Of a stretch of 64,000 nucleotides of DNA, positions 1-64,000 are shown piece after piece. The notes beneath the pieces were generated by a model that did no database searches, had not been told where the DNA came from, and saw only the letters and a program-made list of their open reading frames with translations. The stretch's first letter is position 1. Each line of letters begins with the position of its first letter. The position numbers and the translations under genes are program-made. This stretch comes from Ignavibacterium sp. (GTDB lineage Bacteria; Bacteroidota; Ignavibacteria; Ignavibacteriales; Ignavibacteriaceae): assembly GCA_032027145.1 (NCBI GenBank), contig JAVSMP010000001.1:1392903-1456902 (forward strand). Direction: 5' to 3'.

Positions 1-1
1 T

Positions 2-361
2 GATTTTAAAAATAAAATCGTGATAGTTGATTTTTGGGCAACTTGGTGCCCGCCCTGCAGAAGAGGAATTCCGGATTTAATCTCCATTCAGAATGAATTT
101 AAAAATGATGTTGTAATTATTGGTATTTCACTTGACGGAGATAAGACAATTAAAGATGTTCCGGGATTTATTAAAGATTATGGGATAAATTATCCTGTTG
201 TGTATGGAGATGAAAAGACGGTTATTGCTTATGGCGGCATTGAAGCAATTCCTACTTCTTTTGTGATTGATAAAAAAGGCAATATAGTTGATCAGCACGT
301 TGGTTTGGTTGATAAAAATGTTTATGTAAATAAGATAAAGGAATTACTTAAGAAGAAGTAA
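2..361 (+). CDS. TlpA-type thioredoxin-fold protein, 5' end cut off by the window
   Basis: This is the C-terminal part of a TlpA/ResA-like thiol-disulfide oxidoreductase. The reading frame stays open to base 2, and the residues before the GTG at 20 (NKIVIVDFWATW) read as the usual TlpA strand, so the true start lies upstream of the window. The WCPPC redox motif and the cis-proline segment IPTSFVID are both visible. Family members reduce or oxidise periplasmic protein cysteines, often for cytochrome c maturation. Export cannot be judged because the N-terminus is missing. A strong hairpin terminator follows 22 bases after the stop. Confidence 0.88.
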   Translation, partial: DFKNKIVIVDFWATWCPPCRRGIPDLISIQNEFKNDVVIIGISLDGDKTIKDVPGFIKDYGINYPVVYGDEKTVIAYGGIEAIPTSFVIDKKGNIVDQHVGLVDKNVYVNKIKELLKKK

Positions 362-383
362 TCACCAGTATTTAAAAATAAAA

Positions 384-414
384 AATCCTTATTCATAAAA
401 AACGAATAAGGATT
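384..414. terminator. Bidirectional Rho-independent terminator
   Basis: AATCCTTATTC (384-394) pairs perfectly with GAATAAGGATT (404-414) across a 9-base loop. The hairpin is followed by T residues on the plus strand and, read the other way, by T residues on the minus strand. It sits between two convergent genes and can end both transcripts. Confidence 0.9.
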
Positions 415-445
415 TTTTTTGATCCGTTTTGTGAAGTGAGAAATT

Positions 446-1483
446 TTATAAACCATCTCTTAAAAATCTTGGTTCTTCCAATGTAAGCATTACAGAAATC
501 CTGTGTGAATCATCCAATCTCTCAATAGCAGACTCATTAAATCTGGCAAATGAATAATCAATATTCAGTTTAGGTAATTTAACACCGGCGCCAACTGTAA
601 ATTGTTTAACATCGTTATAACCGCCTCTGATATATATGAGATTTTTGAATGTATATTCAAATCCTGCATGCATATCAAAACTAACCGGACCTAAATTAAA
701 GTTGGAAGCAAATTGTCTGTTTTCAAACCTAATATCAAAATCTAATGCAGGCATTAAATAACCACCCAAAAATTCAGCTACTTTATAAGCTGCGCCAATT
801 TTAAGAGTAGGTGAAACAAGCTCGTTTCTACCTGTATTCCACGCTATCAAAGTAGTGGTTGCATCCTGCAGGTTTGCGCCAAGAAAGAGATTTTCCATTG
901 GGATATAATAAGCTCCTACATCAAAACCTATTCCTGTTGCACCAAACTCTGCCAAGTCTCTTCTTATAATTTTTGCATTAACTCCCCAATAAAAATCCTC
1001 TGATTGTCTTTTTGCAAATGTAAGATAAAAAGCCCAATCCTGGTTGCTGAATTCAGTAATTCTGGAATAGTCTAATCTATCATCATTTATATCAATAATG
1101 CCATCGCCGTTTGCATCAATAAGAGCATTTCTCGTATCTGGTATTCCATCAACACCCAATCTCATTGCACTTACTCCAAAACTCATATCACCCTGAAATG
1201 GAATAGCAACTGAACCGTAATCATAATTTACAAGATTTCCGAATTGCTCCGAATGCATCAATGCAAGCTGTGGATAATTCAGGTTTGCAAGCCCTGCAGG
1301 ATTGTAATAACCGGATGTAACATCATTAGCAACAGCAACAAAAGCCCCTCCCATACCAAGAGCTCTGCCTCCAACGCCAAGCGCCATAAACTCACCGGCG
1401 TATTTTGCAATTACTGTTTGTGCATTTATTGTTGAAGCAATAAAAAGTAATGATGAGATTATTAAAAATGATTTTTTTAGCAT
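446..1483 (-). CDS. PorV/PorQ-family outer-membrane beta-barrel protein
   Basis: The 345-residue protein has a Sec signal peptide ending near AQT (about residue 22). It then has the family N-terminal pattern GGRALGMGGAFVAVANDVTS followed by YYNPAGLA, typical of PorV/PorQ/UPF0164 (FadL-like) barrels. In T9SS bacteria such proteins help release or anchor secreted proteins, but many Ignavibacteria paralogs have no assigned partner. The start is supported by AGGAG nine bases upstream of ATG and by a promoter-like pair at 1525-1554. The gene stands alone between a terminator and gpmA. A second family member is encoded at 49468-50463. Confidence 0.8.
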   Translation of the reverse strand: MLKKSFLIISSLLFIASTINAQTVIAKYAGEFMALGVGGRALGMGGAFVAVANDVTSGYYNPAGLANLNYPQLALMHSEQFGNLVNYDYGSVAIPFQGDMSFGVSAMRLGVDGIPDTRNALIDANGDGIIDINDDRLDYSRITEFSNQDWAFYLTFAKRQSEDFYWGVNAKIIRRDLAEFGATGIGFDVGAYYIPMENLFLGANLQDATTTLIAWNTGRNELVSPTLKIGAAYKVAEFLGGYLMPALDFDIRFENRQFASNFNLGPVSFDMHAGFEYTFKNLIYIRGGYNDVKQFTVGAGVKLPKLNIDYSFARFNESAIERLDDSHRISVMLTLEEPRFLRDGL

Positions 1484-1524
1484 ATACTAAATCTCCTGTC
1501 AGCAAAGGTTATAAACTTGGTTGA

Positions 1525-1554
1525 GAAAATTAGCAATCTACGTGTTAATGTCAA
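1525..1554 (-). promoter_or_regulatory. Candidate promoter of the PorV-like gene
   Basis: On the minus strand TTGACA (1554-1549) is separated by 16 bases from TAATTTTC (1532-1525), one base off the TAnnTTTG -7 box of Bacteroidota sigma factors. It lies about 40 bases upstream of the ATG at 1483. The same arrangement recurs upstream of two TetR genes in this window. Confidence 0.5.
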
Positions 1555-1633
1555 GGCTAAATTATTTAGAGGAAGAGCTTGTCTTCAATCTGAATACAAA
1601 AATATTTCAAAAACTTTCGCTGATTGACAATTA

Positions 1634-2380
1634 TTACTTTACTTTTCCCTGATTAGCAACTGCTGCTGCAGCTTTTGCTATTTCTTCCTGATTGCCAAGA
1701 TAATAATTTCTTATTGATTTTAGGTTTGAATCCAGTTCATAAACTAAGGGAATTCCTGTCGGAATATTCAGTTCCACTATATCCTTTTCAGAAACATTAT
1801 CAAGATATTTTAATAATGCCCTCAGACTGTTCCCGTGTGCAGTTATCAATACTTTTTTACCTGATTTGACCATTGGTGAAATTGTATTTTCCCAATAGGG
1901 AACAAAACGTGCAACTGTATCTTTTAAACATTCTGTTAATGGAAGTTCATTCTCTTTCAATTCGGCATAACGTGGATCTTTGCCAGGGAATCTGTCATCA
2001 CTTGTTTCTAATGCCGGAGGTTGAATATCATAACTTCTTCTCCAGATTTTTACCTGATCTTCTCCGAATTTTTGTGCTGTTTCTGCTTTATTTAATCCTT
2101 GCAGTGCTCCATAATGTCTTTCGTTTAATCTCCAGTTACGGATAACAGGAATCCACATTAAATCTAATTCATCAAGAGTTATCCACAATGTTCTGATAGC
2201 CCTTTTTAATACCGATGTATAAGCGATATCAAATTTATATCCTTCTGATTTCAGAACCTGTCCGGCTTTTTTTGCTTCATCCAATCCTTTTTCAGATAGA
2301 TCAACATCTGTCCAGCCGGTAAAGCGATTTTCTTTATTCCAGCTACTTTCACCATGACGCAGCAAAACTACTTTATACAT
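1634..2380 (-). CDS. gpmA: 2,3-bisphosphoglycerate-dependent phosphoglycerate mutase
   Basis: This cytoplasmic glycolytic enzyme interconverts 3- and 2-phosphoglycerate through a phosphohistidine. Its 248 residues match the usual GpmA length. The RHGES motif puts the phosphorylated histidine at H9. The [16 protein letters not shown] segment, [13 protein letters not shown] (E87, H89) and [14 protein letters not shown] (second catalytic histidine) are all intact. GGAG lies seven bases before the ATG. It appears to be a single-gene unit; the 278 bases upstream carry only a weak promoter-like box. Confidence 0.97.
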
Positions 2381-2420
2381 TTTATCTCCAGATTTTAAGT
2401 TTAAATTTTAAGCTGTTAAT

Positions 2421-2428
2421 CAAAAATA
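2421..2428 (-). promoter_or_regulatory. Possible -7 box of gpmA
   Basis: The minus strand reads TATTTTTG here, a match to TAnnTTTG, about 40 bases upstream of the gpmA ATG. No convincing -33 box was seen at the right distance, so this is weak. I see nothing else in 2381-2658. Confidence 0.3.
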
Positions 2429-2658
2429 CGGAATGATGTTCGAAGTAAAAAAATGTTTAACAATCAGAAAATAATTATTAAACCTTTGCAGTAATAATTA
2501 AATGACCTTGCTGACGTAAAGTAAACCTGTTCCGGAGAGGTATTACACAAAGACTCTGATACAAGTAATATCAACTGAGTAAAATCATAACAGAATTATA
2601 CAGAGAATGTAAATTGTACGGATAATACAGAGCATATTTTATCTGTTAACATATAGTG

Positions 2659-3603
2659 TCAAATCAAACTGAAACTCTTAAGAATCAAAATACCTGCTGA
2701 AATTGTAAAGACAGATCCAAGTGTTGTTATCATAATAATGTTTCCTGCAAGTTTGGAATTTGCCCCCATCGCATCAGCCATAACAAAACTTGCTATTGCG
2801 GTTGGACAGCCGAAAACAATAAACAATATCCCAAGGTCGTTGCCTCTGTATCCGTAAAAATATGCAATAAGAGTTAATATTGACGGCAGTAAAATTATTT
2901 TTATTGTTGATGCTGTAAAGGCAAGTGTTGAAGCTTTTTTGAGATTCTCCAGATTCAGCGATCCGCCGATTCCAACAAGTGCAAGTGGTAAAGCAAGTTC
3001 TGCAAAATAGTTACCTGTTGATTCTAATAATGCAGGCAGTTTTAATTTGAAAAAAGAAATTGGAAGAGAAACGAGAAAGGCAAGTATAAGCGGGTTTAAT
3101 AATATTTCAAGTGTAATAGCTCGCATTTTAATTTTTCCCTGATGCTTCGGAACAGTTAAAACAATTACCGCAAGTATATTGTAAACCGGAAGCAAAAAAG
3201 CCAATACCAATGTAGCTTTACCTAAAGCTTCTGCACTGAATAAATTAGAGATAATTGCAAGTCCAACAATAGCATAGTTGCCCCTGAAAGCTCCCTGAAT
3301 AAATGCACTTTTATCTTCGGGTCTTTTTATAAACGGGATAGTGCCGAGCCAGATAATGATATAGGTAAGTATAGTTCCAAGTATAATAAAAATTATTTGG
3401 TCAGCATCAAAAACTTGTGTCATGTCTAATCGTGCAATTTCCAGAAAAACGAAAACAGGTAATGATATCTGAAATACAAACTTTGCTGTTACATCAACAA
3501 ATGCTTCATTAATTATTTTTAGTTTTCTGGCAAGATATCCTACTGCAATAATCAGAAAGACTGGTGCAACAATGTTTGCGGTAAATACAATATTATCAAA
3601 CAT
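2659..3603 (-). CDS. AEC-family (auxin efflux carrier-like) transporter
   Basis: The protein is 314 residues long and almost entirely hydrophobic, with about ten predicted membrane segments in two halves separated by a short polar stretch. This is the layout of the AEC/MleP family (PF03547). The N-terminal VAPVFLIIAVGYLARKLKIINE and the helix-breaking segments near FGCPTAIASFVMA fit. Known bacterial members move malate, malonate or other carboxylates; the substrate here cannot be read. It follows the thioesterase gene by 15 bases, so the two are probably co-transcribed. Confidence 0.85.
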   Translation of the reverse strand: MFDNIVFTANIVAPVFLIIAVGYLARKLKIINEAFVDVTAKFVFQISLPVFVFLEIARLDMTQVFDADQIIFIILGTILTYIIIWLGTIPFIKRPEDKSAFIQGAFRGNYAIVGLAIISNLFSAEALGKATLVLAFLLPVYNILAVIVLTVPKHQGKIKMRAITLEILLNPLILAFLVSLPISFFKLKLPALLESTGNYFAELALPLALVGIGGSLNLENLKKASTLAFTASTIKIILLPSILTLIAYFYGYRGNDLGILFIVFGCPTAIASFVMADAMGANSKLAGNIIMITTLGSVFTISAGILILKSFSLI

Positions 3604-3618
3604 TTTTTATGCTTTAAA

Positions 3619-4056
3619 TTAATTGTTTTTTAGTGATTCAATAAGTGATTTAAACTTTTCAGGTACCTGAACAAGTTTATTGGTGTTATAATCAAAGAAA
3701 GCTATACCGGTTTTAACACGCGCAATTTCTTTTCCATTTGATTTATTAGTTATTTTAAAAAAGAAATCGCATCCTGTTTTAATAAAGTTATCAACTGTAA
3801 CATCAAATACAAGAATATCGCCATGATATCCTTGGGATTTATACTGAATTGCAGCATCAAACATTATTATTCCTGCGCCTTCAGTATCAACTTCACTATA
3901 TCCCCAGTTTTTAAGGAATAATATTCTTGCCTCATGAACCATTGATAAAATTGAATCATTACTTAAGTGCCCGGCAAAGTTTACATCATAAACACGGACA
4001 GAAATATCTGTTATAAATAGAAACTTGCCCGGCAAGTCAATTCTGATTCTCTGCAT
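3619..4056 (-). CDS. Acyl-CoA thioesterase, hotdog fold (4HBT/YbgC-like)
   Basis: This 145-residue hotdog-fold protein has the 4HBT active-site pattern YDVNFAGHLSND: an Asp-x-Asn-x-x-Gly-His arrangement, with the first acidic residue the likely catalytic one. Later strands such as IMFDAAIQYKSQGYHGDIL agree with the fold. Such enzymes hydrolyse acyl-CoA or acyl-ACP thioesters in the cytoplasm; chain length is not predictable. It is the first gene of a likely two-gene unit with the AEC transporter. Confidence 0.82.
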   Translation of the reverse strand: MQRIRIDLPGKFLFITDISVRVYDVNFAGHLSNDSILSMVHEARILFLKNWGYSEVDTEGAGIIMFDAAIQYKSQGYHGDILVFDVTVDNFIKTGCDFFFKITNKSNGKEIARVKTGIAFFDYNTNKLVQVPEKFKSLIESLKNN

Positions 4057-4250
4057 TGAATCCTCATAATTTTTTTTTGCAATGTAAAAATAAAGAAAAG
4101 GGAATAATGATTTAGTAAAAAATATAGTTTATCAGACTTCTGGAAAATTATTCTTAAAATTAAAAAGCTGGGAATGCCATTCGGTTTAAAAAAGAAGAAT
4201 TACCACAGTCTCGCGTTATTTTGAATCTGTTATCAGTTAGGATTTGCTGT

Positions 4251-5537
4251 TTATACTATTTGATAAACTGTAATTGGATTAGGAACTCCTTTTATTGTAA
4301 TATCATCATGATTTATAGGTTCATTTTCCAACGCTACTCGTTTGTAAACTTCATCTGAAATAAGAATGACAGAGTTAAGCTCTTTGTTTATCTGTTCTAA
4401 TCTTGCAGCAATGATTACAGGTTGTCCGGTAACAGAATACTGTTTTCTCTCGCTGGTACCAACATTTCCTGTAACAACTTCACCGGCATTTATTCCAATT
4501 CTGATAACTGTATCAGGAAGCAATCCTTTTTCATTTCTGCGTTTAAGTTCTTTATAGATTTCGAGAGAAGCATTAACAGCTGATTGGCAATCATTTTTGT
4601 GTTCAATTGGTGCACCGAATATTGCCATTAATCCATCACCCATAATTTGATTAACTATACCTTTATGTTTGTTTATAATTTCAATCATAAAAGAAAATAC
4701 GTTGTTTTGATATGCAATGATTTCTTCAGGCGATTTATTCTGGGCAAAGATTGAAAAATTTCTTATATCAATAAACATTATTACAGCAAATCTAGTGCGG
4801 CTTTGAACTTCATAATGATTCTCTACAAGCTCATCGACAATTTCCCTTGATATCTGTTGACCGAATAATTTTTGAATTTCATTTCTTTCGGATTGAGCTT
4901 TGTAGTATTTCAATAAACCTCTTTTTATATGAACAGTAATTAATCCTGCTGTATGTCCTGAAATAAACAATAATGCAGCTGTTCCGATATGTATTGGAAA
5001 GATTGATAAGGAATCAAAAACTTCCGAAGGTCTACTGGTTAAATACAAAGCTATTATAATATACTGTAAAGCCGCCATAGTGCCTGAAAATAAACAGAGT
5101 TTAAAATCAAGTTCTAACGCACTAAGCATTATTATTAAAAAGTAGAGAAGTGAAACAGGCGTAAAAAGCGGATACATTGATGGTAAATTGAATGAGTAGA
5201 TTATAAGAACAACACTGGGGATACTTATTTCAGTAAAGGCATTGATATATCTTATTAATATAAAAGCTTTTACCCCGTATTTATTCCATTTTTTTGCGGC
5301 GCGGCTTACAAAGATTGCTCTTACAAATATTACAGCAAGAATAAGAAGAGTAATTTCAATTGTGATTGAAAATTGAGAAACATCTTTAAAGTGTTTTGCA
5401 AAAGCAATTGATAACAGTAAAACAACAATAATCAGGAAACCAATTATTCCTGCAAGAACTTTTGAACGGAAGCTTTCGTTAGAAATTATTTCTTCTGTAA
5501 AAATTTCTTCAAAGATTTTCTCATTAGTATTTTTCAT
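4251..5537 (-). CDS. Membrane-anchored class III adenylate/guanylate cyclase-like protein
   Basis: The 428-residue protein has about six N-terminal membrane segments (roughly residues 25-205), a short helical linker and a C-terminal class III cyclase homology domain (about 245-428). Both metal-binding aspartates are visible, in FIDIRNFS and IMGDGLMAIFG, as is the glycine-rich IRIGINAGEVVTGNVG. The usual substrate-selecting Lys is Gln (NQIMGDG). The segment normally written GDxVNxAxR is GQPVIIAARLEQ, so the transition-state Asn is Ile while the Arg remains. The protein may make cAMP with altered efficiency or act as a nucleotide sensor. It appears monocistronic. Confidence 0.85.
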   Translation of the reverse strand: MKNTNEKIFEEIFTEEIISNESFRSKVLAGIIGFLIIVVLLLSIAFAKHFKDVSQFSITIEITLLILAVIFVRAIFVSRAAKKWNKYGVKAFILIRYINAFTEISIPSVVLIIYSFNLPSMYPLFTPVSLLYFLIIMLSALELDFKLCLFSGTMAALQYIIIALYLTSRPSEVFDSLSIFPIHIGTAALLFISGHTAGLITVHIKRGLLKYYKAQSERNEIQKLFGQQISREIVDELVENHYEVQSRTRFAVIMFIDIRNFSIFAQNKSPEEIIAYQNNVFSFMIEIINKHKGIVNQIMGDGLMAIFGAPIEHKNDCQSAVNASLEIYKELKRRNEKGLLPDTVIRIGINAGEVVTGNVGTSERKQYSVTGQPVIIAARLEQINKELNSVILISDEVYKRVALENEPINHDDITIKGVPNPITVYQIV

Positions 5538-5981
5538 TTAGTCTGATAATTATTCAAAACCAAAAAATGATCCTTATTTAAATTTTATTTTCAGTGAATC
5601 AATTCACTTTCTTACAAACTTGTAAACCTTAGTTTATATAAAAATAAACCATAGAAAATTGTAGTAAAAAAACTGAATGATGAAATTTAATAAATAACCT
5701 GAATAAATCTCTAAATGTTTCAAACTCAGTTATCAGAAATATTGTTTTTTTATGGTGTTTGAGAAACTGCAAGTTTGTTTTTCTTTGAATCTTACTATTG
5801 GGGCTATGAATCCAATAAATTTGTTGTTAAACACTTCTCTCAAGTTTTCAAATATCTAACTATCCGTGCCAAATCTGTTTAATAATTTTCAAACAATTAA
5901 AAGCATCTGATTATAATATTAGATTTATCAATCTCAAAATTACACTTGAGAAAATCAGTTAAGTAATTCAGCTTAAATATT
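5538..5981. other. Gene-free AT-rich stretch upstream of the cyclase
   Basis: I find no supportable coding sequence or RNA gene in these 440 bases. The only structure noted is the short palindrome at 5593-5608. The remainder of the 1-kb gap holds the DUF6448 pseudogene. Confidence 0.5.
5593..5608. promoter_or_regulatory. Palindrome upstream of the cyclase gene
   Basis: AGTGAATCAATTCACT is a perfect palindrome with 7-base arms around CA, lying about 55 bases upstream of the cyclase ATG (minus strand). It is the right size for a dimeric regulator's operator. No second copy was noticed in the window. Confidence 0.35.
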
Positions 5982-6419
5982 TTAATGTTTCAGTTTAAGT
6001 TTCAGATATTCACCGATTAATATTGCTGTTGGATAGGTTACTTCTTCTTCTTTTTTATCGTGCAATTTCAGATATGCAGCAAATATTGCAGAGTCAAATT
6101 ACCTATCAGCAGGTTTAAGCCTTGTATAAGTTCGCCTTCTCCAGTCCGATGAATGCGCACTACAGTTTCAAAGAAATATATATCGGCAAGCTCCCGAGTT
6201 TCTTTGCCAGATTTTCTGACAGCAATAGTTTTTTCATAAGCATTTTTATATAATCTTCATAAGTTTACTGCACCATATAAAAACATAATTTACATTATGG
6301 GATTTAATCGCTTTAATAGCTGTTTTAACAACCAGCCATCTATTTCATCGCAATGAACGGAGGCACTGCTGCCTAATAAAAATATATTTACTAATACCAA
6401 CAAAGAATTTTTCAAAATA
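5982..6419 (-). pseudogene. Frameshifted DUF6448-family secreted protein
   Basis: Reading all three minus-strand frames rebuilds one protein: a signal-peptide-like start, then SASVHCDEIDGW, VVKTAIKAIKSHNVNYVFIW, TYEDYIKNAYEKTIAVRK, SGKETRELADIYFFETVVRI, HRTGEGE and YTRLKPADR. These pieces match, in order, the conserved core of DUF6448 proteins (CDxxDGPVVK, IW, ELADxYFFETLVRIHRAGEG, YTGLKPAG). At least three frame changes and an internal stop separate them, and the tail after LKPADR does not match what I recall of the family. The gene is therefore dead. No intact copy is present in this window. Confidence 0.85.
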
Positions 6420-6533
6420 AACTAAAGACTTGGTCTCTTAAAAAATCCTTTCATAATATCAACTCTCACTTAACCTAAAATAACTCAGATTAAATCATTG
6501 AACTATTGACAAAATTTATTTTTTTTTGCATAC

Positions 6534-7877
6534 TCAAAATGCATGATCAACGAACATTTGTGTATAAAATCCCTCCCGGCTGAAAGCTCCGTCAATTCTC
6601 AGTAATAGGTTATTCATAAATATTCTTAGCCCTCCACCTGCACTCCATTTCATATCTGAATGTAAAGTTAATAAATCCCAAGCAGGTGCAACTCTGCCAA
6701 TTTCTCCAAAAACAGCAAACTGCAGCCAGTGAACATTTAGCCCTTCTGTAACCGACCAATAACCAAAAGGATTCCAGTCAATGATTTGTCTATATTCTGC
6801 CCCGTAATAGATAGCAGCTCTGTCATTAAATCTTCCCTCATAAAAAGCACGCAAACGATACCTTCCGCCGAGATAAGCTCCGGTGTAAGGAGGAGGACGA
6901 TGATATTGTTTGATTTCATTTCCATTTAGTTCTGTCCCAATCACATCGTAACTGTTCCAGGTAAGAGTGTTGATAGTCCAAAAACTTAATGCCAGTACTT
7001 TTGGAAGCGATTTTTTATCAGAAATAATTTCGTGAAGAGGCAGATACCATCTTAAATCAGTTTCTACAACGCTCCAGGGTGTCATTGTATTAAACCAACC
7101 GAAGTCTCTTCTGAAAGCAAACTTTTGAAAGCTACCACGTGTTGGATTAACATAAAAATCAGTGTTTTCTCTCGTTAATGCAAATTCAATTCCGTTTGTA
7201 GCTAATGAAACTCTCTTTCTGTAAAATGGTTTTATATCAATGAAAGTTCTACCGCTTTTGAAAGGGTTCCAATGAGTTCCCCCCATCTCACCGGATTTTA
7301 AAATTCCGTTTTCAAGTTTGGTTGAAAAATATACTTCATCTTTACCATGTCCAACAGGAAGCAGAAATCTGAATTTAATTTCGTACCATTGATCATAACC
7401 ACTTGCTTCTATGTAGTCATTCTTATCCGATTCATTACTACCTGCTCGAAATTGTGGATCACTCCCAGGTGGAGAGTTCGGCGGATCTTTGTAAATATTT
7501 ATAACGCCAAAGTATCCGCCAAGTAAGTCGGGGGTTATATAAATTCGCGGATAAAATGGCAGATAAAATTCTCTGAATTGAATAAACCCGTATTTAGTCC
7601 CGTTTGTGCTTATCAGACCGCCCGCATAAAGAGACATATTACTCTGCGATAGACCTTGAACTCCAATAAATCCACCAACTGCCCAGCCAAATATTTCGCT
7701 GTAAAGTGCAAATGGCAGGGCAGAAACTGTAACATTGGATATTTCTATCTCAGCAGAGTCTCCTTCAGTGGAATTAGTTTTGTAATGACTTTTTTGTGAA
7801 GATAAAGAGTCGGAAACTGCTTGTGCGTTTACTTCCAAAGCAAAACAGACAGCTAATATTAAAAAATAATAGATCAT
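6534..7877 (-). CDS. BamA/TamA-type (Omp85) outer-membrane barrel without POTRA domains
   Basis: The 447-residue protein begins with a signal peptide (cleavage near NAQA, residue ~19), then a barrel with the D15/Omp85 landmark LGGRYRLRAFYEGRFNDRAAIYYGAEYR region (positions about 340-367) and a C-terminal phenylalanine (VDHAF). No POTRA repeat precedes the barrel, so it is the short bacterial surface-antigen form rather than BamA itself. It lies 76 bases downstream of the inositol-phosphate synthase gene on the same strand and might be read with that operon. Its cargo, lipid or protein, is unknown. Confidence 0.75.
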   Translation of the reverse strand: MIYYFLILAVCFALEVNAQAVSDSLSSQKSHYKTNSTEGDSAEIEISNVTVSALPFALYSEIFGWAVGGFIGVQGLSQSNMSLYAGGLISTNGTKYGFIQFREFYLPFYPRIYITPDLLGGYFGVINIYKDPPNSPPGSDPQFRAGSNESDKNDYIEASGYDQWYEIKFRFLLPVGHGKDEVYFSTKLENGILKSGEMGGTHWNPFKSGRTFIDIKPFYRKRVSLATNGIEFALTRENTDFYVNPTRGSFQKFAFRRDFGWFNTMTPWSVVETDLRWYLPLHEIISDKKSLPKVLALSFWTINTLTWNSYDVIGTELNGNEIKQYHRPPPYTGAYLGGRYRLRAFYEGRFNDRAAIYYGAEYRQIIDWNPFGYWSVTEGLNVHWLQFAVFGEIGRVAPAWDLLTLHSDMKWSAGGGLRIFMNNLLLRIDGAFSREGFYTQMFVDHAF

Positions 7878-7953
7878 ACTTATTTAAAATGTTAGTTTGT
7901 ATTAACAGTATAATTGGTTAAGATAATATTCTGATATGCTGCAACTATACCAT

Positions 7954-9297
7954 TTATTCGTAACAATCACTCTCTTCCACAATATGCTCCACACCATTAG
8001 ATTCAAGATGAGTAATGGGTGTTTCGTTCATCAGTTTTCTTAAAGTATTTTTTAATTTCATTGATTGAATAAATAGATCATGTTCGGGAACAACATTTTC
8101 TGAATGCATTGGACTTTTGAAAAACAGCGACATCCATTCTTGAATACCCTTCATATTACTGCGAAGTGCCAAATCTGCAAAAAGAATAACATCAAGCATA
8201 ATTGGTGCAGCAAGAATTGAATCGCGGCATAAAAAGTTAATCTTCAATTCCATTGGATAACCGAGCCAGCCAAAAATATCAATATTATCCCAGCCTTCTT
8301 TATTATCTCCGCGGGGAGGATAATAATTTATTCTAACCTTATGGTAGTAATCAGAGTAAAGTTCTTCGTAGAGTTCCGGCTGTAATATTGAATTAAGGAC
8401 TGATAATTTACTTTCTTCTTTTGTCTTGAATGAGCCGGGGTCGTCAAGAACTTCACCGTCTCTATTTCCTAAAATATTGTTAGAAAACCAGCCGTTTAAT
8501 CCCAGCAGCCTCATCTTTAACATGGGTGCAATAACAGTTTTTATCAGCGTTTGACCAGTCTTAAAATCCTTTCCAGCAACCGGAACGTTCATTTCGTTTG
8601 CAAAGTCAACTATTGCAGAAATATCAACACTTAAATTTGGCGAACCATTAACATAGGCAGCTCCTTCGGCTACTGATGCAAAAGCATAAAGCATACTTGG
8701 AGAAATATCTGGATCATTATTAATCATTCCACTGATAAAATTCTCTTTTGTCGAATGAACTTCCTTCTGTTCAATATAAGTTTCTGTACTGCCTGCCCAA
8801 ATAACCACAATCCGGTCGAGAGAGTTTGTTTTCTTGAAAGACTGAATATCCTCTCTTAATTGCATCATTAAATCATATTTGTTTTTACCGGTTTTGATAT
8901 AGCTGCCTTCTAATCTTTTTACAAAATTATGATCGAAGACTCCCCGCATTGACTTTATAGATTTTAATTCATCGGCAACATTGTTTAGATCAGTATCATT
9001 AAGTACCTTGGCATATTTAGCTGCTTCCAGAGAATTTTCATCTCTGATATCCCAGCCGCCGAATACTAAATCCTCGATTGCAGTAAAAGGTACAAAATCT
9101 TTAATGAATGGGAAATTATGATCAGACCTTTTCCCGATTCTGATTTTTCCCAATTGGGTTAATGAGCCAACGGGACGAGCTAAATTTTTTCTGATTGCAA
9201 AAATGCCGGCTAAAAAAGTTGTGGATACAGCTCCATTCAGTCCAACAATCAGAACGCCCAATTTGTTATCTGGTTTTTCAATTTTATAAGCTTCCAT
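7954..9297 (-). CDS. ino1: Inositol-3-phosphate (myo-inositol-1-phosphate) synthase
   Basis: This NAD-dependent enzyme converts glucose 6-phosphate to inositol phosphate, the committed step to inositol lipids and solutes. The 447-residue protein starts with the Rossmann motif GVLIVGLNGAVSTTFLAG. It carries the family signatures VAGKDFKTGQTLIKTV, LLGLNGWFSNNILGNRDG and LKINFLCRDSILAAPIMLDV. Inositol phosphate is rare in bacteria, so this gene sets the theme of the whole operon. It is the last core gene of the run, 35 bases after the HAD phosphatase gene. Confidence 0.93.
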   Translation of the reverse strand: MEAYKIEKPDNKLGVLIVGLNGAVSTTFLAGIFAIRKNLARPVGSLTQLGKIRIGKRSDHNFPFIKDFVPFTAIEDLVFGGWDIRDENSLEAAKYAKVLNDTDLNNVADELKSIKSMRGVFDHNFVKRLEGSYIKTGKNKYDLMMQLREDIQSFKKTNSLDRIVVIWAGSTETYIEQKEVHSTKENFISGMINNDPDISPSMLYAFASVAEGAAYVNGSPNLSVDISAIVDFANEMNVPVAGKDFKTGQTLIKTVIAPMLKMRLLGLNGWFSNNILGNRDGEVLDDPGSFKTKEESKLSVLNSILQPELYEELYSDYYHKVRINYYPPRGDNKEGWDNIDIFGWLGYPMELKINFLCRDSILAAPIMLDVILFADLALRSNMKGIQEWMSLFFKSPMHSENVVPEHDLFIQSMKLKNTLRKLMNETPITHLESNGVEHIVEESDCYE

Positions 9298-9332
9298 TTT
9301 ATACTCCTATCTGTATTTTGTTAAAATATTCT

Positions 9333-10031
9333 TTAGTTCAAGCTTTCTAATAATTCAGGTAATTTTGTTATTGAATCTATTTTATAATCTGCACTACCAT
9401 TGTCTGGGGGTGCATTCCAGCCTTTGTTCTGAACCCAGACAGTAAAACAACCGATTGCTTTTGCCGGAATAATATCATTTTCATAAGAGTCACCGATCAT
9501 TATTGTTTCTTTTGGATCTGCTTCCAGATCATTCAATGCAGTTTTAAATATTTGTTCGTTAGGTTTTCTTACTCCGAGTTTTGTAGAATCAATGACAGAG
9601 GAAAAATATTTTTTTAGAGATAGTTCCTGCAGAACTGTTTCAAGATTGCCATAGTAATTGGAAATTATTCCAAGTGAATATTGCGGCTTCAGATTTTCAA
9701 GTAATTCTTTAGATTTAATTATTGTAGTAATGACGTGTCTATAGCAATACTCACTCAGTTCATATACAATAAAACTGAAGTACGATGGCAGAAAAAAATT
9801 GTTTTGCAGATATTCCAATTGATAAAACAATTGTTTCTCTAAGGTTTGTTTCAGGTTAAATTCAGGCTTTATAATATTCACTATTTTTCTTTCAGAATAG
9901 ATAAATGCCTGTCTTAGATTTTCTTTTGTAACCGGTATATGGAAATGGACATAGGTCTCCCAAAATAATTCACTCCAGTGAATCCCATCTGTGTCGAGGG
10001 TTCCGCCAAAATCAAACAATATAGTTTTCAT
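9333..10031 (-). CDS. HAD-superfamily phosphatase
   Basis: All four HAD motifs are visible in 232 residues: DFGGTLD (motif I, nucleophile D7), IISNYYG (II), GVRKPNEQIF (III, Lys) and IMIGDSYENDIIPAKAIG (IV). Motif I has Gly where many phosphatases have a second Asp, which is common in HAD-IA members. The ATG at 10031 is chosen over a TTG one codon earlier because AAGGTG lies eight bases before it. The gene overlaps the end of the flippase-like gene. Between inositol-phosphate synthase and a CDP-alcohol transferase, a role in removing phosphate from inositol phosphate or a phosphatidylinositol-phosphate product is likely, but this is inference. Confidence 0.8.
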   Translation of the reverse strand: MKTILFDFGGTLDTDGIHWSELFWETYVHFHIPVTKENLRQAFIYSERKIVNIIKPEFNLKQTLEKQLFYQLEYLQNNFFLPSYFSFIVYELSEYCYRHVITTIIKSKELLENLKPQYSLGIISNYYGNLETVLQELSLKKYFSSVIDSTKLGVRKPNEQIFKTALNDLEADPKETIMIGDSYENDIIPAKAIGCFTVWVQNKGWNAPPDNGSADYKIDSITKLPELLESLN

Positions 10032-11031
10032 CAATTAACACCTTATTAATTTCTTTTTTAGTATTTCTTTTATCTGTAAACACCATTAAAAGTAAACCGA
10101 TCATTATCCAGAATAATTCCCTTATTCTGTTAACCAGCCCTATATAAACGCCTAATAAAGGAATAAAATTCAATAACTGCAGAGTTAGGTAAAGACCGCC
10201 TTCTTTAACTCCGACTTCAAAGGGAACAATGAATAGAAGATTTGAAATAATAGATGCGCCCGCATTAATTAATAACGAATCAAATAAAGTCGGCGAATAA
10301 CCAAGCGCAATCAGAATGAAATAAAACTCAAGAGTGCCTATCAGCCGGGATAGTAATTCAAAAATATTAGCTGCTAAAAAACTACCCGGGCGGTTGTTTA
10401 ATAATTCCTTTATGTTCTTATCAACATCATTTAAGAATTCCTCTTTATCACGGATAGTTCCGTTAAATTTTTTTAGCAGCGGTAGTTTAACAATAAAGTA
10501 AGCAAATGATTTTGTTACACCATTTTTATATCCTTTGATAAAGAAATAAGCAGCAGCAAGAAATACTGCAAGACAAACAGTTATAATTAAGTATGCTGTT
10601 CCGGAAACAGGCAGCCAAAAATATATCGCGGCTATTGCAGCTATCCAAAATAAAAATGACGATAAGAAGTGAAGCATCAGATATGAAATCGTTACAGAAA
10701 GCGCCCTGTTTAAACCTAAATGTTTTTTTAGTGCAATTACTTTATAAGGTTCACCGCCAAGATGAAAAAACGGAGTCATATAATTCAAAGCATAACTGCT
10801 TATTGTAATGGAAAACAAATCAGAAAAAGAAATTCTCTTATCGTTTATTATGTAATTCCAAGCAACTGTATTGAAGAAATATATGAACAGCCAAATCCCT
10901 ATAATCAGAGCAAAATACCAGCCGGTTTTTTGAATATTATCGATGATATTATTTATTCCGAAATCCCAGATGAGATAAACAAAAAAAGCAAAGCCTAAAA
11001 TGAACAAAATACTTTTTGTTTTATTTTTCAT
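10012..11031 (-). CDS. UPF0104 / LPG-synthase-type transmembrane protein (flippase-like)
   Basis: The 339-residue integral membrane protein has about eight membrane helices and the family landmarks YFFNTVAWNYI, MTPFFHLGGEPYKVIAL and FIVPFEVGVKEGGLYLTL. Relatives include the flippase half of MprF and the AglD/YbhN group, thought to move lipids or lipid-linked sugars across the inner membrane. The ATG at 11031 lies directly after the stop of the oxidoreductase gene, with AAGAG five bases upstream; an earlier ATG at 11046 overlaps that gene. In this operon it could flip the product phospholipid to the periplasmic leaflet. Confidence 0.8.
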   Translation of the reverse strand: MKNKTKSILFILGFAFFVYLIWDFGINNIIDNIQKTGWYFALIIGIWLFIYFFNTVAWNYIINDKRISFSDLFSITISSYALNYMTPFFHLGGEPYKVIALKKHLGLNRALSVTISYLMLHFLSSFLFWIAAIAAIYFWLPVSGTAYLIITVCLAVFLAAAYFFIKGYKNGVTKSFAYFIVKLPLLKKFNGTIRDKEEFLNDVDKNIKELLNNRPGSFLAANIFELLSRLIGTLEFYFILIALGYSPTLFDSLLINAGASIISNLLFIVPFEVGVKEGGLYLTLQLLNFIPLLGVYIGLVNRIRELFWIMIGLLLMVFTDKRNTKKEINKVLIDENYIV

Positions 11032-11032
11032 T

Positions 11033-12043
11033 TTAACTCTTAACATCGTACAACTCAGATGATCTTAAACATTCATTCAATAAGTAAACAGACTGGTATG
11101 CCTCATCAATCCACTGCACATTTTGTTTCTTTTTATCAACCGCATCGAAGAACTCAGAAAACATTTTCACATAAAGCGCTGAGTAATGTGATTTTTCTGA
11201 TGCATCCGGAACAACCAATTCTTCGGTTATATCTGCAGAAGTTTTCAACATCTTATTACCGCTCTGATAAAACAAGCTTCCGTTTGAACAAACTGCTTTT
11301 GCATCATTATGCCTTTTATCTGCTGCCCAGGTAACTGTTATTTGTGCAATACCTTTTTCTGATTCATAAATTACTGCCGCAGTATCTTCAGATTTATAAT
11401 TTGAATGACTAAGGGTTGTTAAGTGTGAAGATATTTTAATCGGTTTACCAAACATCCAGTTAACCAAATACAAGTAATGGATTCCTGTGTCAATTAAAAC
11501 TCCGCCGCCTTCTGTTTGTGCTGATGTTCGCCACTTGTTAAGTGTGGATTTTAATCCGGTATCTGCTTGCAGGCGGAAAACATTAAATTGGGCAAGTACT
11601 TTCTTGGATGCACTTTGTTCATCTATGAATTTTTTAAAATTTATCCATACCGGAGAATATTTATACTGATGACACGGTATAAAAATATTTCCGCTTTCAA
11701 GAAGCATCTTTTGTATTTTTTCAGCCTCACTTAGATTAAGAACGAAAGGTTTTTCACATATAATATGGAGATTGTTTTCAATGCTTTTCTTAATTATATC
11801 AAAATGAAATTCCGGGGGACAGGTTATATCTGCAAAATCAATTTTTTCATTGTTAATTAGTTCATCGAATGTAGTGTAGAATTTTATTTCAGGAAAATTT
11901 CTTTTGTTCTCTTTATAGTTTTCAATTACAGGTTCAACCGCTGCAACAATTTTTGCCCTGTCTTTTATATTGTCATTTTTATATGCATCAAGATGATTTG
12001 TTTGCGCAATATTACCGAATCCTATTATAGCTCCATTAAGCAT
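11033..12043 (-). CDS. Gfo/Idh/MocA-family NAD(P)-dependent oxidoreductase
   Basis: The protein opens with the Rossmann motif MLNGAIIGFGNIAQTNHLDA and carries the family signature HIICEKPFVLNLSEAEKI. The C-terminal domain includes GGGVLIDTGIHYLYLVNWMFG, with the D-x-x-x-H catalytic pattern. Members oxidise or reduce sugars and cyclitols, inositol 2-dehydrogenase being the type enzyme. I chose the ATG at 12043 rather than 12058 because GGAGA sits at the right distance from it; the gene then overlaps the CDP-alcohol transferase end by eight bases. Beside inositol-phosphate synthase and an aminotransferase, oxidation of an inositol or sugar ring to a ketone for amination is plausible. Confidence 0.85.
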   Translation of the reverse strand: MLNGAIIGFGNIAQTNHLDAYKNDNIKDRAKIVAAVEPVIENYKENKRNFPEIKFYTTFDELINNEKIDFADITCPPEFHFDIIKKSIENNLHIICEKPFVLNLSEAEKIQKMLLESGNIFIPCHQYKYSPVWINFKKFIDEQSASKKVLAQFNVFRLQADTGLKSTLNKWRTSAQTEGGGVLIDTGIHYLYLVNWMFGKPIKISSHLTTLSHSNYKSEDTAAVIYESEKGIAQITVTWAADKRHNDAKAVCSNGSLFYQSGNKMLKTSADITEELVVPDASEKSHYSALYVKMFSEFFDAVDKKKQNVQWIDEAYQSVYLLNECLRSSELYDVKS

Positions 12044-12968
12044 AGACGTTCTCCACATTTAATCTTTTTGCTTTATCAAGTATTTCCTGCGAGTTCTGCT
12101 CGTGTTTATATACTACCCATATAAGCAGGATATTCAGTATTGAAATTTCAAAAATGAAATACAGCTGCAAATAACCGGTAAGTATTGATAAGAAAAGAAC
12201 CATCATTCTTGTATTAGTTGTAAGGATATTATAATACTTAATAAGTTTTTTATTCTTTTCACTGAACATTTTCTGTATTTCAGCAGGCAGTTGATCGGGA
12301 AATTGTCTGGAAACAAAAGTGATTAAGTTTATAGATTTTTTAGAGAAGTATTCCTGTTCAATCGTATAATTTATATAGACTCTCATCAGAAATTTTTTAA
12401 TGAAATGCTTTCGCCAGCTAAGTTCTTCGTAAAGCAATTGAAGCTCATTAGATTTTACAACTTCACTTTTGTTTTCACCAAAAACCATATAGAGATAATA
12501 ATTACGATAATAGTCTGCCATAGCAGATTGTAAAGAGTGGCTGATACCGGCGATTATTGCAAGCAGAAAAATAGTGTACGAACTTCCGGACTCTATTAAC
12601 CTGAAGCATAAATGAATGTAAATACTAATAAACCATAAATTACCTCCGAAGCCGTCAAGTATTCTTCCATACATACTTTTTCTGTCAGTCATTCGTGCAA
12701 GCTGTCCATCGGCACTATCTAATGCTTCGGCACTGATAAGCATTAAAATACCGATCATATTTATCATAAGATTGTTATAATAAAAAAGATGTCCCGCGAT
12801 TACTCCGATAAAGATGCTTAATATTGTAACAGCATTTGGAGTCATTCCAATTTTCTTAGAGCCGAGTGCAATTAAATAACCAAGCGGTCTGTAGAAAATT
12901 TTATCCAGCAGTTCTTCGGTTTCTCTCGATTTAAATGTATTGTCAATTTTTGATTTGAGCTGAGACAT
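12036..12968 (-). CDS. CDP-alcohol phosphotransferase family membrane enzyme, atypical motif
   Basis: The 310-residue protein has several membrane helices and the CDP-OH-P motif DSADGQLAR (D84, D87, G88, A91, R92) followed at canonical spacing by G101 and D105. The fourth motif aspartate, the proposed catalytic base, is Gly109 (sequence LDGFGGN). A polar insertion (about residues 155-225) with a conserved-looking ELSWRKHFIKKFL segment lies between membrane parts. Family members join a CDP-activated alcohol to a second alcohol, for example in phosphatidylinositol-phosphate or di-inositol-phosphate synthesis. ATG 12968 with AGG nine bases upstream is preferred over a TTG at 12974. It overlaps genes at both ends. 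Confidence 0.82.
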   Translation of the reverse strand: MSQLKSKIDNTFKSRETEELLDKIFYRPLGYLIALGSKKIGMTPNAVTILSIFIGVIAGHLFYYNNLMINMIGILMLISAEALDSADGQLARMTDRKSMYGRILDGFGGNLWFISIYIHLCFRLIESGSSYTIFLLAIIAGISHSLQSAMADYYRNYYLYMVFGENKSEVVKSNELQLLYEELSWRKHFIKKFLMRVYINYTIEQEYFSKKSINLITFVSRQFPDQLPAEIQKMFSEKNKKLIKYYNILTTNTRMMVLFLSILTGYLQLYFIFEISILNILLIWVVYKHEQNSQEILDKAKRLNVENVYA

Positions 12969-14304
12969 ATTCAAAAACCTCTTCCATTATTTCTATTCCT
13001 TCTTCAGCAATATCCTGAGTAATTACCAAAGGAGGGTTTATTCTGATATCAGGATTATAACCCATAATTATCAATCCACGCTTTAAACATTCCTGAAAGA
13101 TCATTTGAGTGTATTTCTTATCCAATTTTTCATTACTGTTTTTATTCTTAGTCAGTTCAATACCAATCATTAACCCTTTACCGCGAACATCAGAGACGAA
13201 ATCGAATTTCTCCTGAAATGCTTTTAATCTTTCAAGCATAAATGCGCCAACCTTTGCAGAGTTTTCAACCAATCCATCTTCGATGATTATTTTTAATGTT
13301 ATATATGCCGCTGCCGATGCAATTGGATTTCCACCATAACTTGAGGAACTGCCGGACGGATTTGCAAATGGTTTTGCATTAATAATTTCTTCGTTTGATA
13401 GTAATCCCGTCATAGGAAATCCGCCGCCAAAACCTTTTCCAATTGTTATTATATCAGGGACAATATCATCGTGCTGACATCCGAACATTTTTCCGGTTCT
13501 TCCAAAGCCTGTAATCATTTCATCAACAATTAATAATGCTCCGATTTTATGCGCTGTCTTTTGAAGTTCTGCTAAATATCCTTTTGGCGGAATCACATTT
13601 CCATTAGTGCCTTGTATTGGCTCAACTATAAAAGCTGCAATTTGATTTGTGGTTTCATATCTGATTTTATCTTCAATAAACTTTACACATCTAAAATCAC
13701 AGACAGGTAATGTTTCATTGAAAGGGCAGTGATTACAGTTTGCATAGGGTGTAGAAAATGTACCAACAGGCAAGGGACCTAATCCATTTTTAAATGTATC
13801 ACTAAGTAAACCCAATACACCCATTGTCTTTCCGTGGAAACCGCCCCAGAAACTTATAAACTCATATTTTTTAGTATAAGATTTTGCAAGCCGTAATGCA
13901 GCTTCAACAGCTTCTGCACCGCTGCTGTAGAACTGACTTCTGTTTAAATCACCCGGACTTACTTCTGCTAAAAGTTCAACAAGTTTTGCTCTAGATTCTG
14001 TAGTAAAACTACCCACATGGATTTTAGCAAGCTGGTTGGAAAGATATTTGACATACTTTGGATGATTGTATCCCAGACTCGCAACGCCTACGCCGGCAAA
14101 AAAATCAATAAATCTGTTTCCGTCAATATCTTCAACTAAAGCACCTTCTCCTTTTGCTGTAACAATTTTTGAAGATGTTGCGATTGTTTGAGTTCCGGGT
14201 GCAATAAACTTTTGTTCTTCATTAAATATCTTTAACGAATTACTGCCCGGTATTTCAGTTTTTATTAGTGAATACTTTTTTGTCTTTTTAGTTTTGGTTA
14301 ACAT
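12943..14304 (-). CDS. Class III PLP-dependent aminotransferase
   Basis: The 453-residue fold-type I enzyme shows the class III pattern: GVGVASLGYNHPKYVKYL near the N-terminus, FYSSGAEAVEAALRLA for phosphate binding, LLIVDEMITGFGRTGKMFG with the PLP-pyridine Asp, and PDIITIGKGFGGGFPMTG with the Schiff-base Lys. A Cys-rich insert (CNHCPFNETLPVCDFRC, about residues 190-206) has four cysteines and might bind a metal. Substrates of the class are usually omega-amines or acetylornithine; here an oxidised cyclitol or sugar is possible but untested. AAAGG lies nine bases before ATG, and the gene overlaps both neighbours. Confidence 0.88.
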   Translation of the reverse strand: MLTKTKKTKKYSLIKTEIPGSNSLKIFNEEQKFIAPGTQTIATSSKIVTAKGEGALVEDIDGNRFIDFFAGVGVASLGYNHPKYVKYLSNQLAKIHVGSFTTESRAKLVELLAEVSPGDLNRSQFYSSGAEAVEAALRLAKSYTKKYEFISFWGGFHGKTMGVLGLLSDTFKNGLGPLPVGTFSTPYANCNHCPFNETLPVCDFRCVKFIEDKIRYETTNQIAAFIVEPIQGTNGNVIPPKGYLAELQKTAHKIGALLIVDEMITGFGRTGKMFGCQHDDIVPDIITIGKGFGGGFPMTGLLSNEEIINAKPFANPSGSSSSYGGNPIASAAAYITLKIIIEDGLVENSAKVGAFMLERLKAFQEKFDFVSDVRGKGLMIGIELTKNKNSNEKLDKKYTQMIFQECLKRGLIIMGYNPDIRINPPLVITQDIAEEGIEIMEEVFEYVSAQIKN

Positions 14305-15115
14305 AATCTAATACCTTTCTATGAATTAATTTTCCAATAGCTTCAGCAGCTTTATCTCTAACCGGTGCAAAACTTGGCCAATCATTAACATCAATAACAG
14401 AAATTGATCCTGTTGGTGAGATAATAACATCACCGCCAAACACATCCAGCCCTAAGATTTTTGCTGATAAAAAAGCTAATTTTTTAAGTTTATCCACATC
14501 AAATGGAATGTGATTATTCCCATTCAGATAATACCAATAGAAATATTCTTCCTCATTTATACCATAAAACTTTATAGTATCACCCGGCAAATGCTCCTGA
14601 ATAATTGCATTTTTAATTCCTCTTCTGATAAACTCTTCTAATGTGGTTAAAAGTTCTCCTTTCGAATAGATGAGAGTAACATCTTCTTTATGTTCAGCAT
14701 GAACATCACCTCTTTTGAGCCAAAGTTTTTTTGCACCGAATAGACCGAAGTAATCTTCTGAGATATTGCTATCATTTAAAAAAATACTTTTGGGAAACGG
14801 AACTTTGTGGTCTGTCAGCATTTTTATCATAGTAGTTCTGTATGAGTTTAATGAAGCAGTTGGAGAGTTTATAATAAATCTCCCTTCCGATTCTAATTCT
14901 TTTAGCTTTGATAATCCGGTAATGCCTTGAGCCATTGAGAAAATATAGTCTTCCTCAATTCCGTAGGTTTCAATAAATGATTCATCGTAAATTGAAACTT
15001 TATGACCGAATGTCTTTAATACTTCTGCTGTTATGTTCAGTATTAAAGAATCGTTTGTAATATGATTTGGTGAATAAAGCTCTTTTCTTTTAACACCTGC
15101 AAAATTTAGTCTCAT
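14288..15115 (-). CDS. ATP-grasp ligase-like protein of unknown substrate
   Basis: The 275-residue protein has an ATP-grasp layout: a preATP region, the central segment KKLWLKRGDVHAEHKEDVTL with candidate ATP-binding Lys, AIIQEHLPGDTIKFYGI, and the metal-binding end GGDVIISPTGSISVIDVNDW. The final D-x-N is the usual Mg2+ site. ATP-grasp enzymes join a carboxylate to an amine or phosphorylate a polyol; the C-terminus vaguely recalls RimK ligases and inositol-phosphate kinases. I do not recognise a characterised close relative. It is first in the tightly overlapping biosynthetic block, 89 bases after MlaD, so it may have its own promoter. Confidence 0.75.
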   Translation of the reverse strand: MRLNFAGVKRKELYSPNHITNDSLILNITAEVLKTFGHKVSIYDESFIETYGIEEDYIFSMAQGITGLSKLKELESEGRFIINSPTASLNSYRTTMIKMLTDHKVPFPKSIFLNDSNISEDYFGLFGAKKLWLKRGDVHAEHKEDVTLIYSKGELLTTLEEFIRRGIKNAIIQEHLPGDTIKFYGINEEEYFYWYYLNGNNHIPFDVDKLKKLAFLSAKILGLDVFGGDVIISPTGSISVIDVNDWPSFAPVRDKAAEAIGKLIHRKVLDYVNQN

Positions 15116-15204
15116 AATTTTTTATGCTTTGGTTAGTAAGTCTTTTACATTTTGTTACAATAAATTTTAATTTCTTTAAGCCCTTATGTTCAAACAATTA
15201 ACTG

Positions 15205-16167
15205 CTAAAAAACTGATACATTTATATATCTATCCGGATTTTCTTTAATATCATTTATGAGTTTGCTCATATCAATTATCAATTCACTTAAATTCAAATA
15301 AAGTCTCTTATCGTTTAATAATCCATTAACAATTGTGCTGTCCTGGTTAGCTGATTTAAGTACAATATTCAACTGATCTGCAGAGCTGTTAAGATTATTG
15401 TATAAGGAATCATTTGTTAACAGTTTTCCCAACGTTCCTTTTCCGTCGTTTAAGTTATCACCCAGCAACTTCAATTCAGTAATTGCTGATGAAAGGTTGT
15501 TATATAACTTATCATCAGTTAAAAGTTTATTTAACGATCCGTTTTCATTTTGAAGTGATGTAAGAGTGAAATCAATTTTATACAGGATATGATTAAGTTT
15601 ATCAATCAGGTCGGAATTATTAATCAGTTTCCCAACAGTGCCGTTTCCTTTAACTATTGCCTCAGTAATATCTTTTATATTCTCAAGTGTTTTATTAAAA
15701 TTTTCTATCCCTGGTTTTAGATTTTCCGAAATGTTATCAATTGAAATGACTTGTTCCTGCTCAATAAATGAGTTATCCGGAATAATATTTTCATCAGGAC
15801 TGCCGATTTTTATATCAATAAATTTTTCACCAAGAATTCCTATGCTTGTAATTCTGGCTCTTGAATCCATCCTTATCTTACTTTTATACTCAGTTTTTAT
15901 TTTCAGTTTGATTCTTATCTCAGCTTTTGAATGTACCATAAGAAATTCGATATCATCAATTTCACCAATTTTATAACCGCCCAATGTAACCGGGGCACCG
16001 TTGACCAAGCCCGCAGTATTATCTAGCTTGATAAAAAGATTATATGTACTGGAGAAAAGGAAATTGTTTGTGCCTATTAAAACGCTAAAAATTAATAGGA
16101 TTACAATGCCGATAAAAACTGTAAAACCTATCTTAAGATTATTACTTTTTTGTCTATGCTCTCTCAT
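15205..16167 (-). CDS. mlaD: MlaD/MCE-domain lipid-transport protein
   Basis: A single N-terminal membrane anchor (about residues 10-30) is followed by one MCE domain (LFIKLDNTAGLVNGAPVTLGGYKIGEI...). The long helical tail contains at least three repeats of the type GTLGKLLTNDSLYNNL, common in bacterial MCE proteins. MCE hexamers carry lipids between the inner membrane and the periplasm or outer membrane. I place the start at ATG 16167, overlapping mlaF by 14 bases; upstream alternatives would add a charged extension before the usual NLKIGFTVF start. It directly follows MlaE and MlaF. Confidence 0.87.
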   Translation of the reverse strand: MREHRQKSNNLKIGFTVFIGIVILLIFSVLIGTNNFLFSSTYNLFIKLDNTAGLVNGAPVTLGGYKIGEIDDIEFLMVHSKAEIRIKLKIKTEYKSKIRMDSRARITSIGILGEKFIDIKIGSPDENIIPDNSFIEQEQVISIDNISENLKPGIENFNKTLENIKDITEAIVKGNGTVGKLINNSDLIDKLNHILYKIDFTLTSLQNENGSLNKLLTDDKLYNNLSSAITELKLLGDNLNDGKGTLGKLLTNDSLYNNLNSSADQLNIVLKSANQDSTIVNGLLNDKRLYLNLSELIIDMSKLINDIKENPDRYINVSVF

Positions 16168-16927
16168 AAAGTTCTGCTTTAATTTTGTTTGATGTAGATT
16201 CATCGTAGTAGATCTCATAAAAGAAATCTTTTATAAACTGATTATTTGATTGAAGTATTTCTTTAACACTTCCAGAGAGCACAACTTTCCCTTCGCTGAT
16301 AACACTTAAAACATCGCCGATCATAATTGCATCATTTAATATATGAGTAACAATTACTGATGTAGTTCCTGCTCTTTTTAATTTCTTAATGAGATCCAGA
16401 ATTGCTTTTGAATTAATGGGGTCTAATCCGGTTGTAGGCTCATCAAAAAGAATTATCTTTGGGTCTGTTGCAAGTGCCCTCGCAATTGCTAAACGTTTTT
16501 TCATACCGCCGCTTAGTTCGTCCGGATACATGTTTTCTGATCCGTTCAGATTAACAAATGATAAAATTTCTTTTACTTTTCTCTTTATTTGTTCTTCACT
16601 TTTATCTGTAAAATAGGAAAGGAAGTAAGCGGTATTTTCAGCAGTTGTTAAAGAATCAAAAAGTGCATTTCCCTGGAAAACAAATCCGATTTTTCTTCTG
16701 ATAGCCAGAATCTGCTGCTCATTTAGTGTTGTTATATCTTTTCCATCAATAATAACTTTGCCTTGATCGGTTTGCAGTAATCCTAAAATCACTTTAAGAA
16801 TAGTGCTTTTTCCTGCTCCGCTTGGACCAAGAATTACATGCACACTGTTTTTCTCTACATTAAGAGAAACATCTTCAAGTATAAGCCTTTCATCAAATCG
16901 TAAAGATATATTCTGCAGCTTGATCAT
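16154..16927 (-). CDS. mlaF: MlaF-type ABC transporter ATPase
   Basis: The 257-residue ATPase has Walker A GPSGAGKST, signature LSGGMKKRLAIARAL, Walker B KIILFDEPTTGLDP and the H-loop in VIVTHILNDA. Its sequence type (SLRFDERLILEDVSLNVEKN... FVFQGNALFDSLT) is that of the Mla/Ttg2A group, which powers MCE lipid transport. It begins two bases after the end of mlaE and overlaps mlaD, so the three form one complex operon. Confidence 0.93.
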   Translation of the reverse strand: MIKLQNISLRFDERLILEDVSLNVEKNSVHVILGPSGAGKSTILKVILGLLQTDQGKVIIDGKDITTLNEQQILAIRRKIGFVFQGNALFDSLTTAENTAYFLSYFTDKSEEQIKRKVKEILSFVNLNGSENMYPDELSGGMKKRLAIARALATDPKIILFDEPTTGLDPINSKAILDLIKKLKRAGTTSVIVTHILNDAIMIGDVLSVISEGKVVLSGSVKEILQSNNQFIKDFFYEIYYDESTSNKIKAELYERA

Positions 16928-16929
16928 TT

Positions 16930-17718
16930 TTACATAATCTCCCAGACAACTTTTGTAAAGATGAAATCCAGAAACAACACAACTATTGATGAAGTAACCA
17001 CTGCGTTAATTGAATTTTTACCAAGATTAGTTGTTCCGCCTTTTGTTATTAGTCCGTAATAGCACCCTATACTGGCTATGAAAAAGGAAAAGAATACCGG
17101 TTTTATTACACCGACAAAAATATCTTTAAACTGAAGCACGTTTATAGCAGTATTCCAGAAGTAGGCAAGGTCTATATGAAAAGTAGAATTTGTAACCAAC
17201 ATTCCGCCGATAATTCCTGACATATCTGCAATCATTGTTAATGGAAGAAACATTATTAGTGCGGCAATCACCCGAGGTACAATAAGTTTTTCGACTGGAT
17301 TTAAGCCAAACGCGCATAATGCATCAATTTGTTCGCTTAATTGCATAGCGCCGATTTCAGATGCATTTTTTGCACTCGTACGTGCAGCAAGTAAAAGACC
17401 GGTTATAACTGGTCCAAGCTCTCTGATCATTCCTAATGAAATCGTACGGCTGATAAGCATAGCTGCACCGAACTTTTCAAGATTATGACCGGTTTCAATT
17501 GCTAAAATTACACCGGAGAAAAGACCGCCGAGTGAAACAAGAACGAGAGCTTTTGTTCCTATCAGATACATTTCACTTAAAACTACATCAAGGTTTTTTC
17601 TTACTGTTGGCATTAATTTAAATATGTCAATAACTAACAGGGTATAATCCTGTAACTTCTTAATTTTATCTAAGAATGATTTTTGAAAACTCGTTTTTGA
17701 ATCAACTAAATTCATCAT
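16930..17718 (-). CDS. mlaE: MlaE-type lipid ABC permease
   Basis: The 262-residue permease shows the MlaE family core: SLGGLFSGVILAIETGHNLEKFG, LGMIRELGPVITGLLLAARTSAKNASEIGAMQLSEQIDAL and a C-terminal pair of membrane helices. Two copies pair with MlaF to form the inner-membrane part of an MCE transporter. The start codon overlaps the stop of the nucleotidyltransferase gene by four bases (ATGA), coupling lipid transport to that enzyme. Confidence 0.93.
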   Translation of the reverse strand: MMNLVDSKTSFQKSFLDKIKKLQDYTLLVIDIFKLMPTVRKNLDVVLSEMYLIGTKALVLVSLGGLFSGVILAIETGHNLEKFGAAMLISRTISLGMIRELGPVITGLLLAARTSAKNASEIGAMQLSEQIDALCAFGLNPVEKLIVPRVIAALIMFLPLTMIADMSGIIGGMLVTNSTFHIDLAYFWNTAINVLQFKDIFVGVIKPVFFSFFIASIGCYYGLITKGGTTNLGKNSINAVVTSSIVVLFLDFIFTKVVWEIM

Positions 17719-18446
17719 TCAATTTCACTTAAATATGATTCGGCTGCTTTAATATCTGAAATATGATCAACATCAATAATTTTTGAGAAACGGAAAGTTT
17801 GAATCCGGAATCCTTTTTTGATTAGAAAGCGTAAAAAATTCCGAAGCCGATTCGTATCAGCCTCAATTGCCTCTTTAATTTCTTTTCTGATTTCTTTTCT
17901 GAAGAGATATAATCCGCCTGTAACAAATTCAAAGTTTTCTGCAGTGTCATAAAAATCAACCACACTGCCATCTTCATCAAGTTTTATATAAAGTGGTTTT
18001 TCATCATCAATAAAATCAGTTGAAGCTACTATCACATCAGCATTGGAAACATTCATCCCGAATTCAATGAAGGATTTAAATTCATTTTCTCTGAAAATAG
18101 AATCTGTTGCAGCAATCAAAAAAGGCGGAGTAAGATATTTTGATACTTCTTTTAAGCTGTGGAAAGAGCTTATTGTATCCTTGACTAATAAATTAATTTT
18201 ATGAGAACTATCATATTCATTAAGATATAATTTAAGGTCTTTAGAATTTTCGTTGATAATACAGTTTATCTTATTAATTCCACAACTGAGCGCTGATTCA
18301 ATAATCCATTGAATTAATGGTTTACCGTAAATTGAAATCATTGGTTTAGATGGCTGAATTCCTTCAGCTTTGAGTCTTGAGCCTTCGCCGGCGGCAATAA
18401 TTCCAAAATCAAGTTTTGCTGTTAAATTTTTACCTTTTTTCATCAT
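17715..18446 (-). CDS. Sugar/polyol-phosphate nucleotidyltransferase
   Basis: The 243-residue protein begins with the nucleotidyltransferase motif FGIIAAGEGSRLKAEG and PSKPMISIYGKPLIQWII, the nucleotide-binding loop and the KPM lysine of the NTP-transferase fold. A metal-binding aspartate follows in IAATDSIFRENEF. Relatives activate sugar phosphates, choline phosphate or inositol 1-phosphate with CTP, UTP or GTP. As the first gene of the run that also holds inositol-phosphate synthase and a CDP-alcohol transferase, it could make CDP-inositol or another CDP-alcohol. The specificity is inference. Confidence 0.82.
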   Translation of the reverse strand: MMKKGKNLTAKLDFGIIAAGEGSRLKAEGIQPSKPMISIYGKPLIQWIIESALSCGINKINCIINENSKDLKLYLNEYDSSHKINLLVKDTISSFHSLKEVSKYLTPPFLIAATDSIFRENEFKSFIEFGMNVSNADVIVASTDFIDDEKPLYIKLDEDGSVVDFYDTAENFEFVTGGLYLFRKEIRKEIKEAIEADTNRLRNFLRFLIKKGFRIQTFRFSKIIDVDHISDIKAAESYLSEIE

Positions 18447-18487
18447 AATTATTATTTCTTTTTTCTAAATATTTCTTCTTCATTATC

Positions 18488-19576
18488 TTAAACAACTTCC
18501 TGAATAGTAAAATAAAAATCAGCTCCTTCCTGGGGTTGGGCGAGATTGAGATGCTGCTCTCTATCAAGCAGATATCTTAATCCAATTCCGCCAGCTATTT
18601 TAAAATCATTTAAATTAGATTCTGGAAATCTTTGGCAGAACCTGACTGACACCAACGGATGCAGATGCACTAATTCTTCATAATAAGGATCTTCTGTATT
18701 CTGCATGAATAGCCCATAAGTTTTATCCAGATATTTTCCCAGCAGATAGCCTCGCATCATTTGATGATTGCCAAGTTTCAGCAACATTTGAATCGGAACA
18801 TAGCTGGCTGCGCTGCCAATTAAAGTGTTCAAAGCTAAAACCTGTTGCTTTGTAATACCGATATTGTAACGAACGTATAGATCAAACCTTAAAAAATTAA
18901 CATCAACGCCAGCTAGCTTATTAAAATAGAGTTTACTCATATCGGCAAAGATTTCTTCGGTTGGACAGAACAAACTAGCCCGCAGAACATAAATCACTTC
19001 CCAACCCAGGCTTGATGTTGTAACAGCTAACGAACCGAGCAGATCACCTTTAACAATAACACAATTTGAATCATCATCTGCATGCTCGAATTTTTCAGAC
19101 CAGAAGTAAGTACCGATGTAAATATTATTTATCTTCGAGAAAAGAAAATCAATCTTAATTCTACACTTATTGTAAATAACATCTTCTTTTACTTTTGTAA
19201 CCAGATCAGGTACAATTCCCAAAAACTCATATGGTGAATAGTAATGTGATACTTCAGGATCAAAGCGGTAATTATTATCTCCGTAGAATCGGTTTATCCT
19301 TACACATGTCTGCATTTGTTTTTTTGTAGAATAAGTTCCATATCCGTCAACGATATCTTGGGATCGCTTGAGATTATACGGGGTTGGATAATTATAATAT
19401 ATAAAAGCATCACCAATTGCATAACTTGTGTTAGGTAAATAAAAAAATACAGGAACAAGGTAAAACCCGTCTTTACTCGTTTTTACACTTTCATCTATTG
19501 TTTTACTAAACGATTCACTTCCGACAAAGAGTAAGCCGTTAACTTTTATAAAAAATATGATCATGTTTTTTTTCAT
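18488..19576 (-). CDS. Omp85/D15-type barrel, probably degenerating
   Basis: The 362-residue frame carries a weak signal peptide and a recognisable BamA-like barrel: RINRFYGDNNYRF, LGNHQMMRGYLLGKYLDKTYG, IAGGIGLRYLLDREQHLNL and FYFTIQEVV. Several landmarks are damaged. The usual YDTRDNxFYPTEG reads YVLRASLFCPTEE, the strand after RYLLDREQHLNL is replaced by AQPQEGA, the exact LGG before RGY is LGN, and the final Phe is Val. The frame is still open, so it is either a fast-evolving paralog or an early pseudogene. It is followed by the nucleotidyltransferase gene 41 bases downstream. Confidence 0.62.
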   Translation of the reverse strand: MKKNMIIFFIKVNGLLFVGSESFSKTIDESVKTSKDGFYLVPVFFYLPNTSYAIGDAFIYYNYPTPYNLKRSQDIVDGYGTYSTKKQMQTCVRINRFYGDNNYRFDPEVSHYYSPYEFLGIVPDLVTKVKEDVIYNKCRIKIDFLFSKINNIYIGTYFWSEKFEHADDDSNCVIVKGDLLGSLAVTTSSLGWEVIYVLRASLFCPTEEIFADMSKLYFNKLAGVDVNFLRFDLYVRYNIGITKQQVLALNTLIGSAASYVPIQMLLKLGNHQMMRGYLLGKYLDKTYGLFMQNTEDPYYEELVHLHPLVSVRFCQRFPESNLNDFKIAGGIGLRYLLDREQHLNLAQPQEGADFYFTIQEVV

Positions 19577-19593
19577 TACAAAAAGGTTTATTT

Positions 19594-19998
19594 CTACTGA
19601 CCAAAAATTTCTTCTTTACGAAGTCCTTGTAGATCCGGTTTTATTATATCTTTATATTTTTCTTTTTGTTCATCGTTCAATTGTTTTTCAATTTTTTTCT
19701 TCAGGTCTTTTATTTTAGATACTCTGTCATCTCTTCCTCTTTTAACTTTTATCTTTTCAAAGAATCCTGGTTCATCATCATTCATTACTCTTTTTTTCAA
19801 ATCTTCAATTATCCGTTTATCTTCATCAAGTATTGATTCAATTTCTGTAACATTCTTTTTAATTGAATTGTATTGTGAGTCATTTAATGATAAATACACT
19901 TTCACTTTTTCCACTTCAGTTAAAGAAATTTTATCTTGTGCAGATAAAAGAGCAGTAACTGTTAATAAAATTGAAACTAAAAATATTTTGGTATTCAT
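19594..19998 (-). CDS. Small periplasmic coiled-coil protein, unknown function
   Basis: The 134-residue product has a clear signal peptide ending at LSAQ (about residue 21), then a highly charged helical body rich in Lys, Glu and Asp with a predicted coiled coil (about 45-125). The size and pattern resemble periplasmic Spy/CpxP-like helical proteins, but the LTxxQ motif of that family is only faintly suggested (LTEVEKVKVYLSLNDSQYN). It overlaps the upstream membrane-protein gene by one base and precedes the eroded barrel gene by 17 bases. Confidence 0.65.
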   Translation of the reverse strand: MNTKIFLVSILLTVTALLSAQDKISLTEVEKVKVYLSLNDSQYNSIKKNVTEIESILDEDKRIIEDLKKRVMNDDEPGFFEKIKVKRGRDDRVSKIKDLKKKIEKQLNDEQKEKYKDIIKPDLQGLRKEEIFGQ

Positions 19999-20390
19999 TA
20001 TTTTTCCTTTTTTGTTTGTATATAATTATTAATTGCCCATATCGTAGTTGTAATTATCAACCAAAAAACTGTCCTGAATATCATTGCATACACACTGTGT
20101 ATAGAAACCACTGAGTCAAAGAGATATAGCAAACTAATAGTAATCAATATGCTGATATGAAATAGAGAAATGACAGCAGAATTTCTTAACGCGTTTATGT
20201 GCTGCTGTAATATTTGAACCCCAACATAAACTCCGGTTATCCCCATAATAATATTATAGATCAGCAGGGGAGTAAAAACAACATATTCCGGAACAGATAA
20301 TCCCAAGAGAACACGCGACCCTTCTATAAGGGAAAATACACTGAAGATTATTGCAGCTATTGCAATAATTATGTTTACATTTTTCTTCAT
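19998..20390 (-). CDS. Small four-helix membrane protein, unknown function
   Basis: The 130-residue protein has four hydrophobic segments (roughly 7-27, 38-62, 70-92 and 100-122) with short loops and a basic C-terminus (QTKKEK). I do not recognise the family. It sits in a row of envelope genes and overlaps the next coiled-coil protein gene by one base, so the two are probably translated together. Confidence 0.65.
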   Translation of the reverse strand: MKKNVNIIIAIAAIIFSVFSLIEGSRVLLGLSVPEYVVFTPLLIYNIIMGITGVYVGVQILQQHINALRNSAVISLFHISILITISLLYLFDSVVSIHSVYAMIFRTVFWLIITTTIWAINNYIQTKKEK

Positions 20391-20439
20391 TTAATTTATT
20401 CTTTTTTCTTTAACCTTTACTCTCGATTGTATTCTGATT

Positions 20440-21924
20440 TTATATTGAGTGTTGTATATAGAACCTGACAGCAGAATTAGCATCCTGAGTATCAGGGTAA
20501 TATTTATATTCACCATATCTTTCATAAAGTAAAAAATCCAAACCAAGCGATGTTTTTGAATATAATTTGTGGGTAAGTCCTACATTAAATAATCCTACAA
20601 ATTCTTCACTTTCTGCTCCGCTAAGAGTATGTATCCAATATCTTTTGTAGATGGCATAAAAATCGCCCAACGTTATGAAAGAAAGTTTAAACCCTACTTT
20701 ACCGCTTGCGCCGGGTCCAATGTTATAATCTTTTCCATATTCAACAGCATATTGCGAATTTGTTCCTCCCATAAGAATAGTAGAAACACTCAAATAATTT
20801 TGCAAGGATATTGTTGGGGTTATCGGTATTTTATTTATTATTTGTCCTGATATACTTGATGCAGAAAGTTTATAAACGGTATTAATATGAATATCGACCT
20901 CTTTGTAAATTCCAATTGTATTCTTTGAAGTGTTGAATATTTTAATGTCATTGTCCCAGAGTACACCGCTGGCAAATATTCCAACAATATTATCATCAGC
21001 AGTTAAATTTATTTCAGTCCGCAAAGAGAAATAATCGAAGGGTTTGTTATGACTTTTAACATCAAATTGGTTACCATAATTTAAATCCGCTCTTAGGAAA
21101 GCATACATTCTGTTGTTGTTAAATTTTCTGCTGAAAAAAACATTGTGAGCTCCGAAGGAAATTACAGCATTGAAATCATGATTATTTTCTTTAAAACCAG
21201 ACTTCCACATATCACCTCGTATTAGGCGGTTAAATCCCTTCATCGGATCAATAAGTGTTGAAGAAAATTCTCTTAAAACTCTTTCAAAACCAGTAGTACT
21301 TTCATCGATAATCAGATCAGAAACACGAAAAGAAATTTCACCAAGGATAATTCCCGTGACTGGAGTATTGATTATATCATTGTAGGATGGTGGTTCATTC
21401 TCCATAAAATACTCCCACATTAAGCTTCCGACAAAAGCATAGGGTGCAGATTCCCAAAAACTTAATCCATTTGATCGCGCCGCATTATAATAATTTGAAC
21501 CATGATACGGATGCCAGAACTGATTAGTTAAATATCCGTCTGCATCCCATTCAAAACCATTTTTAAAATTTTCTTTTATCGAATTCCAGCTAATTGCAGA
21601 CCAGCTTTCTTTGGTCAAATATCTATGAGTTGCCCAAACACCTAAGTTTAACCCTACTATCTCAACAGCAGGCAGCCAGTAATTTTTTTCTACCTGATTC
21701 AGCATAATAGAATTAGATGTATCAGCATTATTTGAATAAAAATCAGATAAACCCGAGGGCAGATATTCGTTGTTGGTAATTTGTGCCATCAAAGATGTTA
21801 AAGAAAACAAAATTATATATAGAGATACAACAGTGCTTCTTAATAATCTTTTTTTGTCCGGAATTGCTAAGCTTAATATCTTTAACCCGAATGATCTTAT
21901 AATATTTTGTAAATTTACGTTCAT
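20440..21924 (-). CDS. DUF3943-family outer-membrane protein
   Basis: With the start at ATG 21924 (AAGG five bases upstream) the protein has 494 residues. A TTG 60 bases earlier also keeps the frame open but has no support. A signal sequence ends near LMAQ. The DUF3943 block follows (about 105-240): WEWDADGY-like FEWDADGYLTNQFWHPYHGS, NYYNAARSNGLSFWESAPYA, and NEPPSYNDIINTPVTGIILG. The C-terminal half looks like beta strands of a barrel. Members occur widely in Bacteroidota outer membranes and have no assigned activity. Confidence 0.78.
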   Translation of the reverse strand: MNVNLQNIIRSFGLKILSLAIPDKKRLLRSTVVSLYIILFSLTSLMAQITNNEYLPSGLSDFYSNNADTSNSIMLNQVEKNYWLPAVEIVGLNLGVWATHRYLTKESWSAISWNSIKENFKNGFEWDADGYLTNQFWHPYHGSNYYNAARSNGLSFWESAPYAFVGSLMWEYFMENEPPSYNDIINTPVTGIILGEISFRVSDLIIDESTTGFERVLREFSSTLIDPMKGFNRLIRGDMWKSGFKENNHDFNAVISFGAHNVFFSRKFNNNRMYAFLRADLNYGNQFDVKSHNKPFDYFSLRTEINLTADDNIVGIFASGVLWDNDIKIFNTSKNTIGIYKEVDIHINTVYKLSASSISGQIINKIPITPTISLQNYLSVSTILMGGTNSQYAVEYGKDYNIGPGASGKVGFKLSFITLGDFYAIYKRYWIHTLSGAESEEFVGLFNVGLTHKLYSKTSLGLDFLLYERYGEYKYYPDTQDANSAVRFYIQHSI

Positions 21925-21969
21925 TGATACCTTACCTTTTATTGCTTTTAATAATCTGATTAAATATGA

Positions 21970-21999
21970 TTTCCGGCTGTTCAAAAGAACAACCGGAAA
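21970..21999. other. Intergenic hairpin between the OMP and DUF3943 genes
   Basis: TTTCCGGCTGTTC (21970-21982) and GAACAACCGGAAA (21987-21999) form a 13-base stem with one non-Watson-Crick position and a 4-base loop. It lies about 25 bases after the stop of the OMP gene (minus strand). No clear T-run follows on either strand, so it may be an RNA-stabilising or weak terminating hairpin. Confidence 0.5.
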
Positions 22000-22022
22000 A
22001 CTTACCAGTTGAACTTTTTACA

Positions 22023-22568
22023 TTAATTGAAATAGTATCTTGCTGTTAACTGCGTTGTCGTATTTATTAACATATCGGTTTCTTCAACAGGTATATCTCT
22101 TGAAAGCTGTAAATCAAAGTTTAGATTCTGCTTTATTCCAAGACTGAATTTTTCGAAAAGAAAATAATCTGCACCCAGTACAAAACCGAACGTTACGCTG
22201 TTTTTAGGATCTGGCTCTACTGTATAATATCCGGCATTCTGTTTTATACCATAAATTGCTTCAATACCAAGATAAGGTGTAAGCTTATCCATATTAAAAT
22301 GGTACATACTACCCAATCCGAATCTTAGATCATAACCATCAAGTTTTGTTGAGCCAGCAGGTGCATCTTCACCTAGGAATTCTAGGTTTACCCCAGTTAT
22401 TAAATTCACTGAGAATTGATCAGAAAAATAGTACTTGAACAAGAAATTAGGTGATGAAGTTATATCATCTATACCAACGCCAAATTTACCTGCTCTGCCA
22501 GTTTGCGAAAACATATTCGTGCTAAAGAATATCAGCATTGCTGCAAAGATTATTGATTTCGTTTTCAT
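22023..22568 (-). CDS. Small outer-membrane beta-barrel protein
   Basis: The 181-residue protein has a signal peptide (cleavage after MFSQ, about residue 22) and alternating amphipathic strands ending in an aromatic-Asn-type terminus (LTARYYFN). It is the size of an OmpX/OmpW-like eight-stranded barrel (PF13505 type). I cannot assign a function. It lies between the efflux operon end and the DUF3943 gene on the same strand. Confidence 0.65.
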   Translation of the reverse strand: MKTKSIIFAAMLIFFSTNMFSQTGRAGKFGVGIDDITSSPNFLFKYYFSDQFSVNLITGVNLEFLGEDAPAGSTKLDGYDLRFGLGSMYHFNMDKLTPYLGIEAIYGIKQNAGYYTVEPDPKNSVTFGFVLGADYFLFEKFSLGIKQNLNFDLQLSRDIPVEETDMLINTTTQLTARYYFN

Positions 22569-22700
22569 TTTATTACTCCTTTTGTCTTTGTTTATTGTTT
22601 TTACAAGCTCTAAATAAGTATTATTAAGAGTTTGTGTTTTGTTTAGTTTGAATAAAAATATTTATTAATTGCGCACTCCATGTAAAAATCTAATACCCTG

Positions 22701-23831
22701 TTACTCAACTTTTTTACTAAATCTCATAGAACTAATAACTAACAGTAAAGCACCCATTCCAAATAAAATTAATACCTCTAACCACAAGGATGAAATACCT
22801 ATTCCCTTTAATACAACACCTCTTAAAATTGTAATGAAGTACCGCAATGGAATTGCGTAAGTTATGTATTGGAAAAACTGCGGCATGTTTTCAATTGGAA
22901 ATGCAAACCCTGACAAATAAATCATTGGCATCATTACAGCAAAAACCGAAGCCATCATTGCCTGCTGCTGTGTCTTAGAAATTGTTGATATAAATAAACC
23001 TATTCCTAAATTCGACAAAACAAAAAGAAATGCGGCAAATACTAAAAACAGTTTATTCCCACGCACCATTATTCCAAACCATTGTGTCATAATGACCATC
23101 ACAATTACTAATATCACAAAGCCAATAAGCGTAAAGGGAATCAGTTTGCCAAGTAAGAGCTGATATGTTTTAACCGGTGTAACGATCAACTGTTCCATAG
23201 TTCCAATTTCTCTTTCTCTTACAATTGCCATTGACATTAGTGAAATTGTAGAGATCATTAATACAAGACCGAGAATACCTGGTACCATAAATATTCTTGA
23301 TTTCATTTCTGGATTGTACCATACTCTTGGTTCAGGAATTATTGAGCCGCTTAACGGACCTTTGATTCCCAAATTATCTTTGGTTTCCAGGATCAGATTT
23401 TGTGAAAATTTTGTTGTTACACCTTGGATATATCCAAGTGCTATAGAAGCCTTACTTGCATCTGAACCCTCAAATATTGCCTGCACCGGTGCTGGTTGAT
23501 GTTTATTGATTCTTTTTTCAAAATCTTTAGGAATTATTATAGAAACAAGAGTTTTACCGTCATTTAGTAGGTCTGTTATTTCGTCATAATCTTTAGCATA
23601 ATAATCAATCTGAAAATATCCAGTTTCTAAAATACTTGTAATATAATTTCGGCTAGATTCTGTTTTATCCTGATCTAGAATGGTTGTATGAACTATGTCA
23701 ACATCCATATTTGCAGCATATCCAAGAAATATAAGCTGTAAAATCGGGGCCATAAAAATTATCACAAGCATCTTTTTATCTCGTTTTACCTGTAATAATT
23801 CTTTTATGATAAAATGATAAATAGTTTTCAT
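22701..23831 (-). CDS. ABC-2 type efflux permease, second subunit (copy A)
   Basis: The 376-residue permease begins MKTIYHFIIKELLQVKRDKK. It has one N-terminal membrane helix, a large periplasmic loop (about 45-170) and five further helices, the plan of ABC2 permeases such as YbhR/YhhJ. I place the start at ATG 23831, directly after the upstream gene's stop. It is closely similar to the product of 30583-31713: the segments VREREIGTMEQLIVTP and MVPGILGLVLMISTISLMSM match nearly residue for residue. It is the last gene of efflux operon A. Confidence 0.9.
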   Translation of the reverse strand: MKTIYHFIIKELLQVKRDKKMLVIIFMAPILQLIFLGYAANMDVDIVHTTILDQDKTESSRNYITSILETGYFQIDYYAKDYDEITDLLNDGKTLVSIIIPKDFEKRINKHQPAPVQAIFEGSDASKASIALGYIQGVTTKFSQNLILETKDNLGIKGPLSGSIIPEPRVWYNPEMKSRIFMVPGILGLVLMISTISLMSMAIVREREIGTMEQLIVTPVKTYQLLLGKLIPFTLIGFVILVIVMVIMTQWFGIMVRGNKLFLVFAAFLFVLSNLGIGLFISTISKTQQQAMMASVFAVMMPMIYLSGFAFPIENMPQFFQYITYAIPLRYFITILRGVVLKGIGISSLWLEVLILFGMGALLLVISSMRFSKKVE

Positions 23832-23832
23832 A

Positions 23833-24966
23833 TTATTTTTTACCTCTGGATCTTTTATCAATAATTGTTGCTAAGGTTATAAATATTGTTCCGAATATCC
23901 CTAAATAAATTAACTGCTCCCAGAATGCCGATACCCCTGCACCTCTTAACAGAATTGCTCTTAGAATTACCACATAAAATTTTGCAGGAGTAATATTTGT
24001 AAGTACCTGAATTACGTTAGGCATCGTTTCAATAGGGAAAATAAATCCAGATAAAATGAACGACGGAAGCAGTGATGTAACATTTGCTGCCTGAAATGCT
24101 ACTTGCTGTGAATCAGCAACAGTTGAAATGAAAATTCCCAAACCTAATGCAGCAAAAAGAAAAACCATTGTTGCAAACAAAAGCAGGAAAATGTTACCTT
24201 TTATCACAATTCCAAAAAGCACATAACCAGCAGCAAGAACAATCGTTGCATTTATTAAAGAAATAAAAATGTATGGTATTGTTTTACCGAGTATAAATTC
24301 AAGAGATGAAAGCGGCGAAACATTAATTTGCTCGATTGTTCCTCTTTCTTTTTCTCTGACAATCGATAGTGAGATAGAAATTACTGCCGTAACAATTAAA
24401 ATCATCCCCATTAAACCCGGGATAAGAAACTTTGTTGATTGTAATTCTGGATTAAACCAAAACCGCGGCTGTAAGTCTATAGGCATGTATATATTTTTAC
24501 CATGAACAGCCAGGTATTCTTTTGTTAATCCGATTGAATAAGTATAAGTAGCTGCGTTAATATAATTCTGTATAACACTTGCTGTACTTCCATCTACACC
24601 ATCAATCAAATATTGAACTTTAACATCCTGTTTAGACATTATTTTTTTTGAAAAATCGTTTGGAAATACAATTACAGCCTGAACAACTTTTTCGTCTAAG
24701 AGTCTTTTTATTTCATCACTGTCTTCTATATAAGTTACAAGATCAAAATAATCTGAGCTAATTAATCCGTTTATATAATTTCTTGTGTAATCCGATTGAT
24801 CCTGATCATAGACAGCAATTTTTATATGTTTAACGTCAAAGTTTATCGCGTAACCAAAAATTATTAACAACACAACCGGGAAAAAGAAAATGATGAATAA
24901 CATCCTTGTATCTCTTCTAAGTTGTTTTATTTCTTTTTTGGCAATTGCAAATATTCTGCTGAGCAT
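23833..24966 (-). CDS. ABC-2 type efflux permease, first subunit (copy A)
   Basis: This 377-residue permease starts at MLSRIFAIAKKEIKQLRRDT. It has the ABC2 plan: one helix, a periplasmic domain, then five helices including SIVREKERGTIEQINVSPLS. ATG 24966 is preferred over an upstream TTG. It corresponds to YbhS of the YbhFSR exporter and would pair with the next gene's product as a heterodimeric channel. A close paralog lies at 31762-32892. Gene spacing of a base or two on each side shows one operon. Confidence 0.9.
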   Translation of the reverse strand: MLSRIFAIAKKEIKQLRRDTRMLFIIFFFPVVLLIIFGYAINFDVKHIKIAVYDQDQSDYTRNYINGLISSDYFDLVTYIEDSDEIKRLLDEKVVQAVIVFPNDFSKKIMSKQDVKVQYLIDGVDGSTASVIQNYINAATYTYSIGLTKEYLAVHGKNIYMPIDLQPRFWFNPELQSTKFLIPGLMGMILIVTAVISISLSIVREKERGTIEQINVSPLSSLEFILGKTIPYIFISLINATIVLAAGYVLFGIVIKGNIFLLLFATMVFLFAALGLGIFISTVADSQQVAFQAANVTSLLPSFILSGFIFPIETMPNVIQVLTNITPAKFYVVILRAILLRGAGVSAFWEQLIYLGIFGTIFITLATIIDKRSRGKK

Positions 24967-24967
24967 T

Positions 24968-25897
24968 TTATTTATTATCCTTTTCAATTAAATGAATAAA
25001 AACATCTTCAAGAGTTGGAATTATTCTTTCAATACGCTTAATCTTTATTCCGTTCTGTTCATAAAGTAATCGGGTAATATTCTTTTCGGTAATTGTATCA
25101 TCATTTAAGATTACGTGGATATAATTTCCAAATATTGATGTTTCGCCAACCCATTTTTCTTTTTCAAGTATTTCCAGACTATCAACAACTCTGTTGCTTT
25201 CTATTTCAAGAATCGGGTTTTTTATGTAGTTAGTTTTTAGTGCTTTTGCATTACCCTGTGCCACTAATCTGCCAGCGTTAATAAGAATTATATCATTGCA
25301 AAACTCTGCTTCATCTAAGTAATGGGTAGTAACAAGAACAGTTGTTCCGGCATCTGAAAGGTCATTTATTAAGTCCCAGAAATTTCTTCTCGAAACCGGA
25401 TCAACTCCACTGGTAGGCTCGTCAAGAAATACTATTTTTGGTTCGTGAATTACAGCAGTGCCAAGTGCGAGACGCTGTTTAATTCCACCGGGTAAAGATG
25501 CAGTAAGCATGTTTTCCATATTTTCCAGATTAGCAACCTTTAACACCCATTGTTTTCGCTCCTGATATTTCTTTCCATCAAGCCCATAAACTCCAGCATA
25601 AAACCTGATATTTTCAGCTACTGTGAGATCATTGTAAAGAGAGAATTTTTGTGACATATATCCAATATGCCTTTTTACCATTTCTGGATCATTCTTAATA
25701 CTATAGCCGCCTACCATCGCATCACCCGAAGTTGGTTCTAATACACCAATTAACATTCTGATGGTTGTAGATTTACCGGCACCATTAGCACCAAGGAAGC
25801 CGAATATCTCACCTTGTTTAACATCAAAATTGATGTTATTAACAGCAGTAAAATCACCGAATTTTTTGGTCAGATTATTTACTTCAATTGCTTTCAT
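24968..25897 (-). CDS. ABC efflux ATPase, YbhF second-half type (copy A)
   Basis: The 309-residue ATPase has Walker A GANGAGKST, Walker B KIVFLDEPTSGVDP and the H-loop VLVTTHYLDEAEFC. Its signature is LPGGIKQRLALG, so Pro replaces the usual Ser of LSGG. The C-terminal extension ends in TLEDVFIHLIEK, common in drug exporters. It overlaps the tolC stop by one base. With the companion ATPase at 27241 it likely forms an asymmetric pair corresponding to the two halves of YbhF. Confidence 0.9.
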   Translation of the reverse strand: MKAIEVNNLTKKFGDFTAVNNINFDVKQGEIFGFLGANGAGKSTTIRMLIGVLEPTSGDAMVGGYSIKNDPEMVKRHIGYMSQKFSLYNDLTVAENIRFYAGVYGLDGKKYQERKQWVLKVANLENMENMLTASLPGGIKQRLALGTAVIHEPKIVFLDEPTSGVDPVSRRNFWDLINDLSDAGTTVLVTTHYLDEAEFCNDIILINAGRLVAQGNAKALKTNYIKNPILEIESNRVVDSLEILEKEKWVGETSIFGNYIHVILNDDTITEKNITRLLYEQNGIKIKRIERIIPTLEDVFIHLIEKDNK

Positions 25898-27210
25898 CAG
25901 AAGATATTCCTTCCTAAAGATTTTAATAAATTGGTTTTTGAAATCTGGTAATCTACCTCGGCTGTTTTGAGATTTGTCTCAGCCTGCAGCTTTAGAGATT
26001 CAGCATCAATTAAATCTGTGCTTGAAGCGATTTGTAGATCATATTTTTCTGCTGTTATTCTGTAATTTTCTTTTGCCTGTTCTAAAGCAATTTTGTTTAC
26101 AGAAATTTTTTCCTCATTTCTAAGTAAGTCCAAATAATTTTTTTGTACTTCCATTTGAATATTTTCCCTTAACTGGTCATAATTTGTTTCAAGCTGTATC
26201 TTAGTCTGCTCAGCCTGTGAGACCTTGGAAGATGTTTTTCCCCAATCCCAGAAGTTCCAGCTTAAGGTTACTCCGACATCCCAGTTATTATTGAATTCAT
26301 TTACAGCAGGTTGATATCTTGGGTTAGGGTTACTATAATAATAATTGCCTGAAAGATAAACCGAAGGATAAAGCTCAGACCAGGCGGCTTTAATATTTTC
26401 TTTACTTCCTTCTATTCTAAATGATAAAGACTTTAATTCATTCCTATTACTTAAAGCTTCGCTCAAAAAATCCTTTTCATCAAATTCAATCGAACTAAGT
26501 TCATTTGGGTTAACAACTACATTAGTCTGAGAGTCCAGTTCAAATCCCAACGCTTTATTAAAAGCCATCTTCGAAATGTTCAGATTATTTATAGCATCAA
26601 TCAATATTAATTTTGTATTTGAATATTGTACCTCGAGTTTTAAAACATCATTATTTGATACTAATCCCTGCGAATAAAAATTCCTTGTGTCATTAAGATG
26701 ATTTTCAATCTGTATTAAGGTTTGTTCTACTACTTTTTTTATTTCCGTGGTCTTGTAATAATTCCAGAATGCGGTTTGAATTCCAAATGCCGTCTCATTT
26801 TTTTCTTTTGAATAGTCATATTCTTCCGCCTTCAGATTATATTTTGCAGCATTTCTTGATGATAGCAGTTTGAATCCTGTAAACAAAGGCTGTGAAAAGC
26901 CGATCTTAAATGTGTAATTATCATAAATCGGATCAGCTATTCTAACAGTCGAAGGCGAAAAGGGTAATGTTACTTCAAATGCAGGAATGTTATCACTGAG
27001 TCTTGTATAATTACCCAAAACATTAAACTGGGGTAAAAACATACTATTTACTTCCGACAGTTTATAATCGGCACTATTGGTTTTTGCACCTGCTATTTTC
27101 AAGTCCTTGCTGTTTTCTAAACCAATTCTGATACTTTCTTCTAATGTCAACAGCTTCTGCTGTGCCAGTAATGAACCAGTAAACAAAATCAGCATCATTA
27201 TTTTCTTCAT
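25897..27210 (-). CDS. TolC-family outer-membrane efflux channel (copy A)
   Basis: The 437-residue protein has a signal peptide (LLAQQ) and the internally repeated OEP architecture: TLEESIRIGLENSKDLKIA near the start, the strand YLSGNYYYSNPNPRYQP, and a second helical hairpin ending AEVDYQISKTNLLKSLGRNIF. It would supply the outer-membrane exit for the adaptor and inner-membrane ABC complex of the same operon. It is placed between the two ATPase genes, which is unusual and is conserved in copy B. Confidence 0.9.
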   Translation of the reverse strand: MKKIMMLILFTGSLLAQQKLLTLEESIRIGLENSKDLKIAGAKTNSADYKLSEVNSMFLPQFNVLGNYTRLSDNIPAFEVTLPFSPSTVRIADPIYDNYTFKIGFSQPLFTGFKLLSSRNAAKYNLKAEEYDYSKEKNETAFGIQTAFWNYYKTTEIKKVVEQTLIQIENHLNDTRNFYSQGLVSNNDVLKLEVQYSNTKLILIDAINNLNISKMAFNKALGFELDSQTNVVVNPNELSSIEFDEKDFLSEALSNRNELKSLSFRIEGSKENIKAAWSELYPSVYLSGNYYYSNPNPRYQPAVNEFNNNWDVGVTLSWNFWDWGKTSSKVSQAEQTKIQLETNYDQLRENIQMEVQKNYLDLLRNEEKISVNKIALEQAKENYRITAEKYDLQIASSTDLIDAESLKLQAETNLKTAEVDYQISKTNLLKSLGRNIF

Positions 27211-27240
27211 TTTTTTACCTTATTCTTTTTCTTTAATTCT

Positions 27241-28149
27241 TTATTTGTTCATAAAATGTATAAACACATTCTCCAGTGAAGGAGTTATAATTCTTTTATC
27301 AATTTCGGCTATCGAATTCTTCTCAAAGAGATCTTTGATAATCGGATAATCTTGTTCATAATCGTTTACCGCAACATTCAGTCTGTCACCATACATCTGA
27401 ACTTCATAATTTGTTGATGCCTTTACCACGTTATATGCAGTTCTAACAGGATTACAAACAATCTCAATTACCTGCATGTGCATAGAATCCTTAACATTTT
27501 TTGGTGTATCACAACTGATAATTGAACCTTTATCCATTAAAGCTACTCTGCTGCATCTTTCTGCTTCATCCAGATACGGTGTTGTCATAAAAATTGTTAC
27601 TCCGTCTTTCAGAAGATTTGAGAGAATTTTCCAGAAGTCCCTTCGGGATACAGGATCAACGCCGGTAGTTGGTTCATCAAGAAAAATAATTTTGGGTTTA
27701 TGGATTAGTGTGCAGGCAAGTGCAAGCTTTTGTTTCATTCCACCAGATAGTTTATCAGCCAATCTGTCCCTAAAAGGAGTTAATCTTGTGAACTCAAGCA
27801 GTTCATTTCTTCTTTGTTCAAAATTTTTAACTCCATGTATGTCTGCAAAGAATTCAATATTCTCATCAACTGATAAATCACCATACAATGAAAAGCGCTG
27901 GGACAAATATCCGATTTCATCTTTAATCAGATTTTTTTGAGTCAATAAATCGTGTCCAAGAATTTCTGCATTCCCTTCATCCGGATTCAGCAATCCAACT
28001 AACATTCTCATTGTTGTAGTTTTGCCGGCGCCATCTGGTCCAACCAATCCGAACATTTCCCCCCTGTTTACATCATAACTAACACCATCTACGGCAATTA
28101 ATTCGCCGTATTTCTTTTTAAGATTTTTTATTTTAATTAGAGGTTCCAT
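27241..28149 (-). CDS. ABC efflux ATPase, YbhF first-half type (copy A)
   Basis: The 302-residue ATPase has Walker A GPDGAGKTT, a canonical signature LSGGMKQKLALAC and Walker B KIIFLDEPTTGVDP. The H-loop reads IFMTTPYLDEAERC, so the switch histidine is Pro. Together with the LPGG signature of the partner ATPase this predicts one canonical and one degenerate ATP site. It follows the adaptor gene by 17 bases. Copy B carries the same substitution. Confidence 0.9.
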   Translation of the reverse strand: MEPLIKIKNLKKKYGELIAVDGVSYDVNRGEMFGLVGPDGAGKTTTMRMLVGLLNPDEGNAEILGHDLLTQKNLIKDEIGYLSQRFSLYGDLSVDENIEFFADIHGVKNFEQRRNELLEFTRLTPFRDRLADKLSGGMKQKLALACTLIHKPKIIFLDEPTTGVDPVSRRDFWKILSNLLKDGVTIFMTTPYLDEAERCSRVALMDKGSIISCDTPKNVKDSMHMQVIEIVCNPVRTAYNVVKASTNYEVQMYGDRLNVAVNDYEQDYPIIKDLFEKNSIAEIDKRIITPSLENVFIHFMNK

Positions 28150-28166
28150 CTTTCATCTTTCAGATT

Positions 28167-29132
28167 TTATAAATACACCTCAGCGTCTGCGGGCATACCA
28201 GATTTCAAGTCAAATTCTTTATTCGGCACTTCAATTTTTACAGCAAAAACAAGCTTGGTTCTCTCATCTTTAGTCTGGACATTTTTAGGAGTAAACTCTG
28301 CTTCCGGTGAAATAAACGTAACCCTTCCCTCGTATTTCTTTTCCGGATATGTATCAACGGTTATAACTGCTTTCTGACCGAGTTTAACCTTGCCAAGTTC
28401 AATTTCAGATACGTAGATTATCAGTTCTACAGTTGACAAATTAGAAACTTTTACAAGTGATGACATTGGTGTAACAATTTCACCCGACTCAACAAAATTT
28501 TTAACTATAAAACCATTCAAAGGTGAGATTATAAAACTATCTTTTATATTTTTCTTAAGAAGGCCTACCATTGCTTCGGCTTTTTTCAGGTTGCCTTTTG
28601 CCTGTTCAATTTCTTCAGGGCGGAAGATTCTTTTTACCTTTTTTAGATTCTCTTTAGCAGAATTAAATTGAGCTAAATTTATTTCATATCGCGACTTCAT
28701 GTCTTCAAATTGTTTATCAGAAATTGATTTACTTTGCCACAGTTGTTCGTAACGTTTAAAATCTTTCTGAGCATTGTTATAATTAATTTCACTCTGCCTC
28801 ATCATTTCTTCTGCTTGTTGTATATCTTCATTTCTGGCACCTTTAAGCATTAATTCAAGCTGAGCTTTTGCAATCTGGACTCCAGCCTCTGACTGAGCAA
28901 GTTGATAATCCAATGCCTCATGATCTATTGTCATTATAGTATCTCCGGCATTTATCAACTGCCCTTCACTATAAAAAATCGTTTCTACTTGACCTGCATT
29001 GCGAGCACTTATTAACACATTTGTTGATTCAATTGTACCGGTACCGTATAAAGAAGATGTGTTTTCCTCGTTGCTGCATCCAGTTAAAGCAACAGTTAAT
29101 AGTGCCGCTGTTACTATTTTAATTATTTTCAT
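28167..29132 (-). CDS. HlyD-family periplasmic adaptor lipoprotein (copy A)
   Basis: The 321-residue protein has a lipoprotein signal with lipobox LTGC (C19). It continues with a biotinyl-lipoyl half (LISARNAGQVETIFYSEGQ), a long alpha-hairpin (about 90-185) and the second half SFIISPLNGFIVKNFVESGE, as in YbhG/MacA-type adaptors. It bridges inner-membrane permeases and TolC. The gene overlaps the TetR gene upstream by four bases (ATGA), so regulator and pump are translated together. Confidence 0.9.
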   Translation of the reverse strand: MKIIKIVTAALLTVALTGCSNEENTSSLYGTGTIESTNVLISARNAGQVETIFYSEGQLINAGDTIMTIDHEALDYQLAQSEAGVQIAKAQLELMLKGARNEDIQQAEEMMRQSEINYNNAQKDFKRYEQLWQSKSISDKQFEDMKSRYEINLAQFNSAKENLKKVKRIFRPEEIEQAKGNLKKAEAMVGLLKKNIKDSFIISPLNGFIVKNFVESGEIVTPMSSLVKVSNLSTVELIIYVSEIELGKVKLGQKAVITVDTYPEKKYEGRVTFISPEAEFTPKNVQTKDERTKLVFAVKIEVPNKEFDLKSGMPADAEVYL

Positions 29133-29767
29133 TTTACTACCTCTATTTTATTTATTAATATTTGTTTGCCTTTTTTTGTTAAAATTCCATTTAGTAATAG
29201 GTTAAACGATTGTCTGAATAACCCTTCGTATGATTGTTGGGACTCAATTTTTGATTTTGATTGAACAATGTCGCTCAATGCAGAATTAAACACCCGTATA
29301 ATGATTTCATCTGGAATTTCTAAAATCAGTTGTTTCTTCTTCCCAAGTTTTAACAGGATCTTTACTAACGGGATGATACGACTAGTTCTGAAATTTACGA
29401 TAAACTCAGCCAGATCAGGGAAGTATTTATTCAAGTTCTTGATTGATGTCTCATTGAAAACAGAAAAATACTTTTCAATGATTTTGGATAGCTCTACAAA
29501 CATTTCTACAATAGTAATCTGGGATTGAATTATTGAGACAAAATTTGTGTATGCTTCACTTAGTTGGTGAATCAATACTGTTCTGATTATTTCTTCCTTT
29601 GTTTCAAATCTCTTGTAAATCGTTTTCTTACTTATTCTAAATTTTAAGGCAAGTTCATCAAGTGAAAAGTTTCTAAAGCCGTGGAAAATGAATTGATTGT
29701 TCAGATAAGTAATGATTTCATTCTCTGATTCTAGAGGATTGTTATTTATAAAGTTTTTGTTTTTCAT
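29129..29767 (-). CDS. TetR/AcrR-family regulator of efflux operon A
   Basis: The N-terminal helix-turn-helix is clear: FIFHGFRNFSLDELALKFRI followed by SKKTIYKRFETKEEIIRTVL (about residues 28-65). The C-terminal ligand domain is variable, as usual for TetR proteins. At 212 residues it has the standard length. It is the first gene of efflux operon A and has an 18-base operator-like palindrome 13 bases before its ATG. Derepression by a pump substrate is the expected mode. Confidence 0.88.
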   Translation of the reverse strand: MKNKNFINNNPLESENEIITYLNNQFIFHGFRNFSLDELALKFRISKKTIYKRFETKEEIIRTVLIHQLSEAYTNFVSIIQSQITIVEMFVELSKIIEKYFSVFNETSIKNLNKYFPDLAEFIVNFRTSRIIPLVKILLKLGKKKQLILEIPDEIIIRVFNSALSDIVQSKSKIESQQSYEGLFRQSFNLLLNGILTKKGKQILINKIEVVK

Positions 29768-29780
29768 TTTATATTAATAG

Positions 29781-29798
29781 TTAGTTAGCGTTCACTAA
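29781..29798 (-). promoter_or_regulatory. TetR-type operator upstream of efflux operon A
   Basis: The minus strand reads TTAGTGAACGCTAACTAA, an 18-base imperfect palindrome with 5-base perfect ends, 13 bases upstream of the TetR start. A near copy (TTAGTGAGTGTTAACTAA) lies upstream of the next TetR gene at 30425-30442, which suggests one regulator binds both. Confidence 0.68.
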
Positions 29799-29823
29799 TC
29801 ATTCAATTAAAAAATATAAAAGC

Positions 29824-30408
29824 TTATAAAAGAATTAATTTTTCCAAGATTTTTAATATATTTTTTCCTCTGTCGGTCAATTGAAAGCTAAAATTACTCA
29901 GCCTCCATTCCATGACTATAATTCTAATAGTGCCGAGAATTATGCTCAGTAATTCATAATTATCAACATCAACTAGTTCTCCTGAACTTTTTGCATTATC
30001 AAGTATTACTTTAAGAAGCTGCTTACGTTTCTGAATTATAAAAACCAGCTTTTTCTTCAATATGTCGCTCTGGTTGTACATTTCCTCAGAAATAAGAACT
30101 GAAGTCATTTCAGGGTTCTTTTCAAGAAATTCAAAGTGAAAAAGAACAAATTGCCTAATTTTTTGCTTTGCAGATTTTGCAGCAGCAATATTCTTATTTA
30201 ACAATTCATCAAATTCGAGCATTCTGTTAAGTATCCCTAGAATAATATCTTCTTTATTTAAAAAATGTCTGTAAATTGCCGGTTCGCTAATCTTAACCCG
30301 CTTTGCGATCTCTCGTATTGATAAAGCTTCATAGCCACCGGAATGAATTATCTTGATAGCTTCATCAATTATCATTGTTTGTCTTTCTTCGGTTGTTAAT
30401 CTTGACAT
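29824..30408 (-). CDS. TetR/AcrR-family regulator between the two efflux operons
   Basis: With the start at ATG 30408 the protein has 194 residues and begins MSRLTTEERQTMIIDEAIKI. The helix-turn-helix follows: LSIREIAKRVKISEPAIYRHFLNKEDIILGIL (given in parts, about residues 27-58). An upstream GTG at 30435 lies inside the operator and is unlikely to be used. The gene is 56 bases upstream of the TetR gene of operon A and shares its operator motif. It has its own promoter and probably controls itself and operon A. Confidence 0.85.
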   Translation of the reverse strand: MSRLTTEERQTMIIDEAIKIIHSGGYEALSIREIAKRVKISEPAIYRHFLNKEDIILGILNRMLEFDELLNKNIAAAKSAKQKIRQFVLFHFEFLEKNPEMTSVLISEEMYNQSDILKKKLVFIIQKRKQLLKVILDNAKSSGELVDVDNYELLSIILGTIRIIVMEWRLSNFSFQLTDRGKNILKILEKLILL

Positions 30409-30424
30409 AATTACTTTCAATAAA

Positions 30425-30442
30425 TTAGTTAACACTCACTAA
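30425..30442 (-). promoter_or_regulatory. TetR-type operator upstream of the lone TetR gene
   Basis: The minus strand reads TTAGTGAGTGTTAACTAA, 16 bases upstream of the ATG and directly after the promoter -7 box, where bound repressor would block initiation. Fourteen of eighteen bases or more agree with the site at 29781-29798. Confidence 0.68.
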
Positions 30443-30472
30443 CAAAAATAATGAAATAAAAACAATTGTCAA
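30443..30472 (-). promoter_or_regulatory. Promoter of the lone TetR gene
   Basis: TTGACA (30472-30467 on the minus strand), a 16-base spacer and TATTTTTG (30450-30443), an exact TAnnTTTG match, abut the operator. This is one of the clearest promoters in the window. Confidence 0.62.
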
Positions 30473-30582
30473 GACCTCTATTCTAAATATTTTATTTTGT
30501 GATTGTTATCAAGGTTACTAAGATATACAATAACGTTTTTGATTAGTAGAGTTTATTCCTAGTATAAGGATAAATTATTTCA

Positions 30583-31713
30583 TCAGTCTATTTTCTTGCT
30601 AAATCTTAAAGCGCTTAATGTTAAAATTCCCACACCCATTCCCAAAAGTATCAAAGTTTCAAACCATAATGACGAAAAACCGGTTCCTTTGAGAACAATA
30701 CCATGAAGAATAGTAATATAATATCTTAACGGAATGAGATAGGTTATATACTGGACTGTTTGTGGCATGTTCTCGATTGGAAATGCAAATCCAGACAGAT
30801 AAACCATCGGCATCATAACTGCAAATACCGAAACCATCATAGCCTGGCTTTGTGTTTTTGATATTGTTGAGATTAATAAACCCCAGCCAAGATTGGATAG
30901 AACAAAAAGTAATGAAGCAAAAAGCAAAAACAATCTGCTTCCGCGTATAATTATCCCGAACCATTGCGTCATTATCACCATTACGATTAACATAACCACA
31001 AAGCCGACAATTGTGAATGGAATAAGTTTGCCGAGAATAAGCTGATAAGATTTTAAGGGTGTAACTATCAACTGCTCAAGTGTCCCGATTTCTCTTTCTC
31101 GAACAACAGCCATTGACATAAGCGATAAAGTAGATATCATTAGTATCAATCCCATAATACCGGGCACCATATAATTTCTGGTTTTCATTTCAGGATTGTA
31201 CCAAACTCTAACTTCAGGAACAAGTGAACCAGCAATCGGAAGTTTCATCCCATATTTATCTCTTATATTGTTAACAATCTTTTGTGAATAACGATTTGTT
31301 ACTGCTTGAATATATCCAAGTGCTATGGATGATTTGTTGCCGTCAGAGCCTTCAAACAATGTTTGAATTGATACAGTTTCGCGTTTATTTAATTCCTTCT
31401 CAAAATCTTTTGGGATTACAATCGTTACGATTGTTTTAGCTTTGTCAATCAGTTCAGTTACTTCATCATAACTTGATGCATAATAATCAATTGAAAAATA
31501 TCCTGACTTTTCAAAGCTTCTGATAAACTCTCTGCTGGCTGGTGTTTTATCCTGATCAAAAATTGTTGTGTGAATGATTTCAACATCCATATTTGCTGCA
31601 TAACCAAGAAGTATAAGTTGTAAAATGGGAGCGATAAAAATTACAGCCATCATTTTCTTGTCACGCTTTAGCTGAAGCAGTTCTTTAATTATAAATTCAT
31701 ATATCGTTTTCAT
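30583..31713 (-). CDS. ABC-2 type efflux permease, second subunit (copy B)
   Basis: The 376-residue paralog of the permease at 22701-23831 has the same length and matching segments throughout (MKTIYEFIIKELLQLKRDKK, VVREREIGTLEQLIVTPLKS, FAFPIENMPQ). The topology is one helix, a periplasmic domain and five helices. It ends efflux operon B. Differences cluster in the periplasmic loop (about residues 60-170), the part most likely to face substrate or adaptor. Confidence 0.9.
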   Translation of the reverse strand: MKTIYEFIIKELLQLKRDKKMMAVIFIAPILQLILLGYAANMDVEIIHTTIFDQDKTPASREFIRSFEKSGYFSIDYYASSYDEVTELIDKAKTIVTIVIPKDFEKELNKRETVSIQTLFEGSDGNKSSIALGYIQAVTNRYSQKIVNNIRDKYGMKLPIAGSLVPEVRVWYNPEMKTRNYMVPGIMGLILMISTLSLMSMAVVREREIGTLEQLIVTPLKSYQLILGKLIPFTIVGFVVMLIVMVIMTQWFGIIIRGSRLFLLFASLLFVLSNLGWGLLISTISKTQSQAMMVSVFAVMMPMVYLSGFAFPIENMPQTVQYITYLIPLRYYITILHGIVLKGTGFSSLWFETLILLGMGVGILTLSALRFSKKID

Positions 31714-31761
31714 TTAATATCTTCTAATTATTTTATGAAACCTTTAAGGTTTTAGTTTTTA

Positions 31762-32892
31762 TCATGCTGCTTTTGCTTTTCTATCAACCAGTGTTGCAAG
31801 TGCAATAAATATTATTCCGAAAATCATCATATAAATTAGCTGTTCCCAGAAAGCCGATAGACCGACACCTCTTAATAAAATTGCCCGAAGTGTTACTACA
31901 TAAAATTTTGCCGGGGTAATATTTGTTACCCATTGAATTACTGTTGGCATGCTTTCGATAGGAAAAATAAATCCTGATAATATCAATGAAGGTAATAACG
32001 CTGCTATGTTTGCTGCCTGAAAAGCAACCTGCTGCGAGTCAGCAACACTTGATATAAAAATTCCAAGTCCAAGAGCTGCAAACAAAAAAATAAAAGTGCT
32101 CAGCAGCAGTAAAAAGATGCTGCCCTTTATTGCTACACCGAAAAGAATGTAACCTGCAAGTAGTACAATAGCCGCATTGATTAATGAAATAACTATGTGT
32201 GGAGTTGTCTTTCCTATAATTAGCTCAAATGATGAAAGAGGGGAAACATTTATCTGTTCGATTGTTCCTCTCTCTTTTTCTCTTACAATTGATAATGAAA
32301 CCGAGACAACAGCAGTTATAATTAAAATCATTCCCATCAACCCAGGTATTAAAAATTTTGTGCTTTCAAGTTCAGGATTGAACCAAAACCTTGGTTCAAG
32401 ATTTATTGGAACATAGAATTGTTTTCCTGTTGCTGCCAGATATTCTTTTGTAAGCTTTAATGAATAATTAATTGTTGCAGCATTAACATAATTTACAATT
32501 ACATTTGCTGTGTTTCCTTCAACTCCATCCACCAGATATTGTACTTTAACTTCTTCTTTGTTGTTTAATTTTTTGGATAAATCATTCGGGAAAACGATAA
32601 CAGCCTGAACAATTTTTTCATCAAGTAATTTTTTAATCTCAGCATCGCTGTCGATGTAAGTAACGAGTTCAAAATATTCTGAGCTGATCAATCCGTTTAT
32701 ATATTCACTTGTGTACTCTGATTTATCCTGATCATAAACAGCAATTTTAATATGCTTAACATCAAAGTTGATTGCATAACCGAAAATGGCAAGCAGTACA
32801 ACGGGGAAAAAGAATACTATAAAAAGCATTCTTGTATCCCGCTTCAGCTGCTTAAATTCCTTTTTTATAATTGCATAAATTCTATGAAACAT
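31762..32892 (-). CDS. ABC-2 type efflux permease, first subunit (copy B)
   Basis: This 376-residue permease is the paralog of the one at 23833-24966, with shared segments such as RDTRMLFIVFFFPVVLLAIF, SIVREKERGTIEQINVSPLS and ADSQQVAFQAANIAALLPS. It starts 11 bases inside the end of the ATPase gene. It would pair with the following permease as the membrane part of exporter B. Confidence 0.9.
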   Translation of the reverse strand: MFHRIYAIIKKEFKQLKRDTRMLFIVFFFPVVLLAIFGYAINFDVKHIKIAVYDQDKSEYTSEYINGLISSEYFELVTYIDSDAEIKKLLDEKIVQAVIVFPNDLSKKLNNKEEVKVQYLVDGVEGNTANVIVNYVNAATINYSLKLTKEYLAATGKQFYVPINLEPRFWFNPELESTKFLIPGLMGMILIITAVVSVSLSIVREKERGTIEQINVSPLSSFELIIGKTTPHIVISLINAAIVLLAGYILFGVAIKGSIFLLLLSTFIFLFAALGLGIFISSVADSQQVAFQAANIAALLPSLILSGFIFPIESMPTVIQWVTNITPAKFYVVTLRAILLRGVGLSAFWEQLIYMMIFGIIFIALATLVDRKAKAA

Positions 32893-33820
32893 TTGTTTTG
32901 TCCTTTTCTAACAAATGTATAAATACATCTTCCAGTGTCGGCACTATCTTATCAATTCTCTGAACTTTGATTGAATTCCTGTTTGTTAAAACATCAATAA
33001 CGTCAATTTCAGTTTTTGAATTATCTTTTAATATTATATGAATGTAATTACCGAATATTGATGTTTCACCGACCCAATCTTCTTTTTCCAGTATTTCCAT
33101 ACTATCAACAATTCTGTCAGATTCAATTTCAAGTATAGTGTTTTTGATATAGTTGGTTTTTAATGCTTTTGCATTTCCCTGTGCAATCAATCTGCCGGCA
33201 TTTATCAGAATTATATCACTGCAGAATTCAGCCTCGTCTAAGTAGTGAGTAGTAACAAGCACAGTAGTTCCACCAAAGGATAATTCGTGGATCAAATCCC
33301 AGAAATTTCTCCTTGATACCGGATCAACTCCGCTGGTTGGCTCATCAAGAAAAACAATTTTAGGTTCGTGTATAACGGCGGTTCCTAATGCAAGTCTTTG
33401 TTTAATTCCGCCCGGCAACGAAGCCGTTAATAATTTTTCCTTTCCTTTGAGATCTGCAACTTTTAAAACCCAGTTTTTTCTTTCCTGATATTGTTTTCCT
33501 GTAAGCCCATATACTCCTGCAAAGAAGCGGATATTTTCTTCAACTGTAAGATCATTGTATAAAGAAAATTTTTGCGACATATAGCCGATTTGTGTTTTCA
33601 CTTTATCCGGTTCTTTCATAATGCTGTAACCGCCAACAATTGCATCACCCGATGTTGGTTCAAGTATTCCGGTTAACATTCTGATTGTAGTTGATTTGCC
33701 TGCACCATTAGCACCGAGAAACCCGAATATTTCTCCCTTGTTTACATTGAAGGATACATTATCAACTGCAGTAAAGCTGCCGAATTTTTTTGTAAGATTA
33801 TTTACTATGATACTGTTCAT
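32882..33820 (-). CDS. ABC efflux ATPase, YbhF second-half type (copy B)
   Basis: The ATPase has Walker A GANGAGKST, Walker B KIVFLDEPTSGVDP, H-loop VTTHYLDEAEFC and the same non-standard LPGGIKQRLALG signature as copy A. I use ATG 33820 instead of a TTG two codons earlier. In copy A the equivalent gene overlaps tolC; here a four-helix-bundle gene and repeats separate them, so translational coupling with tolC has been lost. Confidence 0.9.
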   Translation of the reverse strand: MNSIIVNNLTKKFGSFTAVDNVSFNVNKGEIFGFLGANGAGKSTTIRMLTGILEPTSGDAIVGGYSIMKEPDKVKTQIGYMSQKFSLYNDLTVEENIRFFAGVYGLTGKQYQERKNWVLKVADLKGKEKLLTASLPGGIKQRLALGTAVIHEPKIVFLDEPTSGVDPVSRRNFWDLIHELSFGGTTVLVTTHYLDEAEFCSDIILINAGRLIAQGNAKALKTNYIKNTILEIESDRIVDSMEILEKEDWVGETSIFGNYIHIILKDNSKTEIDVIDVLTNRNSIKVQRIDKIVPTLEDVFIHLLEKDKTNVS

Positions 33821-33829
33821 TTTCAATAT

Positions 33830-33854
33830 TCAGAACTCTGGAATCAGGACTCAG
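33830..33854 (+). repeat. Short CTGA/TCAG-rich repeat array, left flank of the four-helix-bundle gene
   Basis: The bases run TCAGAACTCTGGAATCAGG and then ACTCAG, built from GAxTCAG-like units. The array overlaps the last codons of the four-helix-bundle gene. It is related in inverted orientation to the array at 34242-34286. Confidence 0.55.
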
Positions 33855-34212
33855 TTTTTGAAATTACTTTGGAGTATGAATAGGGCAGCTTACTTACTTC
33901 CTCTAAGATATTCATAGCATCTTTAACATCGCAATATTTAAGATCATTTGATAAAATCAAGTAATATCTGCACTCTTCAAGTGAGCTGTGAGCAATATTT
34001 AGAAGTCTTGATTTTTCCTTGTTACTCCACTTTTTATAGCTTTCCGCAATGTTAGCTGCAATTGAAATAGCTGCTCTTCTGAATTGTGAAGCTAATCCGT
34101 AAACTTCTTCATTCGGGAATTCTTTGGTTAATTTATAGACAGTCAGCACGAATAAATGTGCCTTTTGCCAAACGACTAATTCGGTAAAACTTTCTGTTGA
34201 TTTCTTTTCCAT
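33844..34212 (-). CDS. Four-helix-bundle (23S rRNA intervening-sequence, S23-type) protein
   Basis: The 122-residue protein matches the IVS/S23 four-helix-bundle family: VVWQKAHLFVLTVYKLTKEF, EEVYGLASQFRRAAISIAAN and IAESYKKWSNKEKSRLLNIA, then SLEECRYYLIL. Members sit in 23S rRNA intervening sequences of some bacteria or as lone genes in Bacteroidota, with no firm function. Here the gene interrupts efflux operon B between tolC and the second ATPase, and short inverted repeat arrays flank it. Copy A of the operon lacks it, so it is an insertion. Confidence 0.88.
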   Translation of the reverse strand: MEKKSTESFTELVVWQKAHLFVLTVYKLTKEFPNEEVYGLASQFRRAAISIAANIAESYKKWSNKEKSRLLNIAHSSLEECRYYLILSNDLKYCDVKDAMNILEEVSKLPYSYSKVISKTES

Positions 34213-34241
34213 TTAAAATCCTCTTAATTCTTATTTTAAAA

Positions 34242-34286
34242 TTCTGTGTCCTGAGTTCTGACACCTGACTCCTGACTTCTGGCTTC
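34242..34286 (+). repeat. Short CTGA-rich repeat array, right flank of the four-helix-bundle gene
   Basis: Units such as GTCCTGAGTTCTGACACC, TGACTCCTGACTTCTGG follow one another with a period of about 7-8 bases. The array touches the tolC stop codon. Its reverse complement contains TCAGAACTCAGGAC, matching the left array. Such tracts are often seen beside lone four-helix-bundle genes. Confidence 0.55.
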
Positions 34287-35603
34287 TCAATAAATCTTTC
34301 TCCCCACTGTTAAATCCAGTTTCACTTTTGCAAGATGATATTCAATCAATGACGAAGTGAGATTAGTTGCTGCCTGAAGCTCAGAGACCTCTGCATCAAT
34401 CAAATCGGTACTTGTAGCTAATTGTTCTTTATATTTCTCAGTTATAATGCGGTAATTTTCTGATGCCTGTTCCAAGCTAAGTTTGCTGACACCCGCTTTT
34501 TCTTTCGATTTAATTAAGTTCAGATAACTTTTATAGACTTCAATTTCAATGTTGTCATTCAGCTTTTCAAGCGAAGCCTGAGTTTGAACAGAAAGTTCTT
34601 CAGCCTGAGTAGTTTTAGATAAGGTTGATCCCCAATCCCAAACATCCCAGCTTAAAGTTACGCCAACATCCCAAGTATCATTCCATTTGTCAGTAAGCGG
34701 CTGAAATCTTGTATTAGGATTACTGTAATAATAATTGCCGGATAAGTAAACACTTGGGAACCAGCCCGATCTGGCTGAAGTAATATTTTCTTCAGCGGCT
34801 TTCAATTTATAAGATAATGATTCAATCTCGTTACGATTTATTTTTGCTTCCTTAATAAGTTCTTCGGGATTATAATTTATGTTCTGAACTTTTAATTCAT
34901 CAGTAACAACTTCTGTTTTCGTTTCAAGCGGAAGTCCCAGAGTTTTATTAAACACAGCCCGCGTAACTTCCAGATTGTTTTCTGCTTCAATCAATTGCAA
35001 TTGTGTGTTTAAATACTGTACTTGTAATTTAAGATAATCATTCTGAGTTGTCAGACCATTCTCAAGAAAGTTTTTTGTATCCTTAAGATGATTTTCGATT
35101 TGTCCCAGACTTTTCATTAAAAGATTTCTTATTTCATTAGCTCTGTAATAATTCCAGAATATTGTATGGATATTCATAACAGTCTCATTCAGCTCTTTTG
35201 AATAATCGGATTCAGCTGCATTGAAATAATACTCTGCTGCTTTTTTAGATGATAGTAGTTTGAGTCCTGTAAATATTGGCTGTTGGAGTGATAGCTTTAA
35301 ATAATAATTATTTAATACCGGCTCAGATATTTTTATTGGCACAGCAGAAAACGGAGTGATAACTTCGAACGGAGGAACATTATCACTTAAACGGGTATAG
35401 TTTACTGTAAATTTAAACTGCGGAAGAAACATCGAATTAACTTCAGATACCTTTGCATCAGAACTTTTTAATTTTGATTGAGTAATTCTTAAATCTTTAC
35501 TGTTCCTAAGCCCCAGCTCTATACTTTCCTGCAGTGTTAGTTTTTGCGCTTGTGAATAAAGAGATGATATTATCATTATGCTTAATAATACTATTTTTTT
35601 CAT
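34287..35603 (-). CDS. TolC-family outer-membrane efflux channel (copy B)
   Basis: The 438-residue paralog of the channel at 25897-27210 has the same landmarks: a signal peptide ending SQAQ, LTLQESIELGLRNSKDLRIT, YLSGNYYYSNPNTRFQPL and the C-terminal helical hairpin ending TVGRKIY. It lies 12 bases after the first ATPase gene of operon B. It should form the exit duct of exporter B. Confidence 0.9.
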   Translation of the reverse strand: MKKIVLLSIMIISSLYSQAQKLTLQESIELGLRNSKDLRITQSKLKSSDAKVSEVNSMFLPQFKFTVNYTRLSDNVPPFEVITPFSAVPIKISEPVLNNYYLKLSLQQPIFTGLKLLSSKKAAEYYFNAAESDYSKELNETVMNIHTIFWNYYRANEIRNLLMKSLGQIENHLKDTKNFLENGLTTQNDYLKLQVQYLNTQLQLIEAENNLEVTRAVFNKTLGLPLETKTEVVTDELKVQNINYNPEELIKEAKINRNEIESLSYKLKAAEENITSARSGWFPSVYLSGNYYYSNPNTRFQPLTDKWNDTWDVGVTLSWDVWDWGSTLSKTTQAEELSVQTQASLEKLNDNIEIEVYKSYLNLIKSKEKAGVSKLSLEQASENYRIITEKYKEQLATSTDLIDAEVSELQAATNLTSSLIEYHLAKVKLDLTVGRKIY

Positions 35604-35615
35604 TGCTTATCCCTT

Positions 35616-36530
35616 TTAGGATGTTTTACTAATCAAGTGAATAAAAACATTTTCCAGTGATGGTGGAATGACTCTATGATCATGTATCTCAACACAATTA
35701 TCAACAAGAAGTTTTTCAAGACTTTCATATTGTTCGTCATAATTTTGAACAGTTACATTAAGTCTGTCTCCATACATCTGAACCTCATAGCTTGTATTAG
35801 TTTTTATGATATTGTAAGCAGTACGGCTTGGAGAACATACGATTTCAACTATTTGTCCACCGAGTGATACTTTAATATTCTTTGGGGTATCCCAGCTTAT
35901 TATTTTACCGTTGTTCATCAAAGCGATTTTATTGCACCGCTCAGCTTCATCAAGATATGGAGTTGTCATAAAGATTGTTATTTCTTCTTTAAGAAGATTA
36001 GAAAGTATCTTCCAGAAATCTCTTCTCGAAACCGGATCAACTCCAGTTGTCGGTTCATCAAGAAAAATAATTTTTGGTTTGTGAATAAGAGTGCAGGCAA
36101 GAGCAAGCTTTTGCTTCATTCCACCGGAAAGCTTATCGGCAAGTCGATTTCGAAACTGAGTCAGTCTTGTAAACTCAAGTAGTTCATTTCTTCTATCTTT
36201 ATATTTTTTAACCCCATGTATATCTGCAAAAAACTCGATGTTCTCATCAATCGTCAGATCTCCATACAGTGAAAATTTTTGTGATAGATATCCAACCTGC
36301 TCTTTAATTTTATTTTTTTGAGTTCTTATATTATAACCAAGAACCTCAGCACTTCCTGAATCAGGATTTAATAACCCAATAAGCATTCTGATAGTTGTTG
36401 TTTTTCCAGCTCCATCTGGTCCCACAAGTCCAAACATTTCACCTTTCTCAATAGAGAGAGTTACATCTTTAACAGCCTCAATGCTTTCGTAAGATTTTTT
36501 CAGGTTTTCTATTTTAATAACAGAGTTCAT
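35616..36530 (-). CDS. ABC efflux ATPase, YbhF first-half type (copy B)
   Basis: The 304-residue ATPase has Walker A GPDGAGKTT, signature LSGGMKQKLALAC and Walker B KIIFLDEPTTGVDP. The H-loop histidine is again replaced by Pro (MTTPYLDEAERC). The identical loss in both operon copies shows it predates the duplication and is tolerated or selected. The gene follows the adaptor gene by 64 bases. Confidence 0.9.
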   Translation of the reverse strand: MNSVIKIENLKKSYESIEAVKDVTLSIEKGEMFGLVGPDGAGKTTTIRMLIGLLNPDSGSAEVLGYNIRTQKNKIKEQVGYLSQKFSLYGDLTIDENIEFFADIHGVKKYKDRRNELLEFTRLTQFRNRLADKLSGGMKQKLALACTLIHKPKIIFLDEPTTGVDPVSRRDFWKILSNLLKEEITIFMTTPYLDEAERCNKIALMNNGKIISWDTPKNIKVSLGGQIVEIVCSPSRTAYNIIKTNTSYEVQMYGDRLNVTVQNYDEQYESLEKLLVDNCVEIHDHRVIPPSLENVFIHLISKTS

Positions 36531-36594
36531 AATTCATCCTTTGTCTAGATGTATGTCTATATGATTGCAGGTTTTCATACATTCAAACAATCAT

Positions 36595-37572
36595 TCAATC
36601 GTGCTGTGTTAGAACGATAGTGGCATCAGCAGGCATGCCGGGTTTTAAATTATAATTATCGTTTGCAATCTTGATCTTTACTGCAAACACAAGTTTCGTT
36701 CTTTCGTCTTTAGTCTGAATATTTTTTGGAGTGAATTCGGCTTCGGGAGAGATATAAGTAACTTTCCCTTTGTAAACTTTGTCCTTAAATGCATCAATAG
36801 TAATCCTTGCTTCCTGCCCGAGTTTAATGTAAGCAAGCTCTTCGGTTGATACATAGATAAGCAGTTCAACAATATCAAGATCTGATACTTTGAAAAGCGA
36901 AGACATAGGTGTAACGGTTTCTCCACGTTCAACAAATGTTTTAACAAGAAAACCATTGATTGGTGAGACTACATAACAATCTCGGATATTTTTCTTTAGC
37001 AGTTCAACTCCTGCAATTGTTTTATTAAGATTTGCCCGTGCTTGTTCAATTTCTTCAGGTCTGAAAATCTTTTTAACTTTATCAAAGTTTTCTTGTGCAG
37101 ATTTTAGTTGTGAGCTCATCAATTCAAATTTTGCAGCAGCATCCTCAAATTGTTTTAGAGTAATTGACCGGGAGTTATATAAATTCTGCATCCGATTCTT
37201 ATCCCTTTCAGCAGTTTCAAAATTTACTTTAGCCTGATTCAGGTTTTGTTCAGCGAGGCTGATGTCTTCAAGTCTGGCACCTTTTAACATAAGATTTAAC
37301 TGTGCTTCGGCAGCATCTTTTGCAGCTTGTGCCTGAAGTAGCTGGATATCAATTTGTTCGTGATCAATGATTAGAACAGTATCATCGGCATTTACTTTTT
37401 CGCCCTCAAGAAAATTTACTTTAATAATACTGCCCGAAGATTTTGAACTGACAACAATATTGGTTGATTCGATTGTACCTGAGGCTTCAATTGATTCAAG
37501 TTTATTATTACTTCCGCAGCTTGTTAAAATAACTGTAAGCAGTGCAGCCGGGATAAAACTAAATATTTTCAT
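36595..37572 (-). CDS. HlyD-family periplasmic adaptor lipoprotein (copy B)
   Basis: The 325-residue protein has lipobox LTSC (C19), the lipoyl half VVSSKSSGSIIKVNFLEGE, a long alpha-hairpin and the returning half YVVSPINGFLVKTFVERGE. It is the paralog of the adaptor at 28167-29132. It overlaps the TetR gene upstream by four bases, the same coupling as in copy A. Confidence 0.9.
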   Translation of the reverse strand: MKIFSFIPAALLTVILTSCGSNNKLESIEASGTIESTNIVVSSKSSGSIIKVNFLEGEKVNADDTVLIIDHEQIDIQLLQAQAAKDAAEAQLNLMLKGARLEDISLAEQNLNQAKVNFETAERDKNRMQNLYNSRSITLKQFEDAAAKFELMSSQLKSAQENFDKVKKIFRPEEIEQARANLNKTIAGVELLKKNIRDCYVVSPINGFLVKTFVERGETVTPMSSLFKVSDLDIVELLIYVSTEELAYIKLGQEARITIDAFKDKVYKGKVTYISPEAEFTPKNIQTKDERTKLVFAVKIKIANDNYNLKPGMPADATIVLTQHD

Positions 37573-38171
37573 TTGATTTCCTTATTAAAAATTTTATCAA
37601 ATTGTTTATTACCTTTTTCAGTAAGTATTCCGCTAATAACTATTCTAAGAGTGTATTGTGCAGCTTCGGAAAGTGAGAAACTATTATTAACGGTAAAATC
37701 CGGATTAACAACATGCCTGACAGCACCCACCAGGACATTCATAATAATTGCCGTCGGATAGTCGATAAAAAATCCTTCTGATTTTCCCTGTTCAATTACT
37801 TTGGTGATATTTTCAAACATCATTTTAGTTCTGAACTCATCAATTTCAATGAATAACTCAGGATAATATTTCTTCAGCTCTTCTATTCTTCTGGGTGAAA
37901 CTTTTTGTGTGGCAGAAGCAAGTATATTTAAAAGGTCACCGAGCTTTTCGATGGCATTTCTGTTACTGTTTAATTTAGGAACGATTTTATTTTTTATTTC
38001 GTTCATAAAATGTCTGACAATCGCAATAAGCAAATCGTCTTTTGATGGAAAGAACTTATAAATTGTCTTTTTGCTCATTCCAAGTTCAGCGGCAACCTCA
38101 TCCATTGTGGTTTTATAAAAACCATCTTTAAAGAATTTTTCTTCTAACTTCTCAATAATTTTGTTTTGCAT
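37569..38171 (-). CDS. TetR/AcrR-family regulator of efflux operon B
   Basis: The 200-residue protein carries the helix-turn-helix FYKTTMDEVAAELGMSKKTI followed by YKFFPSKDDLLIAIV (about residues 18-52). The C-terminal ligand domain differs from that of the copy A regulator. It heads operon B and lies just after a promoter with an inverted repeat of a different sequence from the copy A operator, so the two pumps probably answer to different signals. Confidence 0.88.
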   Translation of the reverse strand: MQNKIIEKLEEKFFKDGFYKTTMDEVAAELGMSKKTIYKFFPSKDDLLIAIVRHFMNEIKNKIVPKLNSNRNAIEKLGDLLNILASATQKVSPRRIEELKKYYPELFIEIDEFRTKMMFENITKVIEQGKSEGFFIDYPTAIIMNVLVGAVRHVVNPDFTVNNSFSLSEAAQYTLRIVISGILTEKGNKQFDKIFNKEIK

Positions 38172-38185
38172 ATTTAGATCTCTAA

Positions 38186-38213
38186 GGAAACTATTTTCGT
38201 TTTTCTGGTTTCC
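38186..38213 (-). promoter_or_regulatory. Operator-like inverted repeat of efflux operon B
   Basis: GGAAAC (38186-38191) and GTTTCC (38208-38213) are perfect inverted arms 16 bases apart, beginning inside the -7 box and covering the likely start of transcription. The position matches a TetR operator. Confidence 0.5.
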
Positions 38214-38242
38214 AATATATTGTTTTTACTTTCAGTTGTCAA
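38212..38242 (-). promoter_or_regulatory. Promoter of efflux operon B
   Basis: On the minus strand TTGACA (38242-38237) is followed after 17 bases by TATATTGG (38219-38212), one base off TAnnTTTG. It lies about 45 bases before the TetR ATG and overlaps the inverted repeat. Confidence 0.55.
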
Positions 38243-38325
38243 GTGATAGAAAATATTCTGATGAATTGTTGCCTATAATCAAACTAGTTACAAAATTTGT
38301 ACATCAATAAAAAAGAGAGGGTGAT

Positions 38326-38682
38326 ATGAGGGTAATTTTAATTTTAACTTTTTTTTCAATTCTTACTTTTACTGCTAATTCCCAAACAAAAATAGAATCT
38401 GATATTGAAACAGCATTAGTAAATGCAAAAAAAGGTGTTTATTGGGCTTTATCCAATTTACAGGGGAAAAAAGTAAAAATTGATAAGTTGATCGTTAACG
38501 ATGATAAATTAATTTCAAAAGTTAAGGTCAGTAAAGAAATTAATGGAGTGAAAATAGAATCTACGGGCTATTTTCAAACTAATGAAGTGAGTATTGTTCT
38601 ATATAAATCCAGTGAATCCCTTATTAAAGATGGATATATTAAAAAAGGAGAACTCGAATTATATAACGAGGAAGATCAATAA
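38326..38682 (+). CDS. Small secreted protein, unknown function
   Basis: The 118-residue product has a signal peptide ending at ANSQ (about residue 20) and a compact body with alternating strands (KVKIDKLIVNDDKLISKVKV). GAGAGGGTG lies just before the ATG, one of the strongest ribosome sites in the window. I do not recognise the family. It is the first plus-strand gene after the divergence from efflux operon B and is separated from the peptidase gene by 92 bases without a clear terminator. Confidence 0.65.
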   Translation: MRVILILTFFSILTFTANSQTKIESDIETALVNAKKGVYWALSNLQGKKVKIDKLIVNDDKLISKVKVSKEINGVKIESTGYFQTNEVSIVLYKSSESLIKDGYIKKGELELYNEEDQ

Positions 38683-38774
38683 TTTTTTCTTACGACATAT
38701 TGACTTAGGTGAAAATTTTTAGTAATCTGTAATAGTTATTACATCAACTTATAATATTGTAACATAAATTACAG

Positions 38775-39869
38775 ATGAACGAACAAAGACTTGTAAACCT
38801 TTTTATAGAAGTTGCCAGGATAAATGCACTATCAGGCAGCGAAAAACCCATTGCTGATTTTATTAAAACATTTCTTAGTAAGCTTGGTTATCAGGTTGAG
38901 GAAGATGATTCAGGTCATCTAACTAACAGTGATACAGGTAACCTTATTTGTAAGATTGGAACTGGCGGTGATTTCGTGTTGTTATCCCACATGGATACTG
39001 CCCGTCCGACTAAGGATGTTAAGCCAATTATTGAGAAAGATAAAATTACATCTTCAGGAGATACTGTGCTTGGAGTTGATAATCGAGCTGGTGTTGCTGC
39101 TTTACTTTTTACCTTAGAAAAAATCGCTTTAGAAAAGATTCCTGTTAAAGATTTTACAGTTGCATTTACAACTTGTGAAGAAACAACCCTTTTTGGATCA
39201 AAAAATCTTGGTGTAAATGGAAAGATTAAACACGGGTTTATTTTTGATTCAGGTTACCGTCCTGGAAATTTTATTTATGCTGCCTGTGGTTCAATCGGAT
39301 TAACAATTAAAGTAATCGGCAAAGCCTCGCACTCGGGTATCTCACCTGAAAAAGGTATCAATTCTATGCAAGTTGCTGCTAAGGCAATTAGTCAGTTACC
39401 GCTTGGTAGGATTGATGAAGAAACTACAATGAATATTGGATTGTTAAAAAGCGGTTCAGCAGTAAATGTGATTCCTGAATTAACAGAACTTGAGGGCGAA
39501 GTTAGATCTTTTAATCTTAAAAAAGCTGAAGATAATTTTAATCTGCTTGTAAACATCTTTAAATCTGAGGCTGAAAAAGTTGGTGCAAAAGTAGAAGTAA
39601 ATCATTTTTGGGATTTTTTACCCTATACAATTCCGGAAAACGCATTCGTTTATAAAGAAATTATAAGAGTGCTTAATAAAGTTGGATTAAAGTCGAATCC
39701 AACAATTTCTCTCGGAGGCAGCGATGCAAATTCATTAAATGGCAGAGGAATAGAATCAGTAAATATTGGAATCGGAGCACAAAACCCTCATTCAAATGAA
39801 GAGTTTATTTATATTGAAGATCTTATAAAAACTGCAGAAATAGCTTTAGAATTAGTTAAGAAAGAATAA
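38775..39869 (+). CDS. M20-family (PepT-like) metallopeptidase
   Basis: The 364-residue enzyme shows the M20 zinc ligands and catalytic residues: LLSHMDTA (H72, with D74), LGVDNRAG (D102) and TTCEETTLFG (catalytic E135 and ligand E136). A later His-containing segment (GAQNPHSNEEF) ends the site. A lid domain with GKASHSGISPEKGINSM sits in the middle. The closest functional group is tripeptidase/aminopeptidase-like. There is no signal peptide, so it acts in the cytoplasm. It is the first gene of the peptide-use locus and is followed after one base by a cyanophycinase-family gene. No Shine-Dalgarno site is visible. Confidence 0.9.
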   Translation: MNEQRLVNLFIEVARINALSGSEKPIADFIKTFLSKLGYQVEEDDSGHLTNSDTGNLICKIGTGGDFVLLSHMDTARPTKDVKPIIEKDKITSSGDTVLGVDNRAGVAALLFTLEKIALEKIPVKDFTVAFTTCEETTLFGSKNLGVNGKIKHGFIFDSGYRPGNFIYAACGSIGLTIKVIGKASHSGISPEKGINSMQVAAKAISQLPLGRIDEETTMNIGLLKSGSAVNVIPELTELEGEVRSFNLKKAEDNFNLLVNIFKSEAEKVGAKVEVNHFWDFLPYTIPENAFVYKEIIRVLNKVGLKSNPTISLGGSDANSLNGRGIESVNIGIGAQNPHSNEEFIYIEDLIKTAEIALELVKKE

Positions 39870-39870
39870 T

Positions 39871-40722
39871 ATGAAAAAAATAACACTAAGTATTATTATA
39901 ATAATATTAACCTCTCAGTTATATTGTTCTCAAACTAAAGGTAAACTTGTAATCGTTGGCGGAGTACAAACTACAGAGATTGTAAAAAAATATGTTGAAC
40001 TTGCCGGTGGTTCAGATGCAAAAATTATTGTTATTCCAAATGCCGGATCAGACCCTGTTTATTGGAGTGAAGTTCAGGTTAAGGAATTTAATGATCTTGG
40101 TGCACAAGCGCAGTATCTGCTTTTTACACGAGAGACAGCAGATGATAAATCCAATTTAGAAAAGATGGATTGGGCAAATGCAGTTTTCTTCCTTGGTGGT
40201 GATCAAAGTATTTTAACTCATGATATGCTTGGGTCAAAACTGCTTCAGAAAGTTTTTGATATTTATAACAATGGCGGAGTTGTTGGCGGCTCAAGTGCAG
40301 GTGCAGCAGTTATGAGTGAAGTAATGATTACAGGAAATGAATTAGTAAACAAAGATTCATCAGTTTCTTTTGTTACAATCGAAAAGGGGAATGTAGAAGT
40401 AAAAAAAGGATTTGGATTCCTTAAAAATGCAATTGTTGATCAGCATTTTATAAAGCGTAAAAGACATAACCGTACTATTTCAGCTTTAATTGAACATCCG
40501 GATTTATTTGGGATTGCTATAGATGAATCAACTGCGATTGTTGTTTACCCCGATGAAACTTTTGAAGTGATAGGTAATAATCAGGTTTTGGTTTATGATC
40601 CAACAAACGGAAAAAATATCAGAGAAGACAAAAACGGAAATCTTGGTATTACAAATATGCGGTTACAGGTTTTAATCAACGGCGATAAGTTTGATATGAA
40701 AACTAAAGAAGTTATTAAATGA
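39871..40722 (+). CDS. Cyanophycinase-family (S51) exported peptidase
   Basis: The 283-residue protein has an N-terminal signal sequence and the S51 nucleophile elbow GGSSAGAAV (Ser142), preceded by FFLGGDQS, and followed by VDQHFIKRKRHNRTISAL. Cyanophycinases cut beta-Asp-Arg polymer to dipeptides; other S51 enzymes are aspartyl dipeptidases. The polymer specificity cannot be confirmed from sequence. It overlaps the YfcC transporter gene by four bases, so release and uptake of a product are probably linked. Confidence 0.85.
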   Translation: MKKITLSIIIIILTSQLYCSQTKGKLVIVGGVQTTEIVKKYVELAGGSDAKIIVIPNAGSDPVYWSEVQVKEFNDLGAQAQYLLFTRETADDKSNLEKMDWANAVFFLGGDQSILTHDMLGSKLLQKVFDIYNNGGVVGGSSAGAAVMSEVMITGNELVNKDSSVSFVTIEKGNVEVKKGFGFLKNAIVDQHFIKRKRHNRTISALIEHPDLFGIAIDESTAIVVYPDETFEVIGNNQVLVYDPTNGKNIREDKNGNLGITNMRLQVLINGDKFDMKTKEVIK

Positions 40723-42131
40723 GCGAAGCAAAAAAGAAATTTAAGTTTAAAGTACCAAATACTTACTTGTTAATTTTTTCATTGCTTGTTTTAATCGCAG
40801 CGATGACTTGGATAATTCCCGGCGGGCAATATGAGCGGGCGATTGTAAATGGGAGAGAAGTTGTTGTTCAGAATTCGTTTAAATATGTTGAAAATAATCC
40901 CCAGGGTTTTTTGGCACTGTTTATTGCGCCGCTAAAAGGATTTGTTGAAGCAGGTTTAATTATCGGATTTATCTTATTTGTCGGAGGTGCATTTAATGTA
41001 CTGGCAAAAACCGATGCAATTAATTCATTAATTAGTAAACTGGCAAGAGCGCATAAAGATTCAAAGCTGCTGCAAAAGTTATTCATTCCTGTTATTATGT
41101 TAATGTTCTCAATTGGTGGCGCAACATTTGGGATGAACGAAGAGATAATTCCATTTGTTTTAATTATTGTGCCTATTTGTTTAGCTCTTGGTTATGATTC
41201 GATAATTGGTGTTGCAATTCCGCTTGTTGGGGCACATGTTGGATTTGCAAGTGCATTCTTGAACCCATTTAATGTTGGTATTGCGCAAGGTATTGCAGAT
41301 GTTCCTTTATTTTCAGGAATCGGTTACAGATTTATTAGCTGGGCTGTATCTACAACCGTAGCTATTTTTTTTCTGTTGTGGTATGTCAATAAGTTATCTA
41401 AAAATCCTAAAATAAGTCCAACTTATGAAATGGATGAGCAAAGAAGAAAAGGTGAACATTTTGATACTATATACAATAATAATAATCATTTCTCTACCAG
41501 ACATAAAGCAGTATTAACTGCATTTGCCCTTTGTTTAATTTTAATTGTGATTGGTGTTATTGAACTTGGCTGGTACATTGAAGAGATTTCTGCTGCGTTT
41601 TTTATTATGGGCGTTGTGGTAGGAATCATCGGCGGGCTTAAAGTTGATGAATTTACAAAAGCATTTATTGATGGAGCTAAAGACTTAGTTGGAACTGCAC
41701 TTATCGTTGCTCTAGCCAGAGCAACATTGGTAATTTCAAGAGATGGGCAAATAATAGATACGATCTTATATGGTCTTTCTCCTTTTATTGAATCATCTTC
41801 ACCCATCTTCGCTTCACAGAAAATGTTTGTTGTCCAAGCAATTATTAATTTCTTCGTTCACTCCGGAAGCGGACAGGCTGCACTTACTATGCCGATAATG
41901 GCTCCGCTTTCAGATTTAGCAGGAGTATCAAGACAAACAGCTATTTTAGCTTTTCAGTTTGGAGAATATACGAACATAATTATTCCAACTTCTGCGGTAA
42001 CGATGGGTGCGCTTTCAATGGCAAAAGTTCCGTGGGAAAAGTGGGCAAAATGGGCGCTTCCATTGATGGTAATACTTTTTATTTTAGGATTTATTTTACT
42101 GATTCCGCCAAACTTAATTGGATGGCAATGA
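40719..42131 (+). CDS. YfcC/AbgT-type amino-acid or C4-dicarboxylate carrier
   Basis: The 470-residue membrane protein has about twelve helices and the YfcC/DcuC family (PF03606) landmarks: MTWIIPGGQYER, FSIGGATFGMNEEIIPFVLI, FNVGIAQGIADVPLFSGIGY and FFVHSGSGQAALTMPIMAPL. Relatives carry arginine/ornithine or dicarboxylates. Next to a cyanophycinase, uptake of an amino acid or dipeptide such as arginine or aspartyl-arginine is plausible. The gene is coupled to its upstream neighbour by ATGA. Confidence 0.88.
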   Translation: MSEAKKKFKFKVPNTYLLIFSLLVLIAAMTWIIPGGQYERAIVNGREVVVQNSFKYVENNPQGFLALFIAPLKGFVEAGLIIGFILFVGGAFNVLAKTDAINSLISKLARAHKDSKLLQKLFIPVIMLMFSIGGATFGMNEEIIPFVLIIVPICLALGYDSIIGVAIPLVGAHVGFASAFLNPFNVGIAQGIADVPLFSGIGYRFISWAVSTTVAIFFLLWYVNKLSKNPKISPTYEMDEQRRKGEHFDTIYNNNNHFSTRHKAVLTAFALCLILIVIGVIELGWYIEEISAAFFIMGVVVGIIGGLKVDEFTKAFIDGAKDLVGTALIVALARATLVISRDGQIIDTILYGLSPFIESSSPIFASQKMFVVQAIINFFVHSGSGQAALTMPIMAPLSDLAGVSRQTAILAFQFGEYTNIIIPTSAVTMGALSMAKVPWEKWAKWALPLMVILFILGFILLIPPNLIGWQ

Positions 42132-42178
42132 TTTTAATTAATTAAATAATCTTTTACTAAATAAATAAGAGGTGAGTT

Positions 42179-43297
42179 ATGAAGAATCTATCAACAATTC
42201 TTTTGATTGTGGTACTTCTATCTACTATTTCCATACAAGAAACTTATTCACAAGAGACATATAGTACTGGTACAATGAAAGTACGAGTTGATGCCTATGG
42301 TGCAATGAGATTTTGGACTATTGAAGGTACCGATACAGTGCAGCATATAAATCGCACAAATGTTTTAGTTGCAGGAAATCCAAACGAGGTTTTAGATTAT
42401 TATAATGATATTGATACAGAAGTGCCAACTACTCTGGAGACCAATCCTTTAATAAGTGATTATGAAATTTCAGGTACTTATAATAATGCTTACTCAGAGC
42501 TACCGCCAAATGTTTTAGTTGAACAACACGTTTATGGATGGCAGGGGGGTAAATATGCGTTGATAAAGATGATTGTTAAGAATAATGAAGCATCTGCTTT
42601 ACCAACAATTGTTGGTTTAGATATTGTTCAGTATGTTGATCTAACCTGGGAGAATGATCATGTCTTTTGGGATGCCAGTAATCTAATGCTGGTTCAGTTT
42701 GATTCTCATTATGTAGGAATAAAATATTTATCTGAAGCTGTTACTTCAGCTCAGGTTTTGGGTTGGTATGATGGATATTCTAGTGACGATCCAACAACTT
42801 ATGCTTATTTAACCGAAGGAACTTTTGATACCGATACTCTAATTACCACTCCTGATGGATCTGTTTCTTTTTTGGCTGGCGAACAATTAACATTGCAACC
42901 ACAGGCATCCAGAACTGTTTATATAGCAGTTTCATTGGGTGCTGATGAGTCTGAAATGCATGCTAATATGCTATTAGCACAGCAAAAATATAATCAGATT
43001 GTTTCTGTTGAAGCAGATTACAATAATATTCCGGCAGACTTTGTATTGGATCAAAACTATCCAAATCCTTTCAATCCATCAACAAAAATATCATTCGGAT
43101 TGCCAGAGAGATCAAATGTTGTTTTGAAAGTATTTAATGCATTGGGACAACAGGTTGCAGAACTTGTTAACGAATCACTTGAAGCCGGAACTTACTTATA
43201 TAATTTTGATGCATCAGCACTTACATCCGGAATCTATTTTTATTCTTTGCAAACAGATGCCGGAGTTGTTACTAAAAAGATGACACTAATAAAATAA
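42179..43297 (+). CDS. Secreted protein with T9SS type A sorting tail
   Basis: The 372-residue protein has a signal peptide (to about residue 26), an unrecognised beta-rich body, and a C-terminal sorting domain that begins LDQNYPNPFNPSTKISF and ends VVTKKMTLIK. The tail directs type IX export to the cell surface or medium. The body (about 30-280) holds strands such as VLVEQHVYGWQGGKYALIKM, and I cannot name its fold. AGAGGTGAG lies just upstream. A strong hairpin follows the stop, so it may end the first transcript of the locus. Confidence 0.8.
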   Translation: MKNLSTILLIVVLLSTISIQETYSQETYSTGTMKVRVDAYGAMRFWTIEGTDTVQHINRTNVLVAGNPNEVLDYYNDIDTEVPTTLETNPLISDYEISGTYNNAYSELPPNVLVEQHVYGWQGGKYALIKMIVKNNEASALPTIVGLDIVQYVDLTWENDHVFWDASNLMLVQFDSHYVGIKYLSEAVTSAQVLGWYDGYSSDDPTTYAYLTEGTFDTDTLITTPDGSVSFLAGEQLTLQPQASRTVYIAVSLGADESEMHANMLLAQQKYNQIVSVEADYNNIPADFVLDQNYPNPFNPSTKISFGLPERSNVVLKVFNALGQQVAELVNESLEAGTYLYNFDASALTSGIYFYSLQTDAGVVTKKMTLIK

Positions 43298-43309
43298 ACC
43301 TACTCATTT

Positions 43310-43340
43310 ATGCAGTACTGAGTAATAATCAGTACTGCAT
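43310..43340. terminator. Perfect 12-base-pair hairpin: terminator or RpiR operator
   Basis: ATGCAGTACTGA (43310-43321) pairs perfectly with TCAGTACTGCAT (43329-43340) over a 7-base loop, followed by TAAATTATTTTT. It lies 13 bases after the stop of the secreted-protein gene and 14 bases before the RpiR gene. It could terminate the first transcript, act as the RpiR operator, or both. Confidence 0.6.
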
Positions 43341-43354
43341 TAAATTATTTTTGA

Positions 43355-44224
43355 ATGGATCGATACAAAGAAATAAAAGAGCAGATAGTCAGCAAATACA
43401 ATTCGCTACCCAAAAATCATCGTAAGATTGCTGATTACTTTATTAATAACTTTGACAAAATCCCTTTTCTTAATGTTCAGGATTTATCTTGTGCAACAGG
43501 TACAAGTGTTGCATCTATTGTCAGGTTTTCTCAGCGCGCTGGTTTTAAAGGATTTAATGAATTAAGAGATGAGATCACCGGCTCACTGCGAAAAGAACTT
43601 AGTAATAAACAAATATTTCCTCTTATTGAAAAGCATAAAATAAAAGAAGACCTTTTGACAGAGGTTGCAAATCTTGATATAAAAAACATTAACGATACAC
43701 TTAATCTTATTGAACGAAAAACTTTCGATTATGTAATTGACAGAATACTTAAATCAGAGAGAGTGTTTACAGCCGGGTTAGGAATATCATATCTTCTGGC
43801 AGAAATACTTGCTTATCAACTTACTCAGGTTGGGGTTAGTTCAAGTATTCTTAATCACACACACACAGTATTTAATGAAAATATTTTATTTCTAAATCCT
43901 AATGATCTGTTAATGGTTTTTTCATTTCCGCCTTATTCAAAAGAAACAATTGAAGCAGCTAAATTTGCACAAGAGAGAAAAATTGATGTAATTGCTGTTA
44001 CTAATCAGCCTGCTGCACCGGTTACTTTTTTCAGCAAAGCAAATCTTTTGGTAAAAAGTGAAAATATGCTGTTCACAAATTCTTTTGCCGCAATTTCTGT
44101 TTTGATTAATGCTTTAGCAACTGCCTGCGCAATTAAAGACAGACAAAGAGCTAAACGAATTTTAAAAGAATCCCAGGAAATAATGATTAATCAAGACCAA
44201 GTAATTATTGAGAGTAAACAATGA
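43355..44224 (+). CDS. MurR/RpiR-family transcriptional regulator
   Basis: The 289-residue protein has the RpiR N-terminal helix-turn-helix (LPKNHRKIADYFINNFDKIP, LSCATGTSVASIVRFSQRAG) and a SIS domain (about 130-265) with VFTAGLGISYLLAEILAYQL. RpiR regulators usually sense phosphosugars or catabolic intermediates. It overlaps the TonB receptor gene by four bases, so it probably controls the downstream uptake and hydrolase genes. No ribosome site is visible before its ATG. Confidence 0.92.
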   Translation: MDRYKEIKEQIVSKYNSLPKNHRKIADYFINNFDKIPFLNVQDLSCATGTSVASIVRFSQRAGFKGFNELRDEITGSLRKELSNKQIFPLIEKHKIKEDLLTEVANLDIKNINDTLNLIERKTFDYVIDRILKSERVFTAGLGISYLLAEILAYQLTQVGVSSSILNHTHTVFNENILFLNPNDLLMVFSFPPYSKETIEAAKFAQERKIDVIAVTNQPAAPVTFFSKANLLVKSENMLFTNSFAAISVLINALATACAIKDRQRAKRILKESQEIMINQDQVIIESKQ

Positions 44225-46680
44225 AAAAAATTATATCCTTAATTCTGCTGCTTCCGTTTTTTATCTATGCAGGTACAACCGGCAAGTTAGCAGGTACAAT
44301 TAAAGATGCTCAAACAGGGGAACCTTTAGTTGGAGCGAATGTCATCATCGAAGGCACAAATTTCGGTGCGGCTACAAACCTTAATGGTGAATATGTCATA
44401 CTTAATATTTCTCCGGGCAGATATAATGTTAAATTCAGTTTTATTGGTTATGAAACAATTGCTATGCAGAATATAGTAATTGTGGTTGATCAAACAACAC
44501 TTCTTCAGGTAGAGCTGAATCCCCAAACCATACAGGTTGATGAGATCGTTGTTACTGCAAGAACTCCGCTTATTCAAAAAGATGTTACGGGCAGTATTTC
44601 TGTAATAACCAGAGAAGAAATTGATGCACTGCCGGTTTCCACTTTTACAGAATTGCTTTCTTTACAGGCGGGTGTTACTGGTAGTGGTTCAAATTTACAC
44701 GTTCGCGGCGGCAGATCTAATGAAGTTGCTTATATGATTGACGGAACAATAGTAGTTGATCCGCTGCTTGGCGGGCTTGCAACCGATATTAATAATGATG
44801 CTATACAGGAGATGAGTTTACTAAGCGGTACTTTCAATGCTGAATATGGAAATGCACTAAGCGGAGTTGTTAACATTGTAACCCGCGATGGATCAGATAA
44901 ATTCTCCGCTAAACTGGAAGCAAGAACAAGCGAGTTTGGTGTTGATCGTTACACTTCATTGCACGAAAACAGAATCAATGGAAGTATAAGCGGACCTATT
45001 GTTTCACCTGAATTTAATTTTTTCCTTTCTGGCGAGCTTGATAAACGCGGAAGCTATCTTCCATTTGGTTATAATGATACAAAATCCTTTTTTAGCAAAC
45101 TTACTACCAATGCAATTCCATTTGTAAAAATCTCGCTATCTAACCGCGGCAGTGTTGGTAAAAGACAAAATTACAGTCATTCATATAAATATATCCCTGA
45201 GCAATATCTTCGCAAAAGAACAGATAGTTGGCAGAGTACATTAGGGCTGACTCATACTATTGCAAACAATTTGTTTTATGATGTAAAAATTTCTTATTTC
45301 AATCAGGGATATTATTCCGGAATTGATAAGGATACAGCAGATTACCTTGCTTCAAACGATACTGAGTACTTTGAAGAATACGGTACCGGATTTGAATTTT
45401 ATAAACGGTCTGATCCGCCGGAATTGTATGACAGCCGCTCTGGAACAGCAGATTTTAAAGCTGATGCAGTATGGCAAATGGGATCAATGAATGAAGTAAA
45501 GTTTGGAGCAGCATTTAAGAAACACTGGTTAAAATTATTTTATGTTTATGATCCCAAGAGAAATTTTCCTTATTTAAATGATTACCATACTCAGCCGTTT
45601 GAAGGTGCTGCTTATATTCAGGATAAAATCGAGCTTCCGTATCTTGTTATTAATATTGGATTGCGGTTTGATTATCTGAATTCTAATGTAAAATTCAGAA
45701 GTAATCCTTTAGATCCTAATTCTATGGTTACTGTTAAATCCAGATCACAAATATCACCAAGATTTGGAATTGCACATCCGATATCTGACAGAACCAAACT
45801 GCATTTTTCTTACGGACACTTTTTCCAGAATCCGGATTTTGAATACTTGTTTGAAAATAGCCAGTATGATCTTAATGTAAGGGAGCCGTTATTTGGTCAG
45901 CCGAATCTTGATGCACAAAGAACAATCTCGTATGAAGTAGGACTATCACATCAGTTCTCAGATAATGTTGCAATGAATCTGACTGCTTATTACAGGGATA
46001 TTACCGGTTTGATTGGCACCAGATATTACTTTCCGTTTGTTGATGGAAGATATACCGGTTATACACTTTATGTTAATGAAGATTATGCAAACATAAGAGG
46101 ATTTGAGCTGACTGTTGATGTAAGACCAAACAGATATTTTTCTGGCGGACTTACATATACCTATTCAATTGCAAAGGGCAGTGCTTCATCAGAAACAGAA
46201 CAATATCCTGGTACAGAAGAATCAACACAATTATATTATCTTGATTTTGATCGCACACATGTTTTTAATGCAAGCGGAACATACACCATTCCTAAAGACG
46301 ATGGCCCGATGATATTTGATACTCCTGTATTCGAGAACATGGATTTCAGTCTAATTTTTAAAGCAAGTTCAGGAGCACCATATACTCCATCGGGCAGAGA
46401 TATCGGATTTGTTGAAAAGAATTCATTACGTCAGCCGGGTCTTTATAATATTGATTTGATGATCGGGAAAGAAATTGAGTTCTCAAATAGTTTAAGATTA
46501 AGATTGTTTGCAGAAATTCTTAATCTGACTGATCATAGAAATATTTTATATGTATATGGCGATACCGGCGATCCAAGTTTTACCTATGTAGGAGGCTATT
46601 CAAAAGAATATATGCAGGATCCTTCTAATTTCGGACCACCGAGATCAATCAGATTAGGTTTTACATTAAGGTTTAATTAA
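44221..46680 (+). CDS. TonB-dependent outer-membrane receptor
   Basis: The 819-residue protein has a signal peptide, a carboxypeptidase-D-like regulatory domain (about 22-110, DAQTGEPLVGANVIIEGTNF), a plug domain (VTREEIDALPVSTFTELL, HVRGGRSNEVAYMIDG) and a 22-stranded barrel ending SIRLGFTLRFN. It imports a bound nutrient using the Ton system. The adjacent peptidases suggest a peptide or amino-acid polymer, but sugars are the usual ligands of such receptors, so this stays open. It is coupled to the RpiR gene. Confidence 0.93.
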   Translation: MKKIISLILLLPFFIYAGTTGKLAGTIKDAQTGEPLVGANVIIEGTNFGAATNLNGEYVILNISPGRYNVKFSFIGYETIAMQNIVIVVDQTTLLQVELNPQTIQVDEIVVTARTPLIQKDVTGSISVITREEIDALPVSTFTELLSLQAGVTGSGSNLHVRGGRSNEVAYMIDGTIVVDPLLGGLATDINNDAIQEMSLLSGTFNAEYGNALSGVVNIVTRDGSDKFSAKLEARTSEFGVDRYTSLHENRINGSISGPIVSPEFNFFLSGELDKRGSYLPFGYNDTKSFFSKLTTNAIPFVKISLSNRGSVGKRQNYSHSYKYIPEQYLRKRTDSWQSTLGLTHTIANNLFYDVKISYFNQGYYSGIDKDTADYLASNDTEYFEEYGTGFEFYKRSDPPELYDSRSGTADFKADAVWQMGSMNEVKFGAAFKKHWLKLFYVYDPKRNFPYLNDYHTQPFEGAAYIQDKIELPYLVINIGLRFDYLNSNVKFRSNPLDPNSMVTVKSRSQISPRFGIAHPISDRTKLHFSYGHFFQNPDFEYLFENSQYDLNVREPLFGQPNLDAQRTISYEVGLSHQFSDNVAMNLTAYYRDITGLIGTRYYFPFVDGRYTGYTLYVNEDYANIRGFELTVDVRPNRYFSGGLTYTYSIAKGSASSETEQYPGTEESTQLYYLDFDRTHVFNASGTYTIPKDDGPMIFDTPVFENMDFSLIFKASSGAPYTPSGRDIGFVEKNSLRQPGLYNIDLMIGKEIEFSNSLRLRLFAEILNLTDHRNILYVYGDTGDPSFTYVGGYSKEYMQDPSNFGPPRSIRLGFTLRFN

Positions 46681-46703
46681 AAATTCAAACTTAAGGTTTT
46701 AAG

Positions 46704-49448
46704 ATGAAGAAAGTTTTTTATTTGTTATTTCCACTGCTTCTGTTGATGCAGATTAATCTCTTATCACAAAGTGATAAAAAAAGCTTTGAGGATAAAGAAC
46801 CTTTAAGCAAGATATTAAGGATTCAGGATAGAGCAGGGGGTGTACACAATGCAAGCAATGTCGGTTTGTTTTTTGAAAACCGCGGCAAGCTTTACCCCAG
46901 AAGAATCACTCAAGGACCTTCCGGTGAATTTCCGATAAACAGCGGTAAACATTATATATATAGAATTAATCAGTACGTTGGAATTCCCGGTAATGTTATA
47001 CAGGGAAGATTTACAACCAATGAAGAATGGGAAGCAGCCTATGGTTATCACAACAGTGATACTGCAAGAATAGCATTTAGTGATGATCCAAATTCATGGC
47101 ATCCGCAGTTTGGATGGCCCGTTAAGGATGGAAATGGAAATGATGTTGTATTATCTGATCAGGATAGTTATTGTGTCTATAATGATAGCGGTAATACAGT
47201 AAATATTCTTGGAATACAAATGGCACAAATTGGTTATGCGTATGGTTCTAACTTTGCAAAAAATATGCTTTTCTTTAAATATGAAATAACTAATACTAGT
47301 CAAAATAGTTATAATGACCTTTACTTCGGACTTCATAATGATATTGATGTAGGAAATATAAGCGGCGGCGATCCGGAATATGCTGATGATAAAGTAGATT
47401 TTATTAAGGAAAAGAATCTGATATATTTTTATGATGACGGACTTTCAAATGAATGGCCTGATGGTAAAACAGGATTTTTCGGAATTATGTTCTTGAAAAC
47501 TCCGGAGGTTAATGGAACTGAGCTTGGATTAACAGATTTCCACTACATGCTTTTTAATGATGATGAGATTGCTGATAAAGATACAATTCAATATGGATTT
47601 ATGTCCTCAAGCAGAAGTCTTTATAATTCACCTGTTGGTGGAAAATATTTTCACGTTACTGATCCCAATAATATCCATTTTGATAATCCTTCTTTAATAC
47701 CTGCTTCCGGAATGGATATACTTGCACATATGTCTTCTGGACCTTATACATTAAATCCAGGTGATACATTAGTGTTTTATACAGCTATAGTTGCCGGTGA
47801 AACTTACGATGAACTGATACAATCAGCTAACACCGCACAGTTTGCAATGAATAACCAATTTGATTTGGCAAAACCCCCTAGCCGTCCAAATTTATCTTCT
47901 GTTGATGGAGATTTTAAAGTTACACTTTACTGGGATGATTCGGCAGAAAAATCTATTGACAAGTTTTCTGGTTATGATTTTGAAGGATACAGATTATATA
48001 AAAGCACAAACAGAGGTTTAACCTGGAATAGAATTGCTTCGTTTGACCTGAAAAATTCAGTCGGAGCAAACACAGGTTTACAATATTCTTTTGTTGATAC
48101 AAATGTAACCAACGGTTTCGAATATTGGTATTCAATTACAGCATACGACAAGGGCAGTAATTTATTTGAAAGCCTTGAAAGTCCAATAGGAAACACACTT
48201 GCTGCAGTTAATACAGTATCTGCTATTCCGCGCTCTGAAGCTATTGGCAGAACGCCTGTAACTCCGATTGATGTAGTTAATTTAAATACAGGTAGTACTA
48301 ATTTTATCCTTAATGCTTCTTCAATTGATGATGAATCACTTGCTGGCAATCAATACAAAACAACATTTGAATTTGTCCCGCGTATTGAGTTTGGTGATCT
48401 CAAAACGAATGTTACAGTTACTATTACTGATACAGCAGCAACAAAACCATATAAATATGCAATTGAATTTACTTCGGAAACTAGTTTTGATCTTAGGAAT
48501 GTTACACTTGATGAAATTATTAGAGAAAATTATCCATATCAATATGGCGGAAGAAGTCTTACAATAACTGGTCATGGATTAAGAGTTATTATGGTGGATT
48601 CTGTTGGTACCCCGGCTGAATTCAGACCACAGGCTGGCGATATTATAACAATAAACTTTTCTCTGAGTACAATAAGGAATAATAATCAGACTGTTATAGA
48701 TAAAAGATCTTATCAGATTGATCAGGTTATAACTTCAACTGATGGCGTTTCACTTCAAATAACGCCGCCTGATATTATTCAGAGTATCTCAAGAGTAGGC
48801 GGAACTGATAATGTTGATATGACTTTTGAAGTAGTAGATGAATCTTTAGTTAAGAATACTGTGTATATAGCATCTGTTGAAGCGAGTGGAAAGATTAACA
48901 ACAATGGTTTTGTTTTACTTTCTGTTTCAGGAACAAGCATTTCACTCGATACACTTTTCAGCGGCGATACATTTACGTTTGACGGAATTGAAGGCAAAAT
49001 TGTGTTTCCATCTGGTTCACCTCCATCAGCAGGCAATAAGTTTTCGGTTGAAACAGTTAAACCTGTAGTTCTAAGTATAAAAGATTCTTATGCTTTTAAA
49101 ATTGCAGGTTCAAAGGTTGATTATCAGCAGATGAAAAGTGAGATCAGCAAAATTAAAGTTGTTCCAAACCCTTATGTTGTATCATCTTTATGGGAGCCGG
49201 AGTTTGGTGAGTTAAGAAGAGAGCCTTTACGTCAGATTCAGTTTATTAATCTTCCACCTGAATGTACTATCTATATTTTTACTGTTGATGCTGATCTTAT
49301 AAAAACTATTTATCATAATTCTGGCACCGGTACAGAAGCATGGGATTTACGTACAGAAGGCGGAAGAGAACTTTCAGCAGGGATGTATATTTATGTTGTT
49401 AAGACTAAAGACACTGAATTCAAAGAACGATTTGCAATTATAAAATAA
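46704..49448 (+). CDS. Large secreted protein with fibronectin-III-like domain and T9SS-like tail
   Basis: The 914-residue protein has a signal peptide (LLSQSD), an N-terminal region with aromatic/Gly-rich repeats, a fibronectin-III-like domain (about 400-510: KVTLYWDDSAEKSIDKFSGY to EYWYSITAYD), further beta domains and a C-terminus KIKVVPNPYVVSSLW to SAGMYIYVVKTKD. The end has the spacing of a type A sorting domain, but with VPNPYV in place of the NYPNPFNP motif. It sits between the TonB receptor and a PorV-like barrel. It may be a surface ligand-binding partner; this is inference. Confidence 0.75.
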   Translation: MKKVFYLLFPLLLLMQINLLSQSDKKSFEDKEPLSKILRIQDRAGGVHNASNVGLFFENRGKLYPRRITQGPSGEFPINSGKHYIYRINQYVGIPGNVIQGRFTTNEEWEAAYGYHNSDTARIAFSDDPNSWHPQFGWPVKDGNGNDVVLSDQDSYCVYNDSGNTVNILGIQMAQIGYAYGSNFAKNMLFFKYEITNTSQNSYNDLYFGLHNDIDVGNISGGDPEYADDKVDFIKEKNLIYFYDDGLSNEWPDGKTGFFGIMFLKTPEVNGTELGLTDFHYMLFNDDEIADKDTIQYGFMSSSRSLYNSPVGGKYFHVTDPNNIHFDNPSLIPASGMDILAHMSSGPYTLNPGDTLVFYTAIVAGETYDELIQSANTAQFAMNNQFDLAKPPSRPNLSSVDGDFKVTLYWDDSAEKSIDKFSGYDFEGYRLYKSTNRGLTWNRIASFDLKNSVGANTGLQYSFVDTNVTNGFEYWYSITAYDKGSNLFESLESPIGNTLAAVNTVSAIPRSEAIGRTPVTPIDVVNLNTGSTNFILNASSIDDESLAGNQYKTTFEFVPRIEFGDLKTNVTVTITDTAATKPYKYAIEFTSETSFDLRNVTLDEIIRENYPYQYGGRSLTITGHGLRVIMVDSVGTPAEFRPQAGDIITINFSLSTIRNNNQTVIDKRSYQIDQVITSTDGVSLQITPPDIIQSISRVGGTDNVDMTFEVVDESLVKNTVYIASVEASGKINNNGFVLLSVSGTSISLDTLFSGDTFTFDGIEGKIVFPSGSPPSAGNKFSVETVKPVVLSIKDSYAFKIAGSKVDYQQMKSEISKIKVVPNPYVVSSLWEPEFGELRREPLRQIQFINLPPECTIYIFTVDADLIKTIYHNSGTGTEAWDLRTEGGRELSAGMYIYVVKTKDTEFKERFAIIK

Positions 49449-49467
49449 TCTGAAGCAGGAGTATAAA

Positions 49468-50463
49468 ATGAAGAAATTATTAATATTAGTTTTATTTGTT
49501 ATCAGCTTCGGAGAAATTTATGCCCAGAATCCGAATCTTGGTACTGCAGGAGCACAATTTTTACAAATACCCGTTAGCGCACGTACAGAAGCTATGGGCG
49601 GTGCTGTTGTTGGGCTTGCTGATGATGCATCTGCTGTTTTCTGGAATCCGGCAGGTATTGTAAAAGTAAATAATGTTCAGGCTCACTTTTCTTATATGAA
49701 CTGGTTTGATCTTTTTGATTTTAATGCTGCATCAATAGTATATAATGCCGGAGATTTAGGAACATTTGGTGCAAGTATGGTTCTTTTTACTACCGATGAA
49801 ATGGAGATAACAACTGAAGAAAATCCTAACGGAACCGGAAGATTTTTTGATGCGGGTGATCTTGCTTTTGGAATCTCTTATGCAAGATATCTAACTGATA
49901 GATTTAATGTCGGTATTACGATAAAGTATATCAATCAACAGATTTGGAACGAATCAGCTTCGGGATTTGCATTTGATATTGGTACTCAATACAGGCTGGA
50001 TTTTCAAAATCTTACTATTGCTATGTGTATGACTAACTTTGGTGCAGATATGAAGTTTGATGGACCTGATCTTGATTTTATTTATCGTAAAGATAATGAC
50101 TTCCCTTTAAGCAGATTGGTACCAAGCAGATTGAATACAGAAGAATTTCCATTACCGTTAGGTTTTCAGGTAGGTATTGGCTTTGATGTATTTGAATACG
50201 ATTTTGTAAAAATGCGCGGTGCAATTGATGTAACTCATCCAAATGATAATGCTGAAAGGGCACACTTCGGAACTGAATTTTCTTTTTATGACAGGTTCTA
50301 TGTACGTGCCGGATATAAATATAATTATGATGACCAGGATTTTTCATTTGGTGCCGGTGCCAATGTTCCCTTAGGAAGTTCAGCTGTATTTTTTGATTAT
50401 GCATATTCTGTTTATAATATTTTACCAAGTGTACATCGTATCTCGTTAAACGTAAGTTTCTAA
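49468..50463 (+). CDS. PorV/PorQ-family outer-membrane protein
   Basis: The 331-residue protein starts with a signal peptide (IYAQ, about residue 20) and the family block FLQIPVSARTEAMGGAVVGL followed by ADDASAVFWNPAGI. The remaining strands (DAGDLAFGISYARYLTDRFN, GYKYNYDDQDFSFGAG) fit a FadL-like barrel with a terminal Phe. As the third gene of the TonB-receptor/surface-protein/PorV set, it may anchor or shuttle the secreted partner. It is the second PorV-type protein in the window. Confidence 0.85.
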   Translation: MKKLLILVLFVISFGEIYAQNPNLGTAGAQFLQIPVSARTEAMGGAVVGLADDASAVFWNPAGIVKVNNVQAHFSYMNWFDLFDFNAASIVYNAGDLGTFGASMVLFTTDEMEITTEENPNGTGRFFDAGDLAFGISYARYLTDRFNVGITIKYINQQIWNESASGFAFDIGTQYRLDFQNLTIAMCMTNFGADMKFDGPDLDFIYRKDNDFPLSRLVPSRLNTEEFPLPLGFQVGIGFDVFEYDFVKMRGAIDVTHPNDNAERAHFGTEFSFYDRFYVRAGYKYNYDDQDFSFGAGANVPLGSSAVFFDYAYSVYNILPSVHRISLNVSF

Positions 50464-50464
50464 A

Positions 50465-51682
50465 ATGAATTGTAAAATATTTATTTGTCTTTTTGTTTTA
50501 CTGCTGCCATTCAGTATCTCAAAACCCTGTACAACTGCTGTTGTGTCAGGCAAAGCTACTGATGATGGAAGACCGCTTTTACTTAAAAACCGGGATTCTG
50601 ATTTTTTACAGAACAGATTGGTTTATTTCTTTGATGGTAAAATCAGATTTATCGGATTAGTTAATTCAGCTGACAAAGAAAATAATGAAGTATGGAGTGG
50701 ATTTAACGAAGCCGGATTTGGTATTATGAATTCAGCATCATACAACCTTAAGATAAATGATACAACAAAAATATCTGATCTTGAAGGAAAGATTATGAAG
50801 CTTGCACTTGCTGGCTGTAAGACTTTATCAGATTTTGAAGCGCTTCTTGATACACTTCCTAAACCGCTTGGTGTTGAAGCAAACTTTGGCGTTATTGATG
50901 CTGAAGGAGGAGCAGCATATTACGAAGTAAATAATTTTACATTCATTAAATATGATGCTAATGATCCAGCAGTTGCACCCAATGGTTATTTGATTAGAAC
51001 CAATTATTCATTCGCGGGAAAAGAAAATAAAGGCTATGGTTATATCAGATACAAAACCGCATCTGATTTATTCTCAAATAAAATTAAAAATGGGAAGATT
51101 AATTTTAGGTTTTTAATAAATGATGTTCCAAGATGTTTGATCCATTCATTAACAGAAACTGATCTTTCAAAAAATCTTCCGGATGAATCGGATAATAAGT
51201 ATGTTTTTTTCAGGGATTACATTCCCAGATACTCAACCACTTCTGCGATTGTTGTTCAGGGAGTTAAAAATAATCAAGATCCATCACTTACAACTATGTG
51301 GTCTATTCTTGGCTTTCCGCTTACATCAGTTGCTATTCCTGTTTGGCTAACCAATGATGGCTCGCTTCCAAAAATTTTAATTGCTGATGAAACAGGAAAT
51401 GCTCCATTATGTGATCTTGCATTGAGTTTAAAGAATAAAGTTGTATCTGAACAAAACGATGCAAAAGAAAATTATCTGAATCTTTCTGCATTGATGAATA
51501 AAAACAATACAGGCATTAAGCAGAAGCTGACTGCAATAGAAGAAAAAGTATTAAACAAAGCTGAGGAAAAAATATCACACTGGGAAAAAACAAAATTTGA
51601 CAGCAACGAAGCAAAAGAATTTTATGAATGGATTGATAAAGATATTTATCCTCAGATAAAAAGTAAGTTTTCAATTAATTGA
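50465..51682 (+). CDS. C45-family N-terminal-nucleophile hydrolase/acyltransferase
   Basis: The 405-residue protein has a signal peptide followed at once by the nucleophile region KPCTTAVVSGKA (Cys22), as in C45/choloylglycine-type Ntn hydrolases. The loop LLLKNRDSDF and the strand GGAAYYEVNNFTFIKYDAND support the family. Such enzymes cut linear amides, for example acyl-amino acids or acyl-peptides; processing would expose Cys22. It follows the PorV-like gene by one base and precedes the T9SS cyanophycinase by six bases. Substrate is unassigned. Confidence 0.82.
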   Translation: MNCKIFICLFVLLLPFSISKPCTTAVVSGKATDDGRPLLLKNRDSDFLQNRLVYFFDGKIRFIGLVNSADKENNEVWSGFNEAGFGIMNSASYNLKINDTTKISDLEGKIMKLALAGCKTLSDFEALLDTLPKPLGVEANFGVIDAEGGAAYYEVNNFTFIKYDANDPAVAPNGYLIRTNYSFAGKENKGYGYIRYKTASDLFSNKIKNGKINFRFLINDVPRCLIHSLTETDLSKNLPDESDNKYVFFRDYIPRYSTTSAIVVQGVKNNQDPSLTTMWSILGFPLTSVAIPVWLTNDGSLPKILIADETGNAPLCDLALSLKNKVVSEQNDAKENYLNLSALMNKNNTGIKQKLTAIEEKVLNKAEEKISHWEKTKFDSNEAKEFYEWIDKDIYPQIKSKFSIN

Positions 51683-51688
51683 TCAGCT

Positions 51689-53749
51689 GTGAAATCACTG
51701 ATAAAAACATACTGCATTGCCATTCTAATCTGTATCTTCACGCTTAATCTTGATTTTAGTCTTTTTGCTCAGGGTTATATTTGTGCTGTTGGCGGCGGCT
51801 CTGAAGATTATAATAATTGGAGCGATGCACCGTATGGCTGGGTAGTTGAAAAATCGGACAGCGGTAAAATTATTATTCTTGGTGCGGATGCAGGCGTTAC
51901 CACATGGCTTCCGACATATTTTATGTCTCTTGGTGCAGACACTGCTTACAACAAAACCATCCCATCTAAAACAGTTGCAAATCTTCAGGAGACTTATGAT
52001 GAGATAGTTAATGCCAAAGCTGTTTTTATCCGCGGTGGTGATCAATGGGATTATGTAAGAATGTGGAAAGGGACAAAAACTGATTCAGCAATTCAATTTG
52101 TATTTAATAATGGCGGAGTAATTGCGGGCACAAGTGCCGGCGCGGCTGTTCTTGGCGATGTTGATTTCAGCGGACAAAACGGCTCAGCTTATTCTGATGA
52201 AGCTTTGCTTAACCCGTTTTACAGCAGAATGAAGTTTGAAAGTAATTTCCTGAATTTTGTTCCTAACGTTTTGTTCGATACACATTTTACAGAAAGAGGA
52301 AGACAAGGCAGATTGATAGCAATGCTTTACAACCAGCATTTTAATTCAAATAGAGATTTAATCGGTGCTGGTATAGATGACAGAACAGCAATTTGTATTT
52401 CTCCCGATGGAGTAGGCGAAGTAATGGGCAGCGGTGCAGTTTCATTTTATTATAAAGATAATCTTACTCAATACTCAGATTACAATTCGGGTAAATACAC
52501 AATTGAAAATTTATTCTGTCACATACTTACTAAAGGATGGAAGTATGACCTTGTAAATAATCAGATAGCTTTCATTCCGGTTTCAGCAAAAGATGTTGAT
52601 ATTAATTATCCATGGTTCTATTCGCAGACAAATATTTCATTAACAGGTAGCAGCAATATTTCATCTCATCTTAATAATCTTGCCATATTTTTAAGCGAAG
52701 TGAACAGTGAAAAAGTTTTACTTATTACTCATCCGGGTTTTAGCAATTCATCATCTATAATTACAGATTACCTAAGTGCAAATAATTTTGATTATAATGT
52801 TCTGAACATTACTACCGCTAACCTTAATGATGCCTCTGAAGCAGTAAAAATAAATGAATCAACCTGTTTTATATTTGCAGGCGATTCACTGAATGTGCTG
52901 AGCTATCTTAATCAGCCTGGTGGAGTAGTTAATGCTGCATTCTATAATCAGCTCACAAATAATACTCCCGTTTTCTTCTTTGGCAACAGCAGTAAAGCAG
53001 CCGGGCATTTTTATATTGGAAATACTGATACTGATATGTATGCGTCTTACCGCGGAAAGATGACCATAAATGTAGGGTTATTTATCTTTCCCGAGTTGAT
53101 TTATCAACCGCTGATTTATGATAACCCGGATTTTTATGAAAACCGGACAAGCTCTGTTTTATGGGGATTGATGCGTAACAGAAAACGAATCGGAATTTAT
53201 TCAAATGGAAATGATAAGATTGATATCAAATCATCTTCAACAAGCAACTCGATCAGTGGAAATGTTCAGATTCCATTTATAATTGTTGATGCAAGAGGTA
53301 CTACAAAAGTTGATTCTTCAACTTACCGGGCAAGCGGAAGCATAGGACCAAGACAGATAGCTGCACTGAATAATTTAAGAATCTCTTTAACAAATTATTC
53401 AAATATCAATTACCTGCTTGAGACTGGTAAATTTGATTTTATTACGAATATTGAAAATGAAAATATATCTCAGCTAACTCCTGAAGGATTTGAATTGAAT
53501 CAGAATTATCCGAATCCGTTCAATCCCAAAACTACTATAAGCTGGAATTTAACTAAGCCTGATAAAGTAACTCTTAAAATATTTGATTCACTCGGAAGAG
53601 AAATAATTACACTGATTGATGATTATTATGAATCAGGATTTCATTCTTCAACCTTCAACACGAATTCTAAATTTTCAAGCGGTGTTTATTTCTATCGCTT
53701 ATCAACTCAAGATTATTCTGTAACTAAATCAATGGTATTGTTAAAATGA
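51689..53749 (+). CDS. Secreted cyanophycinase-family protein with T9SS type A tail
   Basis: The 686-residue protein starts at GTG, with a signal sequence (LFAQGY), then an S51 cyanophycinase domain (about 28-265) with FIRGGDQWDYVRM and nucleophile elbow GTSAGAAV (Ser149). A linker domain (about 290-590) follows, and a T9SS tail begins LNQNYPNPFNPKTTISW. It is thus a surface or secreted peptidase, unlike the shorter periplasmic paralog at 39871. A Shine-Dalgarno site is not evident; the GTG start is chosen because the signal sequence begins there. Confidence 0.85.
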   Translation: MKSLIKTYCIAILICIFTLNLDFSLFAQGYICAVGGGSEDYNNWSDAPYGWVVEKSDSGKIIILGADAGVTTWLPTYFMSLGADTAYNKTIPSKTVANLQETYDEIVNAKAVFIRGGDQWDYVRMWKGTKTDSAIQFVFNNGGVIAGTSAGAAVLGDVDFSGQNGSAYSDEALLNPFYSRMKFESNFLNFVPNVLFDTHFTERGRQGRLIAMLYNQHFNSNRDLIGAGIDDRTAICISPDGVGEVMGSGAVSFYYKDNLTQYSDYNSGKYTIENLFCHILTKGWKYDLVNNQIAFIPVSAKDVDINYPWFYSQTNISLTGSSNISSHLNNLAIFLSEVNSEKVLLITHPGFSNSSSIITDYLSANNFDYNVLNITTANLNDASEAVKINESTCFIFAGDSLNVLSYLNQPGGVVNAAFYNQLTNNTPVFFFGNSSKAAGHFYIGNTDTDMYASYRGKMTINVGLFIFPELIYQPLIYDNPDFYENRTSSVLWGLMRNRKRIGIYSNGNDKIDIKSSSTSNSISGNVQIPFIIVDARGTTKVDSSTYRASGSIGPRQIAALNNLRISLTNYSNINYLLETGKFDFITNIENENISQLTPEGFELNQNYPNPFNPKTTISWNLTKPDKVTLKIFDSLGREIITLIDDYYESGFHSSTFNTNSKFSSGVYFYRLSTQDYSVTKSMVLLK

Positions 53750-55239
53750 AAAAACTTCTATTCTTATCTCTTCTGCTTGTTAGCTGCCATAACTTTTCTC
53801 AGGAAGTTTTAACTCCACTCCAAAAGTCAGAATATAAAAAGCTCACTACTCACACAGAACTTGCTGAATTTATAAAAGAAGCCGATGATAGATCAGAATT
53901 GATTAAAGCTGAAGTTCTGACAAAGTCACCCGAAGGCAGAGAGCTTTATGTAGTTTGTTTTTCTAAAGATGAGTTCGGTAAGGATAAATCAAAAATCAAA
54001 GTTTTAATATTTGCACAACAGCATGGCGATGAGCAATCTGGTAAAGAAGGCTCTTTGTTATTGATAAATGAACTGCTCAAAGCTGAAAACCATTACTTGT
54101 TTGACAGAATAGATTTTGCATTAGTCCCGCAAATGAATCCTGATGGTTCTGAAAAGGATAAAAGACGAAACGGAAATGAGATGGATCTTAACAGGAATCA
54201 TTTGATTCTTACTGAGCCGGAAGTTATTGGACTGCATAGACTGTTTAACAAATATTTATTTGAAGTAACAATGGATGTTCACGAATATTGGCCGTTTGGT
54301 AAATCATCCAGAAAGTTTGGTTATCGCGAAAACTATGATGAAACAATCGGTGCAATGACCAACATTAATATTTCTGAAAAACTGAGAAAGCTTTCATACG
54401 AAAAATATCTGCCGTTTGTATTTAATTTTATCTCCCAAAATGGCTATTCTGCATTTCATTATTTACCAGGCGGTTCCTCAGGAAGTGAGTATCTGCGTTA
54501 CAGTACGTTTGATATAAACGATGGCAGGCAGAGTTTTGGAATCCAGAATACATTTTCGTTAATTCAGGAAGGATTGAACGGCGAGAATAGCAGTACTGAT
54601 AATATTGAACATCGTGCAAAAGGACAAATGACAGGAATGATTGGACTGCTTAAGTTCAGTTATGATAATAAAGATGAAATAAAGAAACTTGTTGCTGCTG
54701 AAAGAGAAAAACTTGAAGAGAATAAAATTGATAGACCTGTTGCGATCCAGCTCAATCATTTTTCCGATGGAACTGAACTTAAATTAGATCTTGTTTCTTA
54801 CAGCACTGGGAATGATACAGTTATTACTGTTAAAGATTTCAGATCAGTTGTTAGATCGCTTTATGATGTTGAAAGACCAAAAGGATATTTGATTCCGAAA
54901 AGTTTAAAAGAAATAATAGATTGGGCTGACAGACATGAATTGAAATATCTCGGTTACAACAAATCTGTAGAAGATAAAATTGAACAATACTTTATTACCG
55001 GTATTGACTCAATTGATTTTGAAGGTGATATGGTCGTTAATCCCGGAGTGATGAATACTGATATTACAAATCAGATTAATCCAACCGACTATATTTTTAT
55101 TCCCGTCAATCAATTGCGAAATAACATGATCGTTATTGCTCTTGAACCAAAATCACAGCTTGGTTTGGCAGCTTATAAGCAATTTGAAGATCTGTTAAAA
55201 AGTGGTGCAAATTATCCAATTCTAAGAGTAGTGGATTAA
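53746..55239 (+). CDS. M14-family zinc carboxypeptidase, lipoprotein
   Basis: The 497-residue protein has a lipobox-like LLVSC (C14) and M14 landmarks: AQQHGDEQSGKEG (zinc ligands H93 and E96), NPDG with MDLNRNHL (substrate Arg/Asn region) and DVHEY (third zinc ligand H179). A C-terminal domain (about 320-497) is beta-rich. It overlaps the T9SS cyanophycinase gene by four bases. Removal of C-terminal residues from peptides made by the upstream enzymes fits the operon. Confidence 0.87.
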   Translation: MKKLLFLSLLLVSCHNFSQEVLTPLQKSEYKKLTTHTELAEFIKEADDRSELIKAEVLTKSPEGRELYVVCFSKDEFGKDKSKIKVLIFAQQHGDEQSGKEGSLLLINELLKAENHYLFDRIDFALVPQMNPDGSEKDKRRNGNEMDLNRNHLILTEPEVIGLHRLFNKYLFEVTMDVHEYWPFGKSSRKFGYRENYDETIGAMTNINISEKLRKLSYEKYLPFVFNFISQNGYSAFHYLPGGSSGSEYLRYSTFDINDGRQSFGIQNTFSLIQEGLNGENSSTDNIEHRAKGQMTGMIGLLKFSYDNKDEIKKLVAAEREKLEENKIDRPVAIQLNHFSDGTELKLDLVSYSTGNDTVITVKDFRSVVRSLYDVERPKGYLIPKSLKEIIDWADRHELKYLGYNKSVEDKIEQYFITGIDSIDFEGDMVVNPGVMNTDITNQINPTDYIFIPVNQLRNNMIVIALEPKSQLGLAAYKQFEDLLKSGANYPILRVVD

Positions 55240-55252
55240 AAAAATGTATATT

Positions 55253-55283
55253 ATTGCGAGTGATTTATAAAGCGAAACAATCT
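55253..55283 (+). repeat. Degenerate copy of a dispersed repeat
   Basis: ATTGCGAG near 55253 and GCGAAACAATCT ending near 55283 match the start of the element at 61957-62030 (ATTGCGAG, then GAAGCAATCT). It has only the left part and lies in the 214-base gap after the M14 gene, which otherwise holds nothing I recognise. Confidence 0.4.
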
Positions 55284-55453
55284 GAGAAACTAAGAAAGTA
55301 ATTGTTGAGTGTTTAAGTAATCTATAGTTTTTGAATGAGAATTATTTGTACATACTCGATTAAATATATCAATCGTTTCAGCGGGCTATAATATTTTTTT
55401 TTCTTAATATTTAACGGAGCTGTTTTGTAAAAAAAATTATTAGGAGAAGAAAA

Positions 55454-56593
55454 ATGAATGTAATTGTTTTAGGCTCGGGTTTAATTGGTTGTCCGATGGC
55501 GATAGATCTTGCAAATGAAAAATCATTCAACGTTACTGTTGCAGATATAAGTCAGAAGAATCTGGATAAAATTCCCAGGCATCTTCCAATAAAAAAAATC
55601 CGCAAGGATTTTTCAGATCCCAAAAATCTAAAGTCATTAATAAAAAATAATGACATTGTATTAAGTGCAGCTCCGGGCTTCATTGGCTTCAGATTGCTCA
55701 AAGAAATTATTAAAGCTAAAAAAAATGTTGTAGATATTGCTTTCTTTCCGGAAGATCCGTTTACTCTTGATAAGCTTGCAAAACAAAATGATGTAACAGC
55801 AATTGTAGATTGCGGGGTTGCACCGGGCATGAGCAATCTTCTTTCGGGTTATGTCAATTCAATTTTAGATGTTACAGAAACTATTCTGATTTATGTCGGC
55901 GGCTTGCCTGTTGTGCGCGAATATCCTTATGAATATAAAGCAGGATTTTCACCAATCGATGTTATCGAAGAATATACTCGACCAGCCAGATATGTTGAAA
56001 ACGGTAAGCTTGTTGTTCGTCCAGCACTTTCTGATGCAGAGCTGATTTATTTTGATGAAGTCGGAACACTTGAAGCTTTTAACAGTGACGGTTTGCGTAC
56101 ATTGGCTCAAACATTAAATGCTCCCAATATGAAAGAAAAAACCCTTCGCTATCCGGGGCATATTGATAAAATTAAAGTTCTTCGTGAAAGTGGTTTTTTT
56201 AATCAGCAGGAAATTGAAGTTAAAGGAGTAAAAATTAAACCTGTTGATTTCACATCAAAACTTTTATTTCCACTTTGGGAATTAAAAGCAGGTGATGAGG
56301 AATTTACAGTGATGCGAATTGTTATAGAAGGAGAAAAGGAAACGAAAAAAATCCGCTATATTTATAATCTGCTGGATAGACACGATAAGAAAACAAATGT
56401 TCACTCAATGGCGAGAACAACAGGTTACACAGCAACAAGCATCGTAAGGATGTTGGCAAAAGGTCTGTTTGATCAAAAAGGAATTTGTCCGCCAGAATAT
56501 ATCGGACAAAATCACGGTTGTGTTGATTTTATATTGAAAGAATTGAAAAATCGTGGAGTAATCTATAATCAAATAATAGAAAATATTGGTTAA
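55454..56593 (+). CDS. Saccharopine dehydrogenase-like oxidoreductase (lysine 6-dehydrogenase type)
   Basis: The 379-residue protein opens with a Rossmann motif MNVIVLGSGLIGCPMAIDLA and has the saccharopine-dehydrogenase NAD(P) and C-terminal domains. The signatures VDCGVAPGMSNLLSGY and YVGGLPVVREYPYEYKAGF resemble lysine 6-dehydrogenases and carboxynorspermidine-type enzymes. It probably oxidises an amino acid or amine in the cytoplasm. AGGAGA precedes the ATG. It starts a new sub-operon, with the D-cysteine desulfhydrase-like gene five bases downstream. Confidence 0.82.
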   Translation: MNVIVLGSGLIGCPMAIDLANEKSFNVTVADISQKNLDKIPRHLPIKKIRKDFSDPKNLKSLIKNNDIVLSAAPGFIGFRLLKEIIKAKKNVVDIAFFPEDPFTLDKLAKQNDVTAIVDCGVAPGMSNLLSGYVNSILDVTETILIYVGGLPVVREYPYEYKAGFSPIDVIEEYTRPARYVENGKLVVRPALSDAELIYFDEVGTLEAFNSDGLRTLAQTLNAPNMKEKTLRYPGHIDKIKVLRESGFFNQQEIEVKGVKIKPVDFTSKLLFPLWELKAGDEEFTVMRIVIEGEKETKKIRYIYNLLDRHDKKTNVHSMARTTGYTATSIVRMLAKGLFDQKGICPPEYIGQNHGCVDFILKELKNRGVIYNQIIENIG

Positions 56594-56598
56594 TAAAA

Positions 56599-57609
56599 TT
56601 GAATCATTCACTTAATAAAACTCCAATAATAAAACTTGCTAATTATCCAACTCCTTTAGATGAAGCCAAACGATTAGCAGTTAAAATTGGTTTATCAAAA
56701 CTTTTTATTAAACGGGATGATTTAACAGGGCTTGCCGGCGGAGGAAATAAAGCTAGAAAACTCGAATATGATTTTGCAGAAATTGTTAACGGCGGTTATG
56801 ATGTTGTTCTGACAGCAGGAGGAATTCAATCCAATCACGCAAGAATGACCGCGGCGGCTGCACGTAAACTTGGACTTGATGTTAAACTTATACTTGGCGG
56901 AGCAGATTTTGAAATTGCAAAAGGAAACTTCCTTCTTGATGTTTTATGCAATGCGGAAATTAGATATTTAGTTGATGATGATGCAAATACAAGTCTGGAA
57001 AGTGAAATGAAAAGATGGTCTGATGAGCTTTTAATTGCTGGCAGAAAACCTTTTGTAATTCCAATTGGCGGCAGTACCGGACTTGGCGCTCTTGGTTATG
57101 TTAAAGCTATGGAAGAACTATCTTATCAATGTAAATATAGTAATGTGCAGATTATTTTAGGAGTTGGCTCTTGTGGAACTTTTGCCGGGACGATTTTAGG
57201 TACAAAGATTTTTCTTCCTGAAGCAAGAGTTATTGGTGTTAGTGTTTCAAGAACTTCTGAAGCAATCAAAAAAAGAACTGCAGAACTATTACAAGAAAGT
57301 GCTGAGTTGATAAATTTTAATTTAGATGATCAAATTTCAATTGAATGTTATGACGAATTTCATGGCGAATATGGAATTATTACTGAAACAGGAAGACAAG
57401 CAATTAATGATGCTGCTAATCTTGAAGGAATTTTACTTGATCCGATTTATACAGGTAAAGTGATGGCAGCATTGATTGATCTGACGAAAAAAAATATTAT
57501 TGATAAAAATATTCCTGTAGTATTTATACATACAGGCGGAATGCCGATTATTTTTTCCTTTGAAAATGATTTAAGTAATACAATAAATTGTAAAAAGATT
57601 TATAAATAA
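56599..57609 (+). CDS. D-cysteine desulfhydrase / ACC-deaminase family PLP enzyme
   Basis: The 336-residue fold-type II PLP enzyme shows IKRDDLTGLAGGGNKARKLE with the Schiff-base Lys, the phosphate/substrate loop AGGIQSNHARMTAAAA, and GVGSCGTFAG. These fit D-cysteine desulfhydrase or ACC deaminase-like enzymes, which act on D-amino acids or related small substrates. The start is TTG at 56599, since no ATG lies nearby and the family begins about here. It is tightly linked to the saccharopine dehydrogenase-like gene. Confidence 0.87.
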   Translation: MNHSLNKTPIIKLANYPTPLDEAKRLAVKIGLSKLFIKRDDLTGLAGGGNKARKLEYDFAEIVNGGYDVVLTAGGIQSNHARMTAAAARKLGLDVKLILGGADFEIAKGNFLLDVLCNAEIRYLVDDDANTSLESEMKRWSDELLIAGRKPFVIPIGGSTGLGALGYVKAMEELSYQCKYSNVQIILGVGSCGTFAGTILGTKIFLPEARVIGVSVSRTSEAIKKRTAELLQESAELINFNLDDQISIECYDEFHGEYGIITETGRQAINDAANLEGILLDPIYTGKVMAALIDLTKKNIIDKNIPVVFIHTGGMPIIFSFENDLSNTINCKKIYK

Positions 57610-57644
57610 GAGTTTAGAATATTTTGTAATCTTTGTTTAATTAC

Positions 57645-57696
57645 CACGACTCTTAAGTCGTGTGCTCTATAAAACTAATTGCTTGGCTCTAGCCAA
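57645..57696. repeat. Two short intergenic palindromes (REP-like)
   Basis: CACGACT-CTTA-AGTCGTG (57645-57662) and TTGGCT-CT-AGCCAA (57683-57696) lie close together in the gap between genes, with another TTTGGCTG half nearby. They resemble short extragenic palindromes. No transposase gene is near. Confidence 0.45.
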
Positions 57697-57795
57697 AATT
57701 GTTCTAGTTATTTGGCTGTGAAGCTATTATACTTTTTTCTTTTACCGCTACCTAAAGGTCCTGGCTATTAATAGAAAATAAAAGAATATTTAAAA

Positions 57796-59304
57796 ATGAC
57801 AAAACAGACCTCTTTAATTATTTTATTTTTCGTTATTACTTTATCATTTTCATTTTCACAAGATGTAAAAGACATAGACAAAGAAAAAGTAAAATCACTG
57901 ATCATTCAATTCAACGATAAAGATCCCTGGATCAATGGAGTGGCGATCAATGAGCTTGTAAAAATTGGTGAGCCGGCTGTTGATGATTTAATATTGGCTT
58001 TGCAGGATAGTAATGAAAATGTTCGTTGGTGTTCTTCAATAGTATTAGAGAAAATTGCACCCAACGGGAAACAATCAATTCCGTTTCTCATTGAAGCATT
58101 GAAAGATCAAAATCCGAATATTCGCTGGTGCTCTGCTTTAACTTTATCAAAATATAAGTCTGATGCTTTATATTCAATTTCATCACTACAAAAACTTTTG
58201 TTTGATGAGGATTATGATGTAAGATGGGCAGCATATATCGCGCTTTCCAAAATTAATAAGAACTCACTAAACATAATTCCGGATTATTCAGACAAAATAA
58301 ATATTATCGAAAGATTAACTCCAGAATTAATGAGCAAATTAAATGTTCCAGGAGTGTCAATCTGTATAATTCAAAAAAACAAAATTGCTTATTCAAAATC
58401 GTTTGGTGTAGCTGATGTAAATACCGGAAAGCAGGTTGATGAAAATACAATGTTTGAAGCCTGCTCAATGAGTAAACCGGTTTTTGCATTGTTGATTTTA
58501 TATTTGGTTGAAAAGAGTATTATTGATTTGGATAGACCACTATTCAATTATCTTCCGGAATTATTTGTTAGTGATGACGATGATTATTCAAATCAAATTA
58601 CAGCCAGAATGATTTTAGCACATACAAGCGGTATGCCTAACTGGAGAAAAGGGGATGAAGAGCGAACTCCGCCGGTCCCTTTGTATTTTAAACCGGGAAC
58701 AAGATTTAATTATTCAGGTGAAGGGATTTATTATTTACAGCGCGTATTGGAAAAAATTACAAATCAATCTTTAGAAAATTATGCTAAAGAAAATCTATTT
58801 GATAAGATAGGATTAAACTCAACAAGTTTTGTGTGGAAAGAAAAATATGATAAGCAAATAGCAACAGGGCACAATGCTGAAGGTAAGTGCAATGAAAGGA
58901 AAAGATATCTTCACAGTAATGCTGCTTATACACTTTACACCACATCTGCTGAATACTCAAAGATTATTTTAGAAATATTAAAAACAAATGGTGGTACCGC
59001 AGAATATTTTTTAACTAAAAACTTTATTGATGAAATGTTAACACATCAAGTTCGTGTTGATACTCGTGAAGTTATTGATAGACCTGGTAGAAATTTTGGA
59101 TTATTTGCATATCGCGGTTTGGGTTGGGCAATTGATTCAACAATAACCGGTGACGTGATTTATCATAGCGGAGCTAATCAGACCGGATTCAGATGCTACT
59201 CTCAGTTCAGTCCAAAAGATGGAAGCGGAATTGTAATTATGACTAACAGTGAAAATGGAAATGAACTATGGCAAAGAGTAATAAAAGAAATTGGTGACTT
59301 GTAA
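57796..59304 (+). CDS. HEAT-repeat / class C beta-lactamase-type serine hydrolase fusion
   Basis: The 502-residue exported protein has a signal peptide (SFSFSQ), then three HEAT-like repeats (about 40-155) with NVRWCSSIVLEKI, NIRWCSALTLSKY and DVRWAAYIALSKI. A serine-hydrolase domain follows: SMSK (S224, K227), YSGEG (Y306, with Gly in place of the usual Asn) and HSGANQTGF. The fold is that of class C beta-lactamases, D-aminopeptidases and esterases. It lies alone between the PLP enzyme and the enolase gene. Substrate is unknown; D-peptides or N-acyl products would fit the locus. Confidence 0.85.
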   Translation: MTKQTSLIILFFVITLSFSFSQDVKDIDKEKVKSLIIQFNDKDPWINGVAINELVKIGEPAVDDLILALQDSNENVRWCSSIVLEKIAPNGKQSIPFLIEALKDQNPNIRWCSALTLSKYKSDALYSISSLQKLLFDEDYDVRWAAYIALSKINKNSLNIIPDYSDKINIIERLTPELMSKLNVPGVSICIIQKNKIAYSKSFGVADVNTGKQVDENTMFEACSMSKPVFALLILYLVEKSIIDLDRPLFNYLPELFVSDDDDYSNQITARMILAHTSGMPNWRKGDEERTPPVPLYFKPGTRFNYSGEGIYYLQRVLEKITNQSLENYAKENLFDKIGLNSTSFVWKEKYDKQIATGHNAEGKCNERKRYLHSNAAYTLYTTSAEYSKIILEILKTNGGTAEYFLTKNFIDEMLTHQVRVDTREVIDRPGRNFGLFAYRGLGWAIDSTITGDVIYHSGANQTGFRCYSQFSPKDGSGIVIMTNSENGNELWQRVIKEIGDL

Positions 59305-59413
59305 AAAAATATTAAATGAATAAAAAGACTGCTTAACAAATTGTAAATGATTATATCTGTTCTGATCTGTTCAATCAGTTTAATCTGTGTGCTATTTAAT
59401 TGAAAGATAAAAA

Positions 59414-60523
59414 ATGAAAATTGAAAAAATAGAACTGCATCATATAAAAATGGAACTCGTTTCACCTTTCACAACATCAATGGGAACTGAGTACGATGAA
59501 GAACATATTATTGTTCGTGTTGATGGAGAAGGATTAACTGGTTGGGGAGAAAGTGTTGCCGAAGGAACTCCATTTTACTCTTATGAAACGGTTACAACAG
59601 CGTGGCATATTCTTCAGGACTTTTTAATCCCATCTATTCTTGGTAAAAATATTTCTGGTATAGATGAAGCAATTAAATCTTATGAAAAAGTACGCGGACA
59701 CAGAATGGCGAAAGCAGGACTTGAAGCAGCTTTGTGGGATTTGTTCGCTAAATCAAAAAACATTTCCCTTTCAAAAATGTTGGGTGGAGTTAGAGATAAA
59801 GTTGATGTTGGTGTAAGCATCGGAATTCAATCTTCAGTTCCTGATCTTATAAAAAAGATTGATGGTTATCTTGCTGAAGGTTATAAAAGAATTAAAATAA
59901 AAATCGCTCCAGGAAATGATATTCAATATGTAAAAGCTGTAAGAAAGGAATTCCCGGATATTTTATTTCAGATTGATGCAAACTCTGCTTACGAATTGAA
60001 AGATATAGATCTGTTTAAAAAAATGGATGATTACAATTTGCTATTGATCGAACAGCCGCTTGGATATGAAGATATTTATGATCATTCAAAACTTCAGAAA
60101 GATCTTAAAACTCCAATTTGTTTGGATGAAAGCATCCATTCGCTTGATGATACACGCGCAGCAATCGAACTTGACAGCTGCAGAGTAATAAATATAAAAC
60201 CAGGTCGTGTTGGAGGATTTACTGAATCAAAACTTATACACGATTATTGTGCGGATAAAAATATTCCTGTTTGGTGTGGAGGAATGTTAGAAAGTGGAAT
60301 TGGGCGAGCAGGAAATGTTGCTCTTGCTTCATTGCCTAACTTTACTTTGCCGGGAGATATTTCTGCAAGTAAACGTTATTACAAAGAAGATATTGTTGAA
60401 CCGGAATTTCTTGTTAATAAAGATGGAACAATGGATGTTTCAACCAAACCTGGAATCGGTGTTGAAGTTAATATGGAAATACTGGAAAAGGTAACGGTTA
60501 AGAAAAAAGAAAATATATATTAG
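59414..60523 (+). CDS. N-acylamino-acid racemase / o-succinylbenzoate synthase-type enolase
   Basis: The 369-residue protein is a muconate-lactonizing-type enolase superfamily member. The catalytic lysines are in IKIKIAP (K161, K163), the metal ligands are D188 (FQIDANSAYE), E213 (LLIEQPL) and D238 (ICLDES), and K262 is in NIKPGRVGGF. The block WCGGMLESGIGRAGNVALAS with TLPGDISASKRYYKEDI is that of the NSAR/OSBS group. A racemase of acyl-amino acids fits the nearby C45 hydrolase and D-amino-acid enzyme better than menaquinone synthesis, for which no other gene is present. Its 3' end is duplicated at 61329-61465. Confidence 0.9.
   Translation: MKIEKIELHHIKMELVSPFTTSMGTEYDEEHIIVRVDGEGLTGWGESVAEGTPFYSYETVTTAWHILQDFLIPSILGKNISGIDEAIKSYEKVRGHRMAKAGLEAALWDLFAKSKNISLSKMLGGVRDKVDVGVSIGIQSSVPDLIKKIDGYLAEGYKRIKIKIAPGNDIQYVKAVRKEFPDILFQIDANSAYELKDIDLFKKMDDYNLLLIEQPLGYEDIYDHSKLQKDLKTPICLDESIHSLDDTRAAIELDSCRVINIKPGRVGGFTESKLIHDYCADKNIPVWCGGMLESGIGRAGNVALASLPNFTLPGDISASKRYYKEDIVEPEFLVNKDGTMDVSTKPGIGVEVNMEILEKVTVKKKENIY
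60382..60523 (+). repeat. Direct repeat, first copy: 3' end of the enolase gene
   Basis: The last ~45 codons of the enolase gene recur at 61330-61465, with about six differences over the first 125 aligned bases. The two copies bracket the HepT/MntA module. Confidence 0.85.
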
Positions 60524-60528
60524 CAGAA

Positions 60529-60870
60529 TTATTCGTTTATATGAAGTATTATTTTTTCAATCTTTAATTTAACATCAGGAATATCACGAATAGCAGTATC
60601 CCAGATAATATCAAGATCTAATTCATCATACATATGTATTAAGATATTTCTAATAGCCTTCATTTTCTTCCATGGCAATTCAGGATAATTATTTTTTAAG
60701 TCTTCGGAGATTCTGTTAGAAGCTTCACCTATAATCTCAATTTTTCTAATTACTGCTTCCTGGAGTATCTCATCAGAATAAAAACTGTCCTTTGTTTTAT
60801 TGTTAATAAATTTTGCAATGCTATTACAAGCGTTCAGAATATCAATTAAAGATGATTTATCACGAGGTAT
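60529..60870 (-). CDS. hepT: HepT-like HEPN toxin, apparent ATA start codon
   Basis: This frame has no ATG, GTG or TTG at its start. It reads IPRDKSSLIDILNACNSIAK with ATA at 60870-60868, preceded by AAGG at a six-base spacing, where ATG would give the usual HepT start. The 113-residue product has the HepT RNase motif RNILIHMY (R74-x4-H79-x-Y81) and the conserved EAVIRKIEIIGEASNRISED. It overlaps the mntA end by 11 bases, as in HepT-MntA operons. Either ATA initiates poorly or the toxin has lost its start codon. Confidence 0.78.
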   Translation of the reverse strand: MPRDKSSLIDILNACNSIAKFINNKTKDSFYSDEILQEAVIRKIEIIGEASNRISEDLKNNYPELPWKKMKAIRNILIHMYDELDLDIIWDTAIRDIPDVKLKIEKIILHINE

Positions 60871-61174
60871 AGATAACCTTATGATTATTTAAAATCATAT
60901 TCTTTCTAATATCATTTTTACTTCTTTTGATAGCATTTTTAGAAACAATGTCAACTTCTCTTCCAAATAGTTTTTTAAACTCTTCCTGTATATCAATAAT
61001 ATCAAAAAGACTGATTCCAGATTCAGGAATAAACTCAACTAATAAATCTATATCACTTTTATCGTTAAAATCATCTCGTAAAGCAGAACCGAATAGAGCC
61101 AGTTCGTGAATCAAAAAGCGTTTACAGATTTCCCTAAGTTTGTCTTCAGGTATGCTGATGTTGTTTACCGTCAT
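60860..61174 (-). CDS. mntA: MntA-like minimal nucleotidyltransferase antitoxin
   Basis: The 104-residue protein has the MNT signature FGSALRDDFNDKSDIDLLV, the GS-x10-D-x-D metal and nucleotide site (G29, S30, D41, D43), near the N-terminus. In HEPN/MNT pairs the MNT protein modifies the toxin with AMP and silences it. The order here is antitoxin then toxin, with an 11-base overlap. No ribosome site is evident. The module lies in an island between two enolase 3' ends. Confidence 0.87.
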   Translation of the reverse strand: MTVNNISIPEDKLREICKRFLIHELALFGSALRDDFNDKSDIDLLVEFIPESGISLFDIIDIQEEFKKLFGREVDIVSKNAIKRSKNDIRKNMILNNHKVIYTS

Positions 61175-61328
61175 AATAAATTTTTTTGGTTTACTAAAAC
61201 TTATAAAATGTTTTCATATTACTCTTAACCAAAATATAGTAAAAATATATGTAAAGATGTTGTCTTAGTAATAATTTGCATACAAAAAAATATTTTACTT
61301 GAAGGTATTTCATAAAGTAAACAGTGCT

Positions 61329-61465
61329 GCAAACAAGATATTATTGAACCGGAATTTGTTGTTAATAAAGATGGAACAATGGATGTTTCAACCAAACCTG
61401 GAATCGGTGTTGAAGTTAATATGGAAATGCTGGATAAGGTAACGGTTAGGAAAAAGGGATATTAA
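61329..61465 (+). pseudogene. Duplicated 3' fragment of the enolase gene
   Basis: This stretch encodes EPEFVVNKDGTMDVSTKPGI, GVEVNMEMLDKVTVRKKGY and a stop, matching residues ~326 to the end of the enolase at 59414-60523. It has no start of its own. It is either the original end of the host gene, cut off when the toxin-antitoxin module and a new 3' end arrived, or a duplication by-product. Its last bases overlap the end of the Rrf2 gene. Confidence 0.88.
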
Positions 61466-61941
61466 TCTTTATTAATATTGTGTTCTAATTCTTCGGTCAA
61501 ATTATTTACAAACAATTCAACTTGCTGTTCATTACCAAGCAAATCCTGTAGAGTAATTTTGCTAAGCAGGTTATCAAGAGTTGACTGGACTGTTTTCCAT
61601 AAAGAGCGGATTGAACAATCAATTGAATGAGTGCAGATATTTTCTACTCCTGCGTGAAGATCACAAAAAGAAGATTCATATAATTTTCCACCAAGTGCAG
61701 TTAATACATCTCCAACAAGAATATCGTTTGGAGTGCGTGAAAGTTTGTATCCGCCTGTTTGTCCGCGTGAGCTTTCGACAAATCCTGCAAGCCTGAGCAG
61801 GCGCAAAATTTTTCCCACGTTTGCTTCAGATAGTTTTTCCTGTTCACTCAGTTCGGGAATAGTCATTCCTTTTTCAGAATCACTTTTCCCGATCCTAAGT
61901 AAAAGTCTTAAACCATATTCTTCTTGTGAACTAAATTTCAT
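61462..61941 (-). CDS. Rrf2/IscR-type iron-sulfur transcriptional regulator
   Basis: The 159-residue protein begins MKFSSQEEYGLRLLLRIG with a winged helix (about 1-75, including LSEANVGKILRLLRLAGFVE). It has three cysteines in FCDLHAGVENICTHSIDC (C93, C103, C109), the arrangement that holds a 2Fe-2S cluster in IscR and related Rrf2 proteins. Downstream of sufS-sufU-sufT and bacilliredoxin genes, it is the likely sensor of cluster status for this operon. A repeat element lies between it and the bacilliredoxin gene. Confidence 0.9.
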   Translation of the reverse strand: MKFSSQEEYGLRLLLRIGKSDSEKGMTIPELSEQEKLSEANVGKILRLLRLAGFVESSRGQTGGYKLSRTPNDILVGDVLTALGGKLYESSFCDLHAGVENICTHSIDCSIRSLWKTVQSTLDNLLSKITLQDLLGNEQQVELFVNNLTEELEHNINKD

Positions 61942-61956
61942 TTTCTACTCTTATTA

Positions 61957-62030
61957 TCATTGCGAGGACGAAGAGATGAAGCAATCTATCAAACGGATTC
62001 CTTCGCCCGATTAATCTGTACTCGGAATGA
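61957..62030. repeat. Dispersed MITE-like repeat
   Basis: TCATTGCGAG at 61957 and CTCGGAATGA at 62021-62030 are inverted ends with one mismatch; the interior reads GATGAAGCAATCT and GGATTCCTTCGCC. The layout is that of short non-coding repeats found in many bacteria. It lies between the stop of the bacilliredoxin gene and the Rrf2 ATG, so it could act on the end of the upstream transcript or on Rrf2 expression. Confidence 0.6.
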
Positions 62031-62031
62031 C

Positions 62032-62565
62032 TTATTCTTTAAACAAAGGAATTTTTGATCCGCATTGTTTTGCATACATTACTTGAGAAAACTGCTCCGG
62101 AGTGATTGATGGACCCTTACCGGAACATTTTTCATTAAACACTCTTTTTACATTAACAGCAATTTGCTCAGCAGTATATCCTTCAATATCATATCTTGGG
62201 AAAAAATGAATTAACTCTCCATTCTCAAACAAAGCAATGCTTGGTGATGAAGGTGGAAATCCTTTTATTTGTTCCCTTATATAATCAACTGCATCTCTCT
62301 CTTGTCCGGCAAAACTTGTGTAGAGTTTATCAGGAATAACATCGTTCTGTAAAGCAAGAGAGATACCAGGTCTTGCACTTCCTGCTGCACATCCGCAAAC
62401 AGAATTAATAAAAATCAAAACAGTTTTACCTTCATTATTCTTTATGGCGTTATTAACATCTTCGGGTGTTAATAATTCTTCAAAACCTACAGCAAGTAGT
62501 TCATCACGCATCGGCTGAACTGCTTCCTGATCATAGATTGGTGGACGTGAACTTATATTAAACAT
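62032..62565 (-). CDS. BrxA/BrxB-family bacilliredoxin-like protein
   Basis: The 177-residue protein has the CGC redox motif of BrxA/B (C57-G58-C59, in NSVCGCAAGSARPG) and the fold region FINSVCGCAA to TSFAGQERDAVDYIREQI. A C-terminal extension has two more cysteines (NEKCSGKG and YAKQCGSK). In Firmicutes such proteins remove bacillithiol from oxidised thiols. In an SUF operon it may handle persulfides or thiols in cluster assembly. It follows the sufT gene by 58 bases. Confidence 0.88.
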   Translation of the reverse strand: MFNISSRPPIYDQEAVQPMRDELLAVGFEELLTPEDVNNAIKNNEGKTVLIFINSVCGCAAGSARPGISLALQNDVIPDKLYTSFAGQERDAVDYIREQIKGFPPSSPSIALFENGELIHFFPRYDIEGYTAEQIAVNVKRVFNEKCSGKGPSITPEQFSQVMYAKQCGSKIPLFKE

Positions 62566-62623
62566 TTGTGCTCCTTTTTTTAAGTATTATAAAAATTTTA
62601 TAAAAATCCGATTAGAATTATTT

Positions 62624-62947
62624 CTACATAAAACCTAATTCAACTTTTGCTACTTCAGACATCATATCTTTATCCCAAGGCGGACTCCAGACTACATCAA
62701 CCCGTGCATTTGTAACTTCCGGAATAGTTTTTATTTTCTCCTGAACCTCGGGCGGTAGAGAGCCTGCAACCGGACACATCGGTGAAGTCAAAGTCATCTT
62801 TATATTTACATTATGGTCATCATCAATTGCTATCTCATAAATCAATCCTAATTCAAAAATATCAACAGGAATCTCAGGATCGTAGCAGGTTTTTAAAGTT
62901 TGGATTATTTTTTCTTCTAATTCTTGTTTTGTAATAGTATGCATCAT
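62624..62947 (-). CDS. sufT: SufT-like MIP18/DUF59 iron-sulfur maturation protein
   Basis: The 107-residue protein matches the MIP18/DUF59 fold: CYDPEIPVDIFELGLIYEI, MTLTSPMCPVAGSLPPEV with the conserved Cys, and VWSPPWDKDMMSE. SufT proteins help mature Fe-S clusters on target proteins. AAGGA lies before its start codons. It follows sufU after a 91-base gap with imperfect direct and inverted repeats of TTTCATTG type. Confidence 0.88.
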   Translation of the reverse strand: MMHTITKQELEEKIIQTLKTCYDPEIPVDIFELGLIYEIAIDDDHNVNIKMTLTSPMCPVAGSLPPEVQEKIKTIPEVTNARVDVVWSPPWDKDMMSEVAKVELGFM

Positions 62948-63038
62948 TTATTTCCTTATAATCGTAAAATTATTGTTTCACTGCTCAATCGTTTCATTGC
63001 TGTTAACAAAGGAACAGTAAAACAACAGAACAATGAAA

Positions 63039-63497
63039 TTATTCCGTTACCACTTTTTCATTTTTATTGTGCAATGCACTTATCATAGTATGCCATGCAA
63101 GTGAAGCACATTTAACTCTTGCCGGAAACTCTCTGACTCCGGCAAAAACAGCTAATTTTCCTAGGTCATCAATATCCGGATTATCACCAAGCTTATCGGT
63201 TACCAATTCATGGAATTTTTCAAAAACATTTTCTGCTTCTTCAATAGTTTTACCTTTTAATATAGAAGTCATCAATGAAGCTGATGCTTTTGATATAGCA
63301 CATCCTGAGCCTTGAAAAGAAATATCTTCAATTATTCCCTCATCATTTACAATCAGGAAAATATTAATATTATCACCACAAAGAGGATTATAACCTTCTG
63401 CAAAGTTTGTTGCATGTTCAATTGCTCTAAAATTTCTTGGACTTTTGTTATGATCCAGAATAACTTCTTGATAGAGTTCTCTTAATTCCTGTTCCAT
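63039..63497 (-). CDS. sufU: SufU-type iron-sulfur scaffold/sulfur acceptor
   Basis: The 152-residue IscU/SufU-family protein has the three cysteines NPLCGD (C40), GSGCAIS (C66) and RVKCASLAW (C130), with D42 next to the first. The insert between the second and third (DKLGDNPDIDDLGKLAVFAG) is of the SufU type, which accepts persulfide sulfur from SufS. Its ATG overlaps the sufS stop (TAATG), so the two are coupled. Confidence 0.92.
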   Translation of the reverse strand: MEQELRELYQEVILDHNKSPRNFRAIEHATNFAEGYNPLCGDNINIFLIVNDEGIIEDISFQGSGCAISKASASLMTSILKGKTIEEAENVFEKFHELVTDKLGDNPDIDDLGKLAVFAGVREFPARVKCASLAWHTMISALHNKNEKVVTE

Positions 63498-64000
63498 TAT
63501 CCGAAAACCTCTAAAATTTTTGTAAGCCCTCGGACAAGAACATCAACTTCTTCTCTTGTATTATATAAACCAAATGAAGCACGTGAGGTAGCAGGAACAT
63601 TAAATCTTTTCATCAGTGGCTGAGTGCAATGGTGTCCAGTTCGGATTGCGATACCTTCAAAATCTAAGAATGTACCAACATCGTGCGGATGAACATTTTC
63701 TAAATGAAATGATAACACACTGATTTTTTCTTTAGCTGTTCCGATTATTCTTAAACCTTGTAAATCGGAAACGGCATTAGTTGCATAATTAAGCAGTTCA
63801 TTTTCGTAATGAGCTATATTCTCAAGTCCGATTTTCTGTACATATTCAATTGCGGCGCCCAGCCCGATAGCACCAGCGATATCAGGTGTTCCGGCTTCAA
63901 ATTTATGAGGCAGTTCATTATATGTAGTTTCTTCAAATGTTACTTTAGAAATCATATCTCCGCCGCCTTGATATGGCGGCATGTTATCTAAATGATTTAC
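63497..64000 (-). CDS. sufS: SufS cysteine desulfurase, C-terminal part (runs off the window end)
   Basis: The frame stays open to base 64000. The visible C-terminal part reads DNMPPYQGGGDMISKVTFEE, FEAGTPDIAGAIGLGAAIEY and RTGHHCTQPLMKRF, where the Cys is the persulfide-forming residue. SufS takes sulfur from cysteine and passes it to SufU. The N-terminal half, including the PLP lysine, lies beyond the window. It is the first visible gene of the SUF operon. Confidence 0.94.
   Translation of the reverse strand, partial: VNHLDNMPPYQGGGDMISKVTFEETTYNELPHKFEAGTPDIAGAIGLGAAIEYVQKIGLENIAHYENELLNYATNAVSDLQGLRIIGTAKEKISVLSFHLENVHPHDVGTFLDFEGIAIRTGHHCTQPLMKRFNVPATSRASFGLYNTREEVDVLVRGLTKILEVFG

Follow-up and report, generated by a model that had tools for sequence, protein, structure and literature searches.

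Introduction

The S23-type four-helix-bundle protein family, the proposal that the intervening sequences (IVSs) of 23S rRNA genes are mobile elements and the heptamers of the Coxiella IVS are all in print, as passages of PMC4990558 on the subject record. According to these passages, the Coxiella IVS carries two to three tandem GACAGAT heptamers just before its ORF, in a number that depends on the strain; Coxiella S23p was suggested not to be synthesised in vivo, and a Xanthomonas relative is a homopentamer. The resemblance of PF05635 to Avd is also published, in the portion of PMC10053308 that deals with it, and intergenic heptamer arrays of no known cause have been reported in the sections of MacGregor (2015) that describe them (PMC4679880).

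Here we report a locus of an Ignavibacterium genome at which a gene of this family stands in a protein-coding operon, between two inverted arrays. We propose that it is probably a minimal mobile element of ∼0.46 kb, in which a single Avd-like four-helix-bundle gene is bounded by two inverted arrays of degenerate heptamers, both arrays being part of the element. Comparison of sequences was sufficient to establish its anatomy, its occurrence in the sampled genomes of many phyla, its copy-specific arms, its stop/start placement and its common direction with the upstream gene.

Results

A four-helix-bundle gene lies between inverted heptad arrays in an efflux operon

The window, by which we mean the whole stretch of DNA analysed, comprises 64,000 nucleotides. 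Its relevant features, with a genome of the same genus (G002) for comparison, are as follows.

33829..34289, minus strand: whole element, 461 bp, from the stop codon of the outer-membrane efflux protein (OEP) gene to the end of the 3′ array; high identity with G002 runs from 7 nt before this stop codon to 26 nt into the ATPase gene
34242..34289, minus strand: 5′ heptad array, starting at the OEP stop codon; highest lag-7 value of the window (22/28)
33844..34212, minus strand: gene of the four-helix-bundle (IVS/S23, Avd-like) protein, 122 aa; PF05635 (E 3.9e-34), TIGR02436
33829..33854, minus strand: 3′ heptad array, facing the 5′ array in inverted orientation and overlapping the last codons of the gene; lag-7 19/28
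34287..35603, minus strand: upstream host gene, TolC-like OEP (PF02321)
32882..33820, minus strand: downstream host gene, ABC transporter ATPase (PF00005), start placed by eye
24968..27210, minus strand: paralogous operon copy A, OEP and ATPase joined directly, without the element

The start of the ATPase gene was placed by eye at the ATG at 33820, instead of the TTG (33826) of the ORF list. The enclosed protein belongs to the family by both profiles, scoring 117.5 bits with PF05635 (cut-off 33.8) and 108.5 bits with TIGR02436 (cut-off 24). An S23-type gene between two inverted arrays was what the original prediction had read at these positions, and the profile matches together with a lag-7 scan confirmed the arrangement and its coordinates. 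As in a 23S rRNA IVS, an S23p-type ORF lies between complementary ends; the site is the junction of an OEP and an ABC ATPase gene rather than an rRNA gene, and the enclosed gene is a PF05635 member rather than the Y1 transposase of a REP-RAYT system. No transposase or recombinase gene was found inside the element.

The arrays had been described as CTGA/TCAG repeats. These tetramers are present as a core, but the unit is a degenerate 7-mer: lag-7 scans gave a period of 7 in both the family and the window, and the CTGA tetramer was therefore rejected as the repeat unit. The right array (34242-34289) has four CTGA at an exact 7-nt spacing plus degenerate units, which after the TGA read, in gene sense, GAAGCCA, GAAGTCA, GGAGTCA, GGTGTCA, GAACTCA and GGACACA. 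The left array (33829-33854) has three TCAG spaced by 14 and 7 nt, and its lag-7 value is one of four tied for second in the window. The complementarity of the two arrays was 14, a value equalled or beaten by 35 of 19,735 random window pairs. Among the 76 genes of the order, described below, the window copy ranked 12 to 37 in a k-mer flank test and its flank-pair alignment scored 11, in an analysis that cut flanks at the ORF and so undervalued copies whose 3′ array, like this one, starts inside it. Its array pair also fell under the threshold of our inverted-pair search, and is absent from the 33 pairs found, partly because the 3′ array begins within the ORF. Taken alone, then, arm pairing at the window copy is modest and the case rests on the family.

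The window genome (G000) is a single contig of 3.67 Mb with six PF05635-family matches, two of which have internal stops. On inspection by eye, every match is flanked by an inverted array of its own, with a motif that differs from copy to copy.

Inverted, copy-specific arrays with a 7-nt period flank the family in many phyla

To see whether the same layout flanks relatives of the gene, we examined 220 family members: 76 from the order of the window genome, 66 from the wider phylum and 78 from named loci. For the first set, at least 102 ORF matches, duplicates included, were reduced to those copies that were distinct, intact and had both flanks available. Copies below 90 aa, duplicates and flanks shorter than 150 nt (76-gene set) or 120 nt (66- and 78-gene sets) were left out. 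The named set came from the best 80 loci of a larger scan and was split by hand, from record titles, into Bacteroidota and others. The samples consist mostly of best-scoring members, and thus lean towards the high-scoring part of the family. Each 5′ flank was aligned with the reverse complement of the 3′ flank. In the order, the mean score was 19.7 for a gene's own pair against 12.8 for 5,700 mismatched pairs, 14.3 for 543 other genes (a conservative control, because direct neighbours of the element are included) and 14.6 for the genes' own flanks in direct orientation. A score of 18 or more was reached by 44 of the 76 own pairs, 330 of the 5,700 mismatched pairs, 90 of the 543 other genes and 15 of the 76 direct comparisons. 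Similar values were obtained in the wider phylum (19.0 own against 11.6 mismatched; 38/66 reaching 18) and among the 21 Bacteroidota of the named set (20.5 against 12.3; 13/21), where similarity in direct orientation was raised too (17.1). The 57 genes of other phyla, including Planctomycetes, Acidobacteria, Clostridia, Kiritimatiellota, Proteobacteria and candidate phyla, gave 22.4 for own pairs, 10.8 for mismatched pairs and 13.0 for direct orientation, with 30/57 own pairs and 2.2% of mismatched pairs reaching 18. Copies below this score numbered 32/76, 28/66 and 35/78 in the three sets. The layout thus recurs among the 220 relatives sampled as inverted, copy-specific flanks with a period of 7. 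The family itself is matched in at least 234 of 296 sampled genomes of the phylum.

The 7-nt period, along with its multiple 14, was prominent in all three sets. Lag-7 identity was 0.386 (5′) and 0.373 (3′) in the 76 genes, against 0.27-0.32 at lags 3-6 and 8-13 and against lag-7 values of 0.306 and 0.313 in control genes; in the 66 genes of the wider phylum it was 0.391 and 0.367. Arrays of 7-mers were called at 37% (5′) and 38% (3′) of the 76 genes, and over all 220 loci they were detected at 143 5′ flanks and 124 3′ flanks, with both present at 97. Motifs vary from copy to copy; 5′ arrays have in common the core T-N-A-G-T-N-R, whose mean unit in gene sense is T(.59)-N-A(.80)-G(.81)-T(.46)-N-R; in 3′ arrays the shared core is the complementary A-C-T-N-A. 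These shared cores scored 258 (5′) and 220 (3′), against at most 179 and 169 in 20 sets of permuted columns run with equal restarts. Phased AG is typical of 5′ arrays (70%, against 9% of 3′ arrays) and phased CT of 3′ arrays (65%, against 11% of 5′ arrays). The polarity of the arrays is fixed relative to the gene.

The original prediction depended also on arrays not being scattered at random without the gene. A scan of 61 regions (769 kb, nearly all chosen around four-helix-bundle genes, with two regions of the window genome overlapping by 2 kb) showed that they are not: the density of non-coding arrays was 4.7-fold higher within 200 nt of the gene (55 arrays in 33,331 nt, 1.65 per kb) than more than 1 kb away (41 in 115,749 nt, 0.35 per kb). 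Gene-less arrays do occur, however. The search for inverted pairs returned 33, in some of which the arrays lie 1.8-2.4 kb apart; 27 were flagged as enclosing the gene, a share inflated by the choice of regions, two more (the first pair of L060, and L087) overlap it by coordinates, and four (the second pairs of L060 and L067, L094 and L095) are without it. Solo arrays lay within 60 nt after a stop codon (9 AG and 5 CT) or before a start codon (2 AG and 1 CT), numbers too small for a conclusion; the preference for start codons described for TAACTGA arrays in the relevant part of PMC4679880 was not apparent in these few.

Could such arrays be a general trait of small repeat-flanked genes? In the same genomes, 7-mer arrays were called at 0/19 5′ and 0/19 3′ flanks of Y1 genes and at 0/20 5′ and 1/20 3′ flanks of GIY-YIG genes; the lone call, which we counted, is at L343 and is likely to be caused by a run of N, present in no other control locus. 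The flanks of these GIY-YIG (20) and Y1 (19) genes are also alike on both sides, but with no 7-nt period (lag 7, 0.288 and 0.268). The idea was rejected for the GIY-YIG and Y1 genes sampled.

The two arms of a copy match each other

At the nuo site, arms of the same element scored 18.6 against 12.7 for arms taken from orthologous elements (8 elements, p 0.001), and at tolC the values were 10.4 and 8.8 (7 elements, p 0.007). At idh the difference (14.8 against 11.9, 5 elements) was not significant (p 0.069). Two tolC elements (G032 and G021) and one nuo element (G004) were kept in this co-variation test with host sequence untrimmed. The arms may have been copied from each other at the DNA level, or both from one template.

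Another explanation is that the arrays act in RNA, either as an IVS-like stem cut by RNase III or through binding of the protein to the phased AG in the 5′ leader of its own transcript, by which translation would be controlled, much as TRAP binds GAG/UAG repeats in RNA; selection on base pairing would then keep the arms matched. All 74 elements with two readable neighbours share the direction of the upstream gene (67 that of both neighbours), against 416 of 502 control genes, which favours this explanation, as does the concentration of phased AG in the 5′ arrays. RNase III does cut the stems of rRNA IVSs, according to the passages of PMC4990558 on these. Against it, mismatches between arms at 54 loci comprised 122 G-U and 119 A-C, besides 473 others in noisy alignments. 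The base counts of the mismatched columns led us to expect near parity, so base composition is not masking an excess of G-U, and with A-C about as frequent as G-U, RNA pairing is probably not what keeps the arms matched. In addition, the RNA of the window element folded no better than its shuffles (z −0.39). Selection for an RNA stem is disfavoured by these two results, and we retain action in RNA as a rival that is possible though doubtful.

Copy number follows a guild of small repeat-flanked genes

A second alternative is that Y1 (HuH) transposases of the REP type move the element in trans, as a non-autonomous passenger. The number of four-helix-bundle copies correlated with that of Y1 genes over 59 genomes (rho 0.62), and the correlation held in phylogenetic contrasts over 50 genomes (r 0.60, p 3e-6), where DDE_Tnp_1 (0.18) and reverse transcriptase (0.10) did not track it. 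Moreover, all five genomes without a Y1 match hold at most two copies each, some of those assemblies being fragmented. But GIY-YIG genes tracked copy number equally well in the same contrasts (r 0.62), the partial correlation with Y1 was weak (r 0.32, p 0.024), and the flanks of the sampled Y1 genes are without heptads. The element thus accompanies a guild of small repeat-flanked genes in which Y1 is not singled out as the mover, and we consider transport by Y1 unlikely.

Gene and arrays were probably transferred as a unit

We compared third codon positions of the OEP, ATPase and four-helix-bundle genes between G000 and G002. Identity was 0.747 in the OEP and 0.742 in the ATPase gene, and 0.984 in the four-helix-bundle gene; the maximum in the neighbour genes was 0.862 (626 windows of 123 third positions). 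At fourfold sites, the four-helix-bundle genes were identical at 39 of 39, against 0.69 of 139 in the OEP. Near-identity extends from 7 nt before the OEP stop codon, upstream of which mismatches are dense, to 26 nt into the ATPase gene, and within this stretch the two genomes differ at four positions of the 5′ array, at six of the ORF and nowhere else. The most plausible reading of this pattern is a recent transfer of precisely the gene and its arrays. As in a mobile element, the unit appears younger than its flanks, in this pair of genomes only. That gene and arrays form one moving unit had been suggested beforehand, and this comparison, with a near-identical unit between diverged neighbours, is the most direct support for it.

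Discord between element and host genes was seen in other pairs too. The element proteins of G021 and G032 are 91% identical and their OEPs 57%; in G000 and G005, of the same genus, the OEPs are 80% and the element proteins 57% identical. At nuo, the G041 element is closer to that of G053 (81%) than to that of its congener G054 (74%), and NuoC shows the reverse (69% and 81%), while in 27 of 28 nuo pairs third-position identity of the element did not exceed that of NuoC by a margin of 0.1. In the protein tree, the G000 and G002 proteins cluster with proteins of other junctions (SH-aLRT 88, under the 95 mark). Over the whole tree, junction labels change 9 times, compared with 25 times when shuffled; this clustering of proteins by junction speaks against free movement: movement is faithful to sites, and much of the distribution is old and due to site-faithful inheritance with decay.

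The state of the junctions was compared between genomes. A four-helix-bundle gene is present at 8 of 30 tolC junctions listed (G000, G002, G005, G021, G031, G032, G054, where it is truncated, and G057). The original prediction had taken copy A of the operon as the empty site. Its tolC gene is indeed joined directly to the ATPase gene (OEP 25897-27210, ATPase 24968-25897, stop and start overlapping), but copy A is a 53% identical paralogue at a different site and was rejected as such a reference. Empty sites exist nonetheless: by eye, stop and start codons overlap at the orthologous junction in six genomes (G004, of the same genus, G040, G042, G043, G051 and G053), so relatives do not all carry the gene here. 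The remaining loci have other short spacers or are followed by a different gene, except that G038 and G039, by eye, show inverted arrays without a gene; those of G038 enclose a second, nested pair. At nuoC/nuoD, 50 loci comprised eight with a gene of the main family, two (G031 and G032) with a remote subfamily (38-40 bits with a profile built here) and unrelated arrays, two remnants recognised by eye (G012 and G039), 35 short junctions, seven of them assigned by eye because the script had not located the end of NuoC, and three that could not be classified (G038, G048 and G051). The nuoC stop codon is TAG at all eight main-family sites and at 1 of 28 script-delimited short junctions. Junctions lacking the element in relatives, as is general for mobile elements, decayed copies and reoccupation by different protein lineages are established at the level of sequence, and nuoC/nuoD, by this comparison, was occupied independently by different protein lineages. 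By eye, no consistent target-site duplication was seen at the occupied junctions; TATTGA stands at both ends in G000 and G002, was not seen at other copies and was dropped as a candidate.

Site-faithful lineages and decay in place, as in the nuo and tolC remnants, are also what would be expected of an ordinary operon gene next to slippage-prone intergenic repeats, the identity with G002 being then due to homologous recombination or selection. Slippage alone, however, does not yield inverted, copy-specific partners on both sides, and the step in identity coincides on one side with the stop codon of the OEP gene and on the other lies close to the ATPase start. Other copies at the same site have diverged, which argues against a general constraint on the element sequence. 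We regard an ordinary gene as a very unlikely explanation, and conclude that gene and arrays very probably move as a unit.

The protein is predicted to share the fold of Avd

An AlphaFold model of the window protein is a confident bundle (pLDDT 89.7). In Foldseek searches this predicted structure matched the four-helix bundles 2gsc (TM 0.74-0.78) and 2rld (TM 0.71-0.76), solved relatives of five chains each, followed by weaker matches to Avd (4dwl, TM 0.71-0.74) and the DGR ribonucleoprotein (8ub7, 8ub8 and 8ube), with probability 1.00 and E 0.04 or worse. The match to the Avd sequence profile is weak, at 33 bits, under the NCBIfam cut-off of 80. By analogy with Avd, the protein may bind nucleic acid, namely the heptad arrays.

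Reverse transcriptase (PF00078) had no match in G000, which sets the locus apart from a DGR, or in 31 of 59 genomes, including the copy-rich G006 (19 copies, one contig), G018 (20 copies) and G043 (15 copies); among genomes with seven or more copies, 14 of 26 had none. DGR-like reverse transcription of the element RNA, with the protein acting like Avd, has the Avd-like fold and the weak sequence kinship in its favour and is highly improbable given these many carriers without a match and a correlation of 0.01 between copy number and reverse transcriptase number (59 genomes), results that largely refute the enzyme as a requirement within the carrier genome.

Discussion

Our preferred reading is that of a mobile unit bounded by heptad arrays. 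The protein would form a pentamer, like its solved relatives, and this pentamer might bind the arrays, with their 7-nt register and conserved AG, as DNA or as nascent RNA, thereby marking the ends of the element. Cutting and joining would be left to host or trans-acting enzymes, which we propose because the element holds no recombinase and reverse transcriptase is absent from many carriers. On movement or repair, one arm might be copied from the other, or both from one template, so that the motif can drift without the arms losing their match. The rRNA-borne version of the element would be the 23S rRNA IVS, as in Coxiella, where it contains GACAGAT heptamers, and many solo heptamer arrays would be remains of the element.

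In its widest form, the proposal is of a pan-bacterial class of recombinase-less elements, not recognised before, in which the pentameric Avd-like protein reads its array in a 7-nt register, every element has an array version of its own and both arms are rewritten together, and of which rRNA IVSs and the heptamer arrays of Bacteroidetes, Cyanobacteria and Beggiatoaceae are special cases or remains; we consider the chances of this to be evenly balanced. There is a real chance that the heptad-bounded element deserves a class of its own. "Four helix bundle protein" is an annotation without a function, and a defined element with its own ends would give it a biological role. The old question of what the ORF of the 23S rRNA IVS does would become a binding experiment, an origin is offered for the unexplained heptamer arrays, and the findings point to a mobile unit without a known recombinase.

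Among known systems, the 23S rRNA IVSs of Leptospira, Coxiella and Brucella share with the element the protein family, an ORF between complementary ends and a length of about 0.43-0.46 kb, and the IVS looks like a special case of it. The window element differs in lying at a junction of a protein-coding operon and in having copy-matched heptad arrays as arms, and heptad-flanked elements gave no sign of a selected RNA stem. REPs, for their part, are short palindromes, and their gene is an HuH transposase. REP/REPIN-RAYT systems resemble the element in that one small gene stands between copies of its own repeat and repeat pairs without a gene occur elsewhere; the arms of the element are instead 7-nt arrays, its gene has no known catalytic domain and the sampled Y1 genes are without heptads. 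With the Avd of DGRs the protein shares the fold and a weak sequence match, but neither the unit nor G000 has a reverse transcriptase. The sporadic distribution and the proposed mobility of 23S rRNA IVSs, noted in passages of PMC4990558, are further likenesses.

Closest to the arms themselves are the TAACTGA arrays, intergenic 7-mers of Bacteroidetes, Cyanobacteria and Beggiatoaceae in the account of MacGregor (2015; PMC4679880). The reverse complement of the unit given there, TCAGTTA, matches the TNAGTNR core of the element, and according to the part of the same article that treats one genome, the arrays lie mostly just upstream of start codons, like the 3′ arms of the element. The terms "four helix" and "S23" are absent from its main text. 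In the openly licensed literature searched, we found the family linked to no heptad arrays outside the Coxiella IVS. What appears to be new here, on the sequences compared, is that in protein-coding operons across phyla this family is tied to heptad arrays that are inverted and specific to each copy.

Other occupants of the tolC/ATPase junction, and an array-like start of nuoD

The junction between the TolC-like gene and the ABC ATPase gene of the efflux operon holds other sequences in related genomes. By eye, G038 (locus L111) carries an inverted pair of heptad arrays that encloses no gene, and nested within it is a second pair with a different motif. In G041 and G006 (L116 and L128), visual inspection showed that the junction is held by a different repeat family, whose repeats start GGAACACAG and face either GTGTTCC or a decayed partner on the opposite side.

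At nuoD, the N-terminal extension of NuoD in the genus of G000 is encoded by a sequence that, by eye, resembles a 3′ heptad array (ACTAAATACTAAA; L164 and L170). The coding region may here have taken in what was once an element.

A second four-helix-bundle gene in the efflux operon

The sister genome G002 has a second four-helix-bundle gene:

L103 184-534; L057 4628-4978: four-helix-bundle gene, upstream of the operon's first ATPase gene

This position suggests that the gene occupies the HlyD/ABC1 junction of the same efflux operon. The corresponding place in G000 measures only 64 nt.

Other genes enclosed by repeats

One gene lies inside long inverted repeats of the CTCACCCCCGACCCCTCTCC type:

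L093 8108-8506, + strand: gene between long inverted repeats

Its inverted flank score of 40 was the highest among the 543 control genes, and its product is presumably similar to DUF559-type endonucleases.

In the genomes sampled, GIY-YIG genes have direct or palindromic repeats of their own on their flanks (L328-L347), for example:

L335: flank repeat of a GIY-YIG gene, GTCACTTTGAGCGAAGTCGAAAAGTGAC

Their own direct flank score averaged 41 (20 loci), compared with 12 for mismatched inverted pairs. Tandem arrays were also observed: G000:C1:1733881-1734727 contains three GIY-YIG matches with equal scores, spaced exactly 317 nt apart, and, among the matches listed, G006 and G023 have five-fold arrays. 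In having their own flanking repeats, GIY-YIG genes resemble REP-RAYT pairs.
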